The notes under the pieces: model-generated
Seen by the model: the letters and a program-made list of their open reading frames with translations, nothing else
Told to the model about the DNA's origin: nothing
The model's database searches: none
Assembly: GCA_947632085.1 (NCBI GenBank)
Contig: CANRNY010000004.1
Location: 1-64,000, forward strand
Direction: 5' to 3'
DNA: 64,000 bases
Source of the DNA: an uncultured Bacilli bacterium
Lineage (GTDB): Bacteria > Bacillota_I > Bacilli_A > RF39 > UBA660
Shown: one piece after another, positions 1 to 64,000 of the stretch
Layout: every line of letters starts with the position of its first letter
How positions within the stretch are numbered: the stretch's first letter is position 1
Translations under genes and position numbers: made by a program

Positions 1-63
1 AATATTAAAGTAAGACTTTATCGAAGTCGTCAAATATTAAAAGATTTTTTAAAGGAGGAATAA
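1..63 (+). CDS. ECF-type RNA polymerase sigma factor, C-terminal fragment
   Basis: Frame 1 is open from the window edge to a TAA at 61-63 and encodes 20 residues containing VRLYRSRQILKDFL. This matches the end of region 4 (the -35 recognition helix and the tail after it) of sigma-70 family ECF factors. Only this tail is visible, so the subgroup cannot be named. The stop is one base before the ATG of the next gene, whose ribosome binding site (AAAGGAGGAA) lies inside this reading frame. That suggests translational coupling, as is usual for a sigma/anti-sigma pair. Confidence 0.7.
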   Translation, partial: NIKVRLYRSRQILKDFLKEE

Positions 64-64
64 T

Positions 65-829
65 ATGAATTATAAAAATCAAATAAGTAAATATAATGTA
101 GATAAAAATATTGATAATGAAATTATTAATTATATTCAAAAAAAGAAGAATAATTATATAATTAAAAATGCTTTCTTATTAGCTTTGATGTTTATTACTA
201 TTACAACAACAATTGTCAATGCTGACAGTATAAAAGAGTTTATAAGGAATTTAGGTAGTAAAACAATTGAAAGTAATAACCAAGTAGTTACTTTAAATGA
301 TATTCAAATTACTAATACTGGTTTAGATAATCTTGTTATCGATTCAAAAGATATTCATAAAAGCGTTAACAATGTCACATTAAAAGATATAAGAAATATT
401 TCTAAAGTAAATGTCTTAGGTTTTTCTAAGGGCAGTTATTCTTATTCATATGGTGACCTAAATAGTGAATCAAAAGTAGGAACAATGTATATTAACTTTG
501 AAGTACCAATTGATTGCGAAGAAAAGTGTAGAATTCTTCAAGGACATCATGATAAATATATTATTGGTCGTGCTGTTATATATACAAAGAATTATGAAGG
601 AGATTTAAGAGATACTGATGTTCATAATTATGGTGAAACAACTACTTTACAAGAAATAGCTAATATAAAAACTCCAGTTATTATCATTAGTACCCATCCA
701 AATAATAATCCTAAAGAAGATTTAGTAATTGATATATCATTTAATTATGAAAATGTTTCATATTCTATTTGTGCATATAACATTGAACAAGAAGAATTAC
801 TCCAATATATTAATGATCATTTAAAATAA
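65..829 (+). CDS. putative anti-sigma factor-like single-pass membrane protein
   Basis: 254 residues. A short charged N-terminal cytosolic part (1-33) is followed by one hydrophobic segment (about 34-52) and a long, probably extracytoplasmic domain (55-254) rich in beta-type sequence, with a Cys pair near 150 (CEEKC). Size, topology and position directly after an ECF sigma gene resemble DUF4179-type anti-sigma factors, whose cytosolic end binds sigma and whose outer domain senses a signal. I do not recognise a specific motif in the outer domain, so the role rests mainly on context. The downstream LemA/TPM genes could be its regulon, but this is not shown. Confidence 0.5.
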   Translation: MNYKNQISKYNVDKNIDNEIINYIQKKKNNYIIKNAFLLALMFITITTTIVNADSIKEFIRNLGSKTIESNNQVVTLNDIQITNTGLDNLVIDSKDIHKSVNNVTLKDIRNISKVNVLGFSKGSYSYSYGDLNSESKVGTMYINFEVPIDCEEKCRILQGHHDKYIIGRAVIYTKNYEGDLRDTDVHNYGETTTLQEIANIKTPVIIISTHPNNNPKEDLVIDISFNYENVSYSICAYNIEQEELLQYINDHLK

Positions 830-937
830 GAACCTTGGCTCCTTTTCGTCATCTTTACAAATATCCTGTCAAAGTATATTGTAAAAATTATTCAAAAACA
901 ATTAATATGTTACAATGTAAATATAAGGAGGACTACT

Positions 938-1504
938 ATGAAAAAAGGTTTAATTGTAGTTATTGTTATTGTTGCTATTTTAGCAATTATTGGAATTGGT
1001 ATTGGTTCATCTTATAATGGACTAGTAACTTTAAAAGAAGATGTTGATAGTCAATATTCAAATATTGAAGTTCAACTAGAAAGAAGAGCAGATTTAATCC
1101 CTAACTTAGTAAATACTGTAAAAGGTTATGCTAAACATGAGGAAGATACTATTGAAATGGTTACTACAGCTCGTGAGAACTTACTTAAAGCTAATACTGT
1201 AGATGAAAAATCTAAAGCTAATGAAGAATTAACAAACGCTATTAATGCTTTAATGGTTGTTGTAGAAAATTATCCTGATTTAAAAGCCAGTGAAAACTTT
1301 ATTAATCTTCAAGATGAGTTAGCTGGTACTGAAAACAGAATTTCAACTACTCGTCGTGATTATAATGAAGCTGTAAAAGCTTATAATACTAAAATTCAAA
1401 AATTTCCAAGTAATATGATAGCTGGAATGTTTAATTTTGAAAAAGCTACATATTTTGAAGTAGAGGAAAGTAAAAAAGAAAATCCAACTGTTGACTTTAG
1501 TTAA
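938..1504 (+). CDS. lemA: LemA family membrane protein
   Basis: 188 residues, the usual LemA length. An N-terminal membrane anchor (about 4-27) is followed by the hallmark LERRADLIPNLV motif (about 47-58) and a helical-bundle domain that ends with PSNMIAGMFNF and YFEVEE, both typical of the family. The precise function of LemA is unknown; it often neighbours TPM-domain proteins, as it does here with three of them downstream. ATG at 938 is preceded by AAGGAGG. A short hairpin terminator follows, so it may be expressed separately from the TPM genes. Confidence 0.93.
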   Translation: MKKGLIVVIVIVAILAIIGIGIGSSYNGLVTLKEDVDSQYSNIEVQLERRADLIPNLVNTVKGYAKHEEDTIEMVTTARENLLKANTVDEKSKANEELTNAINALMVVVENYPDLKASENFINLQDELAGTENRISTTRRDYNEAVKAYNTKIQKFPSNMIAGMFNFEKATYFEVEESKKENPTVDFS

Positions 1505-1526
1505 GAAGATTTAATCTTCTTTTTTC
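1503..1526 (+). terminator. Rho-independent terminator after lemA
   Basis: AGAAGAT-TTA-ATCTTCT stem followed by T6, starting at the stop codon of lemA. Stem and T-tract are read directly. Confidence 0.7.
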
Positions 1527-1541
1527 TTATAGGAGTATAAT

Positions 1542-2540
1542 ATGAAAAAATTCTTTTTAGTTTTAACTTTTATTGTTTTAAGCTTTTGTACTTATATAAA
1601 AGTAAATGCCTTAGTTGAACCAACTAGTGAGTTTTATGTTAATGATTACGCCAACATATTATCTGAGGAAACTGAAAATTATATTATTGATAAATCAAGT
1701 AAATTAGCCAGTTCTAGTGGTATTCAAATCGTTGTTGTAACTGTTAATAATCTAGAAGGACAAGATATTGAAACATATGCAACTGATTTATTTCGTAAAT
1801 TTGGTATTGGTGACGCCAAAGAAAATAATGGTTTATTAATTTTAATATCTCTTCAAGAACGAAAAATTAGAATTGAAGTTGGTTATGGCTTAGAAGAAGT
1901 TATAACTGATGGCTTATCAGGACGTTACTTAGATAAATATTTTATTCCATACTTAAAAGAAGATAAATGGGATGAAGGAATTAAAAATGGTTATTCAGCA
2001 TTTTACGAAAAATTAGACGATTATTATGTTCAAGGAAATCACGATACTGATTACGAAAATAATAATTCAAATTATTCTACCTATAGCGACCTTTACGGAT
2101 ATAGTATTTTATATTCACTATTTGCAAGTAGTTCTTATATATACTTTTTAACATTAAATCATAGGAAAATAGCTAAAATCAAAAAAAATAAAAAAACCAA
2201 AAGACAAAGGAAAAAATTAAAAAAAGAAAGAATAAAATTATTAATAGCAAGTATCATTTTCTTGATAGTTACAGGAGCAGAGGTAATTTTATTGAGGTAT
2301 ATATATACAAATTTTCCTGAGTACTATAACGAAACTTTAGGCGATAGTTTTATGTACTTTATAGCTTCTTTAATATTTATAATTATGTTTATTTTAGCTG
2401 ATTTATCTTCCGCTTCTGGTAGCGGATACTCTGGTGGTGGTTCATCTAGTGGCGGATACTCTGGTGGTGGCTCATCCGGTGGTGGATACTCTGGTGGCGG
2501 TGGTTCATCTGGTGGTGGCGGAGCCTCAAGAAGTTTTTAA
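1542..2540 (+). CDS. TPM-domain (YgcG-like) surface protein, copy 1
   Basis: 332 residues. Signal peptide (1-23, ending KVNA), then a TPM fold (about 27-155) with the family signatures FYVNDYANILS, VVVTVNNLEGQDIETYA, NNGLLIL and RIEVGYGLE, a basic Lys-rich patch (210-230), hydrophobic segments near 189-205, 232-254 and 268-288, and a Gly/Ser-rich tail ending GGGGASRSF. TPM (TLP18.3/Psb32/MOLO-1) domains occur in envelope proteins of uncertain function, in some cases phosphatases. It is the first of three tandem paralogues after lemA. The tail resembles the low-complexity ends of other YgcG proteins. Confidence 0.9.
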   Translation: MKKFFLVLTFIVLSFCTYIKVNALVEPTSEFYVNDYANILSEETENYIIDKSSKLASSSGIQIVVVTVNNLEGQDIETYATDLFRKFGIGDAKENNGLLILISLQERKIRIEVGYGLEEVITDGLSGRYLDKYFIPYLKEDKWDEGIKNGYSAFYEKLDDYYVQGNHDTDYENNNSNYSTYSDLYGYSILYSLFASSSYIYFLTLNHRKIAKIKKNKKTKRQRKKLKKERIKLLIASIIFLIVTGAEVILLRYIYTNFPEYYNETLGDSFMYFIASLIFIIMFILADLSSASGSGYSGGGSSSGGYSGGGSSGGGYSGGGGSSGGGGASRSF

Positions 2541-2566
2541 AGATTATAGAAATATAATCTTTTTTC
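2540..2566 (+). terminator. terminator after TPM copy 1
   Basis: AAAGATTATA-GAAA-TATAATCTTT stem with a following T-run, starting at the stop codon. Confidence 0.75.
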
Positions 2567-2652
2567 TTATGTAAAATAATAAAAAACAGATTTTAAAACA
2601 ATTTAAATTTTTATATAATAAAATTGTAAGGCATAGAAAGGAGAAAATAGTT
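2566..2652 (+). repeat. duplicated promoter/leader block, copy 1
   Basis: This 87-bp block, ending immediately before the ATG of TPM copy 2, is nearly identical to 3636-3722 before TPM copy 3. It carries a -10 (TATAAT, 2614-2619) and the same GAAAGGAG ribosome binding site. The shared block shows that copies 2 and 3 arose by tandem duplication including their promoter. Confidence 0.85.
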
Positions 2653-3612
2653 ATGAAAAATAAATTATTATTAATTATATTTTCTCTTTTCTTATTCTTG
2701 TTTATAAATATTAAAGTAGAAGCGTTAGTCGAACCAACTAATGAGTTTTATGTTAATGATTACGCCAATATACTATCTACTGATACAGAAAATTACATTA
2801 TGAATAACTCTGTTAAGTTAGCAAGCAAAACCAATGCTCAAATAGTTGTTGTAACTGTTAAAAGTTTAGAAGGAAAAGATATTGAAATTTATGCTACCGA
2901 ATTATTTCGTCAATTTGGTCTTGGAGATAAAAATGAAAATAATGGTTTATTAATTTTACTAGCTCCCAAAGAACGTGAAGTCAGAATCGAAGTTGGTTAT
3001 GGCTTAGAAGGAGTTATAACAGATGGTTTAGCAGGACGTTACTTAGATCAATATTTTGTTCCATATTTTAAAAATGATAATTGGGATAAAGGTATCAAAA
3101 ATGGTTATTCAGCAATTTATAAAAAAGTTTGTGATTATTATGAAATTGGTACTTCTAATGTAGAGATTGATAATGAACAAAATGAAGAAACTAGGGACTT
3201 ACGATATTACAAGAATTTAAAAAGAACTCCTATACTAAATGGTCTTTTTTTAGGATTCTTTTTAGGGTTATTTATTGGTAAAAAAGATAAGAATTTTAGG
3301 AATAAATTGATTGCTCTTTGTCTTCTTGTCTTATTAGCTAACATTAATATTTATCATATATGTATAGATTACTATAACACTCATTCAGATGCTATTAGAG
3401 AATTTGTTTATGCTTTAGGTATTGAATTTACTATCGCTACTGTTACGACAATTTTAACAGCTATCTTTATTGCCCCACGCATAAAAAGAAATAACAGTTC
3501 TGGAGAAGGTTACTTAGAAAGAAGCGACCATGACATTAGTTCATTCGATAGTGGTGGATACTCTGGTGGTGGCGGTTCGTCTGGTGGTGGCGGAGCTTCA
3601 AGAAGTTTCTAA
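2653..3612 (+). CDS. TPM-domain (YgcG-like) surface protein, copy 2
   Basis: 319 residues. Signal peptide (1-24), TPM domain (about 26-155) with FYVNDYANILS, VVVTVKSLEGKDIE and VRIEVGYGLEGVITDGLAGRYLD, then hydrophobic segments (about 197-213, 221-238 and 253-272) and a Gly-rich tail ending GGGGASRSF. The signal peptide and tail are almost identical to those of its neighbours, while the membrane-proximal middle has diverged. That pattern suggests the TPM head and the Gly tail are under constraint and the linker is free to change. It has its own promoter in the duplicated upstream block. Confidence 0.9.
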   Translation: MKNKLLLIIFSLFLFLFINIKVEALVEPTNEFYVNDYANILSTDTENYIMNNSVKLASKTNAQIVVVTVKSLEGKDIEIYATELFRQFGLGDKNENNGLLILLAPKEREVRIEVGYGLEGVITDGLAGRYLDQYFVPYFKNDNWDKGIKNGYSAIYKKVCDYYEIGTSNVEIDNEQNEETRDLRYYKNLKRTPILNGLFLGFFLGLFIGKKDKNFRNKLIALCLLVLLANINIYHICIDYYNTHSDAIREFVYALGIEFTIATVTTILTAIFIAPRIKRNNSSGEGYLERSDHDISSFDSGGYSGGGGSSGGGGASRSF

Positions 3613-3635
3613 AAATCATCAATTATAATTTTTTA

Positions 3636-3722
3636 CTTATGTAAAATAATAAAAAACAGATTTTAAAAAAAATTAATTTTTTATATAATAAAAATGTAAA
3701 GCATAGAAAGGAGAAAATAGTT
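3636..3722 (+). repeat. duplicated promoter/leader block, copy 2
   Basis: Near-identical second copy of 2566-2652, differing at only a few positions in the A/T-rich spacer and retaining the TATAAT box and GGAG ribosome binding site before TPM copy 3. Confidence 0.85.
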
Positions 3723-4733
3723 ATGACAAGAAATAAATTATTATTAATTATATTTTCTCTTTTCTTCTTTTTATTTATAAATATTAAAGTAGAAGCGTTA
3801 GTTAAACCAACTAGTGAGTTTTATGTTAATGATTATGCTAATATTCTATCTACTGATACAGAAAAATATATTATGAATAACTCAGTTAAATTAGCTAGTT
3901 CTAGTGGTATTCAAATTGTTGTTGTAACAGTTAAAAATTTAGAAGGGCAAGATATTGAAACTTATGCTACTGATTTATATCGCCAATTTGGTATCGGTAA
4001 TAATAAAGATAATAAAGGTTTATTAATTTTATTATCTTTAGAAGAGCGTGATATTAAAATAGAAGTTGGTTATGGATTAGAAGAAGTTATAACTGATGGC
4101 TTGGCTGGTCGTTATTTAGATGAATATTTCGTTCCATTATTAAAAGATGATAGGTGGGATGAAGGTATCAAAAATGGTTATTCAGCCCTTTACCAAAAAA
4201 TATGTGATTACTATGATATAAATTATGATAATATTAATGCTCAAAGATTTGATTATAGCGATGATTCTAATCCTATAGATAATGCTTTTTTTATTTCAGC
4301 TATAACAGGAATTATATATGGTATATTCTCGCAAGAGAAGAAAGACGAACCAATAAAAAAAGCTAAGAAAAAGAAAGTCTATAAACCAAAAACTAAAAAA
4401 GAAAATAAATCGCCAATAATTCCTCGAACTATTTTAGGTATTGGTAATGTTCTTATTCTATATGCCCTAATCAAAAATTATTCGTTAAAAGGAGTAATTT
4501 CCAATATTCCTTTTTGTCTTATTGTTGAGTATGTATCTCTTACTTTAACAAGAGTAGTTAAAATATTATTAAAACTAAGTACTTATCCAAGTGGTTCAGG
4601 AGGTTCACGTGGTGGATCCAGTGGTGGTTTCTCTAGCTACGATTTAGGCGGCGGTGGATTCTCTGGTGGTGGCTCATCATTCCACGGTGGTGGTGGCTCA
4701 TCCGGTGGCGGAGGAGCTTCAAGACATTTTTAA
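3723..4733 (+). CDS. TPM-domain (YgcG-like) surface protein, copy 3
   Basis: 336 residues. Signal peptide (1-26), TPM domain (about 28-158) containing FYVNDYANILS, QIVVVTVKNLEGQDIETYA and KIEVGYGLEEVITDGLAGRYLD, a Lys-rich cytosolic-type stretch (about 208-232), hydrophobic segments near 237-285 and a longer Gly/Ser tail (292-336) ending GGGGASRHF. Compared with copies 1 and 2 it begins MTRNK and its tail contains FSSYDLGGGGFSGGGSSF. It is the last gene of the cluster and is followed by a terminator. Confidence 0.9.
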   Translation: MTRNKLLLIIFSLFFFLFINIKVEALVKPTSEFYVNDYANILSTDTEKYIMNNSVKLASSSGIQIVVVTVKNLEGQDIETYATDLYRQFGIGNNKDNKGLLILLSLEERDIKIEVGYGLEEVITDGLAGRYLDEYFVPLLKDDRWDEGIKNGYSALYQKICDYYDINYDNINAQRFDYSDDSNPIDNAFFISAITGIIYGIFSQEKKDEPIKKAKKKKVYKPKTKKENKSPIIPRTILGIGNVLILYALIKNYSLKGVISNIPFCLIVEYVSLTLTRVVKILLKLSTYPSGSGGSRGGSSGGFSSYDLGGGGFSGGGSSFHGGGGSSGGGGASRHF

Positions 4734-4740
4734 CAAACTA

Positions 4741-4769
4741 AAAGGTTATATTTATCATATAATCTTTTT
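4741..4769 (+). terminator. terminator after TPM copy 3
   Basis: AAAGGTTATAT-TTATC-ATATAATCTTT stem (one G-T pair) followed by Ts. Confidence 0.7.
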
Positions 4770-4857
4770 ATGTGAAATTTTTATGTGGACATAATAATGA
4801 TTGTGTGGAGTTAAGTAACTAATCTTTTTCTGGACTTTTATATACTATATATTATAT

Positions 4858-4885
4858 GAATTAATATTTTGGTATTAATTCTTTT
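4858..4885 (+). promoter_or_regulatory. terminator-like hairpin in the dapA leader
   Basis: A perfect 9-bp inverted repeat, GAATTAATA-TTTTGG-TATTAATTC, is followed by TTTT and ends about 15 bases before the dapA ATG. A promoter-like A/T-rich stretch (about 4838-4856) lies upstream, so the hairpin could attenuate dapA. The rest of the 168-bp gap holds the preceding terminator and shows no recognisable lysine riboswitch. Confidence 0.45.
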
Positions 4886-4900
4886 AAAGAAGGAGAACTA

Positions 4901-5788
4901 ATGAAAAAGATTTTATTTAAAGGCTGTGGCACAGCCATAGCTACACCATTTACTGAAGATGGTATAAATTATGAAGAATTTAGAAAATTAATTGAGTTTC
5001 AAATAGAAGGTCATGCTGATGCAATAATCGTTTGTGGTACTACTGGTGAATCAGCTACAATGACTACAGAAGAAAAGAAAGAATGTATAAAGTTTGCTGT
5101 TGATACAGTAAATAAAAGAATACCAGTTATAGCAGGTACAGGTGGTAATAATACAGCTGCCGCTATAAGTATGTCAAAATATGCTGAAAGTATTGGAGCT
5201 GATGGTGTTTTAGTTGTTACTCCATACTATAATAAAACAACGCAAGAAGGCTTAGTTGAACATTACAAAGCCATAGCTAAATCTATTGATATTCCTATTA
5301 TTTTATATAATGTTCCAAGTCGTACTGGTTTAAATATTAATCCTGAAACAGCTTACCAATTATCTAAGATAGACAATATTGTTGCTATCAAAGAAGCTAG
5401 TGGTAATATATCACAAGTTGCTAAAATTGCTCATTTATGTCAAGATAATTTAGCAATTTACTCAGGTAATGATGATCAAATAGTACCAATTCTATCTTTA
5501 GGAGGAATCGGAGTAATTTCTGTTTTATCAAATATTTATCCTAAATATACTCATGATATGGTAGAAAGCTATTTAACTGGTAATCCTAAAAAAGCTCTAG
5601 ATATGCAATTAACAGCCTTACCACTTATTGAAGTTTTATTTAAAGAAGTAAATCCAATACCAGTTAAAGAAGCCTTAAATATGAAAGGATTCAACTATGG
5701 TACACCAAGATTACCATTAGTAAAAATAACCGAACCTAATCGTTTAATATTAAAAAATAAAATGACTGAATTTGATTCTCAAAACTAA
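4901..5788 (+). CDS. dapA: 4-hydroxy-tetrahydrodipicolinate synthase
   Basis: 295 residues, the normal family length. It condenses pyruvate with aspartate semialdehyde in the lysine/diaminopimelate pathway, which supplies peptidoglycan cross-links and, in spore formers, dipicolinate. Visible motifs are CGTTGES (about 46-52), YYNKTTQEG, the catalytic-Tyr region LYNVPSRTG and the Schiff-base lysine in VAIKEASG (about K164). ATG at 4901 follows GAAGGAG. It is monocistronic, bounded by terminator-type hairpins on both sides. It may also serve the spore program suggested by spoVACDE elsewhere in the window, but no dpaA/B is seen. Confidence 0.96.
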   Translation: MKKILFKGCGTAIATPFTEDGINYEEFRKLIEFQIEGHADAIIVCGTTGESATMTTEEKKECIKFAVDTVNKRIPVIAGTGGNNTAAAISMSKYAESIGADGVLVVTPYYNKTTQEGLVEHYKAIAKSIDIPIILYNVPSRTGLNINPETAYQLSKIDNIVAIKEASGNISQVAKIAHLCQDNLAIYSGNDDQIVPILSLGGIGVISVLSNIYPKYTHDMVESYLTGNPKKALDMQLTALPLIEVLFKEVNPIPVKEALNMKGFNYGTPRLPLVKITEPNRLILKNKMTEFDSQN

Positions 5789-5817
5789 TATGCTTTTTTT
5801 AAAAGCATATTTTTTTA
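5789..5817 (+). terminator. terminator after dapA
   Basis: TATGCTTTT-TTT-AAAAGCATA stem followed by T8, directly after the dapA stop. Confidence 0.85.
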
Positions 5818-5887
5818 ATTTTATTAAAGCTAAATTTGTGTATTTTCTTTGTTAATTATAATACAATACGCAAAAGGAGAGGAATAT

Positions 5888-6004
5888 ATGGAAAATATTA
5901 ATTTAGAAGATTTAGATAATAATTCATTATTAGAACTTCTATCAATTCTAGAAGGAATGAATGATGAACTAAAAAATAAAGAAGTAGGTGAAACCAATGA
6001 ATAA
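5888..6004 (+). CDS. small acidic hypothetical protein (38 aa)
   Basis: ATG at 5888 with a good ribosome binding site (AAGGAGAGG) opens a 38-codon frame rich in Leu, Glu and Asn (for example LLELLSILEGM), predicted helical. Its stop (6002-6004) overlaps the ATG (5997) of the next gene, a typical coupled arrangement. It could be a small partner of the following coiled-coil-type protein. I recognise no family. Confidence 0.6.
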   Translation: MENINLEDLDNNSLLELLSILEGMNDELKNKEVGETNE

Positions 6005-7103
6005 ATTAGAAGATCGTATTGCTAAAATAAAGAAAGAACATATTACTTTACTTAAAATGGTTAAAGATAGTTTATCTCAAAGTAAAGATAATTTTAATGA
6101 AGAAGTTGTAAAAGCTATTCAAGTTCTAAATGCTGATGAAGAGGATGTAAAAAAGTACGAAGCCTTAACTAAAGCTCAAGCATTAATTGTTAATTTAACT
6201 GAACAAATAGTCAATTCAACATCCCCTGAAGAAATAGCTAATTTACGTAAAAAATTAAATTATTATATTAATAAAATTAAAACTATCTTAAAAAATCGTA
6301 ATATTGAAGAATCACAAATTGAAACTTATATTTCTAAGACAACTTCTTTTAGAAAAGATATTTCTAAATATATTAGAGTATTGAAAAGAGAAAATAACAT
6401 TTCTTTCATAACTAATTCATCTGCCAACTATGATAATTTATCAATTGACGAACAAAAAGAACTCCAAAAAGTTATTCGTCGAGAAAATAGTTATAATAAT
6501 AGAAGTTTAAATCCTAAGGAAAAGAAAAACAAAGGAACTGAAGCAGCTTCAAGAACACTAGCCTTAGTACCTTTATCACCTGAGATTCCTGAAAATGTTA
6601 TTGAAGAAAGTTTTAGTTTAACACCTTCTTTTGAAGATGATGAAACAAATGTAACAGTATCACATAAGTCAATTTCAGAACTAGAATTTTCTGAAGTAGG
6701 TAGACAATTTGCCCATAGTGCAGCTATCTTAAGTTCGCAATATCATTTAGCACCAACTCATGATTATCATCGTAATGCACCATTGCGTAACCTAGTTAGT
6801 TTCTTCCGTAATATACCTGGTTATATTTATAATAAAAAAGCTCTTAAAGCTATGATAAAAGATAGTAATATTTATTATAGAGGAAGCGATATAATAAGTT
6901 TTATTGAATATGTCAGACAAAGAAATTCTATTAGTCAAGGATTAAAATGTATCTTTAGTCGTTCATATTTATATACAAAAGAAGCTGATTGCTTAAATCA
7001 TCACAATCAATGTGCTCAATGGTTATTTGATTATTGCAAAGAACAATCATTAGAAGTACCATTTCACTATTTTGATCCGAAATTTGCTTATCGTCGAGCT
7101 TAA
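5997..7103 (+). CDS. hypothetical coiled-coil-type cytosolic protein
   Basis: About 368 residues from the ATG at 5997. That ATG has AGGTGA six bases upstream and overlaps the preceding small gene; an in-frame GTG at 5988 is less likely. The N-terminal 140 residues are Lys/Glu-rich and helical, a low-complexity Ser/Glu linker follows (about 165-225), and the C-terminal part (230-368) is His/Tyr/Arg-rich. No signal peptide or membrane segment is seen and I do not recognise a family. A strong terminator follows, so it forms a two-gene unit with the 38-aa gene. Confidence 0.75.
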   Translation: MNKLEDRIAKIKKEHITLLKMVKDSLSQSKDNFNEEVVKAIQVLNADEEDVKKYEALTKAQALIVNLTEQIVNSTSPEEIANLRKKLNYYINKIKTILKNRNIEESQIETYISKTTSFRKDISKYIRVLKRENNISFITNSSANYDNLSIDEQKELQKVIRRENSYNNRSLNPKEKKNKGTEAASRTLALVPLSPEIPENVIEESFSLTPSFEDDETNVTVSHKSISELEFSEVGRQFAHSAAILSSQYHLAPTHDYHRNAPLRNLVSFFRNIPGYIYNKKALKAMIKDSNIYYRGSDIISFIEYVRQRNSISQGLKCIFSRSYLYTKEADCLNHHNQCAQWLFDYCKEQSLEVPFHYFDPKFAYRRA

Positions 7104-7109
7104 ACCTAA

Positions 7110-7137
7110 GATTAAAGTCTAACTTTAATCTTTTTTT
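7110..7137 (+). terminator. terminator
   Basis: GATTAAAG-TCTAA-CTTTAATC stem followed by T7. Confidence 0.85.
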
Positions 7138-7165
7138 ATCCATTGTCTATATTTTATATTATTCA

Positions 7166-7174
7166 TGGTATAAT
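7166..7174 (+). promoter_or_regulatory. extended -10 promoter of nfnAB
   Basis: TGGTATAAT lies 15 bases before the nfnA ATG; the same TGnTATAAT form recurs before many genes in this window. Confidence 0.65.
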
Positions 7175-7189
7175 AAGATAGGTGATAAT

Positions 7190-8053
7190 ATGTACAAGAT
7201 TTTAAAAAATGTTTCAATCGGTGATCATATCTTTTTACTAGAAGTTGAAGCTCCATTAGTAATTAAAAATGCTTTACCTGGTCAATTTGTTATTGTTATG
7301 GCTAAAAGTGATAGTGAGCGAATCCCCCTAACTATTTATGACTATGATAAAGAAAAATCAGTTTTAAAATTAATTTATCAAGTAGTAGGATCATCAACTT
7401 TAGAACTAAGTAAAACAGAAAACGAATTATTTAGTGTTGCTGGACCTTTAGGTAAACCAAGTGAAGTTGTCCAAAATATAGACAAATATCAGAATAAAAA
7501 GATTGTTATGATTGGTGGCGGTGTTGGTATAGCACCTGTTTATCCACAAGCTAAATATTTTAAAGAACATGGTTTAGATGTCGATATTATTTATGGCGCC
7601 AAAAACAAAGATTTATTAATTATTTTAGATGAATTAAAAGATGTTTGCCATAACTTAACAATTGTTACAGATGATGGCTCCTATGGTATGAAAGGTTTAG
7701 TAACTGATGCTCTAAAAGCTCATCATGATTATGACTTATGTATTGTTATGGGTTCAACGATAATGATGAAGTTTGTTTGTCAATTAACTAAAGAATTAAA
7801 TATTAAAACTATTGCTAGTATGAATCCTATTATGGTTGATGGTACTGGTATGTGTGGTGCTTGTCGTCTTTTAGTTAATAATGAAGTTAAGTTTGCTTGT
7901 GTTGATGGACCTGAGTTTGATGGCCATTTAGTTGATTTTGATGCTGCTATTAAACGAATGGAATTATATAGAGTTGAAGAAGGTCGTAGATACTTAAAAG
8001 ATTTAGAAGGAAGTACTCATTCTGGTGGATGTGGAAATTGTGGTGATAAATAA
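7190..8053 (+). CDS. nfnA: NADH-dependent ferredoxin:NADP+ oxidoreductase, small (FAD, 2Fe-2S) subunit
   Basis: 287 residues. FAD-binding beta-barrel (about 1-100, with RIPLTIYDYD), NAD-binding domain (about 103-210, with MIGGGVGIAPVYPQ) and a C-terminal [2Fe-2S] site: VDGTGMCGACR (D217, C222, C225) and C237 in FACVDG. In the NfnA/SudB family the cluster is held by three Cys and an Asp, which fits. With NfnB it performs flavin-based electron bifurcation, coupling NADH and reduced ferredoxin to NADP+ reduction, a hallmark of anaerobes. The C-terminal Cys-rich tail GGCGNCGDK is notable. Its stop overlaps the nfnB start. Confidence 0.88.
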   Translation: MYKILKNVSIGDHIFLLEVEAPLVIKNALPGQFVIVMAKSDSERIPLTIYDYDKEKSVLKLIYQVVGSSTLELSKTENELFSVAGPLGKPSEVVQNIDKYQNKKIVMIGGGVGIAPVYPQAKYFKEHGLDVDIIYGAKNKDLLIILDELKDVCHNLTIVTDDGSYGMKGLVTDALKAHHDYDLCIVMGSTIMMKFVCQLTKELNIKTIASMNPIMVDGTGMCGACRLLVNNEVKFACVDGPEFDGHLVDFDAAIKRMELYRVEEGRRYLKDLEGSTHSGGCGNCGDK

Positions 8054-9408
8054 TGGATGAAAAAGTTATAATGCGTAATTTAGATCCTAATATACGTTCT
8101 CATAGTTTTGCTGAAGTAGCATTAGGATATAATGATGAAGAAGCTTTAAAAGAAGCTAATCGTTGTTTACAATGTGCAAATCCTCGTTGTGTAAAAGGAT
8201 GTCCTGTTAATATTGAAATACCTAAATTTATTAAAGCTATTAGAGAAAATGACTTAAACGAAGCTTATAAAATAATTTTAAATTCATCATCTCTTCCAGC
8301 TATTTGTGGTCGTGTTTGTCCTCAAGAAAAACAATGTGAACAAATGTGTATCAAAGGTTTTAAAGGTGATGCTATTGCTATTGGCTCATTAGAAAGATAT
8401 GTTGCTGATTATGCTTTCGATCATCCCCAAAAAATAGATAATCTAAAACCTAAAATAGGTAAAAAAGTTGCTATAGTTGGTTCTGGTCCAAGTGGTCTTA
8501 CCTGTGCTGGTGAACTATTAAAAGAAGGTATCGATGTAACTATTTATGAATCTTTACACCAAGCTGGCGGTGTTTTAACTTATGGTATTCCTGAATTCCG
8601 TTTGCCTAAAAAAATTGTTGAAAAAGAGATAAATAACTTAAAAGAAATGGGTTGTGAACTTATTTTAAATGCTATTATTGGTAAAACAATAACTTTAGAA
8701 GAATTAGAAAATACTTATGATGCAGTATATTTAGCTACAGGCGCCGGTCTACCAAAATTCTTAGGTATCCCAAATGAAAACGCTAATGGTATCTTCTCAG
8801 CTAATGAAATCTTAACCCGTATTAATTTAATGGGTTCATACAAGGAAGATGCTAAAACACCAATTAAAAAAGGTCAAAGAGCTTTAGTAATTGGTGGTGG
8901 TAATGTTGCTATGGATGCTGCTCGTAGTTTAAAACGAATTGGGTATGATGTAACTATTGTTTATCGTCGTACAATGGACGAACTACCAGCTCGTAAAATG
9001 GAAATAGTGCATGCTAAAGAAGAAGGTATTAATTTTGCTTTACTAAGAAGCCCTAAAGAAGTTTTAATAGATGATAATTATTGTGTTAGAGGTTTAAAAG
9101 TCGCTTTAATGGAATTAACAGAAGTTGATGAAAGTGGTAGAAGAGGTGTAAAAGAAAAACTTAATGCCACAGAAGACCTTAGTTGTGATACAATAGTTGT
9201 TGCTTTGGGAACTATGCCAAATCCTATAGCTACTGAAAATAGTGATATCAAAACAGATGATAAAGGTTTAATAATCGCTCCAGAAGGAGTTACTAATAAT
9301 CATAAAGTCTATGCTGGTGGCGATGCTGTAACTGGTTCAGCTACTGTTATCTTAGCTATGGAAGCAGGTAAAAAAGCTGCTCAAGAAATAATAAAAAATC
9401 TTAAATAA
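8053..9408 (+). CDS. nfnB: NADH-dependent ferredoxin:NADP+ oxidoreductase, large (FAD, 4Fe-4S) subunit
   Basis: 451 residues. The N-terminal Cys motifs (C38, C41, C46, C50 and C85, C89, C95, C99) are placed to bind the two [4Fe-4S] clusters of the GltD/NfnB family. A first Rossmann motif VAIVGSGPSG (about 143-152) binds FAD and a second, VIGGGNVAMDAAR (about 280-292), binds NADP(H); the C-terminal YAGGDAVTGSATVILAMEAG closes the FAD site. Translation is coupled to nfnA by a one-base overlap. Without nfnA it could be read as a GltB-type small subunit, but the pair is characteristic of Nfn. Confidence 0.9.
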   Translation: MDEKVIMRNLDPNIRSHSFAEVALGYNDEEALKEANRCLQCANPRCVKGCPVNIEIPKFIKAIRENDLNEAYKIILNSSSLPAICGRVCPQEKQCEQMCIKGFKGDAIAIGSLERYVADYAFDHPQKIDNLKPKIGKKVAIVGSGPSGLTCAGELLKEGIDVTIYESLHQAGGVLTYGIPEFRLPKKIVEKEINNLKEMGCELILNAIIGKTITLEELENTYDAVYLATGAGLPKFLGIPNENANGIFSANEILTRINLMGSYKEDAKTPIKKGQRALVIGGGNVAMDAARSLKRIGYDVTIVYRRTMDELPARKMEIVHAKEEGINFALLRSPKEVLIDDNYCVRGLKVALMELTEVDESGRRGVKEKLNATEDLSCDTIVVALGTMPNPIATENSDIKTDDKGLIIAPEGVTNNHKVYAGGDAVTGSATVILAMEAGKKAAQEIIKNLK

Positions 9409-9490
9409 TTATATTAAATGCTGTAATAGTGATAGTTTAAAAAATTTAATATAATAAAAATAATATAGAATAAAGAAGTAGGGGATAAGT

Positions 9491-10537
9491 ATGGATAATA
9501 ATCAAAATAATAATGATAACAATCAAACTAATAATCAAAATAATCAAACTATACAAAATAGTAATATAACTAACGAAGAACTTACTAAAGCCAAAGATAT
9601 AATAAGTAAAATATTTGCCTACTATAAAGAACGTATTGTTGGTCAAACAAATTTACAAAATTCTTTATTAATATCTTTAATGGCTAATGGTCATATCTTA
9701 CTTGAATCAGTACCAGGTCTTGCTAAAACAACCGCTGCTAAAGTTATAACAGAAGCTGTTAATGGTAAATTCTCACGTATTCAATGTACACCAGATTTAT
9801 TACCAAGTGATATTATTGGTACCCAAATATTTAACTATGCAGATAATACTTTTGAAACTAAAATTGGTCCTATCTATGCTAACTTTGTTTTACTTGATGA
9901 AATAAATAGATCTAGTGCTAAAACCCAAAGTGCAACATTAGAAGCTATGCAAGAAAGACAAATAACTATCGATAATAAAAGATATAAATTACCTAATATC
10001 TTTATCGTTATAGCAACGCAAAATCCAATCGAACAAGAAGGAACTTATACTTTAGCTGAAGCCCAATTGGATCGTTTCTTAATTAAAGAAAAAATTGATT
10101 ATCCAAGTTTAGAAGAAGAAATCGAAGTTTTAAATCGTATTGAGAATAATACTTTCCAAGAAAGCCAAGCTATTCTTACTTTAGACGATTTATCATATTT
10201 ACAAGATATAACTCAAAAAGTATATATTGATGATTCAATTAAAAAATATATAGCTCAAATAATTGAAGTAACTAGACATCCAAGTAAATATATCAATCCT
10301 AAAATGGCTGAATACATTAATTTAGGTTCTAGTCCTCGTGGTACTATAGCTTTTATGGAATGCTCTAAAGCTCTAGCTTTAATAAATGGTCGTACTTATG
10401 TAACTCCAGATGATGTTAAAGCTCTAAGATATAGTATTTTACGTCATCGTATCTCTTTAAACTTTTCTGCAATAGCTGATAATATTAGTGTTGAACAAAT
10501 AATAGATACTATTATAGGAGCTATTGCTACACCATGA
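9491..10537 (+). CDS. MoxR family AAA+ ATPase
   Basis: 348 residues. An Asn/Gln-rich N-terminal stretch (3-25) is followed by the MoxR core: Walker A in VPGLAKTT (74-81), Walker B LLDEINRS, the conserved LEAMQERQ and IATQNPIEQEGTYTLAEAQLDRF segments (sensor 1 region), and a C-terminal lid with YTNLGSSPRG-like and DVKALRYSILRHR motifs. MoxR ATPases act as chaperone-like partners of DUF58 and VWA proteins. First gene of a six-gene operon; its TGA overlaps the ATG of the DUF58 gene. The Asn-rich head is unusual but may only be a flexible leader. Confidence 0.93.
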   Translation: MDNNQNNNDNNQTNNQNNQTIQNSNITNEELTKAKDIISKIFAYYKERIVGQTNLQNSLLISLMANGHILLESVPGLAKTTAAKVITEAVNGKFSRIQCTPDLLPSDIIGTQIFNYADNTFETKIGPIYANFVLLDEINRSSAKTQSATLEAMQERQITIDNKRYKLPNIFIVIATQNPIEQEGTYTLAEAQLDRFLIKEKIDYPSLEEEIEVLNRIENNTFQESQAILTLDDLSYLQDITQKVYIDDSIKKYIAQIIEVTRHPSKYINPKMAEYINLGSSPRGTIAFMECSKALALINGRTYVTPDDVKALRYSILRHRISLNFSAIADNISVEQIIDTIIGAIATP

Positions 10538-11409
10538 ATCTAAAATATATTAATAAAATAAAAGCTAATATTTCTATCTTATCTAATCTTAAAACTTATA
10601 ATATCTTAGATGGTACTTATAAATCAGTTTATCGTGGTAAAAGTATGAACTTTGAAAACTTAAGAGAATATGTTATTAACGATGATATAAAAGATATTGA
10701 TTGGAAATCATCTACTCGTAATAATACATTGCTAGTTAAACAATATATTGCTGAAAAAAAGCATAATATTCTTTTTGTTATGGATACAGGTCCTAAAATG
10801 AATGGTAATACACCAAGTAATGATTTAAAAAAAGAAATAGCTTTATATACTGCTGGTACAATTGGTTATTTAGCTATCAAAAATAATGATTATATTAGTA
10901 TGATTTATAATCAAAATGATAGTATTATCTTTAATAAATTTAAATATAATTTATATAATTTAGAAGAATATTTAACTGATTATGATAAGAATGCTTTTAT
11001 GGCTAATAAAGAAGGCTTAGAAAAAACATTACATTTTATTACTCATAATATTAAAAAGAAAATGATTATTTTTGTGATTACTGATTTAACTGGTATGAAT
11101 TCTATTAAAGATAAAACTTTAAAAGAATTAAGTATGCAAAATGATGTTTTATTTGTTAATATAAATGACGCCTATATGTTTGGTGAAAATGTTTTTGATA
11201 TAGAACGTAATGAATATTTACCTAGTATGTTTTTAAAAGATAAGAAGTTGAATAGTATGGAAAAAGAAACAAAAGAACAAATATATAATAGTAATAAAGA
11301 AAGATTAAGAAAAAATAAAATATGTCTTGTATCAATTAATAATTTACAAGAAATAAATTCTAAAATTATTGAATTATTAGAAAGTCATAAATATGTCAAC
11401 ATCAACTGA
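10534..11409 (+). CDS. DUF58 domain protein of the MoxR/Bat operon
   Basis: 291 residues. Shows the DUF58 signature YRGKSMNFENLREYVINDDIKDIDWKSSTRNNTLLVK (about 31-66, described by key residues LREY, DIDW, R), followed by a VWA-like fold with ILFVMDTGP (about 77-85). No membrane segment is evident. DUF58 proteins are standard partners of MoxR ATPases and are thought to act with VWA membrane proteins in envelope or stress functions. Start overlaps the moxR stop (ATGA) and its end overlaps the next gene by 17 bases, so the operon is tightly coupled. Confidence 0.92.
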   Translation: MNLKYINKIKANISILSNLKTYNILDGTYKSVYRGKSMNFENLREYVINDDIKDIDWKSSTRNNTLLVKQYIAEKKHNILFVMDTGPKMNGNTPSNDLKKEIALYTAGTIGYLAIKNNDYISMIYNQNDSIIFNKFKYNLYNLEEYLTDYDKNAFMANKEGLEKTLHFITHNIKKKMIIFVITDLTGMNSIKDKTLKELSMQNDVLFVNINDAYMFGENVFDIERNEYLPSMFLKDKKLNSMEKETKEQIYNSNKERLRKNKICLVSINNLQEINSKIIELLESHKYVNIN

Positions 11410-11854
11410 TCTTCAAGATATGTTTTCTTATTCTTTAACACCCCTTATTATTGTTATAAGTCTTTTACTAATATGCCTGTTATTAATTTTAATTTTTCGC
11501 AAACGTAAACCTAAAGCAAGCAAACAAATTAATATTGTTAAACCTTTAAATATTAATGATATAAAAAATAAATATCTCCAAGAAATAGATAATCTTTTAT
11601 TATGCTTTAATGAAAATAAAATTAGTCTTCGTAGTACTTATCAAAAATTAAGTAAGTTAATTAGAAATTTTATATATGAAGTAACTGGTATTAAAGTTCA
11701 AAATTATACTTTAAGTGATATTAAAGCAATTAATATGCCTATTTTATCTACTTTAGTTGAAGAATATTATCATCCTGAATTTGCTAAAGAATCTAAAGGT
11801 GATATTACATCTTCAATTACTAAAACAAGGGAGGTTATTGCCAAATGGAAATAA
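11393..11854 (+). CDS. small membrane protein of the Bat operon (DUF4381-like position)
   Basis: 153 residues. One membrane segment (about 15-36), then a basic Lys-rich stretch and a helical cytosolic domain (55-153) with LCFNENKISLRSTYQKLSKLIRNF. Its position between DUF58 and the VWA genes, its size and its topology match the DUF4381 component of many Bat operons, and the helical part resembles a region seen in that family. Sequence support is modest, so the name is by analogy. It overlaps both neighbours. Confidence 0.65.
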   Translation: MSTSTDLQDMFSYSLTPLIIVISLLLICLLLILIFRKRKPKASKQINIVKPLNINDIKNKYLQEIDNLLLCFNENKISLRSTYQKLSKLIRNFIYEVTGIKVQNYTLSDIKAINMPILSTLVEEYYHPEFAKESKGDITSSITKTREVIAKWK

Positions 11855-12852
11855 GATATCCCTATGTAATAATTATTGGTTTTATTTTAATAATTATTAC
11901 GATATTAATTAAAAAGAAAAAAAGACTTTATAAAACTGGTACTAAAGTAGCTAATACATCTCTTATTAAAGATTTACCATATTTTAAAAAGAAATTAAGA
12001 CTATATAAATTTCTTTTAATATCATCTAAAGTAATTTGTCTTGTCTCTATGTTAATATGTTGTATTTTATTATCTCGTCCCTATAATGTCGAAATAACTA
12101 CTGAAGAAGAATATAATCGTGATATTATGCTATGTATGGATGTTTCAGCTTCTGTTGATGAATTAAATTCTTCCTTAGTTGATAATCTAAAAGATACAGT
12201 AGCTTCTTTAAAAGGTGAAAGATTTGGTATTTCTATTTTTAATACTTCATCTGTTTTATTAGTACCTTTAACTGATGATTATCAATATGTTACTGATTCT
12301 TTAAATAAAGTAAAAAAATCAATCGAGTATAGTAATGATTATAAATATAGTTATACTACCACCGATGATTATTTTTCTACTTTATACTATATCAATAGTG
12401 GGACATTAGAAGGTAGCGAAACTAAAGGTTCATCTCTTATCGGCGATGGTTTAGCTTCATGTGTTTATAGTTTCTCTCATTTAGATGAAGAAGATCGTAC
12501 AAGAATTATTATTTTCTCTACTGATAATGCTTTAGCTGGTAAACCTTTATTAACCTTAGAAGAAGCTGCCCAAATAAGTAAAAAAGAAAATGTAATTGTT
12601 TATGGTTTAGGACCTGAAATTGTCACTGACAAAGCTAACTACCAAAAAGCAATGAAAATAACTAATGGTAAATATTATGACGCCACTCCTTCATCTGTAA
12701 AATCTATTGTTAAAGATATTGAAAAAACGAGTAAATCCTTAATCAAAAAAGAAACTCAACGTAAAGAAATTGATACTCCAGCTATTCCATTTACTATTTT
12801 ACTAGTATCAATATTTATTTTAATTATTTTAAATAGGAAGGTGATATCATGA
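11845..12852 (+). CDS. VWA domain membrane protein (BatA-like)
   Basis: 335 residues. Two N-terminal membrane segments (about 5-21 and 53-75), a VWA domain (about 90-290) with a complete MIDAS motif MDVSAS (DxSxS, about 94-98), ISIFNTSS, and GSSLIGDGLASC supplying the MIDAS threonine/serine region, and a C-terminal membrane segment (about 312-330). This is the BatA architecture, with a metal-binding domain outside the membrane between anchors. ATG overlaps the preceding gene by 10 bases. Probably forms a membrane complex with the next VWA protein under MoxR control. Confidence 0.88.
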   Translation: MEIRYPYVIIIGFILIIITILIKKKKRLYKTGTKVANTSLIKDLPYFKKKLRLYKFLLISSKVICLVSMLICCILLSRPYNVEITTEEEYNRDIMLCMDVSASVDELNSSLVDNLKDTVASLKGERFGISIFNTSSVLLVPLTDDYQYVTDSLNKVKKSIEYSNDYKYSYTTTDDYFSTLYYINSGTLEGSETKGSSLIGDGLASCVYSFSHLDEEDRTRIIIFSTDNALAGKPLLTLEEAAQISKKENVIVYGLGPEIVTDKANYQKAMKITNGKYYDATPSSVKSIVKDIEKTSKSLIKKETQRKEIDTPAIPFTILLVSIFILIILNRKVIS

Positions 12853-13799
12853 GAATATTTCCTATAATTCCTATATGGCTTATGCTTATTATTTCTCTTA
12901 TTTTAATAATCCTTATTTTAATTTTTAAAAAGAGTAGAGCAACTATTTATGAAATAGGTATTATTATTCTTCTATTTATCATTAATCTACGTATTATGTT
13001 TCCTACCGATAGTTCAAATATTATTGTTAATGATTTAGATGTTTTATTTGTTATTGATAACACTATTAGTATGTATGCTGAAGATTATGGTTCAAATAAT
13101 ACAGAACGAATAGAAGCTGTTAAACAAGATTGTCAATATATTATTAAGGAATTATCTGGTGCTCGTTTTGCATTAATAACTTTTAATAACTCATCTAAAA
13201 TAGATATACCTTATACCTTTGATACGAATATAGTTAATGAATCAATAGATATTCTACAACCAATGATTAGTTACTATGCTAAAGGTTCATCTCTAAATAC
13301 TCCTTATAATGATATGAAAAATGTTCTATCTTCACCTAATCAAGGTGAAAAACGTAAAAAAATAGTTTTCTTCATTAGTGATGGTGAAATAACTGATGAT
13401 TCTAAATTAAAGTCATATAGTAAATTAGATGAGTACATTGATAGTGGAGCAGTTTTAGGATATGGTACGACTAAAGGTGGATATATGAAACAAAATGATG
13501 GCTATAGTAATGAAATAAAATATGTTGAAGATACTTCATCATGGCCATATAAAAAAGCTGTTTCTAAATTAGATGAAGATAATTTAGAAAGTATAGCTGA
13601 AGATTTAAATCTTGAATATATTCATATGGATAAACAAAGTAATATCGATAAAACATTAAAAGAAGTAAAAAAATCAGTTAATTCTAAATCAGATGATACT
13701 GATTTATCATCTTATACTGATATCTATTATATCTTTACTATTCCTTTATTTATCCTACTAATCTTACTATATAACGAATATAAAAGGAGGTCATTATGA
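12849..13799 (+). CDS. VWA domain membrane protein (BatB-like)
   Basis: 316 residues. Two N-terminal membrane segments (about 4-27 and 34-52), VWA domain with VLFVIDNTISMYAED (MIDAS DxTxS), RFALITFNNSS and KGSSLNTPYNDM, and a C-terminal membrane segment (about 291-309). The MIDAS motif has Asn-Thr after the Asp but keeps the metal-binding D, T and S positions. Starts four bases inside the previous stop and ends overlapping the TPR gene start, preceded by AAAAGGAGG. Confidence 0.88.
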   Translation: MRIFPIIPIWLMLIISLILIILILIFKKSRATIYEIGIIILLFIINLRIMFPTDSSNIIVNDLDVLFVIDNTISMYAEDYGSNNTERIEAVKQDCQYIIKELSGARFALITFNNSSKIDIPYTFDTNIVNESIDILQPMISYYAKGSSLNTPYNDMKNVLSSPNQGEKRKKIVFFISDGEITDDSKLKSYSKLDEYIDSGAVLGYGTTKGGYMKQNDGYSNEIKYVEDTSSWPYKKAVSKLDEDNLESIAEDLNLEYIHMDKQSNIDKTLKEVKKSVNSKSDDTDLSSYTDIYYIFTIPLFILLILLYNEYKRRSL

Positions 13800-14458
13800 A
13801 AAAAATACTTATTGTCTTAACAATAATTCTTTCTCTTGTCTTCCTTAAAGTAGGTTATACATATCTTGTAAATGAAATTATTATAAATGATTATAACAAT
13901 AATAAGTATGATAATAATTTAATGAATACTTTATATCTTTTAAATTTCCAAGAACCATATATTGCTTATTATAATCATGGAAATATCTTATATCGTTTAG
14001 AAAGATATGATGAAGCTATAACTAAATATGAAGAATCATTAACTAAGAATCCTCAAGAAGAACGTATCTGTGATATTCGTGTTAATTTATCTTTATCATA
14101 CATTAAAACAATTTCAGTAGACAATAAAGATGAAGCCCTAAATATTTTAGACAAAGCCTTAAATAATCTTTATGAAGATGATTGTGCATCTAAAATAGAT
14201 GACGATGGAGAAAGTAAGCAAGCTGAAAAACTCGAAGAAGAAATAAAACAATTACAAAAACAAATAGAAGAAGGCCAAGGCAGTGATGACCCAGGCAATA
14301 ATAATCCTGGCGAGGAACCAGAAACACCTAACAATGCAAACAATATTGAAGAACAAATAAGAGAATTACAAAGACAAAATCAGCAAAATAGACAAAGAGA
14401 TCTTGATTACTATTCACAATTAGATAATGGCTCATTCTATTATGGTCAATATTGGTAA
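13796..14458 (+). CDS. TPR-repeat envelope protein (BatC-like)
   Basis: 220 residues. N-terminal signal/anchor (about 4-24), two TPR-like repeats (about 50-115, with YYNHGNILYRLERYDEAI and VNLSLSYIKTI), then a Glu/Gln-rich coiled coil (about 140-160), a Pro/Asn linker and a second coiled coil ending in a Tyr-rich tail. BatC-type TPR proteins close Bat operons and are proposed scaffolds for the VWA pair. Last gene of the operon; a terminator follows within 20 bases. Confidence 0.85.
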   Translation: MKKILIVLTIILSLVFLKVGYTYLVNEIIINDYNNNKYDNNLMNTLYLLNFQEPYIAYYNHGNILYRLERYDEAITKYEESLTKNPQEERICDIRVNLSLSYIKTISVDNKDEALNILDKALNNLYEDDCASKIDDDGESKQAEKLEEEIKQLQKQIEEGQGSDDPGNNNPGEEPETPNNANNIEEQIRELQRQNQQNRQRDLDYYSQLDNGSFYYGQYW

Positions 14459-14475
14459 TATGTCTAATAAGAACT

Positions 14476-14500
14476 AGAAGAGTTAAACTCTTCTTTTTTA
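14476..14500 (+). terminator. terminator of the MoxR/Bat operon
   Basis: AGAAGAG-TTAAA-CTCTTCT stem followed by T6. The next promoter begins immediately after it. Confidence 0.85.
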
Positions 14501-14509
14501 TGTTATAAT
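14501..14509 (+). promoter_or_regulatory. extended -10 promoter
   Basis: TGTTATAAT, 24 bases before the ATG of the HExxH protein and abutting the preceding terminator. Confidence 0.6.
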
Positions 14510-14532
14510 AAAAAACAGGTAGGACGTGAATT

Positions 14533-15540
14533 ATGCGTAAGCAAATAAATGATATTATTAAACAAAAAAAACCAGATCTTGATACTATAACTTTAAATTA
14601 TTATTTAAATTATTTTAGTGTTGTTCTAGAAGAAGATTTAATTCCCGAAAGTGTTACACTTGAAGAATTGATTGAAAACGCTTTAACTTATGCTAGTAAA
14701 ATTGAATTCTATGATGAAAATCATCGAGTAGCTAAAGAATATGGTTTAGATGTTAAAGGTTATCGAGATCCCGCAACTAAAACAATATATATTAGAAATA
14801 ATTTAGAAGAACCATTAAGAGAAATAGTTGTTTACCATGAACTTCATCATGCTGTTCAAACTAATCCTTTAACTGGTGAAGTAGGGATAAATCAAAATAA
14901 TAATGTCGGTCGTTTAATTATGGAAGCTCAAACTCAGTATTTTGCTGAAAAGATATATTCTAAAATTCATAATATTACTTTTCCTGAACGAGATATTCCT
15001 TCAGAAGACCTACGTATGTTAGATGGTGGTACAGTTACTTCTAGTTTACATAACTATGAAATGTATGATTGTGAATTATCTAAAATAGCTCTTTTATTAG
15101 ATGTTCCTAAAGATTACTTTGTTAAAATAAATTATATGTATCAAAATAGTGAAGGATTAAAAGATTTAGAAGCTAAATATAATGCAACCAAAGATAAATA
15201 TAATATCCAATTTAACTTTTATACTTTCTTATGTCATCTTGATTATATTTATTGTGTTGATTTACAAACGTATGTTGATAATCCAGATAAACAGATTATT
15301 CTAAGTGGTAAAGAAACTGAACATATCTATGAAATATATCCTACAGTTAATTTAAAACTCTCACTTGCGAATCAAAGAGCATTTATTAATAAAATAGATA
15401 TCTTATGTTTCTTATCTTTACATCAACAAACAGACAGATGTAATCAACTTATGAAATATGTTATAGATAATAAAACGAAAGAAGAGTTTTTAAGAATAAT
15501 GAATATGTCAACACCAGAAACATCATCCCCTAAAATGTAA
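14533..15540 (+). CDS. putative zinc metalloprotease (HExxH), cytosolic
   Basis: 335 residues without signal peptide or membrane segments. VYHELHH (HExxH at 102-106) is followed about 25 residues later by MEAQTQYFAEKIY, whose E131 is well placed as the third zinc ligand of a gluzincin. The remaining sequence is helical and unrecognised. Family unknown; a second, unrelated HExxH protein occurs at 25292. Single gene between two terminators with its own extended -10 promoter. Catalysis is inferred from the motif only. Confidence 0.6.
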   Translation: MRKQINDIIKQKKPDLDTITLNYYLNYFSVVLEEDLIPESVTLEELIENALTYASKIEFYDENHRVAKEYGLDVKGYRDPATKTIYIRNNLEEPLREIVVYHELHHAVQTNPLTGEVGINQNNNVGRLIMEAQTQYFAEKIYSKIHNITFPERDIPSEDLRMLDGGTVTSSLHNYEMYDCELSKIALLLDVPKDYFVKINYMYQNSEGLKDLEAKYNATKDKYNIQFNFYTFLCHLDYIYCVDLQTYVDNPDKQIILSGKETEHIYEIYPTVNLKLSLANQRAFINKIDILCFLSLHQQTDRCNQLMKYVIDNKTKEEFLRIMNMSTPETSSPKM

Positions 15541-15572
15541 AGAGTTAATAACTTACATTAATCTCTTTTTTT
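15538..15572 (+). terminator. terminator
   Basis: AGAG-T-TAAT / ATTA-AT-CTCT imperfect stem with a 7-nt loop and T7, overlapping the stop of the preceding gene. Confidence 0.6.
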
Positions 15573-15592
15573 AACGAAATGGAAGTGACAAA

Positions 15593-16486
15593 ATGAATAA
15601 TTCTCAAAAATTACTTAAAGAAATATGTGAAAGTAAAAATATCAAAGTAAACTTTGTTTCTAAAGACTGGGTAATGGTTTTACAGAAAGATAATAAAGTA
15701 AAATATATAATCGGTTATAAGTTTCCATTAAATAATCATGTAGTAGGCCAAATATGTGATGATAAGTATGCCTTATACGATGTCTTAAAAAAACTTAACA
15801 TCCCAGTTGCTGAATATCATATTCTTTTTAAAGATTATAATAAAGAAGATGTATTATCTTACGCTAAACAATATAACTATAATATAGTTGTTAAAAGTAA
15901 TACTGGTACTTGTGGTAATGATATGTATCATACAACTACTAAAGAAGACTTATTTACTTATATTGATAAACTACTATCTAAACACCATTCTATTAGTATT
16001 TCTCCATACTATAATATCAAAAATGAATATCGTACAATTCTTTTAAATAAACAAGTTAAATTATTCTATGGTAAAGAAAAACCATGTATTATTGGTGATG
16101 GAATTAAAACCATTTATGAATTATTATGTGAATTTAACCCTTACTACTTTAATAAAATAAAACCACAAGAAGAGTTAAATAACGTTTTAGTTAAAAATGA
16201 AAAATATGAATATAATTGGCAATTTAATTTGTCAAAAGGTGCTAGACCATTTTATAGTTCTAATAATAGTTTAAATGATTCTATAAAGTCTCTTGCTAAA
16301 AAGGTTGCTGACAAATTAGATTTAAATTTTGTTAGTGTTGATATTATTGAATTAGTAACAGGTGAATTATTAGTTCTTGAAGTAAATAGTGGTGTGATGA
16401 TGGAAAACTTTGTCGAACTAATGCCCGATGGAAAAGAAATAGCAAAAGAAATTTATAGTGAAGTAATCGACGAAATATTTAAATAA
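15593..16486 (+). CDS. ATP-grasp ligase family protein
   Basis: 297 residues. The central and C-terminal parts have ATP-grasp features: YNIVVKSNTGTCGNDM (phosphate-binding loop with Lys, about 98-113), YNIKNEYRTILLNKQVKLFYGKE, LNFVSVDIIELVTGELLVLEVNSGVMMENF (metal-binding Asp and Glu-x-Asn, about 243-270). This resembles the RimK/cyanophycin synthetase/glutathione synthase branch that joins a carboxylate to an amine. The substrate cannot be told from the sequence. The N-terminal 60 residues are probably the pre-ATP-grasp domain. Encoded 42 bases upstream of trmB but with a separate promoter between. Confidence 0.8.
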   Translation: MNNSQKLLKEICESKNIKVNFVSKDWVMVLQKDNKVKYIIGYKFPLNNHVVGQICDDKYALYDVLKKLNIPVAEYHILFKDYNKEDVLSYAKQYNYNIVVKSNTGTCGNDMYHTTTKEDLFTYIDKLLSKHHSISISPYYNIKNEYRTILLNKQVKLFYGKEKPCIIGDGIKTIYELLCEFNPYYFNKIKPQEELNNVLVKNEKYEYNWQFNLSKGARPFYSSNNSLNDSIKSLAKKVADKLDLNFVSVDIIELVTGELLVLEVNSGVMMENFVELMPDGKEIAKEIYSEVIDEIFK

Positions 16487-16498
16487 TTTTAAGACTTA

Positions 16499-16507
16499 TG
16501 TTATAAT
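16499..16507 (+). promoter_or_regulatory. extended -10 promoter of trmB
   Basis: TGTTATAAT, 21 bases before the trmB ATG. Confidence 0.6.
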
Positions 16508-16527
16508 GGTCGATAGGAAGTGAACAC

Positions 16528-17166
16528 ATGGAATATAAAGTTATAAAAGACGCAGATAAAATTGTCGGAAGATCACCATACGTTGTAAGTAATCCTACTA
16601 GTTATAAAAATAAGTGGCATGAATTATTTGGTAATAATAATCCTATTCATTTAGAACTAGGTATGGGTCGTGGTGATTTCATTATTAATATGGCTAAGAC
16701 ATATCCTAAAATTAATTTTATTGGTTTAGAAATAGTTGATTCTCAAATGGTTAAAGCTGTAAATCGTTTAAATAATCAAAAACTACCTAATTTAAAATTA
16801 ATTAATATTGATGCTCATGAAATAGATAATATATTTGGTAAAGAAATTGATACCATTTATTTGACTTTTTGTGACCCTTGGCCAAAAAGAATAGATGAAA
16901 AGAAAAGATTTACCCATCTAAATTATTTAAAAATTTATGATAAAATCTTTAAGAAAAATAAACATATTATATTAAAAACGGATAACAAAGGATTCTTTGC
17001 TTATTCACTAGAAACCTTATCTCAGTATTGGTATGTTTTTGATCGTGTTAGTTTAGATCTTCATCATGATGAAAATCCAATTCCTAATATTATGACTGAT
17101 TTTGAACGAAGATATTATGAAGAGGGAAGACCAATTTATTATCTTGACGCTAGTTTTAAAAATTAA
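16528..17166 (+). CDS. trmB: tRNA (guanine-N7-)-methyltransferase
   Basis: 212 residues, the usual TrmB length. SAM-binding motif HLELGMGRGDFI (about 40-51), FIGLEIVDSQMVKA, the diagnostic YLTFCDPWPKRIDEKKRFTH (about 111-130) and the C-terminal TDFERRYYEEGRPIY. It methylates G46 of tRNA using S-adenosylmethionine in the cytosol. ATG at 16528 follows GGAAGTG. Terminator immediately downstream. Confidence 0.96.
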   Translation: MEYKVIKDADKIVGRSPYVVSNPTSYKNKWHELFGNNNPIHLELGMGRGDFIINMAKTYPKINFIGLEIVDSQMVKAVNRLNNQKLPNLKLINIDAHEIDNIFGKEIDTIYLTFCDPWPKRIDEKKRFTHLNYLKIYDKIFKKNKHIILKTDNKGFFAYSLETLSQYWYVFDRVSLDLHHDENPIPNIMTDFERRYYEEGRPIYYLDASFKN

Positions 17167-17186
17167 GCACATCAGTGCTTTTTTTT
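17165..17186 (+). terminator. terminator after trmB
   Basis: AAGCAC-ATCA-GTGCTT stem followed by T6, overlapping the trmB stop. Confidence 0.85.
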
Positions 17187-17202
17187 AATGTCTATAATCC
17201 AA

Positions 17203-17262
17203 AGCTAACCAGTATTTACTATAGCAATTATGTTGACAAATTCTGTTAGCTAGGAGTATCAT
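17203..17262 (+). promoter_or_regulatory. promoter with flanking inverted repeat
   Basis: TTGACA (17233-17238), an 18-bp spacer and TATCAT (17257-17262) form a plausible promoter. AGCTAAC (17203-17209) and GTTAGCT (17245-17251) are a perfect inverted repeat on each side of the -35 and could be an operator. The transcript would have a leader of about 100 bases before the ATG at 17369, with no clear structure in it. Confidence 0.45.
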
Positions 17263-17368
17263 TTAAATAGAAAAAATTAAGTTAAATATAAGAAATTTTA
17301 AGATAAATAATTATGAATTTATTTATAAATAATTACTATAATTTTAATAGAGGAAGGAGATTATTTTT

Positions 17369-19246
17369 ATGGCTAAAAAAAAGAAAAGTAACAAAAGTAA
17401 CAAGAAGAAAAATTATTCAAACAAGTCTAAAAATTATTCTTCAAATTCTCAAAAAAAGAATTATTCCTCAAAGAATAATTCTAGTCAACCAAATAAAAAA
17501 AGTAATGTTTCTAACAATAATTCCCATAAACCAAAAGTAAATAATCCACCTAAGACTTCAACTTCTAAAAAAGTTGAAACTAATAAAACTGAAAATATTA
17601 ATAAAGAAGAGAATATTGAACTACAAGAAACAGCATCATTATCATTATCTCCATCAAATCATAAATTAAATAAAAAGATAATCCAGAAAATTCGTCATGA
17701 TTTACATAAAAATATTACGATAATTACGATATTAATAATTATTTTAATCTTATTAATGATTATTGTTTTTTATAATATTTTAAATGATCCATTTAAAAAG
17801 GAAATTAATGTTGAAATTGGTTCTAAACAAGTAACTATTTCTGACTTTTTTGACCGCAAAAATATAAAAAATAGTGAAATAGTTACAGATTTAGATACTA
17901 TTGATTTTAATAAACCAGGTGATTACAATATAGAAATTAAACATGGTAAAAAGATATATAAATCTGTAATGCATTTAGTTGATACTACCGCACCTAAAGT
18001 AGTCTTTAAAGATGTTGAAGCTTTCACTGATTATGAATTTAATCCTCGTGATTTTATTGAATCAATTGACGAATTAACTGATGTAACTGTTGAAGCTTTA
18101 GAAGAACCTAAAATAGATAAAATAGGTAACTACAAAGTAACAATCGTTGTTAAAGATTCTTCTAATAATGAAACTCGTGAAGAAAGAACTTTATTTATTG
18201 GCTTTATGGAAGCTACTCATCATTTAGAATTAGGTAATAAACTTACTAAAGAAGATATTCTATATGATGTTGATTATAAAGAATACATTAGTCAAAAAGA
18301 TTTAGATTATATCAATAAACAAGGTATAGGTGAGTATGAAATATCTGCTACGATAGATGATAAAACTTATACGACTAAAGTAATTGTTGAAGATACAAAA
18401 GGACCAGAGTTAACTTTAAAAAATGTTACAATATATAATGATAAAACTAATGGTTTATCTGTTAATTCATTTATCAAAAAAGTATCTGATTCATCTAAAT
18501 ACACCACAACTTTAAAATCTGATATTCCTTATGGTAAAGTAGGTAAACATCAAATAACTATTGAAGCTAAAGATGAATATAATAATGTTACTACTAAGAC
18601 AGCTACTTTATCAGTTGTTAAAGATACAACTGGTCCTACATTCTCTGGTTTAAGTGATATAACAATAAATAAAAATTCAACATATGATTATCGTAAAGGC
18701 GTTAAAGCTGTTGATGCCAAAGATGGTAAAGTTGATTTTTCAGTCAATACTAGTGCTCTAAAAGTTAACCAAGCCGGAGTTTATTATATATCTTATGTTG
18801 CCTTAGATAAATCTGGTAATAAAACTATTAAAAAACGTAAGATAAGTGTTAATCCTAGTCAATCAGATATCAATGATAAAGTTAAAAGTGTTGCTAAAAA
18901 AATAGGTAATAGTGTTAGAGATGTTAATAAATATGTTAATTCACATATGCATTATATAAATAATTGGGGTGGTAAATATCCAGTTTGGTATGGTTTAATT
19001 AATTGGAAAGGTAACTGCTATGTTTATGCTAATGTTTTAAAAGCTTTATTAGAAGCTAAAGGTTATAAAACTAAACTTATTTGGGTTAAAGATAAATCTC
19101 ATTATTGGGTTATGGTTTATGATGGTGGTAAATGGTGGCATAGTGATGCTCAATGTGATAATGGTTTAGCAAAAGGAACAGATGAAGATATGCTTATTTG
19201 TACAGGTGGTAGAGAATGGGATCGCGAAGCATGGCCCGAAGCTTAA
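17369..19246 (+). CDS. membrane-anchored surface protein with Ig-like repeats and a transglutaminase-like domain
   Basis: 625 residues. A Lys/Ser/Asn-rich cytosolic tail (1-100), one membrane segment (about 116-138), four Ig-like/DUF5011-type beta repeats (about 145-510, each ending in a phrase such as DTTAPKV, DTKGPEL or DTTGPTF), and a C-terminal transglutaminase-like domain (about 520-625). In the latter GNCYVYANVLKALLEAKGYKTK carries the Cys, SHYWVMVYDGGKWW the His and WHSDAQC the Asp of the usual triad. This is a type II membrane protein with its catalytic domain outside the cell. The strongly basic head may bind nucleic acid or membrane. Its end overlaps the MBOAT gene. Confidence 0.83.
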   Translation: MAKKKKSNKSNKKKNYSNKSKNYSSNSQKKNYSSKNNSSQPNKKSNVSNNNSHKPKVNNPPKTSTSKKVETNKTENINKEENIELQETASLSLSPSNHKLNKKIIQKIRHDLHKNITIITILIIILILLMIIVFYNILNDPFKKEINVEIGSKQVTISDFFDRKNIKNSEIVTDLDTIDFNKPGDYNIEIKHGKKIYKSVMHLVDTTAPKVVFKDVEAFTDYEFNPRDFIESIDELTDVTVEALEEPKIDKIGNYKVTIVVKDSSNNETREERTLFIGFMEATHHLELGNKLTKEDILYDVDYKEYISQKDLDYINKQGIGEYEISATIDDKTYTTKVIVEDTKGPELTLKNVTIYNDKTNGLSVNSFIKKVSDSSKYTTTLKSDIPYGKVGKHQITIEAKDEYNNVTTKTATLSVVKDTTGPTFSGLSDITINKNSTYDYRKGVKAVDAKDGKVDFSVNTSALKVNQAGVYYISYVALDKSGNKTIKKRKISVNPSQSDINDKVKSVAKKIGNSVRDVNKYVNSHMHYINNWGGKYPVWYGLINWKGNCYVYANVLKALLEAKGYKTKLIWVKDKSHYWVMVYDGGKWWHSDAQCDNGLAKGTDEDMLICTGGREWDREAWPEA

Positions 19247-20514
19247 TTATTGAAATAATATTCTTACTTATAAGTATTGCCATTTATGCCACCTATGGCC
19301 TTACTAACTTTATATTTATTCTCTTTAGTTTAATCTCTACTTATTTTGCTGCTAGACTACTTACTAAAAAGAAAAATAAATTAGTTTTATGGCTAACAAT
19401 CATTTTAAATGCCTTAATCTTTATCATCTTTAAGATAGGTCTAAGTAATTTAGGTCTTAATAACCTAAATATTTTAGCACCCCTTGGCATTGCTTATTAT
19501 ACATTACAAGTCATATCATACATTGTTGATGTATATAAAGATAAATATCCAGCTGAAAATAATTTTATAAAGTATGCTTTATATATCTTTTATTTTCCAT
19601 GCCTTTTAATCGGCCCAATTCATCGTTACAACGACTTTAAAGAAGCTTTCACTAAAAGAAAAATAACTCTTAACAACATCTTAAATGGTTTAATTAGAGT
19701 TTTATTTGGTTTATTTAAAAAATTCGTTATTGCTGGTCGTGCTTTTATTTTAATCAATTCTTTAAGTACATATAGTAGTGGAGGAGCTTATGCTCTTATG
19801 GCTATGTTAACATATTCCATTTTACTATACACTGATTTTAGTGGTGGTATAGATATTGTTTTAGGTTTCTCTAAAATCTTAGGCCTTAATTTAAAAGAAA
19901 ACTTTAATCGCCCATACTTTAGTGAAAGTATCAAAGAGTTTTGGAATAGATGGCACATGACATTAAGTAATTGGTTAAAAGATTATATCTATATTCCTTT
20001 AGGGGGAAATAAAAAAGGTAAGATAAGACAAAAAATAAATATAATGATTACATTCTTAGTATCTGGTTTTTGGCATGGTACTACCTATATATTATGGGGA
20101 ATATATCAAGGTATATTTGTAGCTTTTCCAAAACTATTTCGTACTAAAAATAAATATCTAAACACTATTATAACTATCTTATTAGTTTCAATTTCTTGGT
20201 CATTCTTTATCTATAATGATCCAATAGTATCTTTAAAAATGATTGGTAGTTTATTTACAACCTTTAACTATTCCAATCTCTTTAATAATCTTTTAAATCT
20301 TGGCTTAGACAAAATCAATTATCTCGTTTTAATTCTATCAACAATTGCTTTATTTGTTTATGAATCTAAGATGGATATAATTAATAAGAAAATAAAAAAA
20401 AGTAGTCTTGAAATTAAACTTATTATAACAGCTATATTAATTATTTTTGTAACTTTATATGGTATATATGGAATAGGTTTTAATGTCGAAGACTTCATAT
20501 ATAGCAAATTTTAA
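19216..20514 (+). CDS. MBOAT family membrane O-acyltransferase (DltB/AlgI-like)
   Basis: 432 residues with about ten hydrophobic segments. Signature blocks: FPCLLIGPIHRYNDF, YFSESIKEFWNRWHMTLSNWLKDYIYIPLGG and the catalytic-His region SGFWHGTTYILWGIYQG. MBOAT enzymes move acyl groups across the membrane for attachment to polysaccharide or teichoic acid. ATG at 19216 has AGGTGG six bases upstream and overlaps the previous gene by 31 bases; an in-frame ATG at 19231 is an alternative. No dltA/C is seen, so AlgI/PatA-type acetylation with the next gene as partner is more likely than D-alanylation. Confidence 0.88.
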   Translation: MGSRSMARSLIIEIIFLLISIAIYATYGLTNFIFILFSLISTYFAARLLTKKKNKLVLWLTIILNALIFIIFKIGLSNLGLNNLNILAPLGIAYYTLQVISYIVDVYKDKYPAENNFIKYALYIFYFPCLLIGPIHRYNDFKEAFTKRKITLNNILNGLIRVLFGLFKKFVIAGRAFILINSLSTYSSGGAYALMAMLTYSILLYTDFSGGIDIVLGFSKILGLNLKENFNRPYFSESIKEFWNRWHMTLSNWLKDYIYIPLGGNKKGKIRQKINIMITFLVSGFWHGTTYILWGIYQGIFVAFPKLFRTKNKYLNTIITILLVSISWSFFIYNDPIVSLKMIGSLFTTFNYSNLFNNLLNLGLDKINYLVLILSTIALFVYESKMDIINKKIKKSSLEIKLIITAILIIFVTLYGIYGIGFNVEDFIYSKF

Positions 20515-20523
20515 GGTGATAAT

Positions 20524-21531
20524 ATGAAAAGATTTATAAGAATAACTTTAATAATTGTTATATTTATCATTGTGTTCTTTGGCTTAGAACGTTTAGTAAC
20601 TCCTAAGTATCAAACGGATTTAGTTGAAGGTCATATGATTAAAGAGTATTATGATGAAGAAAAAAATCATGAAGTAATATTTCTTGGTGATTGTGAAGTT
20701 TATGCTAATATTTCTCCTATGGTCTTATATGAAGAAGAAGGTATTACTGCATATGTAAGAGGTAATAGTCAACAATTAATTTGGCAATCATATGGTCTCC
20801 TTAAAGAAACTTTAAAGTATGAAATACCTAAAGTAGTAGTTTTCAACGTTAATTCCTTACGTTATTCTAAACCAGTAAGTGAAGCTTATAATCGCTTAAT
20901 GTTAGATAACATGAAATGGAGTAAAGAAAAATACGAAATAATTAATGATTCAATGCTTGATAAAGAAAGTTTAATAACTTATATTTTTCCTATTTTTAGA
21001 TATCATTCTCGTATTACAGAATTAACTAAAGAAGATTTTCTTTACTACTTTAAAGACCAAAACGTTACTTTTAATGGTTTCTTAATCAATAAAAATGTCA
21101 AACCATATACTAGTTTTCCTACCAAAAGAAAATTAGCAACATATGAATTCTCTAAAGAAAACTACCATTATCTAGATTTAATACGTGAATTATGTGAAGA
21201 AAATGATATAAAACTTGTCTTAATGAAAGCACCTAGTATATATCCATATTGGTATGATGAATATGATCAAAATGTTATTAATTATGCCGATAAGTATAAT
21301 TTAGATTATTATAATTTTAAAAATGTCGTAAATGAAATCGGAATTGACTATGCAACTGATACCTATGATGGAGGAGAACATCTAAATTTAGCAGGAGCTA
21401 CAAAATTATCTAAGTATTTTGCTCCTATCTTAAAAGAAAAATATAACTTAACTGATTATCGAAATAATGATAAAATAAAAGAGATATATGATGAGAAATT
21501 AAATGAGTACAAGAAAGAGTGTGGTAAATAA
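20524..21531 (+). CDS. SGNH/DltD-like membrane-anchored acyltransferase partner
   Basis: 335 residues. N-terminal anchor (about 5-23); EVIFLGDCEVYANISP (about 51-66) occupies the place of the SGNH block I, with Asp-Cys where GDS is usual; VVVFNVNSLRYSK; and the C-terminal DGGEHLNLAGA (about 280-290) carries the DxxH-type element. Such proteins follow MBOAT genes (DltD, AlgJ/X, PatB) and complete acyl transfer outside the membrane. The Ser-to-Cys change in the nucleophile motif deserves checking. RBS AAGGTGAT, 9 bases after the MBOAT stop. Confidence 0.65.
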   Translation: MKRFIRITLIIVIFIIVFFGLERLVTPKYQTDLVEGHMIKEYYDEEKNHEVIFLGDCEVYANISPMVLYEEEGITAYVRGNSQQLIWQSYGLLKETLKYEIPKVVVFNVNSLRYSKPVSEAYNRLMLDNMKWSKEKYEIINDSMLDKESLITYIFPIFRYHSRITELTKEDFLYYFKDQNVTFNGFLINKNVKPYTSFPTKRKLATYEFSKENYHYLDLIRELCEENDIKLVLMKAPSIYPYWYDEYDQNVINYADKYNLDYYNFKNVVNEIGIDYATDTYDGGEHLNLAGATKLSKYFAPILKEKYNLTDYRNNDKIKEIYDEKLNEYKKECGK

Positions 21532-22031
21532 TGAAAAAGATAATTCCAATTTTACTGTTAATAACTATTGTGTTCTTAACAGCATCATGTGGTAATAAAG
21601 AAACAAAAGATGATAATAACGAAAAAAATATGCCAGAATCAACATATTCACTAAAGACTGATGAAAGAACAATCGATTTAAATACTGAATTTACAAAAGA
21701 TACATATGGTGAACCACTAGATTACTCTGAAACAGCTAGTTGTGCCTTTGAAGGTTTAGATAAAACTTATACTTATGAACAATACGAAATAACAACTTAT
21801 CCTAAAGATGATAAAGAATACATCTACTCAATTTTATTATTAGATCCTAATGTTAAAACAACTGAAGGAGTAGCTATTGATGATAGTAAAGATAAAATGA
21901 TTGAAGTATATGGTGAAGATTATCAAGAAGAAGAGGGCAATTATACTTATACGAAAGGTAAAACTTCAATAGTATTTGTTATTCAAGACGATAAAATAAT
22001 AAGTATCGAATATTTATATATAACAGAATAA
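21531..22031 (+). CDS. lipoprotein of unknown function
   Basis: 166 residues. A lipoprotein signal peptide ends in the lipobox LTASC (Cys about 20), followed by an Asp/Lys/Asn-rich linker and an acidic domain with YGEPLDYSETASCAFEG and a second half ending SIEYLYITE. The start overlaps the stop of the SGNH-like gene by one base, so it belongs to the acyltransferase operon and would be anchored at the outer face of the membrane. Family not recognised. Confidence 0.75.
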   Translation: MKKIIPILLLITIVFLTASCGNKETKDDNNEKNMPESTYSLKTDERTIDLNTEFTKDTYGEPLDYSETASCAFEGLDKTYTYEQYEITTYPKDDKEYIYSILLLDPNVKTTEGVAIDDSKDKMIEVYGEDYQEEEGNYTYTKGKTSIVFVIQDDKIISIEYLYITE

Positions 22032-22050
22032 TTTATTCTGTTATTTTTTT
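22020..22050 (+). terminator. terminator of the MBOAT operon
   Basis: TAACAGAATAA and TTATTCTGTTA form a stem that includes the lipoprotein stop codon, followed by a long T-run. Confidence 0.85.
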
Positions 22051-22056
22051 TATTAA

Positions 22057-22122
22057 TACTTTGTATCAATTTGTAACTAAGATATTGACATAGAAAGTAC
22101 TTTGTATTAAAATGTAACTATG
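22057..22122 (+). promoter_or_regulatory. promoter with two near-identical 23-bp operator boxes (NrtR operon)
   Basis: Box A (22057-22079) and box B (22098-22120), both of the form TACTTTGTATyAAwwTGTAACTA, match at 20 of 23 positions and start 41 bp apart. A promoter, TTGACA (22085-22090), 17-bp spacer, TAAAAT (22108-22113), lies so that box A is just upstream of the -35 and box B covers the -10. This is the layout of an autoregulated repressor operon; the regulator encoded second in the operon is the obvious candidate to bind it. Confidence 0.7.
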
Positions 22123-22136
22123 TAAGGAGGAATTAC

Positions 22137-22406
22137 ATGAGAGTTTTACAAGAAGGACCAGGTTGGTCAATTAAACAAAAATGTACTGGCTATGGTAATG
22201 GAGGCGGAGGTTGTGGCGCTTTACTAGAAGTTGAAAGAGGAGATATATATTTAACTAGTTCTACTGATTTATCTGGTGAAACTGATTACTACTATACTTT
22301 TAGATGTCCATGTTGTGATATTGAAACTGATGTTCCTTCTACTGACATCCAAGCTATAATTAAAAGAAATTTATTTGAACAAAAAAGAATGAGACTAAGT
22401 AGGTGA
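22137..22406 (+). CDS. small zinc-ribbon-like protein
   Basis: 89 residues. Four cysteines are placed like two zinc knuckles (C16, C26 and C57, C59/C60, in KCTGYGNGGGGCG and FRCPCCD), with a Gly-rich loop and a basic C-terminus. No family is recognised beyond a generic metal-binding ribbon. First gene of the operon behind the two operator boxes, with a strong GTAAGGAGG site. Followed after three bases by the NrtR-like gene. Confidence 0.65.
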   Translation: MRVLQEGPGWSIKQKCTGYGNGGGGCGALLEVERGDIYLTSSTDLSGETDYYYTFRCPCCDIETDVPSTDIQAIIKRNLFEQKRMRLSR

Positions 22407-22409
22407 ATT

Positions 22410-23183
22410 ATGAAAGAACATTTTAATTTTGCTTATACTTCAGATTTATTAATTTTTGGTATTAATAGTCAAGCCGAAAATAATATAAGAGCTCTTTCCA
22501 AAAAATATTTAAGTATTCTACTTGTTAAAAGAACTAAAGAACCATTTAAAGATAAATGGTGTCTACCAGGTGGATTTATCTTAAATGATGAAACAAGTAA
22601 AGAAGCTACGGAAAGAATATTAAAAAAAGAAACTGGTTTAAATAAAGTCTATTTAGAACAAGTTAAAGTTCATGATGAATTAAATCGTGATCCACGAGGA
22701 CGTGTTATATCTTTATCATATATGGCTTTAATTGATCGAACTTTAATTAAAGAAGAATTAAATAGTGAAGCATCATGGTTTGATCTTTCTATTACTGAAA
22801 AAAATAATAATCTTAAAATTACTCTTACTAATGGTGAAGATATCATCGAATATAAAGTTAAAAGAAAAACAAATGATCAAAAATCACAACAATATAGTTA
22901 TGAAACATCACCAAACGATTTATCTTTTGATCATGCCGAACTTATTATTGAAGGTTTAATGACACTACGTGATAAAGTAAATAATACAGATATTGTTTTT
23001 AATCTAATGCCTAAGTACTTTACAATAGGTGAATTAAAACAAGTTTATGAATTATTATTAGGTAAAAAATTAATTAATTCTGCGTTTAGACGTGTTATTG
23101 CTAATCGTATTCTTGTTACTGATAAAATAATTAAAACAGGTGGTCATCGTCCATCAAAGTTATGTAAATATAAAGGAGAATAA
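22410..23183 (+). CDS. NrtR-type transcriptional regulator (Nudix-like domain plus winged helix)
   Basis: 257 residues. An N-terminal Nudix fold (about 15-150) with ILLVKRTKEPFKDKWCLPGGFI, and a C-terminal winged helix (about 185-250) with FTIGELKQVYELLLGKKLINSAFRR and TGGHRPSKLCKY, the pattern of NrtR regulators of NAD metabolism. The Nudix box is degenerate: after GGFILNDE the REUxEE core reads RILKKE, so catalytic glutamates are lost, as expected of a sensor that binds ADP-ribose-like ligand rather than cleaving it. Likely represses its own operon through the boxes at 22057-22122. The actual effector and regulon are unknown. Confidence 0.8.
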   Translation: MKEHFNFAYTSDLLIFGINSQAENNIRALSKKYLSILLVKRTKEPFKDKWCLPGGFILNDETSKEATERILKKETGLNKVYLEQVKVHDELNRDPRGRVISLSYMALIDRTLIKEELNSEASWFDLSITEKNNNLKITLTNGEDIIEYKVKRKTNDQKSQQYSYETSPNDLSFDHAELIIEGLMTLRDKVNNTDIVFNLMPKYFTIGELKQVYELLLGKKLINSAFRRVIANRILVTDKIIKTGGHRPSKLCKYKGE

Positions 23184-23184
23184 T

Positions 23185-23712
23185 ATGGAAGAATTAGTTG
23201 ATGTTCTTGACTCTCAAACAGGACAAAAAACAGGTGAGATAATTACTAAAAAAGAAGCTCACTTAAAAGGTATATGGCATTCATCTATTCATATTTGGTT
23301 AATAAGCAATGATTATAAAAAAATCTTACTTCAAAAAAGATGTGCTTCTAAAAATCTTTTTCCTAATATGTGGGATATCTCTGTTGGCGGTCATATAAGT
23401 AGTGGTGAAGAACCCCTTGTTGCTGCCCAAAGAGAACTAAACGAAGAATTAGGTTTAAACCCACAAAACTATGATTTTAAATATCAAAAAACAATCCAAG
23501 AAAAATTTATCGATGGTCCAATTAAAAGTAACGAATTTGTTTATATCTACCAAATTAATAGTGATGTTAATCTATCAGAAATTACTTTACAAAAAGAAGA
23601 AGTAGCTGAAGTTAAATGGTTTACCAAAGAAGAGTTACAATCCTTAGATAAAAACCAAAAAGTAATACCTCATATTGAAGAATTTAATATTATTTATCGT
23701 CTTCTAAAATAA
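23185..23712 (+). CDS. Nudix hydrolase
   Basis: 175 residues from the ATG at 23185, which has TAAAGGAGAA upstream and follows the previous stop by one base. Unlike its neighbour the Nudix box is intact: GGHISSGE followed by seven residues and RELNEELGL. The N-terminal EELVDVLDSQTGQKTGE and WHSSIHIWLI are typical of the YfcD/isopentenyl-diphosphate isomerase-like Nudix group, whose substrates are often unknown. Third gene of the NrtR operon, so possibly a nucleotide-sugar or NAD-related pyrophosphatase (inference). Confidence 0.85.
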   Translation: MEELVDVLDSQTGQKTGEIITKKEAHLKGIWHSSIHIWLISNDYKKILLQKRCASKNLFPNMWDISVGGHISSGEEPLVAAQRELNEELGLNPQNYDFKYQKTIQEKFIDGPIKSNEFVYIYQINSDVNLSEITLQKEEVAEVKWFTKEELQSLDKNQKVIPHIEEFNIIYRLLK

Positions 23713-23745
23713 AAAACTTTATCTTCCTTATTTTTTGAAAATTAA

Positions 23746-23754
23746 TGATATAAT
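23746..23754 (+). promoter_or_regulatory. extended -10 promoter before the rhomboid gene
   Basis: TGATATAAT, about 19 bases before the ATG at 23773. Confidence 0.5.
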
Positions 23755-23772
23755 AATAGTGGAGTGATTATT

Positions 23773-24330
23773 ATGGAATATTTAAAATATTTTCAATACA
23801 ATTCTTTTGTAATCTTAACTTATTTTTTTATTTCCTTAATAGTTCTAATTCTCAATACCATAAGTAACGATAAACTTAATAAATTACTATTTTCTAGTTA
23901 TCGTAGTTCCTTATTAAATCCTTTAACTTATCTCAGATTCTTTACTTATATATTTGGTCATAAAGATTGGAATCATTTTATCGGTAATTTCTTATATATT
24001 TTATTAATTGGTCCTATGATTGAAGAAAAATATGGTAGTTTAAATTTAATATATATGATATTAATTACCGCTGGTATTATTAGTATTATTAATTTTATCT
24101 TTAGTAAAAACCGTATTTTAGGTGCTAGTGGTATTGTCTTTATGTTAATAGTCCTAAGTTCATTTGTTAATTTTGAAGTAGGTAAAATTCCTATTACTTT
24201 AACTCTTATCTGTATCTTCTATATTGTTAAAGAAGTAAAAGATGGTTTATTTAAAAAAGATGGTGTATCCCATTTTGGCCATTTAATGGGTGCAATTTGT
24301 GGTTGCATCTTTGGTTTCTATTTTATGTAA
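23773..24330 (+). CDS. rhomboid family intramembrane serine protease
   Basis: 185 residues from the ATG at 23773 (GGAG eight bases upstream; a GTG at 23764 is possible). Six hydrophobic segments. Rhomboid signatures: HKDWNHFIGNFLYILLIGPMIEEKYG (conserved H and N in the second segment), RILGASGIVFML (catalytic Ser in GASG) and HFGHLMGAICG (catalytic His). It would cut substrate membrane helices within the bilayer; substrates unknown. Followed closely by the YlmD-like gene. Confidence 0.88.
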   Translation: MEYLKYFQYNSFVILTYFFISLIVLILNTISNDKLNKLLFSSYRSSLLNPLTYLRFFTYIFGHKDWNHFIGNFLYILLIGPMIEEKYGSLNLIYMILITAGIISIINFIFSKNRILGASGIVFMLIVLSSFVNFEVGKIPITLTLICIFYIVKEVKDGLFKKDGVSHFGHLMGAICGCIFGFYFM

Positions 24331-24345
24331 GTAAGGTGATTTAAA

Positions 24346-25113
24346 TTGAAAACAGTTGAAGATAAATATTTTCTAAGATTTACTAAATTAAATGAATTTG
24401 ATAACTTAATTCATTTTTATACTAAAAAGCCCTTTACAATTGGTTTTTCAGCCGATACTAAGGAAGAAAAAGATGAAAAGTTCAAAGACTTAGGTCATAA
24501 AATAAATTATAATTTTAAAAAATATATTCTTGCTCTTCAAGAACATACAACTAATGTTGTAAAAATAACTGAGGAAAATGTAAATGACACATTTACTGGT
24601 GTTGATGGCTTCATTACTAATTTAAAAGATGTTGCTTTAGTAACAACAACTGCTGATTGCCAAGCTATTTTATTATATGATCCTGTAAAAAAAGTTATTG
24701 GTAATATTCATTCTGGTTGGAAAGGTACATTAAATAAAATCATTGTAAATGCTATTAATATTATGATTAATGATTATAATTCTAATCCTCAAGATATTAT
24801 CGCTTGTATTTGTCCAAGTATTTTAAAATGTTGTTTTGAGGTAGATGAAGAAGTTGTAAATGACTTTAAAAAGAATTTTACCAATATCGAAGAAGATATT
24901 ACATTAGGTGATATTAAAGATAACAAACAAAAATATTACATTGATACTATAAGTTTAAATAAAAAGTTATTATCTAATTTAGGATTAAAAGCTGAAAATA
25001 TTATTACTAGTGATATTTGTACTAGATGTAATTATGAAACTTATCATTCATATCGAGCACGTAATATTACTAATTTAGATGGTCGTAATATTGCCGTTAT
25101 TGTTTTAAAGTAG
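24346..25113 (+). CDS. YlmD/PgeF-type laccase-domain protein (peptidoglycan editing factor family)
   Basis: 255 residues, starting at a TTG (24346) after AAGGTGAT. Family motifs: KYILALQEHTTNV, GVDGFITN, TTTADCQAILLYD, GNIHSGWKGT (zinc-binding His), CICPSILKCCFEV (Cys ligand) and a C-terminal YHSYRARN with ISSDICTRCN-like sequence. This DUF152 family includes zinc-dependent purine nucleoside phosphorylase/deaminase LACC1-type enzymes and the E. coli PgeF that prevents wrong amino acids in peptidoglycan precursors. Which role applies here cannot be told. Confidence 0.9.
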   Translation: MKTVEDKYFLRFTKLNEFDNLIHFYTKKPFTIGFSADTKEEKDEKFKDLGHKINYNFKKYILALQEHTTNVVKITEENVNDTFTGVDGFITNLKDVALVTTTADCQAILLYDPVKKVIGNIHSGWKGTLNKIIVNAINIMINDYNSNPQDIIACICPSILKCCFEVDEEVVNDFKKNFTNIEEDITLGDIKDNKQKYYIDTISLNKKLLSNLGLKAENIITSDICTRCNYETYHSYRARNITNLDGRNIAVIVLK

Positions 25114-25122
25114 TTATTTAAA

Positions 25123-25155
25123 AAAAGATTATAAGGTGTTATAATCTTTTTAGTT
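25123..25155 (+). terminator. terminator before tRNA-Gln
   Basis: Perfect 12-bp stem AAAAGATTATAA-GGTG-TTATAATCTTTT followed by T; separates the YlmD-like gene from the tRNA. Confidence 0.85.
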
Positions 25156-25157
25156 AT

Positions 25158-25233
25158 TGCCCCATAGCCAAGTGGTAAGGCATCAGGCTCTGACCCTGAC
25201 ATTTCGTAGGTTCGAATCCTACTGGGGCAACCA
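25158..25233 (+). tRNA. tRNA-Gln (anticodon CTG)
   Basis: Cloverleaf read directly: acceptor TGCCCCA (25158-25164) with TGGGGCA (25223-25229), D arm GCC..GGC, anticodon stem TCAGG/CCTGA with loop CTCTGAC (anticodon CTG, 25190-25192), T arm GTAGG-TTCGAAT-CCTAC, discriminator A and encoded CCA (25231-25233). The CTG isoacceptor reads CAG, a rare codon in this AT-rich DNA. Confidence 0.95.
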
Positions 25234-25244
25234 CAAAGTATTTT

Positions 25245-25270
25245 AATCCCTGAAACAAGGGATTTTTTTA
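25245..25270 (+). terminator. terminator after tRNA-Gln
   Basis: AATCCCT-GAAACA-AGGGATT stem followed by T5. Confidence 0.85.
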
Positions 25271-25291
25271 ATTTCATTAAGGAGGTATAAT

Positions 25292-26221
25292 ATGCAAAAT
25301 TTATTAATAACTAATAATCAAATATATGGCTATACTAATAAAGAATTTACTATACCTCTAACTCCTAAATTAGTTGACACCGCCGTCCTTCTTGCTCAAA
25401 CTAATTATCAAGTATCTAATCATTTAACATCAATAAACCCTAAATTAATAATTCCTTCAACTAAATCATTTTATGAAAATAAATTTAAATTATTTACTGT
25501 ACCTTATGCTAGTGATTTAATGCTTAAAGTGGGTTTAGAAAATAGGGAAGTATCTAATCTTCATGAATTAGTATGTTTATACAATGAATCAGGTCTATTA
25601 ATTGATCCTTTTAAAGTACCTATTATGTATGTTGATAAACCATTCTTATATGGTACTTTATCTTTTCAAATCCCCAATCTTTTAGCTGATGACTTTTTAA
25701 AACACATTCATTTATTTGTTAAATGGATAGAACTAAGTAAAAAGACAACTCCATTTAGTCCTGTTACTTATGCTCATGAAATAATGCATTTAGAACTAAC
25801 TCGTATAAAGGGTTCAATAGGTAATTATTTTCATAGTGAATTATTAAGTATTTTTATTGAATTAGTTTATGCTTATGAAAATAATCAAGATGGCATTTTA
25901 CTACGCCAAGTATTAATTAATCGTTTAAATTATTTTCTTTTTGAATTTGATAATTTATTTAAGTATTACTATGAAAAAGAAAAGGGGATAGATGAATATC
26001 AAGCTGCTATCTCTAGTAAATATCTTGTTTCAATTTTAATGGCCTTAAATTTATTTGATTTATATACTCATAGTAATAACTTATTAAAAAAGGAGATTAT
26101 TAATAAAATTCAGCAAGTCTTAGATGGTAATAAAAAACTAGAAGATATATTAAATGAGCTAGATATATCATATGATAATAGTTTAGATTGCAATATCTTT
26201 AAAAAACAATTACATCTATAA
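25292..26221 (+). CDS. putative HExxH metalloprotease, cytosolic
   Basis: 309 residues without membrane segments. AHEIMHLELTRIKGS (HExxH at 162-166) is followed by HSELLSIFIELVYAYE, in which E183 is near the spacing seen between the zinc motif and third ligand of M3-type peptidases. The rest is helical and unrecognised, including a C-terminal coiled region. ATG at 25292 follows AAGGAGG. Assignment as peptidase rests on one short motif. Confidence 0.55.
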   Translation: MQNLLITNNQIYGYTNKEFTIPLTPKLVDTAVLLAQTNYQVSNHLTSINPKLIIPSTKSFYENKFKLFTVPYASDLMLKVGLENREVSNLHELVCLYNESGLLIDPFKVPIMYVDKPFLYGTLSFQIPNLLADDFLKHIHLFVKWIELSKKTTPFSPVTYAHEIMHLELTRIKGSIGNYFHSELLSIFIELVYAYENNQDGILLRQVLINRLNYFLFEFDNLFKYYYEKEKGIDEYQAAISSKYLVSILMALNLFDLYTHSNNLLKKEIINKIQQVLDGNKKLEDILNELDISYDNSLDCNIFKKQLHL

Positions 26222-26226
26222 AACTA

Positions 26227-26235
26227 TGCTATAAT
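26227..26235 (+). promoter_or_regulatory. extended -10 promoter
   Basis: TGCTATAAT, 24 bases before the following ATG. Confidence 0.55.
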
Positions 26236-26258
26236 AACCATAGAAGGGACTATTATTT

Positions 26259-26741
26259 ATGTTTAGTATTAAAAATCTTTTTAAATCAAATAATATAAGT
26301 CATATTAATATTCATAAAAAAATTAGTGTTAATAAAATAATATCCGTCTTAAAATATGTTGATTTTACTGAAGCCATAATTCTTACTGATGGAATGGAAT
26401 ATAAACAATATGAAAAAGTATTTAAACAATATCGAGTAAATAAAAATAATATCAATTATGAAAATAATTATATTAAATGGTTTATTATTAACCAAGAACA
26501 AATTAATATTCTTACATATTTTCAAGAACCTATTACTCTATATATCTTTATAAGTCGTGATGAAGAAGTCAAACAAAAATTTCTTCAAAAACCCAACTTA
26601 CCATGGCGTCAAATAAAAAAATATTTTCATAATAACCAAATAGATATCATTATTGATTATGATAATTATGAAGAATCAACTTATATAGTTCTTAATTCCC
26701 AGTTATATGATAAAGAACAAATCAAAAAGTTATTGTCCTAA
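26259..26741 (+). CDS. hypothetical protein (160 aa)
   Basis: 160 residues, Asn/Ile/Lys-rich, no signal peptide or membrane segment, with aromatic-rich beta/alpha sequence (YIKWFIINQEQINILTYF). No family recognised. Own promoter and a shared terminator make it monocistronic. Codon use resembles its neighbours. Confidence 0.7.
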   Translation: MFSIKNLFKSNNISHINIHKKISVNKIISVLKYVDFTEAIILTDGMEYKQYEKVFKQYRVNKNNINYENNYIKWFIINQEQINILTYFQEPITLYIFISRDEEVKQKFLQKPNLPWRQIKKYFHNNQIDIIIDYDNYEESTYIVLNSQLYDKEQIKKLLS

Positions 26742-26760
26742 AACAATAACTCTTTTTATT
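26724..26760. terminator. bidirectional terminator between convergent genes
   Basis: AGTTATTGT-CCTAAA-ACAATAACT, a perfect 9-bp stem with A-run before and T-run after, at the ends of the convergent genes at 26259 (+) and 26756 (-). Confidence 0.85.
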
Positions 26761-28189
26761 TATGTACTAATACTAAAGTACCTTTATCAACATTATCAAA
26801 TACTTCTGGAGTAATTTCTGGTGGCATATTAATACAACCATGACTACCACCTGTATGGTAATAATCTACATCTCCAAAATGTCCATGTTGCCATTCTGCA
26901 TCATGAATACCTTCACCACCATTATATGGTCCAAAATAATTAACATAAGTTCTATAACCAGGACCAACTAAGTAAGTTTGTTTCTTTATCATATTAATTG
27001 TAAATAATCCTTCATCTGATGGTGTACTATCTTTACCTGATACGATATCAGTAGTTAAAATAACTTTACCATCACTAATTATTTCTAATTGTTGTAAGCT
27101 TAAATCAATATTAATTACTTTACCATCAATAACTTTACAATCACTCTTATTTATATATCCGTAATCATCACCAAGACTAACTAAATATCTAGTTTCATCT
27201 TCTGAATAAACTTTTCCACCTTCGTATTTAGAAACAACACGTTTTTGAAATCCATCCCCATCATATAAATAGGTATCATTTTGTAAATAAACAAAACGAT
27301 AAAAATCACCAAATAACATATAAGTTTCATTTACATAATCGCCAGATACATATCCATCTTTACCATTATAATCAATATGATACCAACCATTACTACATTT
27401 TTCTATTACTTTATATTTCCTATTACCACTTATTTGTCCAATCTTATTATAATCAGTACTATTACCATCTCTAACATTTAATACAGTAGTTGGTTCAATC
27501 GCAAGTTCAGCTTGTGGAATAACACTATATATAACATTATTAGCTTCATCATAATTAACATCTAATAATTGAATATAATCACCTGAAACAAAGCCAACTA
27601 TACCATTGTAATTTATTAAATACCAATTATCACTTGTTCTTCCGTATATACTTACTGTTGTTCCATTTCTCATCGTCTCTAATTTATCATAAGATGTACC
27701 AGGACCTTTTCTAATATTAAGTTCTGTTAAAGTAACTGCACGACCACAAATACCTACAATCTGAAAGTCTTGATTAAATGCTTTTATATCATTTACATTA
27801 CCTTCAAGTATATATCCATAATTATTAATTAGTGATACCTCTTTACTTAAATTTACTATATTTTCAGTAAATGTTACTTCTCCTTGGCCAACAACATAAC
27901 CAGGATTTTGTTCTGGATAAGTATAACCCATATTTTGACTACTTATCGTTTCTTGACTCTGTACTTCTGTTCCATCAACTACTTGAATAGTATCTTCAAT
28001 GATTAAATCATCATCTTCTTTAGCTGAAACTACATCATCCTGTTGAATTAAAGGAAATCTTGTTGTTGCGGATGTCTTACCAGTTGTCTTTATTAATCCG
28101 ACAGTTGATGAAATAACAAGTACAATATTTCCTGCGATAAACAATTTAAAAAGTTTATCTTTAAATTTTAAATTTTTCAAAAAAATCAC
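26756..28189 (-). CDS. L,D-transpeptidase (YkuD) with SH3-like domains
   Basis: 477 residues. N-terminal membrane anchor (about 13-32), an acidic linker, two bacterial SH3 domains (about 148-206, with LNIRKGPGTSYDKL, and 232-292, with LNVRDGNSTDYNKI), and a C-terminal YkuD catalytic domain (about 360-477) with GGEGIHDAEW and GSHGCINMP containing the catalytic His and Cys. YkuD enzymes make 3-3 cross-links in peptidoglycan or attach proteins to it; SH3 domains bind the wall. Located outside the membrane. Divergent from truB. Confidence 0.92.
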   Translation of the reverse strand: MIFLKNLKFKDKLFKLFIAGNIVLVISSTVGLIKTTGKTSATTRFPLIQQDDVVSAKEDDDLIIEDTIQVVDGTEVQSQETISSQNMGYTYPEQNPGYVVGQGEVTFTENIVNLSKEVSLINNYGYILEGNVNDIKAFNQDFQIVGICGRAVTLTELNIRKGPGTSYDKLETMRNGTTVSIYGRTSDNWYLINYNGIVGFVSGDYIQLLDVNYDEANNVIYSVIPQAELAIEPTTVLNVRDGNSTDYNKIGQISGNRKYKVIEKCSNGWYHIDYNGKDGYVSGDYVNETYMLFGDFYRFVYLQNDTYLYDGDGFQKRVVSKYEGGKVYSEDETRYLVSLGDDYGYINKSDCKVIDGKVINIDLSLQQLEIISDGKVILTTDIVSGKDSTPSDEGLFTINMIKKQTYLVGPGYRTYVNYFGPYNGGEGIHDAEWQHGHFGDVDYYHTGGSHGCINMPPEITPEVFDNVDKGTLVLVHK

Positions 28190-28210
28190 CTTTCTTAGAA
28201 AGACAAGCTA

Positions 28211-28239
28211 ATCTTACTACAAGGACTAAATAAAGTCAA
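28211..28239 (-). promoter_or_regulatory. promoter of the L,D-transpeptidase gene
   Basis: On the minus strand TTGACT, 17-bp spacer and TAAGAT, about 22 bases upstream of the start codon. Confidence 0.6.
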
Positions 28240-28267
28240 AAATAGATTCTAATTTTTATATAAAAAT

Positions 28268-28296
28268 TTGACTAAACTAATCCCATATATTACAAT
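28268..28296 (+). promoter_or_regulatory. promoter of truB
   Basis: TTGACT (28268-28273), 17-bp spacer, TACAAT (28291-28296), in the divergent region and about 35 bases before the start codon. Confidence 0.65.
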
Positions 28297-28330
28297 TTTA
28301 TCTGTAAAAACTTAAAAAAAGGTGATAAAT

Positions 28331-29185
28331 TTGCAAAACGGAGTATTAATTATCAATAAAGAAAAAGATATGACAAGTAGGGATGTTGTAAACATTCTAA
28401 CTAAAATTTTTAATACCAAGAAAATTGGTCATACAGGTACTTTAGATCCTATTGCTGAAGGTGTTTTAGTAATATGTATTGGTAAATGTACTAAATTATG
28501 TGATTTATTAACTAATAAATATAAGGAATATATAGCTACTATTAAATTAGGCATAGCTACAGATACCTTAGATATAACTGGTAATATTATTGCTAAAAAA
28601 GATTTTTCTTTAACTACTAATGATATCGAAAAAGTCTTAAAATCTTTTTTAGGTAAGAGTATTCAAGAAGTCCCTAAATATTCTGCTGTTAAAATAAATG
28701 GTAAAAAGCTTTATGAGTATGCTCGTTCTAATCAAGAAATTGTTTTACCAAAACGTGAAATCGAAGTAAAAAGTATTGAACTATTATCTTTTAAAGATGA
28801 TGAAATTACTTTTAAAACTATGGTATCTAAAGGAACTTATATTAGGTCATTAATTAATGATATATGTACTCAATTAAATACAGTAGGTACTATGTCATCA
28901 CTTATTAGAACTAAACAAGGAGAGTTTACGATTGAAAATGCTTATACATTAAATGATATAAAAAATAATAACTATCAATTATTAACAGTTGAAGAAGTCT
29001 TATCTAATTTAGAAACTATCAATCTAGATGATGATTTATATAAGAAAGTCAAAGATGGTGCTATTATAGATAAATTATTTAAGGATGATATTGCATGTCT
29101 TAAGTATCAAGATAAAGTTATTGCTATTTATAAGACTTACGCTAAAAATCCTAATCAAGCTAAACCATATATTATGTTTATTTAA
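28331..29185 (+). CDS. truB: tRNA pseudouridine(55) synthase
   Basis: About 284 residues from a TTG start at 28331 (AAGGTGAT lies five bases upstream; GTG at 28322 is inside that site and less likely). Motifs: GVLIINKEKDMTSRDVV, KIGHTGTLDPIAEGVLVICIGKCTK with the catalytic Asp (about 41), PKYSAVKINGKKLYEYAR, and SKGTYIRSLINDI. It converts U55 of tRNA T-loops to pseudouridine. The C-terminal part is the usual PUA-like tail. Near rpsO and pnp, its classic neighbourhood. Confidence 0.95.
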   Translation: MQNGVLIINKEKDMTSRDVVNILTKIFNTKKIGHTGTLDPIAEGVLVICIGKCTKLCDLLTNKYKEYIATIKLGIATDTLDITGNIIAKKDFSLTTNDIEKVLKSFLGKSIQEVPKYSAVKINGKKLYEYARSNQEIVLPKREIEVKSIELLSFKDDEITFKTMVSKGTYIRSLINDICTQLNTVGTMSSLIRTKQGEFTIENAYTLNDIKNNNYQLLTVEEVLSNLETINLDDDLYKKVKDGAIIDKLFKDDIACLKYQDKVIAIYKTYAKNPNQAKPYIMFI

Positions 29186-29209
29186 TAATTAAAAAGGGGG
29201 GTAATTATT

Positions 29210-30115
29210 ATGCGAACTGTTACTAATTCTTCTATGGAACAAATTATCAAATATGTTACATTTAATAAAATATATACTAATGAATTTATGCATAGTCTTC
29301 AAGCACATCTAATCAATGAAATAAATGCTGATAAGAATAAACCTTTTTATCGTGCTTATTTAAATATTGTCAAAGAAACCGCTAATTTAATTAATAGCTT
29401 AAATATAAAAGATCCTTTTACTAAATGTAGTTTCTTTTACTATCTTTTATGGCTTGGTATATTTAGTCAAGACCGATCATTTACCTTTAGCGATCAAAAT
29501 CGTATCTCGAATATGTCAGCTTTAGGAGCCGATATAATGCTTGGTAAATCAGCATGTTTAAATAATACTGACATGTTAAGTCGTGTTTTACGTGCAACTA
29601 ATACTGAATCATATATTATTGGTTGTGAAGTAGCTGATATTAAAGCTATACCATCTACCCAAGCTAAAACCTCTTCTAAATATACAACTCTTACTGCCAC
29701 CCAAAAAGAACCTAGCGAGTTATCACCTAGTAAAGAAGCCGAAAGCTTACTTGATTATGGTAATCATGCTTTATCTATCTTTGAATATCAAGGAAAATAT
29801 TATTTAGCTGATCCGACTAACTTAACATTCTTAAGTATAACTGACTTTCTTGAAGCTACTTATACAGGTGAGCGTATAACTGCTGATTTAAAACCAATTG
29901 TTACTTTAATGTTAGAAGATGTTGATGTTAAACATTTCAAAGATTTAATTATTGAGTCATTTGTTTTTAGTGATGAACCTGGAGTAGATATTTCTTTTAT
30001 CAATAATCATTCTAATACTAGTAAATTATTAGTTGCTGATAATATGGATCTTATTACTGATTTTCATCACCAAATAACCAAAGATATTGATACTGTTTGT
30101 AAAACATTAAAATAA
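29210..30115 (+). CDS. transglutaminase-like cysteine protease-fold protein, cytosolic
   Basis: 301 residues, no signal peptide. The pattern C116 (GKSACLNNTDMLSRVLRAT, helix start), H186 (YGNHALSIFEYQGKYYLAD) and D201 (LADPTN) matches the spacing and flanking sequence of the transglutaminase-like superfamily Cys-His-Asp triad. A similar arrangement is found in the 202-aa protein at 58363, although overall sequence differs. Cytosolic stand-alone members are poorly characterised, so substrate is unknown. GGGGGG-containing RBS upstream; inserted between truB and rpsO. Confidence 0.6.
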   Translation: MRTVTNSSMEQIIKYVTFNKIYTNEFMHSLQAHLINEINADKNKPFYRAYLNIVKETANLINSLNIKDPFTKCSFFYYLLWLGIFSQDRSFTFSDQNRISNMSALGADIMLGKSACLNNTDMLSRVLRATNTESYIIGCEVADIKAIPSTQAKTSSKYTTLTATQKEPSELSPSKEAESLLDYGNHALSIFEYQGKYYLADPTNLTFLSITDFLEATYTGERITADLKPIVTLMLEDVDVKHFKDLIIESFVFSDEPGVDISFINNHSNTSKLLVADNMDLITDFHHQITKDIDTVCKTLK

Positions 30116-30138
30116 AATATTATAAAGATAATAAATAC

Positions 30139-30167
30139 TTGCTATTTTAAATAATATCTGTTATATT
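30139..30167 (+). promoter_or_regulatory. promoter of rpsO
   Basis: TTGCTA (30139-30144), 17-bp spacer, TATATT (30162-30167). Confidence 0.55.
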
Positions 30168-30172
30168 ATCTA

Positions 30173-30225
30173 AGTAAGTTTATTCTTGGTTAGGAAGTCT
30201 CCGTATCCTTACTATGATTAAACGG
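30173..30225 (+). promoter_or_regulatory. putative S15 autoregulatory leader
   Basis: The rpsO leader can fold: AGTAAG (30173-30178) plus GGA (30193-30195) faces TCCTTACT (30206-30213) with a 14-nt bulge, and CCGT (30201-30204) can instead pair with ACGG (30222-30225) near the ribosome binding site. Alternative pairing just before rpsO is typical of S15-binding leaders in Firmicutes, but I cannot match the known consensus. Confidence 0.4.
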
Positions 30226-30250
30226 TTATAAATATAAAGGAGGAATTATA

Positions 30251-30520
30251 ATGGCAATTTCAAAAGAAAGAAAAGCAGAATTAATTAAACAATTCGGTAA
30301 GAATGAAAAAGATAGTGGAGCTACTGAAGTTCAAATCGCTATTCTTACAGAAGAAATTAATAATTTAACTGAACATTTGAAGACTCATATTCATGATTTC
30401 CATTCAAAAAGAGGACTTCAAATGATGGTTGGTAAAAGACGTAGTTTACTAGATTATTTAAAGAAAAATGATGTAGTAAGTTATAGAAAAACTATTGAAG
30501 CCCTAGGCTTAAGAAAATAG
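30251..30520 (+). CDS. rpsO: 30S ribosomal protein S15
   Basis: 89 residues, exactly the common S15 length. Contains [53 protein letters not shown] in outline (key motifs GATEVQIA, HxKDxHS-like and RRSLLDYL). Binds 16S rRNA in the central domain of the small subunit. Ribosome binding site AAAGGAGG. Followed by a terminator and pnp, the usual order. Confidence 0.98.
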
Positions 30521-30530
30521 TAAAAAAGTA

Positions 30531-30557
30531 GGCACTTATTTTTAAGTGTCTTTTTTT
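30531..30557 (+). terminator. terminator between rpsO and pnp
   Basis: GGCACTTA-TTTT-TAAGTGTC stem (one G-T pair) followed by T7. Confidence 0.8.
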
Positions 30558-30579
30558 CGGAGAAGAGGCAAAGAAAAAG

Positions 30580-32817
30580 ATGAGTAAAAAAGTTTTTGAA
30601 TTAGATTTTCTGGGTAAGAAAATCACTATTGAAACTGGTGAATTGGCTAAACAAGCTAATGGTTCAGTTTTAGTAAGATACGGAGATACAGTTATTTTAA
30701 CTGCTGCTGTAATGGGACATACTCCTATAACTCAAGATTTTTTCCCATTAACAGTTTTATATCAAGAAAAATTATATTCAGTTGGTAAAATTCCTGGTGG
30801 TTTTATTAAAAGAGAAGGAAGACCTACTGATCAAGCTACTTTAACAGCTAGATTAATCGATCGTCCAATAAGACCTATGTTTGATGAAAACTTCCGTAAT
30901 GAAGTTCAAGTAATTAATACCGTTTTATCTGTTGATCAAGATAATTCACCAGAAATGGCTGCTTTACTTGGCTCATCACTAGCATTATGTATAAGTGATA
31001 TTCCATTTGATGGCCCAGTAGCTGGTGTTATTGTTGGTAAAATAGGTAAGGATTATATTATTAACCCTAGTGTTGAAGAATCTGAACAATCTTCTATTCA
31101 TTTAACTGTAGCTGGTACAAAAGAAGCTATTTGTATGGTTGAAGCTGGTTCTAAAGAAGTATCTGAAAAAGATATGTTAGGAGCTTTAATGTTTGGTCAT
31201 GAATACATTAAAAAGTTATGTGAATTCCAAGAGAAAATTGTTAAAGAAATTGGTAAACCAAAAGTTGAAGTTGAACTTGCTAAGGTTGATGAAAAACTTG
31301 AACAAGAAGTTAAAGAATTTGCAACAGAAAGAATGTATGAAGCATTATCTTCTGATAAACCGAAATTAGAAAAATATGCTGATATTGATGCTGTTAAAGA
31401 AGATACTTTAGAAAATTTTGCTGAAATTTATGGCGAAGCTGAAAATATAGATGAAATCTTAGCTCAAGTTAAGAAAGTTGTTGATAGTATTGAAGGCTTA
31501 GTAGTTCGTCGTATTGTTAATAAAGATAAGAAACGTATTGATGGTCGTGGAATGAAAGAAATTCGTCCATTATCAGCTATGATTGATTTATTACCAAGAA
31601 CTCATGGTTCAGCAGTCTTCACTCGTGGTGAAACTCAAGCCTTAGCAACAACCACTTTAGGTTCATTAGAAGAAAACCAAATTTTAGATGGCTTAGGTTT
31701 AGAAGACTCAAAAAGATTTATGTTACATTATAACTTCCCACAATTCTCAGTTGGTGAAGTAGGTCGTTATGGTTCACCAGGTCGTCGTGAAATAGGTCAT
31801 GGTGCTTTAGGTGAAAGAGCGTTACTACAAGTAATGCCAGATGAAAAAGAATTCCCATATACTGTCCGTGTTGTTTCTGAAATTTTAGAAAGTAATGGTT
31901 CATCATCACAAGCTACTATATGTGCTGGTTGCTTAAGTTTAATGGCTGCTGGTGTTCCAATTAAAGCTCCAGTTGCTGGTATTGCGATGGGCCTTATTAC
32001 TTCTGAAGATGGTAAAAAATATACTGTTTTAACTGATATTCAAGGTTTAGAAGATCATATGGGTGATATGGACTTTAAAGTAGCTGGTACTAGAAAAGGT
32101 ATTACTGCTCTACAAATGGATATTAAGATTAAAGGTGTAACGGAAAAAATCTTAAAAGAAGCTTTAGCTCAAGCTAAAGAAGCTCGTATGGAAATCTTAG
32201 ATTTAATGGAATCAGTAATTCCTGAACCACGTAAAGAATTATCTAAATATGCTCCTAAAATTGAAATCTTACATATCAATCCTGATAAGATTAAAGATGT
32301 TATCGGTAAGGGCGGCGATATGATTACTAAGATTATCTTAGAAGCTTCTCATGTTAGTTCAGTAAATGATGTTAACGCTGTTAAAGTTGATCTTCAAGAT
32401 GATGGAACAGTCTTAATTTATCATCAAGATCAAGACATTATTAATGCTACTAAAGAAATGATTGAAAATGTCGCTCGTGAAGTTGAAGAAGGTAAAGTAT
32501 ATACTGGTAAAATAGTTAAAGTCGAAGACTTTGGTTGTTTTGTTGAATTATGGCCAGGTTGCGAAGGTATGTGTCATGTATCACAACTTGCTTGGGAAAG
32601 AGTAGATAACCCTAAAAAATTATTTAAAGTAGGGGATGAGATTATTGTTAAAGCTGAAGGCTATGACAATCGTAATCGTTTAAATCTTTCTCGTAAAGCT
32701 GCCTTACCTAAACCTGAAAGAAAAGAAGATAAAGAATCTAAAGAAGATAAAAAAGATCTTAAAGAAGACAAAAAGAATAAAAAAGAAGATAAGAAAAAAG
32801 CTAAAAAAGAAGCATAA
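30580..32817 (+). CDS. pnp: polyribonucleotide nucleotidyltransferase (PNPase)
   Basis: 745 residues. Two RNase PH domains separated by a helical domain (about 1-550; second one with [16 protein letters not shown] and [15 protein letters not shown]), KH domain (about 560-615, with [13 protein letters not shown]) and S1 domain (about 630-700, with [20 protein letters not shown]), then a charged Lys/Glu/Asp tail (705-745). It degrades RNA 3' to 5' using phosphate and is a degradosome component. The acidic/basic tail is longer than in B. subtilis and probably disordered. Confidence 0.98.
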
Positions 32818-32822
32818 AAAAT

Positions 32823-32862
32823 AAGGATTGTAACCTAATTGATTAGGAAACAATCCTTTTAT
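32823..32862. terminator. bidirectional terminator between pnp and the convergent gene
   Basis: AAGGATTGT/ACAATCCTT stem with an inner CCTAAT/ATTAGG stem, followed by TTTT on the + side. Confidence 0.8.
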
Positions 32863-32871
32863 TTTGCTTTT

Positions 32872-35016
32872 TTAAGTTGTTACATTAGGTGTGGCATTAG
32901 GTGTAACACTAGGTGTTGTATTAGTATTACCATTTGTTATTTCATTACTATCATTAGGAGTTGTTGCATCATTATCACTATAATAATCATTAACTCCAGA
33001 ACTATACATACCTGAAACGGTCTGGAAGAATGTACCTAATGGTGTACTATTATAAAGCTCATTATTAAACTTAGTTCGAACATCATTTAATTCTGTTTCA
33101 GTCAATGTTACAACACTACCTGTTGCTGAAGTATTAATATTAGATACTTCACTAGACCAATCTTCTGTAAATGTTAAATCAATACTTAAATTTTCTTCAT
33201 TAGAAACCTTAATTGAGAAAGCAAAAGATATTTTTAATCTATCATCATTTAATTCTTTATTATACTTAATCGTTCCAGTATAATCGCCATCTTCACTCTT
33301 GATTGTATAATTAAATTCTTTATTATTTTCATCCCATGCTTTAATATCTAAAATAATAGCATCTTCACCATTAGCAGTTACTGTTATCTTATGACCATCA
33401 GCATTATTAACACCCTTAATATCTATTTTATCTTCTTCACGTTTACCAGTTTCATCATTTTCAGAAACCGTATATATATAAACTTCAAATAAATTTTTAT
33501 CTTTAGAGTAATAATGGAATTCGAATTCTTGATCAGCATCAGTTAAACCATAACCAATAATTTCATTCTTATTACCATAAGTATAAATACTTACATATAA
33601 AGTATCATCACCAGTAATAATATCATCGACATTTATATCTAATGCTTTTTTAATATCATCAGCACTAGTATCTGTCATCTTAGATAATATTTCTATTGTT
33701 TTACTATCATTTTTAATTTCATCAATAATATATTTAACTGTTCTTCTTTTATTATCTAAATCTAAAACATATTTATTATTCGTAACTTTTAATGTTTCAC
33801 CATTTAAAGTAATACTAGCATCTTCTTTAGATAATTTACTTTCATCTATACTATCAACAAGTATTTTAGCCATTTTATCAGTTAAATAGGTTAAATCTTC
33901 ATTATTAACTTTATTATAATTATTAATTATTTGTTGAAAACTTGAAAATAATTCACTTACTTGTTGTTGGTCAGTTTCACCTGTATAAATAAGACCAATC
34001 TTACCACTTGTATCTCTATATGTTGAATATCTTTCATAATTTTTATTATCTTTAATATATGAATAAGCACTATATTCTAAGTTAGCTGGTGTCTTTATTG
34101 AATATCCTAATTGTAAATTATTCTTTTTAGGATCTATTCCAAAATTAACGCCATACTTATATCCTGAATAAGGTTGTAAAACTTCTAAATTAGAATCTAT
34201 TCCAAGTTCTATATCATATATTGCTTTTTCATGAACTATTTCATTAATAGATGAATTAATTTTTTTAAATGAAGTGTTAATTGTCGTTTCATAAACATTC
34301 TTTGGATCATTAAAGTAAGTTTTAAGAACATAAGGATAAATTACAAAGTATCCAACTAGTGCCAAGACTACTATAAATAACATTGTAAAAATTAATGGTA
34401 ATTTACTTTTCTTTTTAGGTAGTGAATCACTAGCAGCGACAAAACCAACATTTGTTAAATCAGCATCACTACTCATTGGTCTACTAGGACCAAATGTTCC
34501 GTTTCCTGTACTAGTACCTGTATTTGTTTGATTAGTAACTCCTATAGTATTTGGTTCTGGTGTTGGAGTAGCTTGTGGTGTACTTTGACCAACTCCATTT
34601 AATTGAGTAGGACCTTGTGCATTATTTATCGCTTGATTTGTTTGTTCTACTGGTTGAGTAGGTTGAATCGTTTGCACTGTTTCTGTCGTTGCTCCCATTG
34701 TTGGTGTTGCCTCAAGATTTGTTGGTTGTACTACAGGTTGTGGTGTAGGCCCTGGCGTAGATTGAACTGGCGCTTCAACAGGTTGAGGAGTAGGCTGTGG
34801 TGTTGGTACTGGTGCAGGCGCTTGAGTAGGTATCGTTGTTTGAACAGGTTGTGAAGCTGGAGTTGTCAATTGTGATACACTTGGTACAGCATCAGGTTGT
34901 ATTGTATTAATATTTTCCATAATTGAAGGTGTTTCCACCGGATTGTTATTTTGTATCGGAGTGTTATTTACAGAAGGGTTACTTCCCATTCCGTTATAAT
35001 TTTGTTCGTTCATCAA
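32872..35016 (-). CDS. large membrane-anchored surface protein, paralogue of the 36329 protein
   Basis: 714 residues. A disordered Pro/Gln/Thr-rich cytosolic head (1-200) is followed by a basic stretch KKKSK and one membrane segment (about 207-229), then a large extracellular domain (230-690) and a Thr/Asn/Pro-rich tail. Just outside the membrane, NVYETTINTSFKKINSSINE parallels VFKSHVNSAFKAVSKAIDE of the protein at 36329, and both contain a TVxxDIK-type helix and a VSIYT/INIWT strand in the same order. This indicates shared ancestry. No known domain is recognised. Confidence 0.75.
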   Translation of the reverse strand: MMNEQNYNGMGSNPSVNNTPIQNNNPVETPSIMENINTIQPDAVPSVSQLTTPASQPVQTTIPTQAPAPVPTPQPTPQPVEAPVQSTPGPTPQPVVQPTNLEATPTMGATTETVQTIQPTQPVEQTNQAINNAQGPTQLNGVGQSTPQATPTPEPNTIGVTNQTNTGTSTGNGTFGPSRPMSSDADLTNVGFVAASDSLPKKKSKLPLIFTMLFIVVLALVGYFVIYPYVLKTYFNDPKNVYETTINTSFKKINSSINEIVHEKAIYDIELGIDSNLEVLQPYSGYKYGVNFGIDPKKNNLQLGYSIKTPANLEYSAYSYIKDNKNYERYSTYRDTSGKIGLIYTGETDQQQVSELFSSFQQIINNYNKVNNEDLTYLTDKMAKILVDSIDESKLSKEDASITLNGETLKVTNNKYVLDLDNKRRTVKYIIDEIKNDSKTIEILSKMTDTSADDIKKALDINVDDIITGDDTLYVSIYTYGNKNEIIGYGLTDADQEFEFHYYSKDKNLFEVYIYTVSENDETGKREEDKIDIKGVNNADGHKITVTANGEDAIILDIKAWDENNKEFNYTIKSEDGDYTGTIKYNKELNDDRLKISFAFSIKVSNEENLSIDLTFTEDWSSEVSNINTSATGSVVTLTETELNDVRTKFNNELYNSTPLGTFFQTVSGMYSSGVNDYYSDNDATTPNDSNEITNGNTNTTPSVTPNATPNVTT

Positions 35017-35087
35017 AACTCACTTCTTCCTTATTATAAATATATCTATAATAGATTATATCATAAAGATTTCAATAAATACATCAA

Positions 35088-36227
35088 TTAAATATATCCA
35101 TGAACTACTTTTTTGTAAATTTCCCAAAACATACTTCCAAAATTATGTTTTTCAATATCTTCATTAATAACTAAATCAACTATCTTAATAACTTTACCAG
35201 TATTATCAACGACTTCTAAATTTCCTACGACATCACCCTTATTAACTGGTGCTACAACTTTATATTTCTCTATATTATAAGAATAACTTTTCTTTTCGTT
35301 TTGTGCTATTAAATCTGTAACATCTTCTCTAACTGAGTAAGTCCCTTTACTTTGTTTACCTTTTTTGATGGCAATTTCACCTAAAACATCATTAGTCTTT
35401 AAAATCGTATTAAGTTTATAATTAGTAAAACCATAATTTAACATACTTGTCGTATCAACACTACGATGTTCAGAAGTATCAACGCCCATTGTTACTGTAA
35501 TAAATCTAATATTATTTTTTAAAGCTGTTGCAGTTAAACAATATAATGCTGTTTTTGTATATCCCGTTTTTAATCCATCAACTCCTGGATAAAAGCGTAC
35601 TAATTTATTTGTATTTACTAACCAAGTCTTAGTTCCATCTGGCTTTTCTAAATAATCTTCATATAGTGAAGTATAATTTAAAATATCTTTATGTTTTAAT
35701 AATTCTCTAGCAATTTGACTCATATCATAAGCAGAAGAGTAATGATTTTCGGTATCAAGTCCATGAACATTTGCAAAATGCGTATTTTTAAGTCCTAATT
35801 CATTAACTTTATTATTCATTAATTTTACAAATTCTTCTGTACTACCAGCGATATGTTCGGCCATTGCAACAGCTGCATCATTCCCACTAGCAATCGCAAT
35901 TCCTTTAAGTAACTGTCTAACTGATATCTGCATATTTTCTTGTAAAAACACCTGACTTCCACCCATATTAGCGGCATTTTTACTTATAGTTACCATATCA
36001 TCAAGTTTTATTTTCCCATCATCAATATTTTCCATAATAATTAACATCGTCATCATTTTGGTCATCGAAGCTGGCGCTAATCTTTCATCTTTATTGTATT
36101 CATAAATAATTTTATTAGTAGTAGGTTCAATCATTATACTTGCTTTACTATATTGTGTTAAAGAAAGTGCATTTACGCATTTAAAGGCGATAAATACGCT
36201 TCCTAAAATGAATAAAATTTTTTTCAT
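35088..36227 (-). CDS. D-alanyl-D-alanine carboxypeptidase (peptidase S11)
   Basis: 379 residues. Signal peptide (1-20), catalytic domain with SMTK (SxxK nucleophile, about 54-57), SGN (about 117-119, in AIASGNDAA) and KTG (about 219-221, in DGLKTGYTKTA), and a C-terminal beta domain (about 275-360) ending in an amphipathic helix that tethers it to the membrane. It removes the terminal D-Ala from peptidoglycan pentapeptides, controlling cross-linking. DacF-type sporulation members look alike, and this one could act in vegetative or spore wall trimming. Flanked by two paralogous surface proteins. Confidence 0.93.
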   Translation of the reverse strand: MKKILFILGSVFIAFKCVNALSLTQYSKASIMIEPTTNKIIYEYNKDERLAPASMTKMMTMLIIMENIDDGKIKLDDMVTISKNAANMGGSQVFLQENMQISVRQLLKGIAIASGNDAAVAMAEHIAGSTEEFVKLMNNKVNELGLKNTHFANVHGLDTENHYSSAYDMSQIARELLKHKDILNYTSLYEDYLEKPDGTKTWLVNTNKLVRFYPGVDGLKTGYTKTALYCLTATALKNNIRFITVTMGVDTSEHRSVDTTSMLNYGFTNYKLNTILKTNDVLGEIAIKKGKQSKGTYSVREDVTDLIAQNEKKSYSYNIEKYKVVAPVNKGDVVGNLEVVDNTGKVIKIVDLVINEDIEKHNFGSMFWEIYKKVVHGYI

Positions 36228-36269
36228 AAAATCACCTTAATAAAAAATTATGAAAAATCTAAAAATTTA

Positions 36270-36298
36270 TTCACGATTAAAATAAATTATGCTATAAT
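36270..36298 (+). promoter_or_regulatory. promoter of the 668-aa surface protein
   Basis: TTCACG, 17-bp spacer, TATAAT preceded by TGC (extended -10), 30 bases before the ATG. Confidence 0.65.
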
Positions 36299-36328
36299 TA
36301 ACTAATAGAAAGAGGTTAGAAAGTTTAT

Positions 36329-38335
36329 ATGAATAATGAAGTAAAAAATGAATCTTCAGTTCAACCTGAAAATACAACTCCAACTCCTGTAGATTCAAAT
36401 CCAATTCAAACTCAACCAGAAAACACACCTAATGCTGAACAAACTCCTACAGGTTCTACTAATGTTCAACCTACAGGAGCATCAAACAACAATGGCGGAT
36501 TTAATGCTATATTAACTAAAATTAAATCTTTTGGTGTAGTACCAATTGTTATTGCTGCTGTCGTTGTCGTTGCCTTAATTGCTGGTGTAACTACTAGAAT
36601 TGTTACATCTACACCAAAGGCTGTTTTCAAAAGTCATGTTAATAGTGCTTTCAAAGCTGTAAGCAAAGCTATTGATGAATATGAAGACTTTGACAAAAAA
36701 TTTGAACTAGCAAGTAATAGTATCCTTTTAAAAGGTAGTTTAAAAGCTGATACAAATATGGAAGTTTCTGATGATGTAGATCTAGAACTACTTAAAAAAG
36801 TTACTCTTGCTGGTGAATTAGGAATTGATATTGATTCTGAAAAATTATATGTAGGTGCTAGTGTTAAAGGTGATAAAAACACTTTAGGTGCTAAAATTCA
36901 CTATCAAGATTCTAAAGCTTATCTTGATGCAACATTCTTAGATGATGTTGTAGAAGCAGAAAGCGAAGAAATTGATTTCTCTGAAATCAAAGATGTTTTA
37001 TCAACTGTTAAAGAACAAATTGAAAAAGTTGATACTAAAACATATAACAAAATTCTAAAGAAATTAAATAATAGTATCAATAAAACATTTGATAGTAAAA
37101 ACATGAAAAAATCAAGTGGCAAATTTGAAGTAGATGGTAAAAGCGTATCAGCTACTAAAAATAGTTTAATTCTTGATGAAGATGCTCTTCAAGGTATGAT
37201 TGAAACATTCTGTGATGATGTACTTGAAGATGATGATTTATTAAGTGACCTTGCTAAAGTTACAGATATTGATAAAGGCGATATTAAAGAAGCATTTAAA
37301 GAATTAAAAGATGCTGCTAAAGATATTGATTTAGATGATGATATAACAATTAATATTTGGACAAAAGGTATTTTAAATTCAACAGTTGGCTTTAGTGTTG
37401 AAGTCGATGAAAAAGAATACTTCTCATTTTATAAAGATGGTAAAAAAGCTGAAGCTGTAATTGATAATCATATTAAAGATGATTATGGAAAAGTAAAAGT
37501 AGTAGTTTCTTTTGAAGAAAAGAAAGATGGTACTGAATTTACAGCTAAATATAATGGCGAAAAAATTGCTTCAGGAACAATTAGAGAAATCTCTGAAAAA
37601 TTAATTGATCTTGACGTATCTGTTGAAGCTGAAGATCAAAAAGTTAAAGTATCTGTTTACTTAAGTAAAGAAGAAGAAAAGAAATCTATTAAAGGTGATT
37701 ATAAATTAAAAGTAACTATTAATGATCAATATGTTGAATTATCTGGTGATTACGAAATTGCTACTGGTGATCTTCCAAGTGTTGATACAAGTAAAACTGT
37801 CAAAGCTGACGAACTTGATGAAGAAGAAGTACTAGATAGCTTAAAAGGCGTAGTTGACGAAGATAGTACATTAAAAGAACTTCTTGGCTCTGAAATAGAT
37901 GAAGCAGTAAAAGATAATACTGAATTAAATAGTTATGGTATGCATCCAATTTATAGTACTGAAGATGCTGTAAAAGTATTAAAGAAAACAAAACCATCTG
38001 TTTTATATGTTGGTAGTACATATTATTCAATGTATTATAGTGCTGATTCATATAATATGTTTGAAGCATTAAGAACTGCTCAAACTGATTTAAACTTCTA
38101 TAGTCATTATTTAAGTGAATATTCTATTGATAACGACTTTAAAGAAGCTGTAAAAAATGTCAACTACACATGTCGTACAACTCCTGCTGATGGAACTACT
38201 GCAACTGAATCAACAACATGTAGTGAGACACCTGCTATTTACTTAATCAAAGATGGTGAAGTAAAGAAAGCATTTAGGGGTACTGTTACTAAAGATGAAT
38301 TAGAAAAGGCCCTAAAAGAAATTGGCATTGGCTAA
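36329..38335 (+). CDS. large membrane-anchored surface protein with thioredoxin-like C-terminal domain
   Basis: 668 residues. Pro/Thr/Asn-rich head (1-68), one membrane segment (about 73-94), an acidic Lys/Asp/Glu-rich extracellular domain (100-500) related to that of the 714-aa protein at 32872, then a thioredoxin-like domain (about 545-668). In the latter KTKPSVLYVGSTYYSMYY takes the position of the active-site loop but has no CxxC, while TPAIYLIKDGEVKKAFRG gives the cis-Pro strand. A Cys pair lies in the NYTC...TTC insertion. It is probably a binding rather than redox module (inference). Confidence 0.75.
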   Translation: MNNEVKNESSVQPENTTPTPVDSNPIQTQPENTPNAEQTPTGSTNVQPTGASNNNGGFNAILTKIKSFGVVPIVIAAVVVVALIAGVTTRIVTSTPKAVFKSHVNSAFKAVSKAIDEYEDFDKKFELASNSILLKGSLKADTNMEVSDDVDLELLKKVTLAGELGIDIDSEKLYVGASVKGDKNTLGAKIHYQDSKAYLDATFLDDVVEAESEEIDFSEIKDVLSTVKEQIEKVDTKTYNKILKKLNNSINKTFDSKNMKKSSGKFEVDGKSVSATKNSLILDEDALQGMIETFCDDVLEDDDLLSDLAKVTDIDKGDIKEAFKELKDAAKDIDLDDDITINIWTKGILNSTVGFSVEVDEKEYFSFYKDGKKAEAVIDNHIKDDYGKVKVVVSFEEKKDGTEFTAKYNGEKIASGTIREISEKLIDLDVSVEAEDQKVKVSVYLSKEEEKKSIKGDYKLKVTINDQYVELSGDYEIATGDLPSVDTSKTVKADELDEEEVLDSLKGVVDEDSTLKELLGSEIDEAVKDNTELNSYGMHPIYSTEDAVKVLKKTKPSVLYVGSTYYSMYYSADSYNMFEALRTAQTDLNFYSHYLSEYSIDNDFKEAVKNVNYTCRTTPADGTTATESTTCSETPAIYLIKDGEVKKAFRGTVTKDELEKALKEIGIG

Positions 38336-38408
38336 AAAATTAATAATAGACAACATAAAATAAATATTATATAATTTTTATAGAGTAAAAAGAGAAGGGA
38401 TGATTAAC

Positions 38409-38846
38409 ATGAACGGACAAATCGGAGAAAAGTATTTACCTGTCGGAACAGTTGTATTGTTACAAAACGGAACTAAGAGAGTAATGATAAATGGCTTCTG
38501 TACTATGGACGCTAATAATCCTAGTCGTATCTTTGATTATTCAGGTGTTTTATTTCCAGAAGGCTCACTAAGTTCTGATCAAACTTTATTATTTGACCAT
38601 AATCAAATAGTTAGAGTAGACCATATGGGTCTAAACGACGAAGAGGAAAAAAGCTTTAAAATAAAATTAAAAGAAATAGTTGCAGCTAGTGCTCAAGGTC
38701 AAGGCGCTCAAGGCGGAGCAGCTCCAGCACCAGCAGCACCAACTCCTGCAGCACCTGCTCCTGCTGGTTCAGTTCCACCTGTTCCACCAGTAGCTCCAAG
38801 TGCTCCTGCAGCACCACAAGCTCCACAAAATCCTTTTCAAGGCTAA
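38409..38846 (+). CDS. DUF4176-like protein with Ala/Pro-rich tail
   Basis: 145 residues from the ATG at 38409, nine bases after GAAGGG (the ATG at 38400 abuts that site). The N-terminal YLPVGTVVLLQNGTKRVMINGF is the DUF4176 signature, a small domain often found in type VII secretion/LXG loci of Firmicutes. The C-terminal 50 residues are Ala, Pro and Gln repeats. No ESX core genes are seen nearby, so a secretion role is not supported here. Followed by a strong terminator. Confidence 0.75.
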   Translation: MNGQIGEKYLPVGTVVLLQNGTKRVMINGFCTMDANNPSRIFDYSGVLFPEGSLSSDQTLLFDHNQIVRVDHMGLNDEEEKSFKIKLKEIVAASAQGQGAQGGAAPAPAAPTPAAPAPAGSVPPVPPVAPSAPAAPQAPQNPFQG

Positions 38847-38865
38847 TTAAAATAAAGTAGCAAAA

Positions 38866-38907
38866 AAACAATTACTATTTGACAAATAATAGTAATTGTT
38901 TTATATT
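38866..38907 (+). terminator. terminator overlapping the proS promoter
   Basis: A 12-bp stem, ACAATTACTATT / AATAGTAATTGT (38868-38879, 38888-38899), ends in TTTTAT. The loop and 3' arm contain a promoter for the T-box leader: TTGACA (38879-38884), 17-bp spacer, TATATT (38902-38907). Confidence 0.8.
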
Positions 38908-38913
38908 ACAGTG

Positions 38914-39115
38914 AACATGTTGATTGGGACATATTAACTTACTCCCTTATTCAAAGAGAGCTTATAATGGTGAGAGTAAGCAATAATAGTAAGTTATTCC
39001 TACCCATGAGTGAAATATGAAAATATTTCCGGATATAATCCGTTATCAAAAAGAGTATAAAAGGATGGTACCGTGCATCATTATGCACTCCTTAGGTATC
39101 ATCTTTTTTATTTTA
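38914..39115 (+). promoter_or_regulatory. T-box leader controlling proS
   Basis: The T-box core AAGGATGGTACCGTG is at 39061-39075. Its AAGGA can pair with TCCTT (39089-39093) to form the antiterminator, while GATGGTACC pairs with GGTATCATC, followed by T6 (terminator, to about 39110). Stem I contains AGAGAG and GGTGAGAG elements and the AACTTACT/AGTAAGTT helix; CCT at 38999-39001 is the probable proline specifier codon. UGGU in the bulge can bind the ACCA end of uncharged tRNA-Pro. Uncharged tRNA-Pro should switch on proS. Confidence 0.93.
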
Positions 39116-39128
39116 AGGAAGTGTTAAT

Positions 39129-39182
39129 ATGAAAAAGTTAACTAAACGACCGAATATATATTTATTAAATAATAAAATATAG
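39129..39182 (+). CDS. possible 17-aa leader peptide between the T-box and proS
   Basis: ATG at 39129 after TAAGGAAGTG opens 17 codons, with a Lys/Arg-rich start and one Pro codon (CCG), ending in TAG whose bases overlap the AGGAGG site of proS. It lies after the T-box terminator, so would be translated only when readthrough occurs. Could couple translation to proS or be chance. Confidence 0.35.
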   Translation: MKKLTKRPNIYLLNNKI

Positions 39183-39191
39183 GAGGTCAAA

Positions 39192-40889
39192 ATGAAAATA
39201 AGTAAAAATTATTTCTTCACATTACGTGAAGATGCTAAAGATGAAGAAAGTAGAAGCGGTAACCTACTAGTTAGAAGTGGTATGATAAAAAAAGTAGGTG
39301 CTGGTATTTATATGTTCTTACCTATGGGATTAAGAACAATTGATAAAATCAAAAAAATTGTTAAAGAAGAAATGGATAATGCTGGAGCTCAAGAGTTATT
39401 AATGCCTAGCTTAATACCAAGTGAATATTATGAAAAATGTGGACGTGTAGAAGCCTTTGGTAGTGACATGTTTAACTTAGCTGATCGCTATAATAAAAGT
39501 CTTGTTTTAGGCCCAACTCATGAAGAACTATTTACAATTGCGGCAAAAGCTATGGTCAAAAGCTATAAAGATTTACATTTCACCCTTTATCAACAAGCTG
39601 ATAAATTTAGAGATGAACCACGTCCAAGATATGGTTTGATTCGTGTTCGTGAATTCATTATGAAAGATGCTTATTCCTTTGATACAGATGAAGCTAACTT
39701 AGATATTTCTTATAATATAATGAAAGATGCCTATAACAAAATATATGATCGTTTAGGTATCAATTATAAAATAGTTAAATCTGATTGTGGCGCAATGGGT
39801 GGTTCTTTATCTGAAGAGTATCAAGCTATTACTGATATTGGTGAAGATACAATCGTCCTATGTGATAAATGTGGATATTCAAGTAATCTTGAAGTAACCA
39901 AATGTCTTTCTAAAATCGATGATAAAGAAAAAGAATTAAAGCTAGAACTTGTTAAAACTCCACATCAAGAAACAATTGATGATGTATGTAAATACCTAAA
40001 ACTTGATGTCAAAAAATCAATTAAAGCCTTATTAATGAATATAAATGAAGAACTAGTTATTTTCTTTATACGTGGTGATCGTGAATTAAATGAAAGTAAA
40101 GTTTGTAAACTTTTAAATTGTAAAGAAGTAAACTTTGCCAATGATGAACTAATCGCTACAAGTAATGCTGTCCCAGGTTATACTGGGCCAATAAATCTAA
40201 ATGCTAAAATAGTTATAGATAATGAAATATTAAAAATGAAAAACTTTTGTTGTGGAGCTAACCAAGAAGGTTACCACTACATTAATGCTAATGTTAAAGA
40301 TTTTAAATATGATATAGTAGGAGACATCGTCAATGTCAAAGAAGATGATATCTGCCCAGAATGTGGTGGTAATATCTATTTCAAAAAAGGAATAGAAATA
40401 GGTAATCTCTTTAAACTAGGAACTAAATATTCAGAGAGTTTTGGTTTAACATACTTAGATGAAAACAATAAAGAACATCCAGTAGTAATGGGCTGCTATG
40501 GTTTAGGTCCAGGTCGAGTTCTTGCGAGTATTGTTGAACAAAACAATGATGAAAATGGTCTTATATTACCAATGAATATCGCTCCATATCAAGTAGCACT
40601 TGTTCAAATTGATATGAAAGATAAAAAACAAACTGAAGTAGCTGAAAAAATTTATAATGAACTACTTAAAAATAATATTGAAGTTATTTACGACGATCGT
40701 GAAGAACGTCCTGGTGTTAAATTTAAAGATATGGATTTAATCGGTATTCCACTTCGTATAACTATTGGTAAAAAGATAGCTGACGACAAAGTTGAACTTA
40801 AATTTAGAAAAAATGGTGTTCAAGAAGAAATAGCTCTTTCTAGCATTGTAAACAAGATTGTAGAATATATTAAAGATGACTTAAAATAA
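39192..40889 (+). CDS. proS: prolyl-tRNA synthetase, bacterial type
   Basis: 565 residues, normal for the bacterial (YbaK-insert) type. Class II motifs: LMPSLIPSEYYEKCGR, GPTHEELFTIAAK, RDEPRPRYGLIRVREFIMKDAYSF and the C-terminal GCYGLGPGRVLASI; the editing INS domain spans about 225-395 (with ADGxGAxxG-like region replaced by NAVPGYTGP). Anticodon-binding domain ends the protein. It charges tRNA-Pro in the cytosol. Controlled by the T-box upstream. Confidence 0.97.
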   Translation: MKISKNYFFTLREDAKDEESRSGNLLVRSGMIKKVGAGIYMFLPMGLRTIDKIKKIVKEEMDNAGAQELLMPSLIPSEYYEKCGRVEAFGSDMFNLADRYNKSLVLGPTHEELFTIAAKAMVKSYKDLHFTLYQQADKFRDEPRPRYGLIRVREFIMKDAYSFDTDEANLDISYNIMKDAYNKIYDRLGINYKIVKSDCGAMGGSLSEEYQAITDIGEDTIVLCDKCGYSSNLEVTKCLSKIDDKEKELKLELVKTPHQETIDDVCKYLKLDVKKSIKALLMNINEELVIFFIRGDRELNESKVCKLLNCKEVNFANDELIATSNAVPGYTGPINLNAKIVIDNEILKMKNFCCGANQEGYHYINANVKDFKYDIVGDIVNVKEDDICPECGGNIYFKKGIEIGNLFKLGTKYSESFGLTYLDENNKEHPVVMGCYGLGPGRVLASIVEQNNDENGLILPMNIAPYQVALVQIDMKDKKQTEVAEKIYNELLKNNIEVIYDDREERPGVKFKDMDLIGIPLRITIGKKIADDKVELKFRKNGVQEEIALSSIVNKIVEYIKDDLK

Positions 40890-40902
40890 GTCATCTTTTT
40901 TG
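40874..40902 (+). terminator. terminator of proS
   Basis: AAGATGACTT-AAAAT-AAGTCATCTT stem followed by Ts; includes the end of the proS coding region. Confidence 0.85.
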
Positions 40903-40909
40903 CTATACT
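40901..40909 (+). promoter_or_regulatory. extended -10 promoter
   Basis: TGCTATACT, 17 bases before the ATG at 40926, abutting the proS terminator. Confidence 0.5.
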
Positions 40910-40925
40910 GATAATAGGTGATAAT

Positions 40926-42857
40926 ATGGAAAATATCTTTCAGAAACTTTGCCAATATTATTTAAATGAAGTTGAAGAAAATAAAGAAGAATATAAGGAA
41001 CTTATAGCCAAAGCATCACCAGAAACTAAGCAAAAAGCGGAAAATTTAGTAAAAAAAATAAAAGAAAAAGTTAGTGAATATGGTTTTAATACTGACTTTA
41101 GTTCTTTCTGCGATATGATAGAATACTATATCAAACATAAAAAAGAATTTACTTATGCTAAGAAAAATGAATATTTAAAACTTTTAATTAGTTTATCTAA
41201 AGTATATGGTGTTAATCTTCGTGAAGAACTTTCACGTTATAGTACACCACCTGAAAATAACTATAATATTGAAGAAACAGATTTATTCTATCGTTTTTGT
41301 CGCTATAATTTAGAACCTAATAACGATGTCAATGAATTTAATTCTTTAAAAGAAATTGCTACTAAAGAACAACTAAACTATAAAGACCTTCAAAAGAAAT
41401 CTTTGATTTTTATCGAAGACATAAAAATTCATATCGAAAAGTTAGGTTTAAAAATAACTGATAACTACTTTAATAACATGTTAAATGAATATATGAAAGT
41501 TAAAAACCAACTAAACTATAAAGTTAAAGTAGAATATTTAACGATTCTCTTATATTTATCTGAAATATATGATTTAAACTTAAGAGAAATATATTTAAAT
41601 CGTAAACAAGAAGAACAAAATTATAATACTTATTCTAATATTTATAATCTTTTAGATAATGATGATTTACTAAAAAATCTTTTAATAAATAGATATGATA
41701 ATGGTTATTTTGATATTAAAGAATACACTCTTAATGAAGTAGGTGGCGAATCTAAAGTTAAAGATTATAATCATACTAAAATGCTAGCTGACTTATCATA
41801 TCGTTTATATAGTATATTTATTGATAAACTAAATAACTATGCTTATGATGATGTAAATCCTACATATTCTAAATTAATCGGTGAAGATGAATTAAGTCGT
41901 TTAAGTTCTCTAACTCGTGAAGAAATTTACGACATCTTAGAATTTAAAACGTATTTAGATAGTGAAGCCGAACAAAATCCTCAACTACGTATTATGGAAA
42001 AATATAATATGTCTTTAAATCTTTATAAATTTATTAAAGAATCGCAAAAATGTTTTGATTTTTATGACAAAGTAATTGGTTTAAATACACATAATTTATT
42101 TAATCATCCTGAATGTCAAAACAACATCACCATTAATTTTAATGGTCCAATCTTTGAAACTGAATTTATTATTGACGAATATATTAAAAAATGTATTGAA
42201 AACAATGTTAACTATGAATTAACTGGTGAAATAAATAATACAAATGAAACTACCCAAATATTATCTGTTTATTTATATGCTAATCCTGATGATTTAAAAC
42301 TAAAACTATCACTTTTAGATAAAATCTTTAAAATTCATCATGATTTAAAAACATTATTTATATCACCACTAAAATGTTCTTTAACTCTTAACAATTCAAT
42401 ATATGGTTTATATAATCGTTACATAAATCCTTATGAGGACAATAAATTAGATTTTATTACCTATTTTAATTCCTTATCAGAAGTTTCATATTATCGGGTT
42501 CTTGCTAAGATTGTTCTCCCTAAAATAACGGAAGAGAAAGTTATAAATATGATTGAAGATTTTATTAATTTCAAAAATATTGAAACCAATCCTAACGAAC
42601 CACATAATCCGTTATATATTAAATTTAATAACTTTACCTTTGAAGTTATTAAAGACTTAATTAATCAATATATCCCTTTAGTAAACGATCTTTTAAATTC
42701 ATATTTTGAATTATCTAATTCTAAAGAAACAGTAATTGAAGAATTTAAAAAATCATTATTATATTTTCATAATAAATGTTTAAATCTAGCTAAAAATCAT
42801 CCAAGTAATATATCTTTACTCGATGAATATCTTAAAATAATTATTCCCTGTGAATAA
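40926..42857 (+). CDS. hypothetical helical protein with an internal duplication
   Basis: 643 residues, cytosolic, mainly helical, Asn/Leu/Tyr-rich. The first 110 residues and residues about 118-222 are two copies of one module: both start with a FxxLCxYYL/FYRFCRYNL element and end with NEYLKLLISLSKVYGVNLRE / VEYLTILLYLSEIYDLNLRE. The remaining 420 residues are unrecognised. The gene stands alone behind its own promoter. No function can be proposed. Confidence 0.7.
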   Translation: MENIFQKLCQYYLNEVEENKEEYKELIAKASPETKQKAENLVKKIKEKVSEYGFNTDFSSFCDMIEYYIKHKKEFTYAKKNEYLKLLISLSKVYGVNLREELSRYSTPPENNYNIEETDLFYRFCRYNLEPNNDVNEFNSLKEIATKEQLNYKDLQKKSLIFIEDIKIHIEKLGLKITDNYFNNMLNEYMKVKNQLNYKVKVEYLTILLYLSEIYDLNLREIYLNRKQEEQNYNTYSNIYNLLDNDDLLKNLLINRYDNGYFDIKEYTLNEVGGESKVKDYNHTKMLADLSYRLYSIFIDKLNNYAYDDVNPTYSKLIGEDELSRLSSLTREEIYDILEFKTYLDSEAEQNPQLRIMEKYNMSLNLYKFIKESQKCFDFYDKVIGLNTHNLFNHPECQNNITINFNGPIFETEFIIDEYIKKCIENNVNYELTGEINNTNETTQILSVYLYANPDDLKLKLSLLDKIFKIHHDLKTLFISPLKCSLTLNNSIYGLYNRYINPYEDNKLDFITYFNSLSEVSYYRVLAKIVLPKITEEKVINMIEDFINFKNIETNPNEPHNPLYIKFNNFTFEVIKDLINQYIPLVNDLLNSYFELSNSKETVIEEFKKSLLYFHNKCLNLAKNHPSNISLLDEYLKIIIPCE

Positions 42858-42899
42858 TTATTTTTTTATTTAAATATATTTTTATAAAGGGTCGATAAT

Positions 42900-43718
42900 A
42901 TGTATCAATTTATAAAAAATAAAATTTTAAATGTTAATAAATATAGTAAAAGATCATCTATTATTGTTTATTACATCTTAAGATTCTTAGTTGTTACATG
43001 TATGATTTTAGAATTCATAAGAGGGGACTTAAATAATGCTATATTATGCTTAATATCTCTTATTCTTTTTTTTATTCCCTTATTTCTTAAAAGAAAATTT
43101 AAAATCGAACTACCTAATATATTAGAAATAATTATTTTATTATTTATTTTTTCTGCTGAGATATTAGGTGAAATAAATAATTTCTATATTACTATTCCTT
43201 ATTGGGATACTATTTTACATACAATCAATGGCTTTTTAGCAGCTGGAGTAGGTTTATCTTTAGTTGATTTACTTAATAAAAATTTCACTAGTATCAAATT
43301 ATCTCCAATCTTTATCTGTATTGTTTCATTTTGTTTTTCTATGACAATAGGTGTCTTTTGGGAATTTTATGAATATCTTTCTGATAATTCACCACTTCAA
43401 ACAGATATGCAAAAAGACCGTCTTATAACTAAAATAGATAGTATATTATTAAATGATAGTAAAAAGAATATCCCTTTAAAAATAGATAATATAAAAAATA
43501 CTGAAATTTACTATTTAGATGAAAATCATAATTTAAATAAAATTACCATTAAAAATGGTTATTTAGATATTGGTCTTAATGATACAATCAAAGACTTATT
43601 TGTTAACTTCCTCGGTGCTTTATCATTTAATATTTTTGGTTATTTCTATTTTTCTAATAAAGAAAAATTTAAATTCCTTCAGCACTTTATTCTAAAAAGA
43701 CAAGAACTTCCAGATTAA
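42900..43718 (+). CDS. YjdF/DUF2238-like integral membrane protein
   Basis: 272 residues with about seven hydrophobic segments. PYWDTILHTINGFLAAGVGLSLVDLLN, TIGVFWEFYEYLSD and the C-terminal NDTIKDLFVNFLGALSFNIFG show the spaced acidic/His residues (WDxxxHxxxG, WEFxEY, DTxxDxxxNxxGA) characteristic of the YjdF/DUF2238 membrane family. A soluble-looking loop of about 50 residues separates the last two segments. Function of the family is unknown. Confidence 0.7.
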   Translation: MYQFIKNKILNVNKYSKRSSIIVYYILRFLVVTCMILEFIRGDLNNAILCLISLILFFIPLFLKRKFKIELPNILEIIILLFIFSAEILGEINNFYITIPYWDTILHTINGFLAAGVGLSLVDLLNKNFTSIKLSPIFICIVSFCFSMTIGVFWEFYEYLSDNSPLQTDMQKDRLITKIDSILLNDSKKNIPLKIDNIKNTEIYYLDENHNLNKITIKNGYLDIGLNDTIKDLFVNFLGALSFNIFGYFYFSNKEKFKFLQHFILKRQELPD

Positions 43719-43766
43719 ATACAATGTAAAAGGATTAATAAAAAATATAATACCAGAAATCATTTA

Positions 43767-43775
43767 TGCTATAAT
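43767..43775 (+). promoter_or_regulatory. extended -10 promoter
   Basis: TGCTATAAT, 16 bases before the ATG at 43791. Confidence 0.55.
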
Positions 43776-43790
43776 TAATATGGTGATAAT

Positions 43791-44420
43791 ATGGCATCAG
43801 CAATTATACATTTATGCATAGCTAAAGAAGTAAATAAATATCTTAATATGGATGAATATCAACTATTACTAGGTTCTATAGCTCCTGATATTTCTAAACA
43901 AATAGGTGAGACTAAAGAAATTTCTCATTTTCTAGATCATTCTAATGAAGATGATATTCCGAATGTTAATAACTTTTTAAATAAATATAAAGACGATTTA
44001 ACAGATCCTTTTACGATGGGTTATTTTATTCACTTACTATCTGATAAATATTGGTTTAGAGATTATATATATAAATTTATTGATCGTTATGCAACTGATC
44101 AAAACAAAAAGAAATTAACTTATACTGCTATTAAAGATGTCATATATAATGACTATACAAATATTAATATCGATTTAATAGATAAGTATACCTTACCATT
44201 AGATATCTTCTATACTGATTTTCGTATGCCACACTCTAAAATAACTGAAATACCTCTTAATAAATTACCAATTCTTATTGAAAAAATGGGTTTAATAATA
44301 GAAGAGAGTAAAGAAGAAAAAACTTTTATGTTTGATACTAATGAAATCATATCTTTTATTGAAGAAACAACAAAATACATTATAAAAGATATTCAAATGT
44401 TAAGAATTAAAGAAGACTAA
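43791..44420 (+). CDS. zinc-dependent phospholipase C-like protein
   Basis: 209 residues. MASAIIHLCIAKEV (His near the N-terminus), LGSIAPDISK (Asp), SHFLDHSN and MGYFIHLLSDKYWFRDYI fit the His/Asp ligand series of the zinc-dependent PLC/S1-P1 nuclease-like family (PF00882-type), often annotated only as hydrolase. No signal peptide, so it is probably intracellular. Substrate unknown. Followed by a terminator. Confidence 0.65.
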   Translation: MASAIIHLCIAKEVNKYLNMDEYQLLLGSIAPDISKQIGETKEISHFLDHSNEDDIPNVNNFLNKYKDDLTDPFTMGYFIHLLSDKYWFRDYIYKFIDRYATDQNKKKLTYTAIKDVIYNDYTNINIDLIDKYTLPLDIFYTDFRMPHSKITEIPLNKLPILIEKMGLIIEESKEEKTFMFDTNEIISFIEETTKYIIKDIQMLRIKED

Positions 44421-44432
44421 TCTTCTTTTTTT
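44410..44432 (+). terminator. terminator
   Basis: AAGAAGA-CTAA-TCTTCTT stem with T-run, overlapping the stop codon. Confidence 0.7.
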
Positions 44433-44500
44433 ATCACTAAAAATACGATAATTTAACATTCCTTAAACTACTTAGTAAATCCTAAAAATTAAGTAATTAT

Positions 44501-44541
44501 TTTGCTATCTTATTGACTAAAGATAGCAAATATTATATATT
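44501..44541 (+). promoter_or_regulatory. promoter inside a perfect 11-bp palindrome (operator)
   Basis: TTTGCTATCTT (44501-44511) and AAGATAGCAAA (44520-44530) are a perfect inverted repeat with an 8-bp centre. The centre holds the -35 TTGACT (44513-44518), followed after 17 bp by TATATT (44536-44541). It could also form an RNA hairpin in a readthrough transcript, but no T-run follows, so an operator is more likely. Confidence 0.6.
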
Positions 44542-44577
44542 TATATTAAGAAAATTATAGAATCGAGTGTGAAGATT

Positions 44578-45981
44578 ATGAAGAAAAAATACATTCTAAG
44601 TTTAGTAGTAATCGGTTTAATGCTCGCTCTAACATTAACGATAGGAACCGGTTACGGTTTATGGGTTTCTACCCGTGATAAAAATGAACTAAGTTCAACA
44701 ACTTTAGGTTGCTTTCAAATTTACTATCAAGAAGATAAGGGTATAGATAAAGATATAATCGAAATGAAAAATATCGAACCTTTAACAGTTGAAGAAGGTT
44801 TAGAAACTTCACCTTATACTTTAACTATCAAAAATACTTGTAATGTCGACAAAGAATTACAAGTTCGTTTAAATGTTTTAAAAGATACAACTGTTGATTT
44901 AAAGGCTTTAACTTTAGAAGCAACTGGTTATATTTCCCAAGATACTAGTTTATATAATAATTTACAATTAACTAAATCTGAAATGCCTGATGTCGTACAA
45001 AGTAGATTAATAGGTATTGTTAATGTTAAACCTGATGAAATAGTTAGAACTAATGTTAAATTATGGTTTGATGAAAGAAAGACTCCTAAAATCGATAAGA
45101 GTAAAATATTAAAAGCTCAATTTGAATTTATCGATTCTGAATCATCAGTTAAAGCTAAATTCTATGAATTACTATTAACTGATAAAGCTAAAATTGAAGC
45201 TAAAAAAGCCCCAAACTTTGCTAATCAATCAACCGGTGCCGATGGCTTATATGTCACTAATTCTGATACAGGTAAAACATATTATTATCGTGGTGTTGTT
45301 AACAATAACTATGTTTCATTTGGTAACTTCTTATGGCGTATTATAAGAATAAACGAAGATGGTACTATTAGATTAATAGCTAATAAATCTGTTGCTTATA
45401 CTAATTTTAATGATTTACGAAGTCGTCAAAAAGACTTTGCTGGTTATTCATATCTATGGTATCGTAATGCTGCTAATAGTATTGCCAAAGATACTCTAGA
45501 AAATTGGTATAATACTAATATTACTGCTAAAGGTCTTGATAAATACCTTACAACTTCTAACTATTGTAATGATACTGGTTACCAAACAACAAATTATCAT
45601 ACTTACTTTAATGGTTATAAGAGATTAAGTACTGATAATGCTCCATCACTAATTTGTCCAAAAACAAATGCTGACTTTGGAGGAGTATACAATGCCAAAG
45701 TTGGTTTAATAACAGCTGACGAAGTAGTATTAGCTGGTGGTGCTTACAATAAAAATAATATGAATTACTATTTATATAACGAAGAAAGCTTCTATACATT
45801 AACACCATATGATTTCTATCAAGGAACTCCAACTCTTTATGCTGTTGATAATACTGGTACTTTAACAACATCACCAGTTAATAAAGAATTAGGTCTTCGT
45901 CCAGTTATTACATTAAAAAGTGATATTACTGTAACTGGTTCAGGAACTATTGATAATCCTTATATAATCGATATGGAATAA
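44578..45981 (+). CDS. secreted surface protein (TasA/camelysin-like N-terminal part, DUF6273-like C-terminal part)
   Basis: About 467 residues from the ATG at 44578 (a GTG at 44569 is possible). A signal peptide/anchor (about 3-27, with GTGYGLWVSTRD) is followed by a beta-rich domain (30-210) resembling TasA/camelysin-type subunits that begin after a similar leader, and a C-terminal domain (about 220-467) with GKTYYYRGVVNNNYVSFGNFLWRIIRINEDGTIRLI and ending LGLRPVITLKSDITVTGSGTIDNPY, a layout of many Firmicutes surface proteins. Four Cys occur in the latter. It lies behind the palindromic operator. Confidence 0.65.
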   Translation: MKKKYILSLVVIGLMLALTLTIGTGYGLWVSTRDKNELSSTTLGCFQIYYQEDKGIDKDIIEMKNIEPLTVEEGLETSPYTLTIKNTCNVDKELQVRLNVLKDTTVDLKALTLEATGYISQDTSLYNNLQLTKSEMPDVVQSRLIGIVNVKPDEIVRTNVKLWFDERKTPKIDKSKILKAQFEFIDSESSVKAKFYELLLTDKAKIEAKKAPNFANQSTGADGLYVTNSDTGKTYYYRGVVNNNYVSFGNFLWRIIRINEDGTIRLIANKSVAYTNFNDLRSRQKDFAGYSYLWYRNAANSIAKDTLENWYNTNITAKGLDKYLTTSNYCNDTGYQTTNYHTYFNGYKRLSTDNAPSLICPKTNADFGGVYNAKVGLITADEVVLAGGAYNKNNMNYYLYNEESFYTLTPYDFYQGTPTLYAVDNTGTLTTSPVNKELGLRPVITLKSDITVTGSGTIDNPYIIDME

Positions 45982-46009
45982 ACACTGTCTTGACAGTGTT
46001 TTTATTTTT
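45981..46009 (+). terminator. terminator
   Basis: AACACTGTC-TT-GACAGTGTT stem, directly after the stop, followed by T-rich sequence. Confidence 0.85.
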
Positions 46010-46033
46010 CTAAAATCTATTTTTTTCTTTGTT

Positions 46034-46040
46034 TGTCGAA
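46034..46040 (+). promoter_or_regulatory. possible Spo0A (0A) box upstream of the sporulation sigma gene
   Basis: TGTCGAA, an exact match to the consensus 0A box, lies 53 bases before the sigma factor start codon in a 110-bp intergenic gap. The 7-mer also occurs by chance inside genes here, so position is the only extra support. Confidence 0.35.
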
Positions 46041-46093
46041 CTTGTTTAAAATCCCCATATTAAGCTCTATATTCTTGTTAACAGGTGATAAAA

Positions 46094-46738
46094 ATGACAA
46101 ACCTTGAAACAATTATTCAATTACATGAAAAACTAATATATAAAATAGCTACTAGATTCCATGATGCTGAAATAGAAGACTTATATCAAGCTGGTGTCAT
46201 TGGTATTATTAAAGCCTACAATAATTTTAAAGCCGATGGTACAACTAAATTTACTACTTATGCTTATAATTATATTTTTGGTGAAATGTATGATTTCGTT
46301 AATAATATTAGATCTATTAAATTAAATAAAAATATTTTAAAACTTTATAAAAAATTAGAACAAACTAAATATTTACTAGCTCAAAAACTAAATCATCTTC
46401 CATCTATTCAAGAATTATCTTCATTTCTTGGTTATGATGAAGCAACTATTAATCAAGTATACGAATGTACATCTTCAATTATGAGTTTAGATAATGAAAC
46501 TGAAAGACCTATTTATGAAACTATCTCTAATCCCAAAGATGATATATCTACTAATATTATCGATTTAAAAGATTCAATGAATACACTAACTAAAGAAGAA
46601 AAAGATGTTATTAATTATCGTTATTTTAAAGATTTTACACAAAGTGAAACTGCTAAAATTCTTGGTATGTCTCAAGTTAAAGTTTCTCGCTATGAAAAGA
46701 AAAGTTTAAGTAAAATGTATAATTATTTAAGTGCTTAG
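46094..46738 (+). CDS. sporulation-type sigma factor (SigF/SigG class)
   Basis: 214 residues from the ATG at 46094 (AGGTGA upstream). Region 2 with DLYQAGVIGIIKAYNNF and KFTTYAYNYIFGEMYDFVNN, region 3 with KLNHLPSIQELSSFLG, and region 4 with LTKEEKDVINYRYFKDFTQSETAKILGMSQVKVSRYEKKSLSKM, the SQ-x-VSRxEKK form typical of SigF/SigG and SigB. The spoVAC-AD-AE genes follow directly, as they follow sigF in Bacillus. No spoIIAA/AB precede it, so whether it is SigF or SigG cannot be decided. Confidence 0.8.
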   Translation: MTNLETIIQLHEKLIYKIATRFHDAEIEDLYQAGVIGIIKAYNNFKADGTTKFTTYAYNYIFGEMYDFVNNIRSIKLNKNILKLYKKLEQTKYLLAQKLNHLPSIQELSSFLGYDEATINQVYECTSSIMSLDNETERPIYETISNPKDDISTNIIDLKDSMNTLTKEEKDVINYRYFKDFTQSETAKILGMSQVKVSRYEKKSLSKMYNYLSA

Positions 46739-46762
46739 ACATAATAAATAACAGGTGATTAA

Positions 46763-47191
46763 ATGAATACTGTTAAATATAAAAAAATGGTTGACGAGCT
46801 AACTCCTAAAGAAAATCGTTTAATGAATATGATAATAGCTTTTATCGGTGGAGGTTTAATAGGTATTATAGGAACTATCCTTTATCTAAATTTAAATAAA
46901 GTATATAATTCTGAAGATTCAATTTCTTTCATGTTATTAATCTTTATTATTGCATCAGCCTTTATGACTTGTTGTGGTTTTGCCGATAATTTATTTTCTA
47001 AGTTAAAATGTGCTCTTATTATTCCTATCACTGGTTTTGCCCATTCCGTATCATCATCAATCTTAGATTATAAAAAAGAGGGTCTTATTAATATGGGCTC
47101 TAATACTTTTAAATTAGCAGGATCTGTTCTTTTATATGGCGTTGTCAGTGCCATAATTCTTACATTAGTGAAGGTGATATTAAATGTCTAG
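46763..47191 (+). CDS. spoVAC: stage V sporulation protein AC
   Basis: 142 residues with four hydrophobic segments. YKKMVDELTPKENRLMNMIIAFIGGGLIGIIG at the N-terminus and GFADNLFSKLKCALIIPITGFAHSVSSSILDYKKEGLI are characteristic of SpoVAC, which forms the channel for dipicolinic acid in the inner spore membrane. Starts 24 bases after the sigma gene behind ACAGGTGATT and overlaps spoVAD by 8 bases. Confidence 0.93.
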   Translation: MNTVKYKKMVDELTPKENRLMNMIIAFIGGGLIGIIGTILYLNLNKVYNSEDSISFMLLIFIIASAFMTCCGFADNLFSKLKCALIIPITGFAHSVSSSILDYKKEGLINMGSNTFKLAGSVLLYGVVSAIILTLVKVILNV

Positions 47192-48152
47192 TTTTAAATA
47201 TAATAATGTCTATCTTAAAGATTATGAATCAATAGCAGGACCAGAAGAAGTGAAAGGTAATTTAGAATATCAAAATACAACTAACGATTATTATTTTGGT
47301 GAAGAAAAAATTGAAGATGCCGAAATAAAGATGCAAAACCTATGTTTAAATAATATTATTAAAAGAAATAAATTAAATAATAAAGTTGAACTACTAGTTG
47401 GTGGTGATTTAATAAATCAAATAGCTATCACATCATATAATATAGTCAATCGTCATATCCCATTTTTAGGTCTATATAATGCTTGTGCTACTTTTAATGA
47501 AAGTCTTATAGTATTAGCTAATTTTATTGAAAGTAAAATGATTAATAGTGGCTTAGCTATTACTTCCAGCCATAATTTAAATGCTGAACGTCAATATCGT
47601 TTTCCTATTGAATATGGTTCACCTAAAAAGTGTTATACAACATTTACCACCACTGGTGCTGCTTGTGCATACCTAACTAATGAAGCAACTAATATTAAAA
47701 TAGAATCAGCAACAATTGGTCCAGTCGTCGATTATGGTATTAAAGATGCTTCTAATATGGGCGCTGTTATGGCTCCAAGTGCTGCCGAAACTCTTCATAA
47801 ACACCTAACTGAACTTAATAGAGACATTAATTACTATGATTTAATTATTACTGGTGATTTAGGAAAATTCGGTCAAGAACTATTTTTAAAACTAATTAAA
47901 CAAGATTATAATTATCTACCTAAAAATTATTATGATGCCGCAAGTATTCTTTATAAGGATAACCAAAATACTTTTCAAGGCGGTAGTGGACCAGTCGTTG
48001 TTCCTTTAGTTTTATTTAATAAAATTTTAAAAGATAAACAATATCAAAAAATTCTTATCTTAGCCACTGGTTCTTTACATAATACTTTAATGGTTAATTT
48101 AAAAAAGAGTATTCCATCAATTACTCATGCTGTAAGTATCGAGGTGAAATAA
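47184..48152 (+). CDS. spoVAD: stage V sporulation protein AD
   Basis: 322 residues, thiolase-like fold. FKYNNVYLKDYESIAGPEE at the start, the NACATFNESLIVLANFI segment, TSSHNLNAERQYRFPIEYG and PVVDYGIKDASNMGAVMAPSAAETL are SpoVAD hallmarks. It binds dipicolinic acid on the spore membrane and works with SpoVAC and SpoVAE. Overlaps spoVAC and shares one base with spoVAE, so all three are co-translated. Confidence 0.95.
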   Translation: MSSFKYNNVYLKDYESIAGPEEVKGNLEYQNTTNDYYFGEEKIEDAEIKMQNLCLNNIIKRNKLNNKVELLVGGDLINQIAITSYNIVNRHIPFLGLYNACATFNESLIVLANFIESKMINSGLAITSSHNLNAERQYRFPIEYGSPKKCYTTFTTTGAACAYLTNEATNIKIESATIGPVVDYGIKDASNMGAVMAPSAAETLHKHLTELNRDINYYDLIITGDLGKFGQELFLKLIKQDYNYLPKNYYDAASILYKDNQNTFQGGSGPVVVPLVLFNKILKDKQYQKILILATGSLHNTLMVNLKKSIPSITHAVSIEVK

Positions 48153-48502
48153 TGATTTATATAAATTCTTTTCTTGTATGTGGTACTATTTGTCTAATCG
48201 GTCAAATAATACTTGATAATACTAAATTAACTCCTGGTCATATTACAAGTATATTTGTAATTACTGGTGCTATTTTATCATTCTTAGGAATCTATGAAAT
48301 GATAGCTAATTATAGTTTAGTAGGTAGTAGTTTACCAATAACTTCATTTGGTAATGCTTTATATAAAGCAGCTTATGAAGGATTTCAAAATGGCGGCTTT
48401 ATTGGTATGTTTAGTAATCTACTATCGACTACCAGTACAGGTATAACTGGTGCCGTTTTCTTTGGTTTTATCTTTTCCTTAATATTTAAAATTAGAGATT
48501 AA
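48152..48502 (+). CDS. spoVAE: stage V sporulation protein AE (AEb type)
   Basis: 116 residues with three to four hydrophobic segments. LVCGTICLIGQIILDNTKLTPGHITSIFVITGAILSFLGIYE and GAFYKA-like ALYKAAYEGFQNGGFIGMF identify SpoVAE. Completes the spoVAC-AD-AE set, the minimal version of the operon found in many clostridia; spoVAA, AB, AEa and AF are absent here. Terminator overlaps its end. Confidence 0.93.
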   Translation: MIYINSFLVCGTICLIGQIILDNTKLTPGHITSIFVITGAILSFLGIYEMIANYSLVGSSLPITSFGNALYKAAYEGFQNGGFIGMFSNLLSTTSTGITGAVFFGFIFSLIFKIRD

Positions 48503-48520
48503 AATAAATCTCTTTTTTTA
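48494..48520 (+). terminator. terminator of the sigma-spoVA operon
   Basis: AGAGATT-AAAATA-AATCTCT stem followed by T7. Confidence 0.85.
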
Positions 48521-48546
48521 TTTCTCTTTTTTAATTGCTACTTATT

Positions 48547-48555
48547 TGGTATAAT
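48547..48555 (+). promoter_or_regulatory. extended -10 promoter
   Basis: TGGTATAAT, 26 bases before the ATG at 48581. Confidence 0.55.
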
Positions 48556-48580
48556 TATATAAGAAGAATGAAGGGATATT

Positions 48581-49876
48581 ATGGATGATAAAGAAATAAA
48601 AAATACAGATGCTAACGAAAATGAAAAGGTTACTCCTAAAGTAGATACGAAAGAGGAAACAACTAACGCTGAAACTAGTCCATCTGAATCTATGGAATCT
48701 AGTAAGGTCGAAGAAAATAAATCTCTTGAAACTAACCCAGAAGCACCTGTCATTAATATACCAGAAAGTATTGATACTCAAAAAGAAGTAAAAGCGCAAA
48801 ATCAAACTCTAAATCCAGCTACTGATTTTAGTTCAATTTTTGGCGTTGCATCTGAAGAACAAGCCCCTGAAGTTAAAGTAGAAGCTAAAAAAGAACCAGA
48901 ACCAGCTCAAGAGCTAGCCCCAGAAGTTAAAGTTGCGGAAAATGTTGAAGTGCCTAAAACTCAAGAGCCAAAATTTAATAAAGATCAATTTAATAGTGAA
49001 GAAAAATTATTATATGAGATTAAACCAGAAAAAGAAGGTAATCCTCTAGTTGTTTTATTTTTCTTTATTTTCTTAATTGCTTTTATTATCTTTTTACCAT
49101 CACTAGTTAAAGTTGCTAATTTTAATTTTACGCAAAATAGAACAAATACAAATAATAATGAAGAAATATCAAATGAAATGCACGAACTTGGTTCAACATC
49201 TGTTCGTGTAAAACTGGATAATTTAGAATTAAACAATTTTGTTAAATCATCTGAAGATGACGAATACTACTTAATCTTTACTTTAACTAATACTGCAAGT
49301 GAACCATATATGTTTAATAAAAAATATTACATTACTTTATATGATGGAGAAAGTATCGTTGGTTATGCTTTAATTCATTCATATGATATCGTAGCTGCTT
49401 ATGGTGCTCGTGAAGTTAAACTTGTTATTAACGAAAATTCTTATCAACGAGCTAACCAATTTAAAGTAGAAGAAATAGTTGCAAGCCGTTATCCAAAAGT
49501 AGCAACTACAGAAGTAGATGGTGAATATAACGTTTTAACTTGTACACACTTAAATGATGAAATGAAATACTATTTTAGTAATGATGCATTAGTAAAAATA
49601 AAAGAAACATACAAAGAGCTTCAAAGTAATAGTAAGAATTATGCTGCTAATAAAGATACATATCGTAATCTTTCTAATAAATATAAACAAATTCAAAACT
49701 TTACTTCAGACTTTATTGAAACTAATACTGATTTTACAATGATTAATAACGTTGAACTAAAAGATATTCCAGATAAAACATTAACTGATTTAAAAGTTTA
49801 TCGTTATTTTAGATATAGTGAAGACATAAAAACAGTAGCATTTGAACTTGGAGCCCAAGGATATACATGTAGTTAG
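48581..49876 (+). CDS. membrane protein with acidic disordered head, upstream of scpAB
   Basis: 431 residues. An acidic Glu/Pro/Lys-rich cytosolic region (1-145), one membrane segment (about 150-172), and an extracellular domain (185-431) with beta-type sequence (STSVRVKLDNLELNNFV, YYLIFTLTNTASEPYMFNKKYYITLYDGE) followed by a helical, coiled-coil-like part (about 325-385). The middle resembles the FxLYG/DUF4352-type sandwich of surface proteins but is not a clear match. Two terminal Cys residues sit near the end. Ten bases separate it from scpA. Confidence 0.65.
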   Translation: MDDKEIKNTDANENEKVTPKVDTKEETTNAETSPSESMESSKVEENKSLETNPEAPVINIPESIDTQKEVKAQNQTLNPATDFSSIFGVASEEQAPEVKVEAKKEPEPAQELAPEVKVAENVEVPKTQEPKFNKDQFNSEEKLLYEIKPEKEGNPLVVLFFFIFLIAFIIFLPSLVKVANFNFTQNRTNTNNNEEISNEMHELGSTSVRVKLDNLELNNFVKSSEDDEYYLIFTLTNTASEPYMFNKKYYITLYDGESIVGYALIHSYDIVAAYGAREVKLVINENSYQRANQFKVEEIVASRYPKVATTEVDGEYNVLTCTHLNDEMKYYFSNDALVKIKETYKELQSNSKNYAANKDTYRNLSNKYKQIQNFTSDFIETNTDFTMINNVELKDIPDKTLTDLKVYRYFRYSEDIKTVAFELGAQGYTCS

Positions 49877-49886
49877 GGGGATTAAA

Positions 49887-50615
49887 ATGACTTACAATTT
49901 TACAACTACCGATTTTGAAGGACCATTAGATTTATTACTTCACTTAGTTAAAGAGTCTAAAATGGATATTTATGAAATAAATATTCATGATATTATTAAT
50001 CAATACCTAGATTTTATTCATTCCTTAGAAGAAAAAAATATTGATATAGCAAGTGAATACTTAGTAATGGCTGCTGAATTAATTCATTTAAAAAGTAAGT
50101 TATTAGTTAATCGCAATGAAGAAGAAAATGAAGAAGATGAATTTTCTTTCAATAGTGAAGAAGATTTAAAAAATAAATTAATTGAATATGAAAAATATAA
50201 AGAAATAACTAAAAGTTTTCAAGAACTTGAAGAAAAAAGATCTGAGGTATATACAAAGTTACCTGAATCTCTAAATGAATTTATTGATTCTACTGGTTTT
50301 ATTAAAGGTGAATTGAATATTGAAGATTTATTTAATGCTTATAAATTATTTATTGAAAGACAAAAACTTGAGAAACCATTAAATACTAAAATAACTAAAA
50401 GAGAACTTAGTGTTGATGACAAAATAAAAGATATAAGATCTATTTTAAAAAAACGTTCAAAAGTAAATTTTATTGAATTATTTACGGAATTAACAAAAGA
50501 AAATATTGTTGTGACTTTTTTATCAATTCTTGAAATGAGTAAAAATAGTGAAATTATCTTGACTCAAGAAGCAAGTTTTAGCCCAATTATGATAGAAAGA
50601 GTGAGTAAGAAATGA
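49887..50615 (+). CDS. scpA: segregation and condensation protein A
   Basis: 242 residues from the ATG at 49887, preceded by AGGGGG. MTYNFTTTDFEGPLDLLLHLVKESKMDIYEINIHDIINQYLDFI is the typical ScpA start; then DIASEYLVMAAELIHLKSKLLV and a C-terminal winged helix (about 170-240). ScpA is the kleisin subunit that bridges SMC heads in the chromosome-condensing complex. Overlaps scpB by four bases. Confidence 0.96.
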   Translation: MTYNFTTTDFEGPLDLLLHLVKESKMDIYEINIHDIINQYLDFIHSLEEKNIDIASEYLVMAAELIHLKSKLLVNRNEEENEEDEFSFNSEEDLKNKLIEYEKYKEITKSFQELEEKRSEVYTKLPESLNEFIDSTGFIKGELNIEDLFNAYKLFIERQKLEKPLNTKITKRELSVDDKIKDIRSILKKRSKVNFIELFTELTKENIVVTFLSILEMSKNSEIILTQEASFSPIMIERVSKK

Positions 50616-51181
50616 ATCTAGTCGGAGTTTTAGAAGGTATATTATTTGTTGTTGGTGATGAAGGTTTAACTTTAAATCAAATATGTGATATCTTAGAAAT
50701 TGATATGGAACAAGCTAAAGAACTTTTAATGGAACTGAAAAAGAGCTATGAAGCTGAAAATCATGGCGTTAGAATTAGTTATTTAGGCGATGCATTTAAA
50801 CTAACAACTAAAAAAGAACATAAAGAATATTATAAAAAATTAATAGAAAATCCCGAGAACAATACTTTGTCTCAAGCAGCTTTAGAAACTTTAGCTATTA
50901 TTGCTTATAACCAACCAATTACTAGAGTTGAAATCGATGAATTACGTGGAGTTAGCAATGTTCATATATTAAGAAAATTATTGGCTAAAGGCCTTATTAA
51001 AGAAGCAGGTAAAAGTACTTTACCAGGTCGTCCAAATCTCTATGCTACTACTAGTGAATTTCTAGATTACTTTGGTTTATCATCTATTAGTGATTTACCA
51101 ACTATTATAAATGAACCTGTTGAAGAAGACGAAGAAAAAGAATTATTCTCTTCAATATATAAGGAAGAAGAAAATGAATAA
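50612..51181 (+). CDS. scpB: segregation and condensation protein B
   Basis: 189 residues. Two winged-helix domains: VLEGILFVVGDEGLTLNQICDIL (1-80) and LSQAALETLAIIAYNQPITRVEIDELRGVSN (about 88-120), ending with PGRPNLYATTSEFLDYFGL. Partner of ScpA in the SMC complex. Start overlaps scpA (ATGA) and its stop overlaps the next ATG. Confidence 0.96.
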   Translation: MNLVGVLEGILFVVGDEGLTLNQICDILEIDMEQAKELLMELKKSYEAENHGVRISYLGDAFKLTTKKEHKEYYKKLIENPENNTLSQAALETLAIIAYNQPITRVEIDELRGVSNVHILRKLLAKGLIKEAGKSTLPGRPNLYATTSEFLDYFGLSSISDLPTIINEPVEEDEEKELFSSIYKEEENE

Positions 51182-51761
51182 GTCAACATTTATTTCCGAA
51201 GACGATTTATTAAATGAAAATATCACAAATTTAAATTATAATAATTTAGAAATTAGTAATAAAAACATCAAAATATGTTTATTTGAATATACTGATTTAA
51301 GTAATAATATATTTGAAAATGTTTTCTTTGAAAAAGTCGAATTTACTAATTGTGACTTATCTAATACTAAATTCATTGATTGTAATTTAAGAGATATAAA
51401 ATTTACTAATTGTAAACTTGTTGGTACTAATCTTACTAATTGTCATTTAACTAAAGTAATATTTAATGATTCATTATGTAAATATATAAATCTTGTTGAT
51501 AGTAAAGTACGAGAATTAAAAATTAATAATTCTGATTTTACAGAATGTACTTTTTATAATATAATTAATAAAGATTTAATTTTTAATAATGTTAAATTAA
51601 TTAAAAGTGAATTTATAAATACTACTTTAGAAGGAATTGACTTTAGTACTTGCGATATAACTAATATTAAAATTCCTCCTAAGTATTTAAAAGGATTAAA
51701 AGTTAATATGTTTCAAGCTCTTGAATTATCTAAAATTCTAGGTCTTGAAATTATTGATTAA
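51174..51761 (+). CDS. pentapeptide-repeat-like protein
   Basis: 195 residues from the ATG at 51174, which overlaps the scpB stop and follows AAGGAAGAAG. The sequence is a chain of five-residue turns of the A(D/N)LxX type: for example NCDLSNTKFIDCNLRDIKFTN, NCKLVGTNLTNCHLTKVIF, predicting a right-handed quadrilateral beta-helix (about 30-165). The repeat is divergent (Asn/Cys/Thr-rich). Some such proteins protect gyrase, but no role is known here. Translationally coupled to scpB. Confidence 0.7.
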   Translation: MNKSTFISEDDLLNENITNLNYNNLEISNKNIKICLFEYTDLSNNIFENVFFEKVEFTNCDLSNTKFIDCNLRDIKFTNCKLVGTNLTNCHLTKVIFNDSLCKYINLVDSKVRELKINNSDFTECTFYNIINKDLIFNNVKLIKSEFINTTLEGIDFSTCDITNIKIPPKYLKGLKVNMFQALELSKILGLEIID

Positions 51762-51773
51762 AGGAGAAGTAAT

Positions 51774-52385
51774 ATGAAAAAAATAATATTAATTATTGTT
51801 ATAACAATTTTAAGTATTTTAACAATTTCTTTAGGAGTCGGAACTGTATATTTTGCAACTAATTATGCTTCGGCCGAAGATAAAATAGAAGATTTAGAAG
51901 ATGATATTGATGAACTTAAAGAAGAGCTAAAAGACAATCAAAATAATTCTTATGCTGTTTCAAATAATAGTGATAATAGTGATTTATATAGTAACGATTA
52001 TCAAGAAGAAAAAGAAGAAAATGAATCTTATAATGGTAATTATAATAATTTACAAGAAATTACATTAGCTGATTTAGAATATTTAATTAATAAAAAAGAT
52101 AACTTTATTCTTTTAGTTTCCCAAACAACTTGTTCACACTGCATAGATTATAAACCAACTTTAAATAGTGTTTTAAATAGTCATAATCTAAAAGCTTATT
52201 ACATTGAAAAAAATTTATTAACTAAAGATGAAAATACATCTTTTTCCCAAATTATTGAAACTCCTGGAACTCCAACAACAGCTTTCTTTATAAAAGGTGT
52301 TGAAGATCAAGAGAATCGTATTGTTGGAAATTCAGGTGAAAGTGTTATTGAAGCTCATTTAAAATCAGCTGGTTTTATTAGATAA
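51774..52385 (+). CDS. membrane-anchored thioredoxin-like protein
   Basis: 203 residues. N-terminal anchor (about 3-27), an acidic coiled coil (about 32-55), a Ser/Asn/Glu-rich linker, then a thioredoxin fold (about 90-203) with SQTTCSHCIDYKP (CxxC, about 121-124) and the cis-Pro loop TPGTPTTAFFIKG. It would face outside the membrane and could reduce, oxidise or carry disulfides. Preceded by AAAGGAGAAG; terminated by a strong hairpin. Confidence 0.82.
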   Translation: MKKIILIIVITILSILTISLGVGTVYFATNYASAEDKIEDLEDDIDELKEELKDNQNNSYAVSNNSDNSDLYSNDYQEEKEENESYNGNYNNLQEITLADLEYLINKKDNFILLVSQTTCSHCIDYKPTLNSVLNSHNLKAYYIEKNLLTKDENTSFSQIIETPGTPTTAFFIKGVEDQENRIVGNSGESVIEAHLKSAGFIR

Positions 52386-52418
52386 AAAAGATTTGTTTAA
52401 ATAACAAATCTTTTATTT
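52386..52418 (+). terminator. terminator
   Basis: Perfect AAAAGATTTGTT-TAAAT-AACAAATCTTTT stem, overlapping the stop of the thioredoxin-like gene. Confidence 0.85.
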
Positions 52419-52444
52419 GTACTATAAATTATTTATGGTATAAT
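52417..52444 (+). promoter_or_regulatory. promoter of tRNA-Leu
   Basis: TTGTAC (52417-52422), 16-bp spacer, TATAAT with TGG before it (extended -10, 52436-52444), 13 bases before the tRNA. Confidence 0.7.
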
Positions 52445-52457
52445 TAATTATGTAATT

Positions 52458-52544
52458 GCCCATGTGGCGGAATAGGTAGACGCGCTGGACTCAAAATCCA
52501 GTGGTAGCAATATCGTGTGGGTTCGAGTCCCACCATGGGCACCA
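52458..52544 (+). tRNA. tRNA-Leu (anticodon CAA)
   Basis: Acceptor GCCCATG/CATGGGC, anticodon stem CTGGA/TCCAG with loop CTCAAAA (anticodon CAA, 52492-52494), a long class II variable arm (about 52502-52517), T arm GTGGG-TTCGAGT-CCCAC, discriminator A and encoded CCA (52542-52544). Reads TTG leucine codons. Confidence 0.95.
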
Positions 52545-52555
52545 GATTAATAGAT

Positions 52556-52583
52556 ACTCGGACTTTTGTTGTTCGAGTTTTTA
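52556..52583 (+). terminator. terminator after tRNA-Leu
   Basis: ACTCGGAC-TTTTGTT-GTTCGAGT stem (one G-T pair) followed by T5. Confidence 0.8.
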
Positions 52584-52667
52584 TATGTTTGAATTTTTGA
52601 TATAATATTTTTAGTTAAATTGATATACATGTCAATACAATATATTACATAAAAGGGAGAAAATAAA

Positions 52668-53108
52668 ATGATTATTAATAAATTTTTACAAATGTTCTCA
52701 GAAGAATATATAAATTCTAAATCTATAGATCAATTACTAGAATTTACTAAAAAGACATTACCTTCAGATGGAACAGATAAAATTTTTATAGGATGTGTTC
52801 TTATAATGTTTGATCTTGGGTTTACTGGTCCAGCATCTTGCCATGAATATCTATCTTCTATTGTTAAAGCTGGAAAGGAAAGAATGTGTAATACTAATTT
52901 ACTATATTTTTACGTTAATCGAATTAATACAAATAAATTGGTTTCAAAATATTTAAAGAATATTAATCAAGACATAGATTTTGAAAAACATATAAATTTA
53001 GTTATTGAATATTTAGATCAATTTTCTTTTGATTTTAGTGCAAAAGTTAAGAGTGTTTACGATAAAAAATTAAATAATTCAACAATTGATAAAGATATAA
53101 TAAATTAA
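52668..53108 (+). CDS. hypothetical protein (146 aa)
   Basis: 146 residues, helical, cytosolic. Contains CVLIMFDLGFTGPASCHEYLSS and a Lys-rich C-terminal helix. No family recognised. It is preceded by an extended -10 (TGATATAAT, 52598-52606) and a good AAAAGGGAG site. It sits between tRNA-Leu and the toxin-antitoxin gap, a place where accessory DNA commonly inserts, but no integrase is seen. No terminator is evident directly after it. Confidence 0.65.
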   Translation: MIINKFLQMFSEEYINSKSIDQLLEFTKKTLPSDGTDKIFIGCVLIMFDLGFTGPASCHEYLSSIVKAGKERMCNTNLLYFYVNRINTNKLVSKYLKNINQDIDFEKHINLVIEYLDQFSFDFSAKVKSVYDKKLNNSTIDKDIIN

Positions 53109-53130
53109 TTTTAAGATTATAAAGTTTTTG

Positions 53131-53208
53131 CACTCCTTACTTTCTAATTCTAGACTGATAGTCATTTGTACTTTGTTCATTTGACGTGCTTGATAAAGGA
53201 GTGTTTTT
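53131..53208 (+). terminator. long terminator-like inverted repeat CACTCCTT/AAGGAGTG
   Basis: CACTCCTT (53131-53138) pairs with AAGGAGTG (53196-53203) and T5 follows. The 57-nt interior includes a copy of the ~31-bp repeat. It could end transcripts of the 146-aa gene. Confidence 0.45.
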
Positions 53209-53214
53209 ATGTTA
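53184..53214 (+). repeat. direct repeat flanking the toxin-antitoxin cassette, left copy
   Basis: 31-bp sequence containing GCTTGATAAAGG and TTTTTATGTTA, matched at 53534-53565 with two substitutions and one inserted base. The left copy contains the antitoxin promoter -35 and spacer. Confidence 0.75.
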
Positions 53215-53218
53215 CAAT
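53190..53218 (+). promoter_or_regulatory. promoter of the putative antitoxin RNA
   Basis: TTGATA (53190-53195), 17-bp spacer, TACAAT (53213-53218); start expected near 53225. Confidence 0.65.
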
Positions 53219-53224
53219 GAATAT

Positions 53225-53332
53225 GTCAAGGAAACTTGCGTAAAATAAAAAAGGAATACCTAATTTTGCTGAGTTAGGTACTATTCCAAATTTGAGATTA
53301 GTACCAATCTATACAGTTGGTACTATTTTTAT
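53225..53332 (+). ncRNA. putative antitoxin small RNA, convergent to the toxin mRNA
   Basis: About 108 nt from the promoter above to a terminator with a perfect 9-bp stem, TAGTACCAA (53299-53307) / TTGGTACTA (53317-53325), followed by T5. It overlaps the last eight codons and the whole 3' untranslated region of the toxin mRNA on the other strand, an arrangement like that of B. subtilis TxpA/RatA and BsrG/SR4. No significant open frame. Ends and expression are inferred. Confidence 0.6.
53241..53287 (-). terminator. terminator of the toxin mRNA
   Basis: On the minus strand the arms GGAATA..CCTAA and TTAGGTATTCC form an 11-bp stem with a 3-nt bulge and a 10-nt loop, followed by T6ATTTT. Confidence 0.8.
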
Positions 53333-53401
53333 TAATATGATTAAAATCACAATAATAAGGAGTATTATGATTGAACAAAGATATCTCTCTGATTTTCTCA
53401 T
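53309..53401 (-). CDS. putative type I toxin, 30-aa hydrophobic peptide
   Basis: ATG (complement of 53399-53401) is preceded by AAGGAGGTGACATT, a near-perfect anti-SD match with ideal spacing. The 30 residues begin MRKSERYLCS and continue as an uninterrupted Ile/Leu/Val helix (about 8-24) ending with KIVPTV: one membrane span with a basic head, like TxpA, BsrG or Fst-type toxins, to none of which I can align it by eye. Such peptides depolarise or disturb the membrane when not repressed by an antisense RNA. Strong promoter, terminator and convergent small RNA all support it. Confidence 0.7.
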   Translation of the reverse strand: MRKSERYLCSIIILLIIVILIILIKIVPTV

Positions 53402-53471
53402 AATGTCACCTCCTTCCACTTTAAAAAGTAAAGGAGAATAGTACCTAAACTAACTAAGTATTCCTAAAATA

Positions 53472-53500
53472 ATTATAGCAAACAAATGTTCTTAGTACAA
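53472..53500 (-). promoter_or_regulatory. promoter of the toxin mRNA
   Basis: On the minus strand TTGTAC, 17-bp spacer, TATAAT with TGC immediately before it (extended -10). Start expected near 53465, giving a 64-nt leader. Confidence 0.8.
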
Positions 53501-53533
53501 CGCTTTTATGTTAAATTTTGACAATTTAGAAAA

Positions 53534-53565
53534 ACGCGCTTGATAAAGGCGTGCTTTTTATGTTA
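53534..53565 (+). repeat. direct repeat flanking the toxin-antitoxin cassette, right copy
   Basis: Second copy of 53184-53214. It lacks a good -10, and reads as a terminator-like ACGC/GCGT hairpin with T5. A shorter related piece (CGCTTTTATGTTAA) occurs at 53501-53514. Confidence 0.7.
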
Positions 53566-53612
53566 ATGCCAAGTAAACCAAAACTAAAAGATAAGTCTTT
53601 GGAAGTGATAAT

Positions 53613-54194
53613 ATGAGTAAACTATCTAATACTTTATTAATGTTAAGCTATCTCCAAAATGGTCGTAAATATTCTATCAATGAATTAGCTGAAAAGATTG
53701 AAGTATCTCCGCGAATGATTCGTTTATATAAAGAAGCTCTAGAACAAGCTGGTTTTATTATCGAAACTATTTATGGTCCATATGGTGGATATATCTTAAT
53801 AAAAAGTAACTTTAATATATCATCTAGTTTTAATACCTATGATTTAAATATGTTAAAACAATTAACGGCTAAAAATGAAAAACAACAAGAATATTTAAAA
53901 ACTTTACAAGATAAAGTAAAAACAATTATTGATTCTAATTCAAAAGAAATAATTCCTAATACTATTCAAACAACATACAATATTTTATCACGTGCTATTA
54001 AAGAAAAAAGAAAAGTTCTTATCACATACGACTCTTTAAATAAAGGTTTAAACGAAAGAGTAATCGACCCGTTAGAATTATTTTATTTAAAAGATGGTTT
54101 CGGAGTTGCAGCTTTTTGTGAAAAGAAAAAAGATCTTCGTCATTTTGAATTAAAAAGAATCAAAGAAATTAAATTATTAAACGAAAATTATTAA
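53613..54194 (+). CDS. YafY/DeoR-type regulator with HTH and WYL domains
   Basis: 193 residues. N-terminal helix-turn-helix (about 17-58) with SINELAEKIEVSPRMIRLYKEALEQAGF, a linker, and a WYL domain (about 128-190) with VLITYDSLNKGLNERVIDPLELFYLKDGFGVAAFCEKKKDLRHFELKRI. The length is shorter than usual for WYL regulators (about 300), as the C-terminal extension is absent. WYL domains sense nucleic-acid or other ligands. Probably controls the sugar-type genes that follow. Confidence 0.85.
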   Translation: MSKLSNTLLMLSYLQNGRKYSINELAEKIEVSPRMIRLYKEALEQAGFIIETIYGPYGGYILIKSNFNISSSFNTYDLNMLKQLTAKNEKQQEYLKTLQDKVKTIIDSNSKEIIPNTIQTTYNILSRAIKEKRKVLITYDSLNKGLNERVIDPLELFYLKDGFGVAAFCEKKKDLRHFELKRIKEIKLLNENY

Positions 54195-54208
54195 CATGAC
54201 AAAATATT

Positions 54209-54246
54209 ACCACATCTTATTTTATTATCTAATAAAAGGATGTGGT
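54209..54246 (+). promoter_or_regulatory. hairpin masking the ribosome binding site of the SIS gene
   Basis: ACCACATC (54209-54216) and GATGTGGT (54239-54246) pair, extended inside by TTTTATTA/TAATAAAA, which covers the AAAAGGA ribosome binding site. TTTT follows, so it may act as a terminator or a translation switch. Confidence 0.55.
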
Positions 54247-54249
54247 TTT

Positions 54250-55161
54250 ATGTTAGAAGAAATTATTAACAGTCTAGAAGAAAATATTACTAGTTCATTA
54301 ACAGCTACTAATTTAAATAATATTTTTAACCATCTAGCTGCTATTACTAAACCTTCTTTAATATGTGGTGTAGGAGGTAGTAATGTTGTAAGTAATTTCT
54401 TAGAAAAAATTTTAAATCAAAAAAATAATATTATTGTTCAAAATATTTCTGTCGAAGATTTCTTTCTTAAGAATATCTCTTCTTATCATAATTTAATTTT
54501 AGTTAGTTACTCAGGTCAAAATCATGGAATTAAATCTTTAACTAATTCTAATTTAAATACTTATCTTTTAACTAATCGTAAGACAAAAATAAGTAATGAA
54601 ACCCTATTAAACTATACAATTACTAATCATCATAAAAGTTTTATTTCTTTAGATGACACAATTATTCCTTTATCAATTTTATTATGTTATTACTTAAACA
54701 CTTATAAACTTAATTTTAAAATTCCTAAACTAGATAATTTATCTTTAACTCCCTTTACTAATCTAAATATTATTTACGATGAATCATCTAAAACTTGTGC
54801 AACTTTTTTAGAAACTACTTTTATTGAATCCGGGACATCCTCTGTAACATTACATACTAAATATAGTTTATGTCATGGTCGTACTAATATTATTAGTAAT
54901 CAAGATTCTTTAGTTATTTACTTAAATACGCAAAATACTGAATTAGATCAACTATTAATAAGTGAGCTCCATCTTATATCATCCAATTTTCTTTTATTAG
55001 AAACAAAAGAAAAAGACTTAATAATTGCTGATTATATTTTAGTTTTAAAATCTTTATCTCTTTTATCTTACTTAAATAAAACTTATAATTACGAATTTGT
55101 TAATGTTAAATATAATAAAATTGTTCCTACCATTTATAATTATAAAGGAGAATTAATATGA
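54250..55161 (+). CDS. SIS-domain protein (sugar isomerase/deglycase-like)
   Basis: 303 residues from the ATG at 54250; an upstream in-frame ATG at 54196 lies within the hairpin region and lacks a ribosome binding site. SIS motifs ICGVGGSNVVSNFLEKIL (about 37-54) and LILVSYSGQNHGIKSL (about 77-92) bind phosphosugar; a second, weaker SIS half follows (about 160-290). Paired by a 4-base overlap with a PfkB-type kinase, as in fructoselysine (FrlB/FrlD) and similar systems, so a sugar-phosphate deglycase or isomerase is plausible. Substrate unknown. Confidence 0.75.
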   Translation: MLEEIINSLEENITSSLTATNLNNIFNHLAAITKPSLICGVGGSNVVSNFLEKILNQKNNIIVQNISVEDFFLKNISSYHNLILVSYSGQNHGIKSLTNSNLNTYLLTNRKTKISNETLLNYTITNHHKSFISLDDTIIPLSILLCYYLNTYKLNFKIPKLDNLSLTPFTNLNIIYDESSKTCATFLETTFIESGTSSVTLHTKYSLCHGRTNIISNQDSLVIYLNTQNTELDQLLISELHLISSNFLLLETKEKDLIIADYILVLKSLSLLSYLNKTYNYEFVNVKYNKIVPTIYNYKGELI

Positions 55162-56039
55162 CAATTGTTGGTCTTAGTAACTTAGTATTAGATTATTACT
55201 TTTATAATAATAAGATATATCTTAATGGCGGTGGAACAGTATCTAATATTCTCGCTAACTTATCTAGTATGGGAATTAATACTAAAATATGTGGTTATTA
55301 TGGTAATGATTATGGAGGTAGAGTAGCTAAAAAGTTAATTGAAGAATGCCATGTTGATACATCATTACTTACGAAAAAAAATTATCTAACGAAAAAATTT
55401 TTTATAACTCCCAATGGTTTTAGTAGCACCTGTCCATACTGTCATAAAAAGACAAAAAATATTCCTTTAAATCTCGATATTCAAAATCTTATTTCTCAAA
55501 ACGATATTATCTTAATTCAAGACTATGTAAAATTACCTAATATATCTAATAAAATATGTTTAGACTTTGGTTATTATCAAAAATTAATTTATGAAGATAA
55601 TAAAGTACTTGAAAACTTTATCTTTCGTAAATACTATCTTGTTAGTCTTAAAGAAAGTGTTTTAACTTTTATCTTAAATAAACTTCATTTAACTTTCGAA
55701 ACTTTTATTAACAAAATAGATATTTATCTTCTTTTAATAACCAAAGGTCGTAAAGGAACAACAATTATTTATCAAAAAAAAGAATATAATTATCAAGTAG
55801 AACCATTTGAAGAAGTCGAAACTAATGGTTGTGGTGATATTTTCTTTGCCACCTTTATTAGTGAAACATTAAAACGTCAAACACTTATTCCTTCTGACCT
55901 TGATGATATATTTAATATTGCAAGTGCAAATGTCCATACCGTCATAAATAATATAGGTGCTCGGCATCATTTAATTCCTAATAAAATAATTATTAAAGAT
56001 AAAAAATGTATATGTGAAAATTTTAAGATTACTAATTAA
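55158..56039 (+). CDS. PfkB (ribokinase) family sugar kinase
   Basis: 293 residues. N-terminal GLSNLVLDYYFYNNKIYLNGGGTVSNILANLSSMG, GYYGNDYGGRVAKKLIEE, and the C-terminal active-site motif EETNGCGDIFFATFIS (Asp about 247, GCGD instead of GAGD). An unusual C92-x2-C95-H96 insertion (TCPYCHKK) could bind a metal in the lid. It would phosphorylate a sugar or sugar conjugate that the SIS protein then processes. Overlaps the SIS gene; ends before a promoter. Confidence 0.82.
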   Translation: MTIVGLSNLVLDYYFYNNKIYLNGGGTVSNILANLSSMGINTKICGYYGNDYGGRVAKKLIEECHVDTSLLTKKNYLTKKFFITPNGFSSTCPYCHKKTKNIPLNLDIQNLISQNDIILIQDYVKLPNISNKICLDFGYYQKLIYEDNKVLENFIFRKYYLVSLKESVLTFILNKLHLTFETFINKIDIYLLLITKGRKGTTIIYQKKEYNYQVEPFEEVETNGCGDIFFATFISETLKRQTLIPSDLDDIFNIASANVHTVINNIGARHHLIPNKIIIKDKKCICENFKITN

Positions 56040-56046
56040 ATATTAA

Positions 56047-56074
56047 TTGACTTTATCTCTTAGCTCGATATAAT
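56047..56074 (+). promoter_or_regulatory. promoter
   Basis: TTGACT (56047-56052), 16-bp spacer, TATAAT (56069-56074), before the gene at 56098. Confidence 0.7.
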
Positions 56075-56097
56075 AGTTATACAAAGGAGTTGAAAAT

Positions 56098-56781
56098 ATG
56101 CTAAAAGCATCTGAATATAATCGTAAAGAATACATTGAAAACTATATTTTAACTGATGATGAATTTAATCTATTAAATAATCAAGAACAATTAGCTTATG
56201 CATCTCTTCGTTATGGATGGATACTAGAATCTTTACAAGATTTACATAGTAAAAAAACGGTTTATGGATATATACCTGATCGTTATAATTCTTTCTTTAC
56301 TTCATCTGGTTGCAAAATAGAGCATTATGATTTTGGCATTGAAGAAACAGAAATAACTAAAGTTAAAACCAGTGAAGTTACTATTTCTAAAGAACAACAG
56401 CAAGAAATAAGTAAATATGTTTCATTAGTAGCTTCGACAAAAGCTGATATCGTTGAAAACCGTTTACTAACTTACTTAGCAAATAAAGCTAAGCAACTTC
56501 GTGAAAATGGTACTTTTGTTGCTGACCAAGATTTAGAAGATAGTCTTGTTAATACTTTTACATCATTTACAGATCCATTTACTACTTTAACTAAAGAAGA
56601 ACAAGATAAACTAGCAGCAGCAGAACTAAGTTTAGTAATGCATCATTTAAATAATTTAGAAACAGTTTCTCTAAGAACAACTACTAAAGAACAATATAAA
56701 GACTATATCCAGAGTCAAGGTTTTGCAATTACTATAGATTCTACTAATCAAAAATTAGTAAAAAAAATAAATGAAGAATAA
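56098..56781 (+). CDS. hypothetical cytosolic protein (227 aa)
   Basis: 227 residues, no signal or membrane segment. Predicted helical, with LTDDEFNLLNNQEQLAYASLRYGW at the N-terminus, an acidic middle (TKVKTSEVTISKEQQQEISKYVSLV) and a Leu-rich helical C-terminal half with LTKEEQDKLAAAELSLVMHHLNN. No family recognised. Own promoter; first of a run of four poorly known genes. Confidence 0.7.
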   Translation: MLKASEYNRKEYIENYILTDDEFNLLNNQEQLAYASLRYGWILESLQDLHSKKTVYGYIPDRYNSFFTSSGCKIEHYDFGIEETEITKVKTSEVTISKEQQQEISKYVSLVASTKADIVENRLLTYLANKAKQLRENGTFVADQDLEDSLVNTFTSFTDPFTTLTKEEQDKLAAAELSLVMHHLNNLETVSLRTTTKEQYKDYIQSQGFAITIDSTNQKLVKKINEE

Positions 56782-56841
56782 TTTGCTATTAAATGAAAAA
56801 TAGGTATAATATATATCTATTGAAGGAGAAAAAACACACAA

Positions 56842-57414
56842 ATGAAAAAATATGTCGCTAAAAGAGACAATATATACGCTGGGACATTAATCAAAAAGAT
56901 TACTCCCCAAGTATCAATTATCGATTCAAATGGTCAAGAATTTACAGAAAGTCAATTTCCTGAATTAGGTATTACTAACTTTCAAATAAGTGGTGGTCTT
57001 ATCTGCCGTGGAATGTTATTTAAAATAAATGATAAAAACTTAGCTGAAGATTTAATTTATGAAAGTCCTGTTGATTATAATATCGAAGGAATTAAACCAG
57101 AACTAAATCTCTTTGATGACTTTGTTATTACTGAGTATGCTAAGTTAGAAGAATTACTTAAATATATGAAATATAGTGAAGATCTTACCCAAGAAGACTT
57201 AAAAGAAATATATCGTCGTTTTCTTGTTCATGGTTGGTGGTTAAAACGTCACTTAGATTTATTCGGTTATAAAAAAGGTTTTCATGGATACCAATCAACA
57301 GAAGATGAAATCTTACCAAGAGAAATCGCTGATAGCTTAACAACTATAAATTTAAGTAAAGTAGTAAAACCAAATCCTGAAGAACCATTTGCTAAATTAA
57401 TAAAAAAGAGATAA
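56842..57414 (+). CDS. hypothetical cytosolic protein (190 aa)
   Basis: 190 residues. The first 75 residues look beta-rich (KKITPQVSIIDSNGQEFTE, GGLICRGMLFKIN), the rest helical with RFLVHGWWLKRHLDLFGYKKGFHGY and a Lys/Arg C-terminus. No family recognised. Promoter-like TTGCTA, 16-bp spacer, TATAAT (56783-56810) precedes it. Ends in a hairpin terminator. Confidence 0.7.
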   Translation: MKKYVAKRDNIYAGTLIKKITPQVSIIDSNGQEFTESQFPELGITNFQISGGLICRGMLFKINDKNLAEDLIYESPVDYNIEGIKPELNLFDDFVITEYAKLEELLKYMKYSEDLTQEDLKEIYRRFLVHGWWLKRHLDLFGYKKGFHGYQSTEDEILPREIADSLTTINLSKVVKPNPEEPFAKLIKKR

Positions 57415-57415
57415 A

Positions 57416-57442
57416 GCTTGAATAAAATTTCAAGTTTTTATT
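57416..57442 (+). terminator. terminator
   Basis: CTTGAA and TTCAAG arms with T5 following. Confidence 0.6.
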
Positions 57443-57494
57443 TTTCTTTTTTTTAACTTGTATTAAAATATTACTAGAAAAAGGAGCTTTAACT

Positions 57495-58340
57495 ATGAAA
57501 AAAGAAGAATACATTACTTTTGTTAATAATAATTATAATGGTTCTGCTAAAGAACTGATCTTAAAACAAATTGATTTATTTTATGATGATAAAGAAGAAA
57601 TCCCATATCATAAGTATGAAATAGGTGAAGAAGTTATCTTAAATAAAGGGACGTATCTTCATGGTATATCTGGTGAATTAGATAATTTTACTTGGATTGT
57701 AAATAATGGTTTTATAGGCAATGATTTTACTAATCAAAGTGTTAATAATAAAATAAAAAGTAGTATCGGTATGTGGAATATTCAACAAGATATGTCTTTA
57801 CTAGATTATATTAAATTATATAGTGGATTTACTATAACTTATACCATTGGTCGTGGTCCTGGTTCAAAAGAAATATCTGATTTAATTCCATATCATCAAT
57901 TTGATTCTTATACAGAAAAATTAAATAATCGTGAAGATGTTTGGATGTATTGGGGTGATCAAACTAAAGAGGTTCGTTTCTTACCAAGTTTAGTTGCTGA
58001 TAAAAGACAAATCGCCTTTATTTTAAATATGGATAGTGATTATGCTAAAAAACTAACTTATGCTGATGTTTGGAATTGTGATTTAGATTCTGAAACTTTA
58101 AAATATTTTTTAGATTATCGTTACTATGATAAATTTTTAGAAGAACGTCATAATCGTAATGCTTCTACAACCGATCGTGAAACAGCTATCATCTTTGGTT
58201 TACCAGCTCGCTTAATTGAAGGAGTCTTTGTAGGTCGCAAAATAGAAAATAATCAAGAAGCTTTAACTTATATTAAAGAACAATTACCAAATTGTTATAT
58301 TTGTAATTTAGATGGTAAAGTAATAGTTGGTAATAAATAA
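57495..58340 (+). CDS. uncharacterised protein, possible ADP-ribosyltransferase-like fold
   Basis: 281 residues, cytosolic. TYLHGISGELDNFTWIVNNGFIGNDF (about 53-78) has the layout of the NAD-binding start of ART enzymes (a strand with His followed by a helix and a NGxI turn), and STTDRETAIIFGLPARLIEGVFVG (about 228-252) resembles the closing strand with a Glu and IP.xLIxGI. These resemblances are by eye and weak. If real it might modify nucleic acid or protein; no toxin partner or antitoxin is evident. Separate gene with AAAAAGGAG. Confidence 0.4.
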   Translation: MKKEEYITFVNNNYNGSAKELILKQIDLFYDDKEEIPYHKYEIGEEVILNKGTYLHGISGELDNFTWIVNNGFIGNDFTNQSVNNKIKSSIGMWNIQQDMSLLDYIKLYSGFTITYTIGRGPGSKEISDLIPYHQFDSYTEKLNNREDVWMYWGDQTKEVRFLPSLVADKRQIAFILNMDSDYAKKLTYADVWNCDLDSETLKYFLDYRYYDKFLEERHNRNASTTDRETAIIFGLPARLIEGVFVGRKIENNQEALTYIKEQLPNCYICNLDGKVIVGNK

Positions 58341-58362
58341 AATATTTAAGGAGTAGAATAAA

Positions 58363-58971
58363 ATGTTATATTTAACTACTAGTGATAAATCTCTTCTTGA
58401 AAAAGATTATCGTACTTTTTTATTATCTTTAAAAACTAATTTAAGTAATTCAAATATTCAAAATGTTCTTGAATTATACGCGCTTATTAATTATTTACTT
58501 CGTACTGGTAAATTTAGTTGGCAAGAAACTATATCTTATCAACCGAACTTTAATTACTTAGCTTTACCTAATATGCCTGAACAACTCCAAGTTATGTATG
58601 GTATTGGTTGCTGTCGTCATATTAATCAGTTAATAAATGACATTTTATTAACCCTCGGTTTTAATTCAGTAATTCAATATATTATAGTAGATAATACTGA
58701 TACGTGGCATCGTGCAACTCCTAAAGACGCTAACCACCTTGTTGTTATCTTAAAAGATAATAATAAGGAGTATCTCTTAGATGCCTATAATAACTTTGCT
58801 TTTCAAATTATTGGAACTGATTTAATTCCTCTTAATCTACCAACTCCTAAAGAGCTTTCTATAACTACTAAATATCCTGATGATAATATAAAAGAAATAG
58901 GTCAAGTATTAAAAAAATATTATAATCTTCAAGAATATGGAATTGACTATGTATATGATTATGGATACTAA
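58363..58971 (+). CDS. transglutaminase-like protein, cytosolic
   Basis: 202 residues. C83/C84 (GIGCCRHINQLINDILLTLGF, opening a helix), H125 (DANHLVVIL) and D140 (YLLDAYNN) make the Cys-His-Asp order of the transglutaminase-like superfamily, spaced as in the 301-aa protein at 29210. No signal peptide. Twenty-two bases after the previous gene, behind AAGGAG, so possibly co-transcribed. Function unknown. Confidence 0.6.
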   Translation: MLYLTTSDKSLLEKDYRTFLLSLKTNLSNSNIQNVLELYALINYLLRTGKFSWQETISYQPNFNYLALPNMPEQLQVMYGIGCCRHINQLINDILLTLGFNSVIQYIIVDNTDTWHRATPKDANHLVVILKDNNKEYLLDAYNNFAFQIIGTDLIPLNLPTPKELSITTKYPDDNIKEIGQVLKKYYNLQEYGIDYVYDYGY

Positions 58972-58976
58972 ATAAA

Positions 58977-59013
58977 AGACTAATAGTCAAAAAATACTAA
59001 TAGTCTTTTTTTA
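58977..59013. terminator. bidirectional terminator between convergent genes
   Basis: AAAGACTA ... TAGTCTTT arms with inner TAGT/ACTA pairs and T7 after, between the + strand gene and the minus-strand pseudogene. Confidence 0.65.
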
Positions 59014-59912
59014 TCCCATTATTTGTCCACCATTATTATGGATAACTTGTCCTGTTATATAACTTGCATCATCAGAGGCCAAGAATACAAAAGTAGGAGC
59101 AAGTTCATAAGGCATTGCCATTCTTGCCATAGCTGCATCAGCACCTAAAGAAGGAATTTTTTCTTTAACCCAACAAGCTGGTTGAAGTGGTGTCCAAAAG
59201 TAACCTGGAGCAATGGCATTAACTCTAATATTTTTTAAAGCTAGATTTCTAGCTAAAGCTCTTGTAAAACCAACTATAGCTCCTTTTGTTGTAACATAAT
59301 CAATCAACTGTGGTTCGCCATAAAAGGTAGTTATTGATGATAAATTAATAATTGAATCTCCATCATTTAAATATGGTAAAACTTCTTTAGTTAGATAAAA
59401 CATTCCATAGACATTAACTTTCATAGTCCAATCAAATTGTTCTTCTGTTATATCTAAAAGACTATCTGCTTGATACTGAAAATATTTATTTTTCCAAATT
59501 TATCAATTGTCTTTTTAACTATTTCTTTACTAAAATTTTTATTACTAATATCTCCAGCTAAAAGTAAACATTCTCCACCTAATTTTTCAATACACTCTTT
59601 AGTTTCATTAGCATCTTTATGCTCATTATAATAAGGAATAACTACTTTAGCTCCTTCTTTAACAAAAGCAATTGCTGCAGATTTCCCTAAACCACTATCA
59701 CCACCAGTAATAATTGCTACCTTATCTTTTAACTTACCACTTCCTTTGTAATTAGGATTATCAAAAATAGGTTGTGGCGTCATTTCATATTCCATTCCCG
59801 GTTGCTTATCTTGTTCTTGCTCAGGTGCTAAAATATGATATTTAGTAATTTCTAAACCAATATCATCATCATATTTATATCCTTTATTTCCATACTTATA
59901 ATCTAAATTCAT
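59011..59912 (-). pseudogene. short-chain dehydrogenase (YdaD/YhdF-type), disrupted
   Basis: Two consecutive minus-strand frames together form one SDR. The first (start 59912, RBS GGAGGAAG) has DKQPGMEYEMTPQPIFD, the cofactor motif TGGDSGLGKS and reaches KINI; the second resumes QYQADSLLDITEEQFDW...KVNVYGMFYLTKE, catalytic YVTTKGA, and a normal C-terminus. Between them (junction about 59478-59480) the LVNNAGK segment is missing: about 19 bases, which removes the NNAG motif and shifts the frame, leading to a stop at 59454. The family is a roughly 285-aa NAD(P)-dependent oxidoreductase of general stress type. An assembly error cannot be excluded. Confidence 0.8.
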
Positions 59913-60012
59913 TTTTCTTCCTCCTTCTAAAATATATGTCAAATAAATAATTAAAGTACCTTGAAAAAGTATATTGCATATGCTTAAATAAATAACTGGA
60001 GATGACATATTA

Positions 60013-61074
60013 ATGTATCGCAATACATACGCTAAAATTAATTTAAAAAATATTCAAGATAATGTCCAAAAAATAATTAATTATTATCATCAATATACTT
60101 ATTATTTTGGTGTCGTAAAAGCTGATTGCTATGGACATAATGATTTACAAGTAGTTAATTCTATTATCAAAGGCGGTTGCAATTATCTTGCTGTAGCTAT
60201 GTTAGAAGAAGCCTTAGAAATTAGGAATCAATTTAAAGATATTCCTATATTATGTTTAGGCGTCATACCATCTTCTTATCTAATTATTTGTGAACAAAAT
60301 AATATTACAATTACTATAAACTCTTTATCTTATACTAAAGAACTAATTAAAGAAAAACATCATAATTTAAAAGTTCATATTAAGATAAATAGTGGTATGA
60401 ATAGGTTAGGACTATCTAATTTAGAAGAAATTAACGAAACAATTAAACTTTTAGAACAAAACCATATAACTATCGAAGGAATCTATACTCATATTTATAA
60501 TGCTAGTAATAAACAAGATACTGAAAATCAATTTAATAAATTTCAAGAATTATTAAAAGATGTAAATAAAGAGAAAATACCAATTATTCATCTTGCAGCT
60601 AGTGAAACCTTAACTAACTATCCTAAATTACCATTTGTAAATGGTTGTCGTCTCGGTATCATTATGTACGGTTTTACTGATAACTTAAATTTAAATTTAC
60701 AATCAACAATTAGTTTACATAGCCAAGTCATTCAAATAAATGAATTACATAAAAATGATAAACTAGGTTATAATGGTGCTTATATTGCTAAAAGTCTTGA
60801 ACATATAGCTGTTGTATCTATTGGTTATGCCGATGGTGTAATTAGAAAAAATACTGGGCGTTACGTTTATATTAATAATAAAAAATATCAAATAGTTGGT
60901 AATATATGTATGGATATGTTATTTGTTAAAGTTGATAACGATGTTAAAGTAGGTGATGATGTTATTGTCTTAAAAGATATTAATCATATTACTGAAGTAG
61001 CTAACTACTTAGATACTATTCCATATGAAGTATTGTGTTCTATTGGTAAACGTGTACCACGCATTTATAAATAA
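60013..61074 (+). CDS. alr: alanine racemase
   Basis: 353 residues. TIM-barrel part with the PLP lysine K36 in GVVKADCYGH (normally KANAYGH), INSGMNRLGL, GIYTHIYNASNKQ and RLGIIMYGF, and a C-terminal beta domain with the catalytic Tyr in KLGYNGAYIAKS (about Y251) and VVSIGYADGVIRK. Makes D-alanine for peptidoglycan. The N-to-D and A-to-C changes beside the lysine are seen in some racemases. Divergent from the SDR pseudogene; followed by a radical SAM gene 21 bases downstream. Confidence 0.92.
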   Translation: MYRNTYAKINLKNIQDNVQKIINYYHQYTYYFGVVKADCYGHNDLQVVNSIIKGGCNYLAVAMLEEALEIRNQFKDIPILCLGVIPSSYLIICEQNNITITINSLSYTKELIKEKHHNLKVHIKINSGMNRLGLSNLEEINETIKLLEQNHITIEGIYTHIYNASNKQDTENQFNKFQELLKDVNKEKIPIIHLAASETLTNYPKLPFVNGCRLGIIMYGFTDNLNLNLQSTISLHSQVIQINELHKNDKLGYNGAYIAKSLEHIAVVSIGYADGVIRKNTGRYVYINNKKYQIVGNICMDMLFVKVDNDVKVGDDVIVLKDINHITEVANYLDTIPYEVLCSIGKRVPRIYK

Positions 61075-61094
61075 AATATTAAGGGAGAGATAAT

Positions 61095-62147
61095 ATGCTT
61101 AAAGATTTATGCTTCGAAATAATTCAAACCTGTCCTAATAATTGTTTATTTTGTTCTTCTTTCTCTGATATTAATTGTCAATCTAAAATAGATTTTGCAA
61201 CCTTTAAAAAAACAATTGATTATCTCATTAAAATTGGTGGAATAGAAGAAGTCTCTTTATCTGGTGGTGAACCTTTTCTTCATCCTGATTTATTTAAAAT
61301 GATCGCTTATTTAAAAAGTTTAAATATTAGAGTTGTTCTATTTACTAGTGGTATAAAATTAAGTCAAGTAACAAAAGAAGAAATAAATAGTTATTTAAAC
61401 CAAATTGATTTATATTGTCAAAAATGTCGTATTAGTGATGATGAACGCCATCGTATTATAACTAGATATCAATCCATCTTTAATTGTTATGAATCCCAAT
61501 TTACTTCCATCAGTAAAGAAGAATTAAGTAGTTTAAAAGAACTAGGTCTTGATAAGATTGTTTTTGATTATCAAAGTGCAAGTGAAGAAAACTTTAAAAA
61601 TTTAATGGGTAAAAATCATTTTACACTTGTTTCTAAATCTATTATTTCTGCTTCATTAGTTGGTTTAGAAACTGATATTCATTTTATTCCTTTAAAAACT
61701 AATTACCAAGAATTTCCTGACTTAATTGAACTATTAAATATTGCTGGTGTTAATAATTTAAGTATTTTAAATTTTGTCCCTCAAGGACGAGGTAAACAAA
61801 ATAAAGATAGTCTTATGTTAAGTGAGCAAGAAATGCTTCATTTTAAAAAAATTTTTAACGAGTCTAAAGCCAAATTTAATGGTCATATAAGAGTAGGTAT
61901 TCCTTTAATTAGTGACGATAAACATCTTTGTACTGCTGGCTTAGATAAAATAGTTATTAAATATGATGGAACTGTTCTACCATGTCCTGCTTTTAAAGAG
62001 TATGATGTTACTAAATTAAATCAATTAGGTATTAAAACTCCTAATATTTATACTGATTTAGAAAGTCTTGAAATTCATAGTGGTACTAGAGAAAAGCCAT
62101 TATGTAAAAAACTATATCAATTTACCAATAATTTAATATCTAAATAA
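61095..62147 (+). CDS. radical SAM protein
   Basis: 350 residues. CPNNCLFC supplies the cluster cysteines C13, C17 and C20 (CxxxCxxC); SLSGGEPFLHPD binds SAM. A C-terminal part has CTAGLDKIVIKYDGTVLPCPAFKEYDVT and a final C near 340, suggesting an auxiliary SPASM-like cluster. Such enzymes often modify peptides or cofactors, but no precursor peptide is seen nearby. Cytosolic. RBS AAGGGAGAG. Confidence 0.85.
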   Translation: MLKDLCFEIIQTCPNNCLFCSSFSDINCQSKIDFATFKKTIDYLIKIGGIEEVSLSGGEPFLHPDLFKMIAYLKSLNIRVVLFTSGIKLSQVTKEEINSYLNQIDLYCQKCRISDDERHRIITRYQSIFNCYESQFTSISKEELSSLKELGLDKIVFDYQSASEENFKNLMGKNHFTLVSKSIISASLVGLETDIHFIPLKTNYQEFPDLIELLNIAGVNNLSILNFVPQGRGKQNKDSLMLSEQEMLHFKKIFNESKAKFNGHIRVGIPLISDDKHLCTAGLDKIVIKYDGTVLPCPAFKEYDVTKLNQLGIKTPNIYTDLESLEIHSGTREKPLCKKLYQFTNNLISK

Positions 62148-62178
62148 TGTGATAAAATAAAAAAAGAAGGTGTTTTAA

Positions 62179-62829
62179 ATGACTAAAGCTGAAAATGTAA
62201 TTAAATTCTATATTTTATGTAATAAATTAAAGGATGTTGTAAGAAGTGGTTGGTTAACTTGGAATATTCAAAAAGAACGAGTCGAAAGTGTTGCTGAACA
62301 TATTTATAGTACAGAAATGTTAGCTATTGCTATGAAATCTGAATATCAAATTGACGTCGATATCGAAAAAGTAATTTTTATGTTAGCTATTCATGAAATA
62401 GAAGAAATTATTATTGGCGATATTGAAATAACTGCTGCTGATTATGCAAGTAAAAAAGCTTTAGGTCATCAAGCTGTTCATCAAGTTTTAAAAGATTTAA
62501 TAGATGGTGAAAAACTTGAAAAAATAATCCTAGAGTTTGACGAAAGAAAAACTAAAGAAGCTTATTTTGCTTATCAATGTGATAAATTAGAATGCGATTT
62601 ACAAGCTAAATTATATGATGAACAAGGTTATGTAACTTTTACTAATCAACAAGACAATTATGAATACAATTCACCAATGGCTCAAGAACTAATTAAAAAT
62701 GGTGCTACTCATTTCTCTGAAATATGGCATGCTACAGATGAAAAACTATATACGGAAAATAATGAATTTAAAGAAGTTTTTCTTTATGCCAAAAATAACG
62801 ATATAATGCCTTTAATAAATAATAACTAA
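62179..62829 (+). CDS. HD-domain-like hydrolase (YfbR/5'-deoxynucleotidase-type), HE variant
   Basis: 216 residues. ESVAEHIYSTEMLAIAM (H41) and MLAIHEIEEIIIGDIEI (H72-E73, then E75/E76 and GD) follow the HD pattern of YfbR-type nucleotidases, where HDLAEIxxGD is usual; here the aspartate of the HD pair is Glu. The later CDKLECDLQAKL (D134) supplies the final ligand. Whether the Glu still binds metal is unclear. Cytosolic. Thirty-two bases after the radical SAM gene, with AAGAAGG. Confidence 0.7.
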   Translation: MTKAENVIKFYILCNKLKDVVRSGWLTWNIQKERVESVAEHIYSTEMLAIAMKSEYQIDVDIEKVIFMLAIHEIEEIIIGDIEITAADYASKKALGHQAVHQVLKDLIDGEKLEKIILEFDERKTKEAYFAYQCDKLECDLQAKLYDEQGYVTFTNQQDNYEYNSPMAQELIKNGATHFSEIWHATDEKLYTENNEFKEVFLYAKNNDIMPLINNN

Positions 62830-62857
62830 TAAATGATTATCAAATAGGGGGTAAGTT

Positions 62858-64000
62858 ATGAGTAGAGTATATTTTTATCATGGTTTATCTTTAGGCCAAT
62901 ATTGTGCAAAAAATAATATTAATTATTCACGTATTCTAGCTCGTATTAAAGATTTAAAAAAAATTAATCCAGATTTATCAGCTGATGAAATAGTAAAAAA
63001 AGCTATTGAAGATTTTCAAGATCCTCGTTGTCGTTTTACTTATCAAGGTATGTCTTTAAGACAGTATTGTCTTCTTCATGATTATAACTTTCAAAGAATC
63101 TATCGACAAATAAAAGATTTAACCGATATAGACGAAATAAATTCTAAATTAGCTGCTTACTTTGCCGATGATCCAACTAAACGCATTCCTCGTTATAAAA
63201 TTGAAGGCTTAAGTTTAAAAAAATATTGTGAATTAAAAGGTTACATCTATCCTACAGTAAAAACATATGTCACTAATTTTCGTGAAGCTAATCCTCATCT
63301 TCAAGATAACGAGATTGCTAAACTAGCTATTGAATACTACCAACAAAACCATATTGCAAAAGAAATTTGGTTTTATCATGGTGAAAGATTAGTTGATTAT
63401 TGTAAACGCAACAATTTATCTTATGCTAGTATCTTTAGTTATTTAGATCATATGAATATCGCTAATCCAAAAGATATATCTGATGAAGATTTAAATGAAG
63501 CTATTAAAAAATATCGTATTAAAATCCGTAAAGATGCTTTTAAAAGACTAAAAAACTGTCAAACCGAAGCTGATTATCAAGAAGTAATATCTACACTAAA
63601 AATTGATAATGAATCTATTAAGTTAGTTAAAACTTATAATTACGATACTATAAGAGCTATCTACTTTGTTTGGTATTTTGGTAAAGAAAAGAATGGTTTA
63701 ATTACTTTAGATTTAAAAAGAATCAATACCGTACTAAAATGTGTTCGTCGTATTGATTTATTTGAAATAAACTTCCTACTCGGTTATTACTATTCAGGTA
63801 TTTATGATACTCGTCAATTAATATATAACAAAATCTTTTTAAGTATCCGTAAAATAGTTAGTGACTTATGTAAAAAATATAATATTAAATTTAATAGTGA
63901 TTATCATCTTGAATTAAAATCAGAAGCAGACTTACTAGCTTTTGAATTTATTGAAAGAACTAATTCTAGATATATAGGTCAAATAATTAGTTATATGAAT
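62858..64000 (+). CDS. repeat-containing protein of unknown function, truncated by the window end
   Basis: ATG at 62858 after AGGGGGTAAG; the frame is open for 381 codons and continues beyond the window. The first 220 residues contain four repeats of 53-58 residues, each with G-x-S/R-L-x-x-Y-C (G9/C16, G64/C71, G117/C124, G175/C182), a Tyr/Phe-Ile helix and a closing D/E-E-I...A-I helix. The repeats resemble small helix-turn-helix units, so DNA or RNA binding is possible. The rest (220-381) is helical and unrecognised. No signal peptide. Confidence 0.75.
   Translation, partial: MSRVYFYHGLSLGQYCAKNNINYSRILARIKDLKKINPDLSADEIVKKAIEDFQDPRCRFTYQGMSLRQYCLLHDYNFQRIYRQIKDLTDIDEINSKLAAYFADDPTKRIPRYKIEGLSLKKYCELKGYIYPTVKTYVTNFREANPHLQDNEIAKLAIEYYQQNHIAKEIWFYHGERLVDYCKRNNLSYASIFSYLDHMNIANPKDISDEDLNEAIKKYRIKIRKDAFKRLKNCQTEADYQEVISTLKIDNESIKLVKTYNYDTIRAIYFVWYFGKEKNGLITLDLKRINTVLKCVRRIDLFEINFLLGYYYSGIYDTRQLIYNKIFLSIRKIVSDLCKKYNIKFNSDYHLELKSEADLLAFEFIERTNSRYIGQIISYMN

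Follow-up and report, generated by a model that had tools for sequence, protein, structure and literature searches.

The closest described systems are PatA/PatB and Dlt (DltA-D and DltX). In PatA/PatB, an MBOAT that ends in an FxYxxF motif is paired with an SGNH partner anchored outside; the available text of PMC12148441 assigns an acyl-shuttle role to the C-terminal motif. Both PatA/PatB and Dlt act through a Ser ester. A third point of comparison is TesA, the SGNH thioesterase of E. coli, a soluble hydrolase whose triad is Ser10-Asp154-His157 (available text of PMC3524773). The window analysed here, a stretch of 64,000 nucleotides from an uncultured Bacilli bacterium, encodes an operon that resembles PatA/PatB in its MBOAT and its anchored partner but has Cys in place of Ser and a gene set of Gram-positive type that includes a transglutaminase-like protein (TG) and a small lipoprotein (LP). 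We consider it somewhat probable that this operon encodes an MBOAT-SGNH system for exported acyl transfer, with an extracellular transferase that works through a Cys thioester.

Organization of the operon

The operon comprises four genes on the plus strand: TG (17369-19246; 625 amino acids; assigned by Pfam), MBOAT (19216-20514; 432 amino acids; PF03062, 113 bits against a cut-off of 27), the SGNH-fold protein (20524-21531; 335 amino acids) and LP (21531-22031; 166 amino acids), the last two assigned from structure models and their fold matches. The MBOAT gene overlaps the TG gene by 31 bases and is separated from the SGNH gene by 9 bases, and the LP and SGNH genes share a single base, the final one of the latter, so that the open reading frames overlap or nearly touch as an earlier note on this DNA had described.

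The SGNH-fold protein carries Cys at the nucleophile position

The model of the SGNH protein (pLDDT 92.6) shows an N-terminal helix followed by an SGNH fold. Cys57, within a GDC motif (codon 20692-20694, plus strand), lies at the nucleophile turn, and Asp282 and His286 occupy the usual C-terminal loop (block V, 21367-21381, plus strand). The earlier note had pointed to GDC where GDS is usual and proposed a structural check of the Cys; the substitution is real, and in the predicted structure the nucleophile position is occupied by this Cys, which is residue 57 rather than 58. Cys57 is present in 81/81 alignment rows (one of the two search patterns used to find relatives covers the residues immediately preceding it), Asp282 in 81/81 and His286 in 80/81. 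Among sequences of at least 290 amino acids with duplicates dropped, all 83 clade members examined have Cys and all 46 other homologues have Ser, and the SGNH tree contains a single Ser/Cys change with support of 100 (81 of 129 rows). His286 is found in 128 of the 129 sequences of both groups together; one Cys-type sequence (L108) is without it. Asp282 and His286 are spaced as DxxxH where DxxH is usual, and with Asp279 invariant as well, the identity of the acid residue is uncertain. Gly80 and Asn108, present in the Cys clade and rare in the Ser group, lie near the places of SGNH oxyanion residues and by analogy may serve in those roles. Of the two roles that the earlier note had offered, catalysis by Cys or a non-catalytic carrier, the first is favoured by the conservation of His286 and Asp282 and by the presence of Gly80 and Asn108 in the clade. 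With the triad partners conserved, a carrier role is not our first choice.

Sequence comparison alone places the protein poorly: Lipase_GDSL_2 (PF13472) scores 16.7 bits, under its cut-off of 32.9, and a sequence search of solved structures returned one chance match (E 0.92). Foldseek and VIA comparisons of the model point to TesA, PatB and DltD. TesA (1ivn) aligns with Z 13.5 and rmsd 2.9 over 165 residues, and its triad falls on Cys57 and His286, as judged by the ends of the aligned ranges; unlike the window protein, it has Ser and DxxH spacing and is soluble. PatB (7trr) aligns with Z 12.1 and rmsd 4.5 over 179 residues. The top VIA match is a designed scaffold (9hi5_A, Z 13.8). DltD appears in the Foldseek list (6pfx_B, E 1.4e-3) and is absent among the 50 VIA matches listed.

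The open-licence PMC literature yielded no match for an SGNH protein with nucleophilic Cys, alone or with an MBOAT, and among the matches listed for GDSL and cysteine no paper contained 'GDSL'. The catalytic cysteine in the available text of PMC3524773 belongs to plant thioesterases, and that of an SGNH review (PMC9487903) mentions cysteines as disulfides only. The same literature gave no match for an MBOAT and transglutaminase operon tied to peptidoglycan; among the matches listed for an MBOAT/transglutaminase/lipoprotein/SGNH operon, none described one by its title or the start of its abstract. Bacillus lipoprotein N-acetylation, which in the available text of PMC12345273 involves a prenylglyceryl carrier, is a different system.

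The MBOAT ends in a shuttle-like motif

The genome of the window has one MBOAT that was found. Its presumed catalytic residue, His287 (codon 20074-20076, plus strand), is present in 76/77 rows, the remaining row being a gap. The protein ends in FIYSKF (20494-20511, plus strand), which resembles the acyl-shuttle motif and contains Tyr429 (76/77). All 72 full-length MBOAT partners of Cys-type SGNH proteins end in such a motif when F, I or L is allowed as the last residue. The locus therefore has the MBOAT domain with its presumed catalytic His, the Tyr-containing FxYxxF motif and, across the 9-base gap, an adjacent SGNH-fold partner that the model shows as membrane-anchored, with Cys instead of the Ser nucleophile of an MBOAT-SGNH pair. 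The nearest model is that of DltB, a likeness to Dlt that stays under the cut-off (174.8 bits against 375), and no DltD (PF04914) was among the Pfam matches up to E 0.1, which places the pair outside the DltB equivalog and DltD families. It also differs from Dlt in that the shuttle motif is fused to the MBOAT, Cys replaces Ser, and no carrier was found in the genome.

Conservation and co-occurrence

We examined the loci of the best 80 of 303 relatives, six of which are the same six other family members that were aligned separately and add no extra cases. Counting the best HMM match for each gene on the plus strand within 7 kb of the SGNH gene, MBOAT and LP were each present in 76/80 loci and TG, with its transglutaminase-like domain, in 73/80; minus-strand LP tags in L115 and L120 were counted as missing, and coordinates indicate that contig ends may explain the absence of TG from L051, L066, L091 and L127 and of LP from L096. 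Gaps are shorter than 200 bp in 74 of the 76 MBOAT-SGNH pairs and in 66 of the 76 SGNH-LP pairs. The operon is thus kept in most of the loci, a point on which the earlier note had made its reading depend; neither this check nor the structural one went against that reading. Where MBOAT is absent from the cluster in L093, L095, L105 and L106, it is encoded elsewhere in the genome. The same is true of TG in L107, whose cluster is without it, and in L060 and L092, where unknown proteins occupy its place. The hosts are mostly gut bacteria, uncultured.

Across the 385 genomes of the order the operon is patchy: a Cys-type SGNH occurs in 20, accompanied by LP in 20/20 and TG in 19/20. In two further genomes (G214 and G412), TG and LP occur and no Cys-SGNH was found, indicating that the two proteins can exist apart from it. 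The invariance of Cys57, the conservation of the operon and the co-occurrence at the level of genomes show that the operon is more than chance.

These patterns bear on the strongest alternative, in which the SGNH protein is an ordinary PatB-like O-acetyltransferase, the change from Ser to Cys is functionally neutral, and the surface genes TG and LP have no relation to it beyond being kept together in an accessory island. The fold and the MBOAT pairing are the same as in Ser-type relatives, the patchy distribution fits an island, and some other thioesterases stay active after Ser/Cys exchange (available text of PMC3524773). However, a neutral change sits poorly with a Cys that is fixed throughout the clade in the company of Gly80 and Asn108, and TG and LP track the Cys-SGNH across genomes even where TG is unlinked. 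We regard this explanation as unlikely.

LP has an invariant Cys of its own

In the LP model (pLDDT 84.6), two tandem units each consist of a helix and four strands. Cys71 (codon 21741-21743, plus strand; 77/77 rows) lies in a hairpin loop, SCAFEG, between strands 64-69 and 76-81. LP is found in 0/27 Ser-type loci, these controls having been hand-picked from search matches (29 listed, two of them Cys-type). It has no Pfam match, its 12 NCBIfam matches are all under cut-off, and its best Foldseek E-value is 2.6e-3. The fold resembles YjgB (DUF4309; 4ygt; Z 10.0, rmsd 2.7, 112 aligned, 14% identity) and the N-terminal domain of 4ifa, an SCP-domain protein (Z 11.5, rmsd 2.5, 113 aligned, 10% identity); LP differs from both by an invariant Cys-Ala loop of its own and by the lack of a Pfam match.

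The invariance of Cys71, together with the presence of one Cys after residue 27 of LP in 68/76 loci, would suit a Cys-SGNH that is a pseudoenzyme or a redox or docking partner, with a disulfide between Cys57 and Cys71 or regulation of Cys57 by oxidation, and a thioredoxin-like gene adjoins four loci (neighbour clusters counted by BLAST within 5 kb). Yet His286 and Asp282 are kept, as is the MBOAT shuttle motif, none of which would be required by a pseudoenzyme. Judged by record titles, most hosts are gut bacteria, presumably anaerobes, in which extracellular disulfides are less expected. This explanation appears improbable.

TG retains a presumed catalytic triad

TG has an N-terminal membrane helix at about residues 111-138, as read from the sequence, followed by Ig-like repeats (Bact_surface_Ig-like, 50.9 bits, cut-off 27) and a C-terminal transglutaminase-like domain (Transglut_core, PF01841, 35.5 bits, cut-off 23; residues 508-594, bases 18890-19151, plus strand). 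The presumed triad of this superfamily, Cys550-His578-Asp593, is conserved in 73/74, 74/74 and 74/74 rows, respectively (Cys550 codon 19016-19018, plus strand). The basic Lys/Ser/Asn tail that the earlier note described exists as a stretch, but it is N-terminal and precedes the membrane helix, a position that would make it cytoplasmic. A comparable stretch occurs only in L034 among seven family members aligned, which lends no support to a meaning for it. That TG subsequently cross-links an acylated surface polymer, as was also proposed, has a poor chance of being right: TG has its triad and Ig-like repeats and is tightly linked and co-occurring, but the superfamily includes peptidases and amidases too, no result here points to cross-linking, and we rejected the Lys-rich stretch as its substrate given the putative cytoplasmic location and lack of conservation.

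Donor genes vary while Cys-SGNH and LP are constant

The donor genes beside Cys-type systems differ from locus to locus: none, FkbH with a carrier, or a racemase with an adenylation protein and a carrier. The tree of 57 MBOATs indicates partner swapping. Across both kinds of variation Cys-SGNH and LP are constant and TG is nearly always present. As in Dlt, an adenylation protein resembling DltA is encoded together with a carrier in G739 and G674, although these adenylation proteins score under the DltA cut-offs of 476 and 559.85. A search for FkbH with MBOAT in the open-licence PMC literature led to cyanobacterial literature. In the window's own genome, which is 94% complete, no PF00550 carrier was matched up to E 0.1; of 14 control genomes searched in this way, 11 gave a match to the family. 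D-alanylation is therefore not favoured in this organism, with the reservation that absence from an incomplete genome is no proof.

Proposed mechanism

In the thioester mechanism that we prefer, the MBOAT would be supplied with a small acyl group by a donor in the cytoplasm. In this genome, where the search for a PP-binding carrier was negative, the donor is more likely acyl-CoA. By comparison with PatA and DltX, the acyl group would be loaded on the Tyr of the MBOAT's own FIYSKF motif. It may then move to Cys57, which lies at the nucleophile position in the model, probably with aid from His286 and an Asp, and the thioester would be passed to a cell-surface acceptor. The acceptor is probably a wall component, because M15-type peptidase genes adjoin 23/80 Cys-type loci and 0/27 Ser-type loci, a comparison that uses a profile built from Cys-locus proteins and so favours finds at Cys loci. 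In the window, no M15-type gene lies near the operon; the best match (25 bits) is 4.7 kb away. Their conservation and co-occurrence suggest LP and TG as acceptor-side partners. The choice of acyl group would fall to interchangeable donor cassettes, against a background of Cys-SGNH, LP and nearly always TG that does not change.

It is tempting to extend these steps to a relay from MBOAT Tyr to SGNH Cys57, LP Cys71, TG Cys550 and finally a wall amine. LP would act as an extracellular acyl carrier, TG would ligate the acyl group to the amine, and the cassettes (CoA, FkbH-carrier or racemase/adenylation-carrier) would decide the cargo. We consider this joint reading doubtful.

MBOAT-SGNH systems shape the chemistry of the bacterial envelope. 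A clade with a fixed Cys, two exported partners that keep their own Cys and an exchangeable acyl-loading front end would extend their mechanism to extracellular thioester chemistry, which would make amides plausible as products besides esters. Two protein families without an over-cut-off Pfam or NCBIfam model would thereby gain a role, open to testing, in bacteria that are uncultured and live mostly in the gut.

Organization of the operon

The four genes of the operon, all on the plus strand at 17369–22031, overlap or nearly touch, as the earlier note had claimed. The first encodes a 625-amino acid protein (TG) that combines a membrane helix near residues 111–138, as judged from the sequence, with Ig-like repeats and, at the C terminus, a transglutaminase-like domain. 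It is followed by a 432-amino acid MBOAT acyltransferase that ends in FIYSKF, a 335-amino acid SGNH-like protein with an N-terminal helix (residues 2–25 in our model) and GDC at residues 55–57, and, as the last gene, a 166-amino acid lipoprotein (LP). The closest NCBIfam model for the MBOAT is DltB (174.8 bits, below the cut-off of 375), and this is the sole MBOAT found in the genome.

Position of Cys57 in the SGNH fold

The structure model of the SGNH-like protein, built from 81 aligned sequences, has a mean pLDDT of 92.6. Strand 51–55 of the model leads into helix 57–62 and thus places Cys57 at the usual nucleophile turn, the location that the earlier note had proposed checking; the loop preceding helix 289–307 contains Asp282 and His286. 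The structural matches are SGNH enzymes, including the E. coli thioesterase TesA (1ivn; Z 13.5, RMSD 2.9, 165 aligned), PatB (7trr; Z 12.1, RMSD 4.5, 179 aligned), and, in the Foldseek search, DltD. If the ends of the aligned ranges (model 48–308, TesA 1–179) are gap-free, Cys57 corresponds to TesA Ser10 and His286 to His157, both of which an excerpt of PMC3524773 assigns to the TesA triad. The Asp of the SGNH-like protein is one residue farther from the His than in TesA. Placement of a Cys in the SGNH nucleophile position is well supported.

Conservation of residues and gene order

SGNH matches occur in 29 of 193 genomes of the window's family, seven at 64–100% identity and the remaining rows at 26–36%. 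All seven close members have GDCE, the MBOAT before, the LP after, and the TG within the cluster. A scan of species genomes yielded 303 relatives, the best 80 of which we read. By record titles, their hosts are Bacilli, Clostridia, Lachnospiraceae, Oscillospiraceae, Tenericutes, and Mollicutes, and many of the records are gut MAGs. Across these 80 and the window, Cys57 and Asp282 are invariant (81/81 each) and His286 is present in 80/81, the exception being Tyr in locus L108. In the same loci, LP Cys71 and Ala72 are found in 77/77 rows, 68 of 76 LPs have a single Cys after residue 27, and the counts for the TG triad are C550 73/74, H578 74/74, and D593 74/74. The gene order queried by the earlier note is also conserved: an MBOAT is present within 7 kb of the SGNH gene in 76 of these best 80 loci, a TG in 73, and an LP in 76. 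In L093, L095, L105, and L106 the cluster lacks an MBOAT, which is encoded elsewhere in each genome; the genomes of L060, L092, and L107 encode the TG at unlinked sites. Proteins of 532–627 amino acids with no Pfam match to E 0.01 occupy the usual TG place in L060 (2901–6594) and L092 (240–2111).

Among 385 genomes of the order, the Cys-type SGNH is found in 20, with bimodal scores (at least 432 bits, the next 196), TG in 22 (>400 bits), and LP in 24, spread over 13 of 118 genera; nine further TG matches (<200 bits) span the Ig part only. The SGNH co-occurs with LP in 20/20 and with TG in 19/20 genomes, and TG with LP in 22/22 (Fisher values below 1e-27, kinship ignored). In G244, TG was not found above 19 bits, which may reflect a gap because its SGNH contig agrees with L091 in length and coordinates, and the L091 contig ends just before the carrier gene. 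No SGNH relative was found in G214 or G412. TG and LP adjoin there without MBOAT or SGNH genes (L184, 123–2311; L185, 5541–7637), and an MBOAT lies elsewhere, beside another gene type. The G315 sequence stops within the MBOAT. G085, which has neither a Cys-type SGNH nor TG, encodes an LP homologue without the SCAF loop. In a draw of 392 genomes from the phylum, three exceed 430 bits for the Cys-type SGNH: the window's own, G739, and G674.

Of 48 other aligned homologues, two (from G739 and G674) belong to the Cys clade; the other 46 have Ser at the Cys57 column. One change separates Cys from Ser on the tree (support 100; 81 of 129 rows). Gly80 is found in 81/81 Cys-clade members, compared with Ala 25, Ser 11, and Gly 9 among the other 48, and Asn108 in 79/81, compared with Glu 23 and Asp 21. 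LP is absent from all 27 Ser-type loci, and one has a TG-like match (39 bits). Two Ser-type clusters combine one MBOAT with several SGNH genes, three in L043 (6956–12002) and two in L162 (6281–8399), with FkbH and carrier genes beside them.

Presumed genes for the acyl donor

Few of the best 80 loci have carrier genes nearby (FkbH 2, carrier 3), and most have none. In G021 (L033, 5104–7117; contig shared with L069), TG and MBOAT are separated by genes for FkbH (256.6 bits, cut-off 146.65) and for an acyl carrier (25.2 bits, cut-off 20.8). FkbH also precedes the MBOAT in L066 (270–2726) and, by resemblance only, in L186 (2150–4538), both with an intervening small gene that we take to be of VOC/epimerase type; a carrier gene precedes it in L091. 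An FkbH-like gene, likewise assigned by resemblance, is present in G315.

A Dlt-like set is present in G739 (L152, 7164–13532): TG, amino-acid racemase (TIGR00035, 196.1 bits, cut-off 93.1), adenylation protein (PF00501, 197.5 bits, cut-off 29.9; DltA models below cut-off), carrier (21.1 bits, cut-off 20.8), MBOAT, Cys-SGNH, and LP. The set recurs in G674 (L153, 2620–8299), with no TG in the stretch read; the best TG match of that genome (71.8 bits) is on another contig. Because racemase, adenylation protein, and carrier feed Cys-SGNH and LP, these sets suggest that the acyl group is a D-amino acid. On the tree of MBOATs, the three that accompany both FkbH and a Cys-SGNH nest with MBOATs from Ser-type FkbH loci (support 99), 24 plain MBOATs form one clade (support 100), and the two adenylation-linked ones are separate; the donor half has therefore been swapped, with Cys-SGNH and LP retained. 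Searched to E 0.1, the window's own genome (94% complete) yielded no PF00550 carrier, whereas one is present in 11 of 14 control genomes; an acyl-CoA donor is thus likelier for the window's operon.

Possible link to the cell wall and proposed mechanism

A neighboring family matches the Pfam M15 D-Ala-D-Ala peptidase profile in two members (33.9 and 47.3 bits, cut-off 27); a third scores 25.8 bits, and the SH3 match of the family is below cut-off. A gene of this family lies within 3 kb of 23/80 Cys loci and 0/27 Ser loci (Fisher 0.0005, kinship ignored and the profile built from Cys loci). Two PBP5-type carboxypeptidase genes lie near the TG-LP pair of G412, one adjoining TG. Within the window, no M15-type gene is near the operon; two minus-strand ORFs presumably encode an SH3 and L,D-transpeptidase protein (26756–28189) and a PBP5-type carboxypeptidase (35088–36227). 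The M15 neighbors point to peptidoglycan peptides, without proving the link.

In PatA/PatB, according to an excerpt of PMC12148441, the MBOAT auto-acetylates the Tyr of a C-terminal motif, from which the SGNH protein takes the acyl group. By analogy, the acyl group would pass from the donor to MBOAT Tyr429 and then to SGNH Cys57. Because amines react more readily with a thioester than with an ester, the product could be an amide. In the LP model, Cys71 is located in a hairpin loop between strands 64–69 and 76–81. The three exported partners, each with a Cys kept in all rows or all but one, could allow a relay, the most speculative of these readings. At a distance of about 0.1 kb, the operon is flanked by what we take to be a thioredoxin-like gene (WCGPCK) in L056, L068, L078, and L085, where it is encoded on the opposite strand, and in L153 (8410–8715), where it is downstream of LP. 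We found no description of a Cys-type MBOAT-SGNH variant in the open-licence PMC literature searched. The operon appears to be a real, conserved variant of MBOAT-SGNH acyl transfer.

Follow-up and report, generated by a model that had tools for sequence, protein, structure and literature searches.

Paired 25-bp dyads as probable operators of a distinct NrtR-family regulator at its own operon in an uncultured Bacilli bacterium

NrtR and AraR are the closest described systems to the locus analysed here. A 27-bp site was used to crystallise SoNrtR, and a dimer of BtAraR, the AraR of Bacteroides, covers 25 bp (PMC4666351). In SoNrtR, R98 contacts ADP-ribose and N43 and K76 touch the ADP phosphates; in the arabinose sensor AraR, the equivalent of R98 is a glycine (Gly89) (PMC4666351). 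Two semipalindromic sites stand in tandem ahead of the BtAraR operon, and the base-contacting residues of the BtAraR recognition helix are K179, R180, N181, and K184 (PMC4666351). NrtR sites have been described as GTTTTCGA-N7-TCGAAAAC in Mycobacterium and as ATA-N-TTTA-N3-TAAAA-N2-ATA in Streptococcus (PMC6800001).

The window is the whole stretch of 64,000 nucleotides that was analysed, part of contig C4 in the 1.7-Mb draft genome of an uncultured Bacilli bacterium. A sequence-only reading of it had pointed out two near-identical 23-bp boxes in the promoter of an NrtR-like operon, the second lying over the -10. By direct reading, the boxes at 22057-22079 (TACTTTGTATCAATTTGTAACTA) and 22098-22120 (TACTTTGTATTAAAATGTAACTA) are indeed identical at 20 of 23 positions, with three differences. 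When the window was searched with the IUPAC union of both boxes at up to three mismatches, the only two matches were the boxes themselves, and dinucleotide shuffles of the window gave a mean of 0.00 and a maximum of 0 matches, so no chance copies are expected. A promoter scan identified a near-consensus promoter (11/12) with a 17-nt spacer, and since it places TAAAAT at 22108-22113, box 2 does cover the -10. The two matching copies thus stood, but the limits of 23 bp were too short, as the unit conserved in 14 orthologous promoters is a 25-bp dyad. Three closely spaced genes lie 3' of the promoter. The features are:

22057..22083, plus strand: candidate operator dyad 1 (O1), TACTTTGTATCAATTTGTAACTAAGAT, 27 bp with flanking bases, directly 5' of the -35
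22058-22082, plus strand: core of O1, ACTTTGTA-TCAATTTGT-AACTAAGA, 25 bp
22085..22090, plus strand: -35 hexamer TTGACA (promoter scan)
22098..22124, plus strand: candidate operator dyad 2 (O2), TACTTTGTATTAAAATGTAACTATGTA, over the end of the spacer, the -10, and the expected start site
22099-22123, plus strand: core of O2, ACTTTGTA-TTAAAATGT-AACTATGT, 25 bp
22108..22113, plus strand: -10 hexamer TAAAAT, within O2 (promoter scan)
22124..22130, plus strand: putative ribosome-binding site AAGGAGG of the first gene, by sequence and position
22137..22406, plus strand: first gene of the operon, 89-aa Cys-rich protein with invariant C16, C26, and C57-P-x-C60
22410..23183, plus strand: nrtR-like regulator, degenerate Nudix domain and NrtR winged helix
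23185..23712, plus strand: Nudix protein with intact Nudix box (GX5EX7RELNEELGL; Pfam NUDIX, E 3.5e-21)

The operon had been read as encoding a degenerate-Nudix winged-helix regulator and an intact Nudix enzyme, and the domain searches agree. The regulator matched Pfam NUDIX (E 1.9e-11, residues 36-127) and NrtR_WHD (E 4.8e-14, residues 196-251), both over the cut-off. Its Nudix motif is degenerate (G-x5-E-x7-R-I-L-K-K-E-T-G-L versus REUxEExGU), and two catalytic glutamates are lost (RILKKE, versus RELNEE in the Nudix protein). An N-terminal Nudix-like domain with a degenerate motif, followed by a C-terminal NrtR winged helix, places the regulator in the NrtR family. Its nearest solved relatives are BtAraR (5bs6), an Enterococcus faecalis protein (2fml), and SoNrtR (3gz5/3gz6), and its AlphaFold model (mean pLDDT 83) matched the same PDB entries, including the SoNrtR-DNA complex 3gz6. 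Its recognition helix reads N223-S224-A225-F226-R227-R228.

Within the family, the regulator does not fit the AraR branch, and its operon does not fit the NAD role of NrtR proper. It scored just over the cut-off of the AraR_C model (24.6 versus 23.8). However, the AraR branch is marked by an arabinose pocket and a closed nucleotide cleft with glycine at the R98 position, which in the regulator is R96, an arginine invariant in the clade that carries the boxes (the box clade). With the NCBIfam equivalog for NrtR proper (NF050029) it scored 124 against a cut-off of 400, and no NAD gene, as expected for NrtR proper, was found in any boxed operon, in the window or among the orthologs. Among the residues of SoNrtR that bind ADP-ribose (R41, N43, K76, and R98), R41 and R98 are kept, but N43 is replaced by Lys and K76 by Glu. 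The conserved equivalent of R98 argues for a nucleotide ligand, and since the equivalents of N43 and K76 are changed, this ligand may not be ADP-ribose.

The first gene product has no Pfam or NCBIfam family and only a weak match to phrog_2834, a family of unknown function. Its four cysteines are invariant in 11 aligned relatives, and it is likely to be a zinc ribbon; a small beta fold is predicted, for which no PDB match was found at E<=0.001. Small Cys-rich proteins recur in boxed operons, singly or up to three in tandem (window 22137-22406; L087:2211-2957; the L089 operon), and a diverged relative lies about 2 kb from NrtR and NAD genes in G036 (L073:8026-8283). The third gene product is YfcD/DR0079/IPP-isomerase-like, judging from its NCBIfam and PDB relatives.

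NrtR orthologs (79-53% identical) were gathered by protein search and box search, and their upstream sequences were compared. The 14 orthologous promoters share the dyad ACTTWGTA-N9-WAMWAAGT, 25 bp long or 27 bp counting the flanking bases, with the half-site ACTTWGTA and a spacing of N9. The boxes are two copies of this dyad, whose starts are 41 bp apart in the window and 40-42 bp apart in all lineages. Conservation of the box upstream of orthologous operons had been set in advance as the test on which the proposal could fail; both boxes and a TTGA-type -35 (TTGACA, TTGACT, TTGATA, or TTGATT) were present in the same order, and in the same place relative to the -35 and -10, in every orthologous operon found. 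The -10 TAAAAT is unchanged in 13 promoters and is TAAACT in that of G465. Across the left and right half-sites of box 1 and the left half-site of box 2, 42 in all, positions 2, 3, 4, and 7 never vary. Box 1 is symmetric about a single centre, with 69% of pairs complementary versus about 30% at other centres, and none of 1000 column permutations was as high. The simple direct-repeat reading of the boxes was set aside, since a dyad accounts better for box 1. Box 2 is an imperfect dyad because its right half-site is ACATAGTT, and in the same analysis its strict palindromy was not significant by itself. Box 2 has a mean of 1.81 bits per column and box 1 of 1.42, compared with 0.74 in the spacer between the -35 and box 2. 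The spacer drifts while box 1 is conserved, and thus the spacer is an internal control for selection on box 1; part of the conservation of O2 may be promoter or start-site constraint.

Both O1 and O2 are of the kind expected for the NrtR family, whose sites are palindromic, about 21-27 bp long, and located at the regulator's own operon. Since 25 bp, or 27 bp with flanks, matches the NrtR-family footprint, we counted the length in favour of NrtR binding. The sequence itself is another matter: as the sequence-only reading had noticed, the box is unlike known NrtR sites, and ACTTWGTA-N9 differs from both the Mycobacterium and the Streptococcus sites (PMC6800001). A search of the open-access literature found no mention of the dyad, which may have been published elsewhere. 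Taken together, the sequence comparison makes it very probable that a regulator of known type acts here through a new operator.

A profile search of 386 genomes of the same family gave eight NrtR scores at 430-457 bits, followed after a gap by about 105 genomes scoring no more than 355 bits. Three of the lower scorers (G184, G328, and G380) encode an NrtR fused to a Nudix protein and group with the eight in the tree (100/99). At up to one mismatch, the genomes with the box were exactly the 11 (eight genera) whose NrtR falls in the box clade; the remaining 375, about 105 of which have a paralogous NrtR, had none. Family-search matches at three mismatches (L069, L071, L078, L081, and L082) were inspected; neither a dyad upstream nor an operon accompanied them, and we regard them as chance matches. 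Thirteen promoters have both dyads in the same arrangement. G465, whose promoter is the 14th, has a twelfth NrtR that was found by protein only (388.6 bits) and carries the helix NSAFRR. Since some rows of the tree were chosen for carrying the box, the presence of both boxes in G465 is a stronger test.

The operon contents vary. G086 has an apt-like phosphoribosyltransferase gene and nrtR, and lacks the Cys-rich and Nudix genes; G190 has two Cys-rich genes, apt-like, nrtR, and Nudix genes; in G191, nrtR is accompanied by three Cys-rich genes and a 131-aa gene, and the Nudix gene is lacking; and G465 has only nrtR and an unrelated 222-aa gene. The apt-like gene is in the G086 and G190 operons only, and nrtR is therefore the sole constant gene. 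Because the box and the regulator gene are physically linked, co-occurrence alone is no proof of binding, and shared inheritance explains part of it. Several arguments reach beyond linkage: operon contents vary, the recognition helix has changed, paralog promoters lack the dyad, a sister lineage has a variant dyad, and the footprint length agrees.

The family paralogs (about 105 genomes; in the window genome, the second NrtR at G000:C24:11169-11927) are 47-50% identical to the window regulator and have the same domains, but their recognition helix reads DPAFRR where the box clade has NSAFRR, so that N223-S224 are D-P in the paralogs. BtAraR K179, R180, N181, and K184 align with N223, S224, A225, and R228, the first two of which differ between the clades. 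In 51 promoters of DPAFRR paralogs the dyad score was 10.78 versus 10.83 for shuffles (of 16), and box promoters score 13-16. Many paralog promoters (e.g. L038, L039, L040, and L044) share TGTTATAATCA beside the start, which is perhaps an extended -10 plus that paralog's own site. The sole exception among paralog promoters is L051, from a Clostridia MAG. This sister of the box clade has the DPAFRR helix and two 25-bp dyads ACTTWTTA-N9-TAAWAAGT (L051:3837-3901), spaced 41 bp around TTGACA and placed as in the box promoters; it is a possible intermediate in operator specificity. The change from DPAFRR to NSAFRR beside a new half-site would be a compact case of a Nudix-type repressor changing specificity after duplication.

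The rival that survives best, although we consider it unlikely, is that another transcription factor, for instance the genome's other NrtR or a regulator unrelated to it, binds the boxes and controls the operon. Linked conservation cannot name the binding protein, and a second NrtR is present. However, the 375 genomes that lack the box include about 105 with the paralog, the paralog promoters lack the dyad and often have TGTTATAATCA instead, nrtR alone is constant in the boxed operons, and the dyad length fits the NrtR-family footprint. Boxes that travel solely with one NrtR branch are therefore very probably the own-operon switch of that repressor.

In our preferred reading, which we hold to be very likely, the boxes are paired operators of the co-encoded NrtR-family protein, whose autorepression would be relieved by an ADP-ribose-type nucleotide. 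The comparison supports the regulator-site pair proposed earlier and shows the candidate operator's anatomy, its association with one NrtR clade, and a recognition helix specific to that clade; DNA binding, repression, dimer state, and ligand class would follow the family (PMC4666351, PMC6800001). Each 25-bp dyad would be bound by one dimer, whose winged helices would contact the ACTTWGTA half-sites, one dimer just 5' of the -35 (O1) and another across the spacer, -10, and start site (O2), the two lying on nearly the same DNA face (41 bp, about 3.9 turns). RNA polymerase would be shut out, and the operon including nrtR would be repressed. When an ADP-ribose-type small nucleotide occupies the inactive Nudix domain, the dimer would release the DNA, and the Nudix enzyme and the partner protein would be made. 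The enzyme would probably consume that nucleotide or a relative and thereby close a feedback loop.

A somewhat less likely rival than another factor would have the regulator work as an activator or anti-activator from box 1 and repress through a second site, box 2. Box 1 ends directly 5' of the -35, which is a frequent position of class II activators. Against this, box 2 over the -10 is in a repressor position, activation should be needless because the promoter is near consensus (11/12), and the characterised NrtR and AraR proteins cited here are repressors (PMC4666351, PMC6800001). That the boxes are only a conserved promoter, a strong core plus a UP-like upstream element with no regulator, is very improbable: box 2 includes the -10 and is nearly invariant and the -35 is conserved, but box 1 is not part of the core promoter, preserves ACTT...AAGT across 14 promoters next to a drifting spacer, has a symmetry above all 1000 column permutations, and is missing from other promoters of the same genomes.

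The proposed switch appears to serve its own operon. A genome-wide box search had been suggested to reveal a regulon of NAD, nucleotide, or sugar genes, but none was found beyond the operon itself: at up to three mismatches, no further intergenic box occurred among the matches examined in the window genome. The two closest extra matches (C5:18344 and C9:36868) are inside genes (amidase-like and mutL). In a degenerate dyad search of 12 boxed genomes, counts were at or below the reversed-pattern control, and a wider regulon was rejected. In G041, G086, and G249 the paralogous NrtR adjoins genes that we take, by recognition of their sequences, to be nadD or NAD kinase-like, and thus the paralog is probably the NAD regulator. 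Since the boxed operons have no NAD gene and the orthologs of the second NrtR adjoin such genes, the window NrtR is probably not an NAD regulator.

The fusions are Nudix-wHTH-Nudix proteins of 427-436 aa in G184, G328, and G380 (L091:3707-4990, minus strand; L092:1239-2522; L088:1826-3136). A regulator joined to its enzyme in three genomes fits the feedback loop, and therefore the enzyme probably acts on the regulator's own ligand. Adenine-nucleotide clearing or salvage, from the fusion and the recurring apt-like gene, is a guess, as is what we propose for the enzyme substrate and for the Cys-rich protein. In all three genomes the fusion-type cassette is preceded by an antirepressor-like gene (MNEIKEYTEK...), which suggests a variable or mobile region. 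A phage origin was not supported: the 89-aa protein has no phage match, NrtR relatives in phages are 26-40% identical, and IMG/VR contained no relative and no box. A defence system was also rejected, as PADLOC gave just weak matches to a generic Nudix model.

Two genomes appear to have lost nrtR from its place. In G350, of the genus of G190, the apt-like gene is in place (L090, C1:83183), but nrtR is absent there and the upstream dyad and -35 are gone. In G213, of the genus of G465, there is no nrtR beside whiA (L096, C1:65411); the -35 of the leftover promoter is damaged to CTGACT and its half-sites to ACTTTGAA and ACTTTATA. These decayed boxes fit relaxed selection after regulator loss, as single cases in drafts that may miss genes.

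More tentatively, and with the odds rather against it, the locus may be a self-contained sensor-eraser cassette, in which a separate NrtR clade, equipped with an operator of its own, would sense a nucleotide other than the usual NAD-derived signal and switch on, or be fused to, a Nudix enzyme that destroys it, with the Cys-rich protein and adenine phosphoribosyltransferase as accessories, and the cassette would pass between genomes or disappear from them independently of NAD genes. The locus offers an operator, a regulator, and a candidate enzyme set for an NrtR branch without a tie to NAD genes; the bacterial family concerned has been met almost solely in metagenomes.

Compared with known systems, the window regulator resembles NrtR (SoNrtR 3gz5/3gz6/3gz8; MsNrtR of M. 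smegmatis; S. suis NrtR) in its domain order, degenerate Nudix motif, and winged helix. It shares with the ADP-ribose-responsive NrtR proteins a probable autoregulation, the site size, and the Arg equivalent to SoNrtR R98, but differs from them in that its operon has no NAD-synthesis gene and two phosphate-contacting residues are changed. The nearest solved structure is AraR of Bacteroides (BtAraR, BT0354; PDB 5bs6, 5dd4, and 5deq), which likewise has two tandem sites and a 25-bp dimer coverage. BtAraR, however, binds L-arabinose, belongs to an arabinose operon, and has the helix DKRNFRK, whereas the window regulator has Arg 96 and NSAFRR. The best relatives of the third gene product are YfcD, DR0079, and type I IPP isomerase-like proteins (PDB 2fkb and 1q27), from which it differs in sitting with, or being fused to, an NrtR-type regulator.
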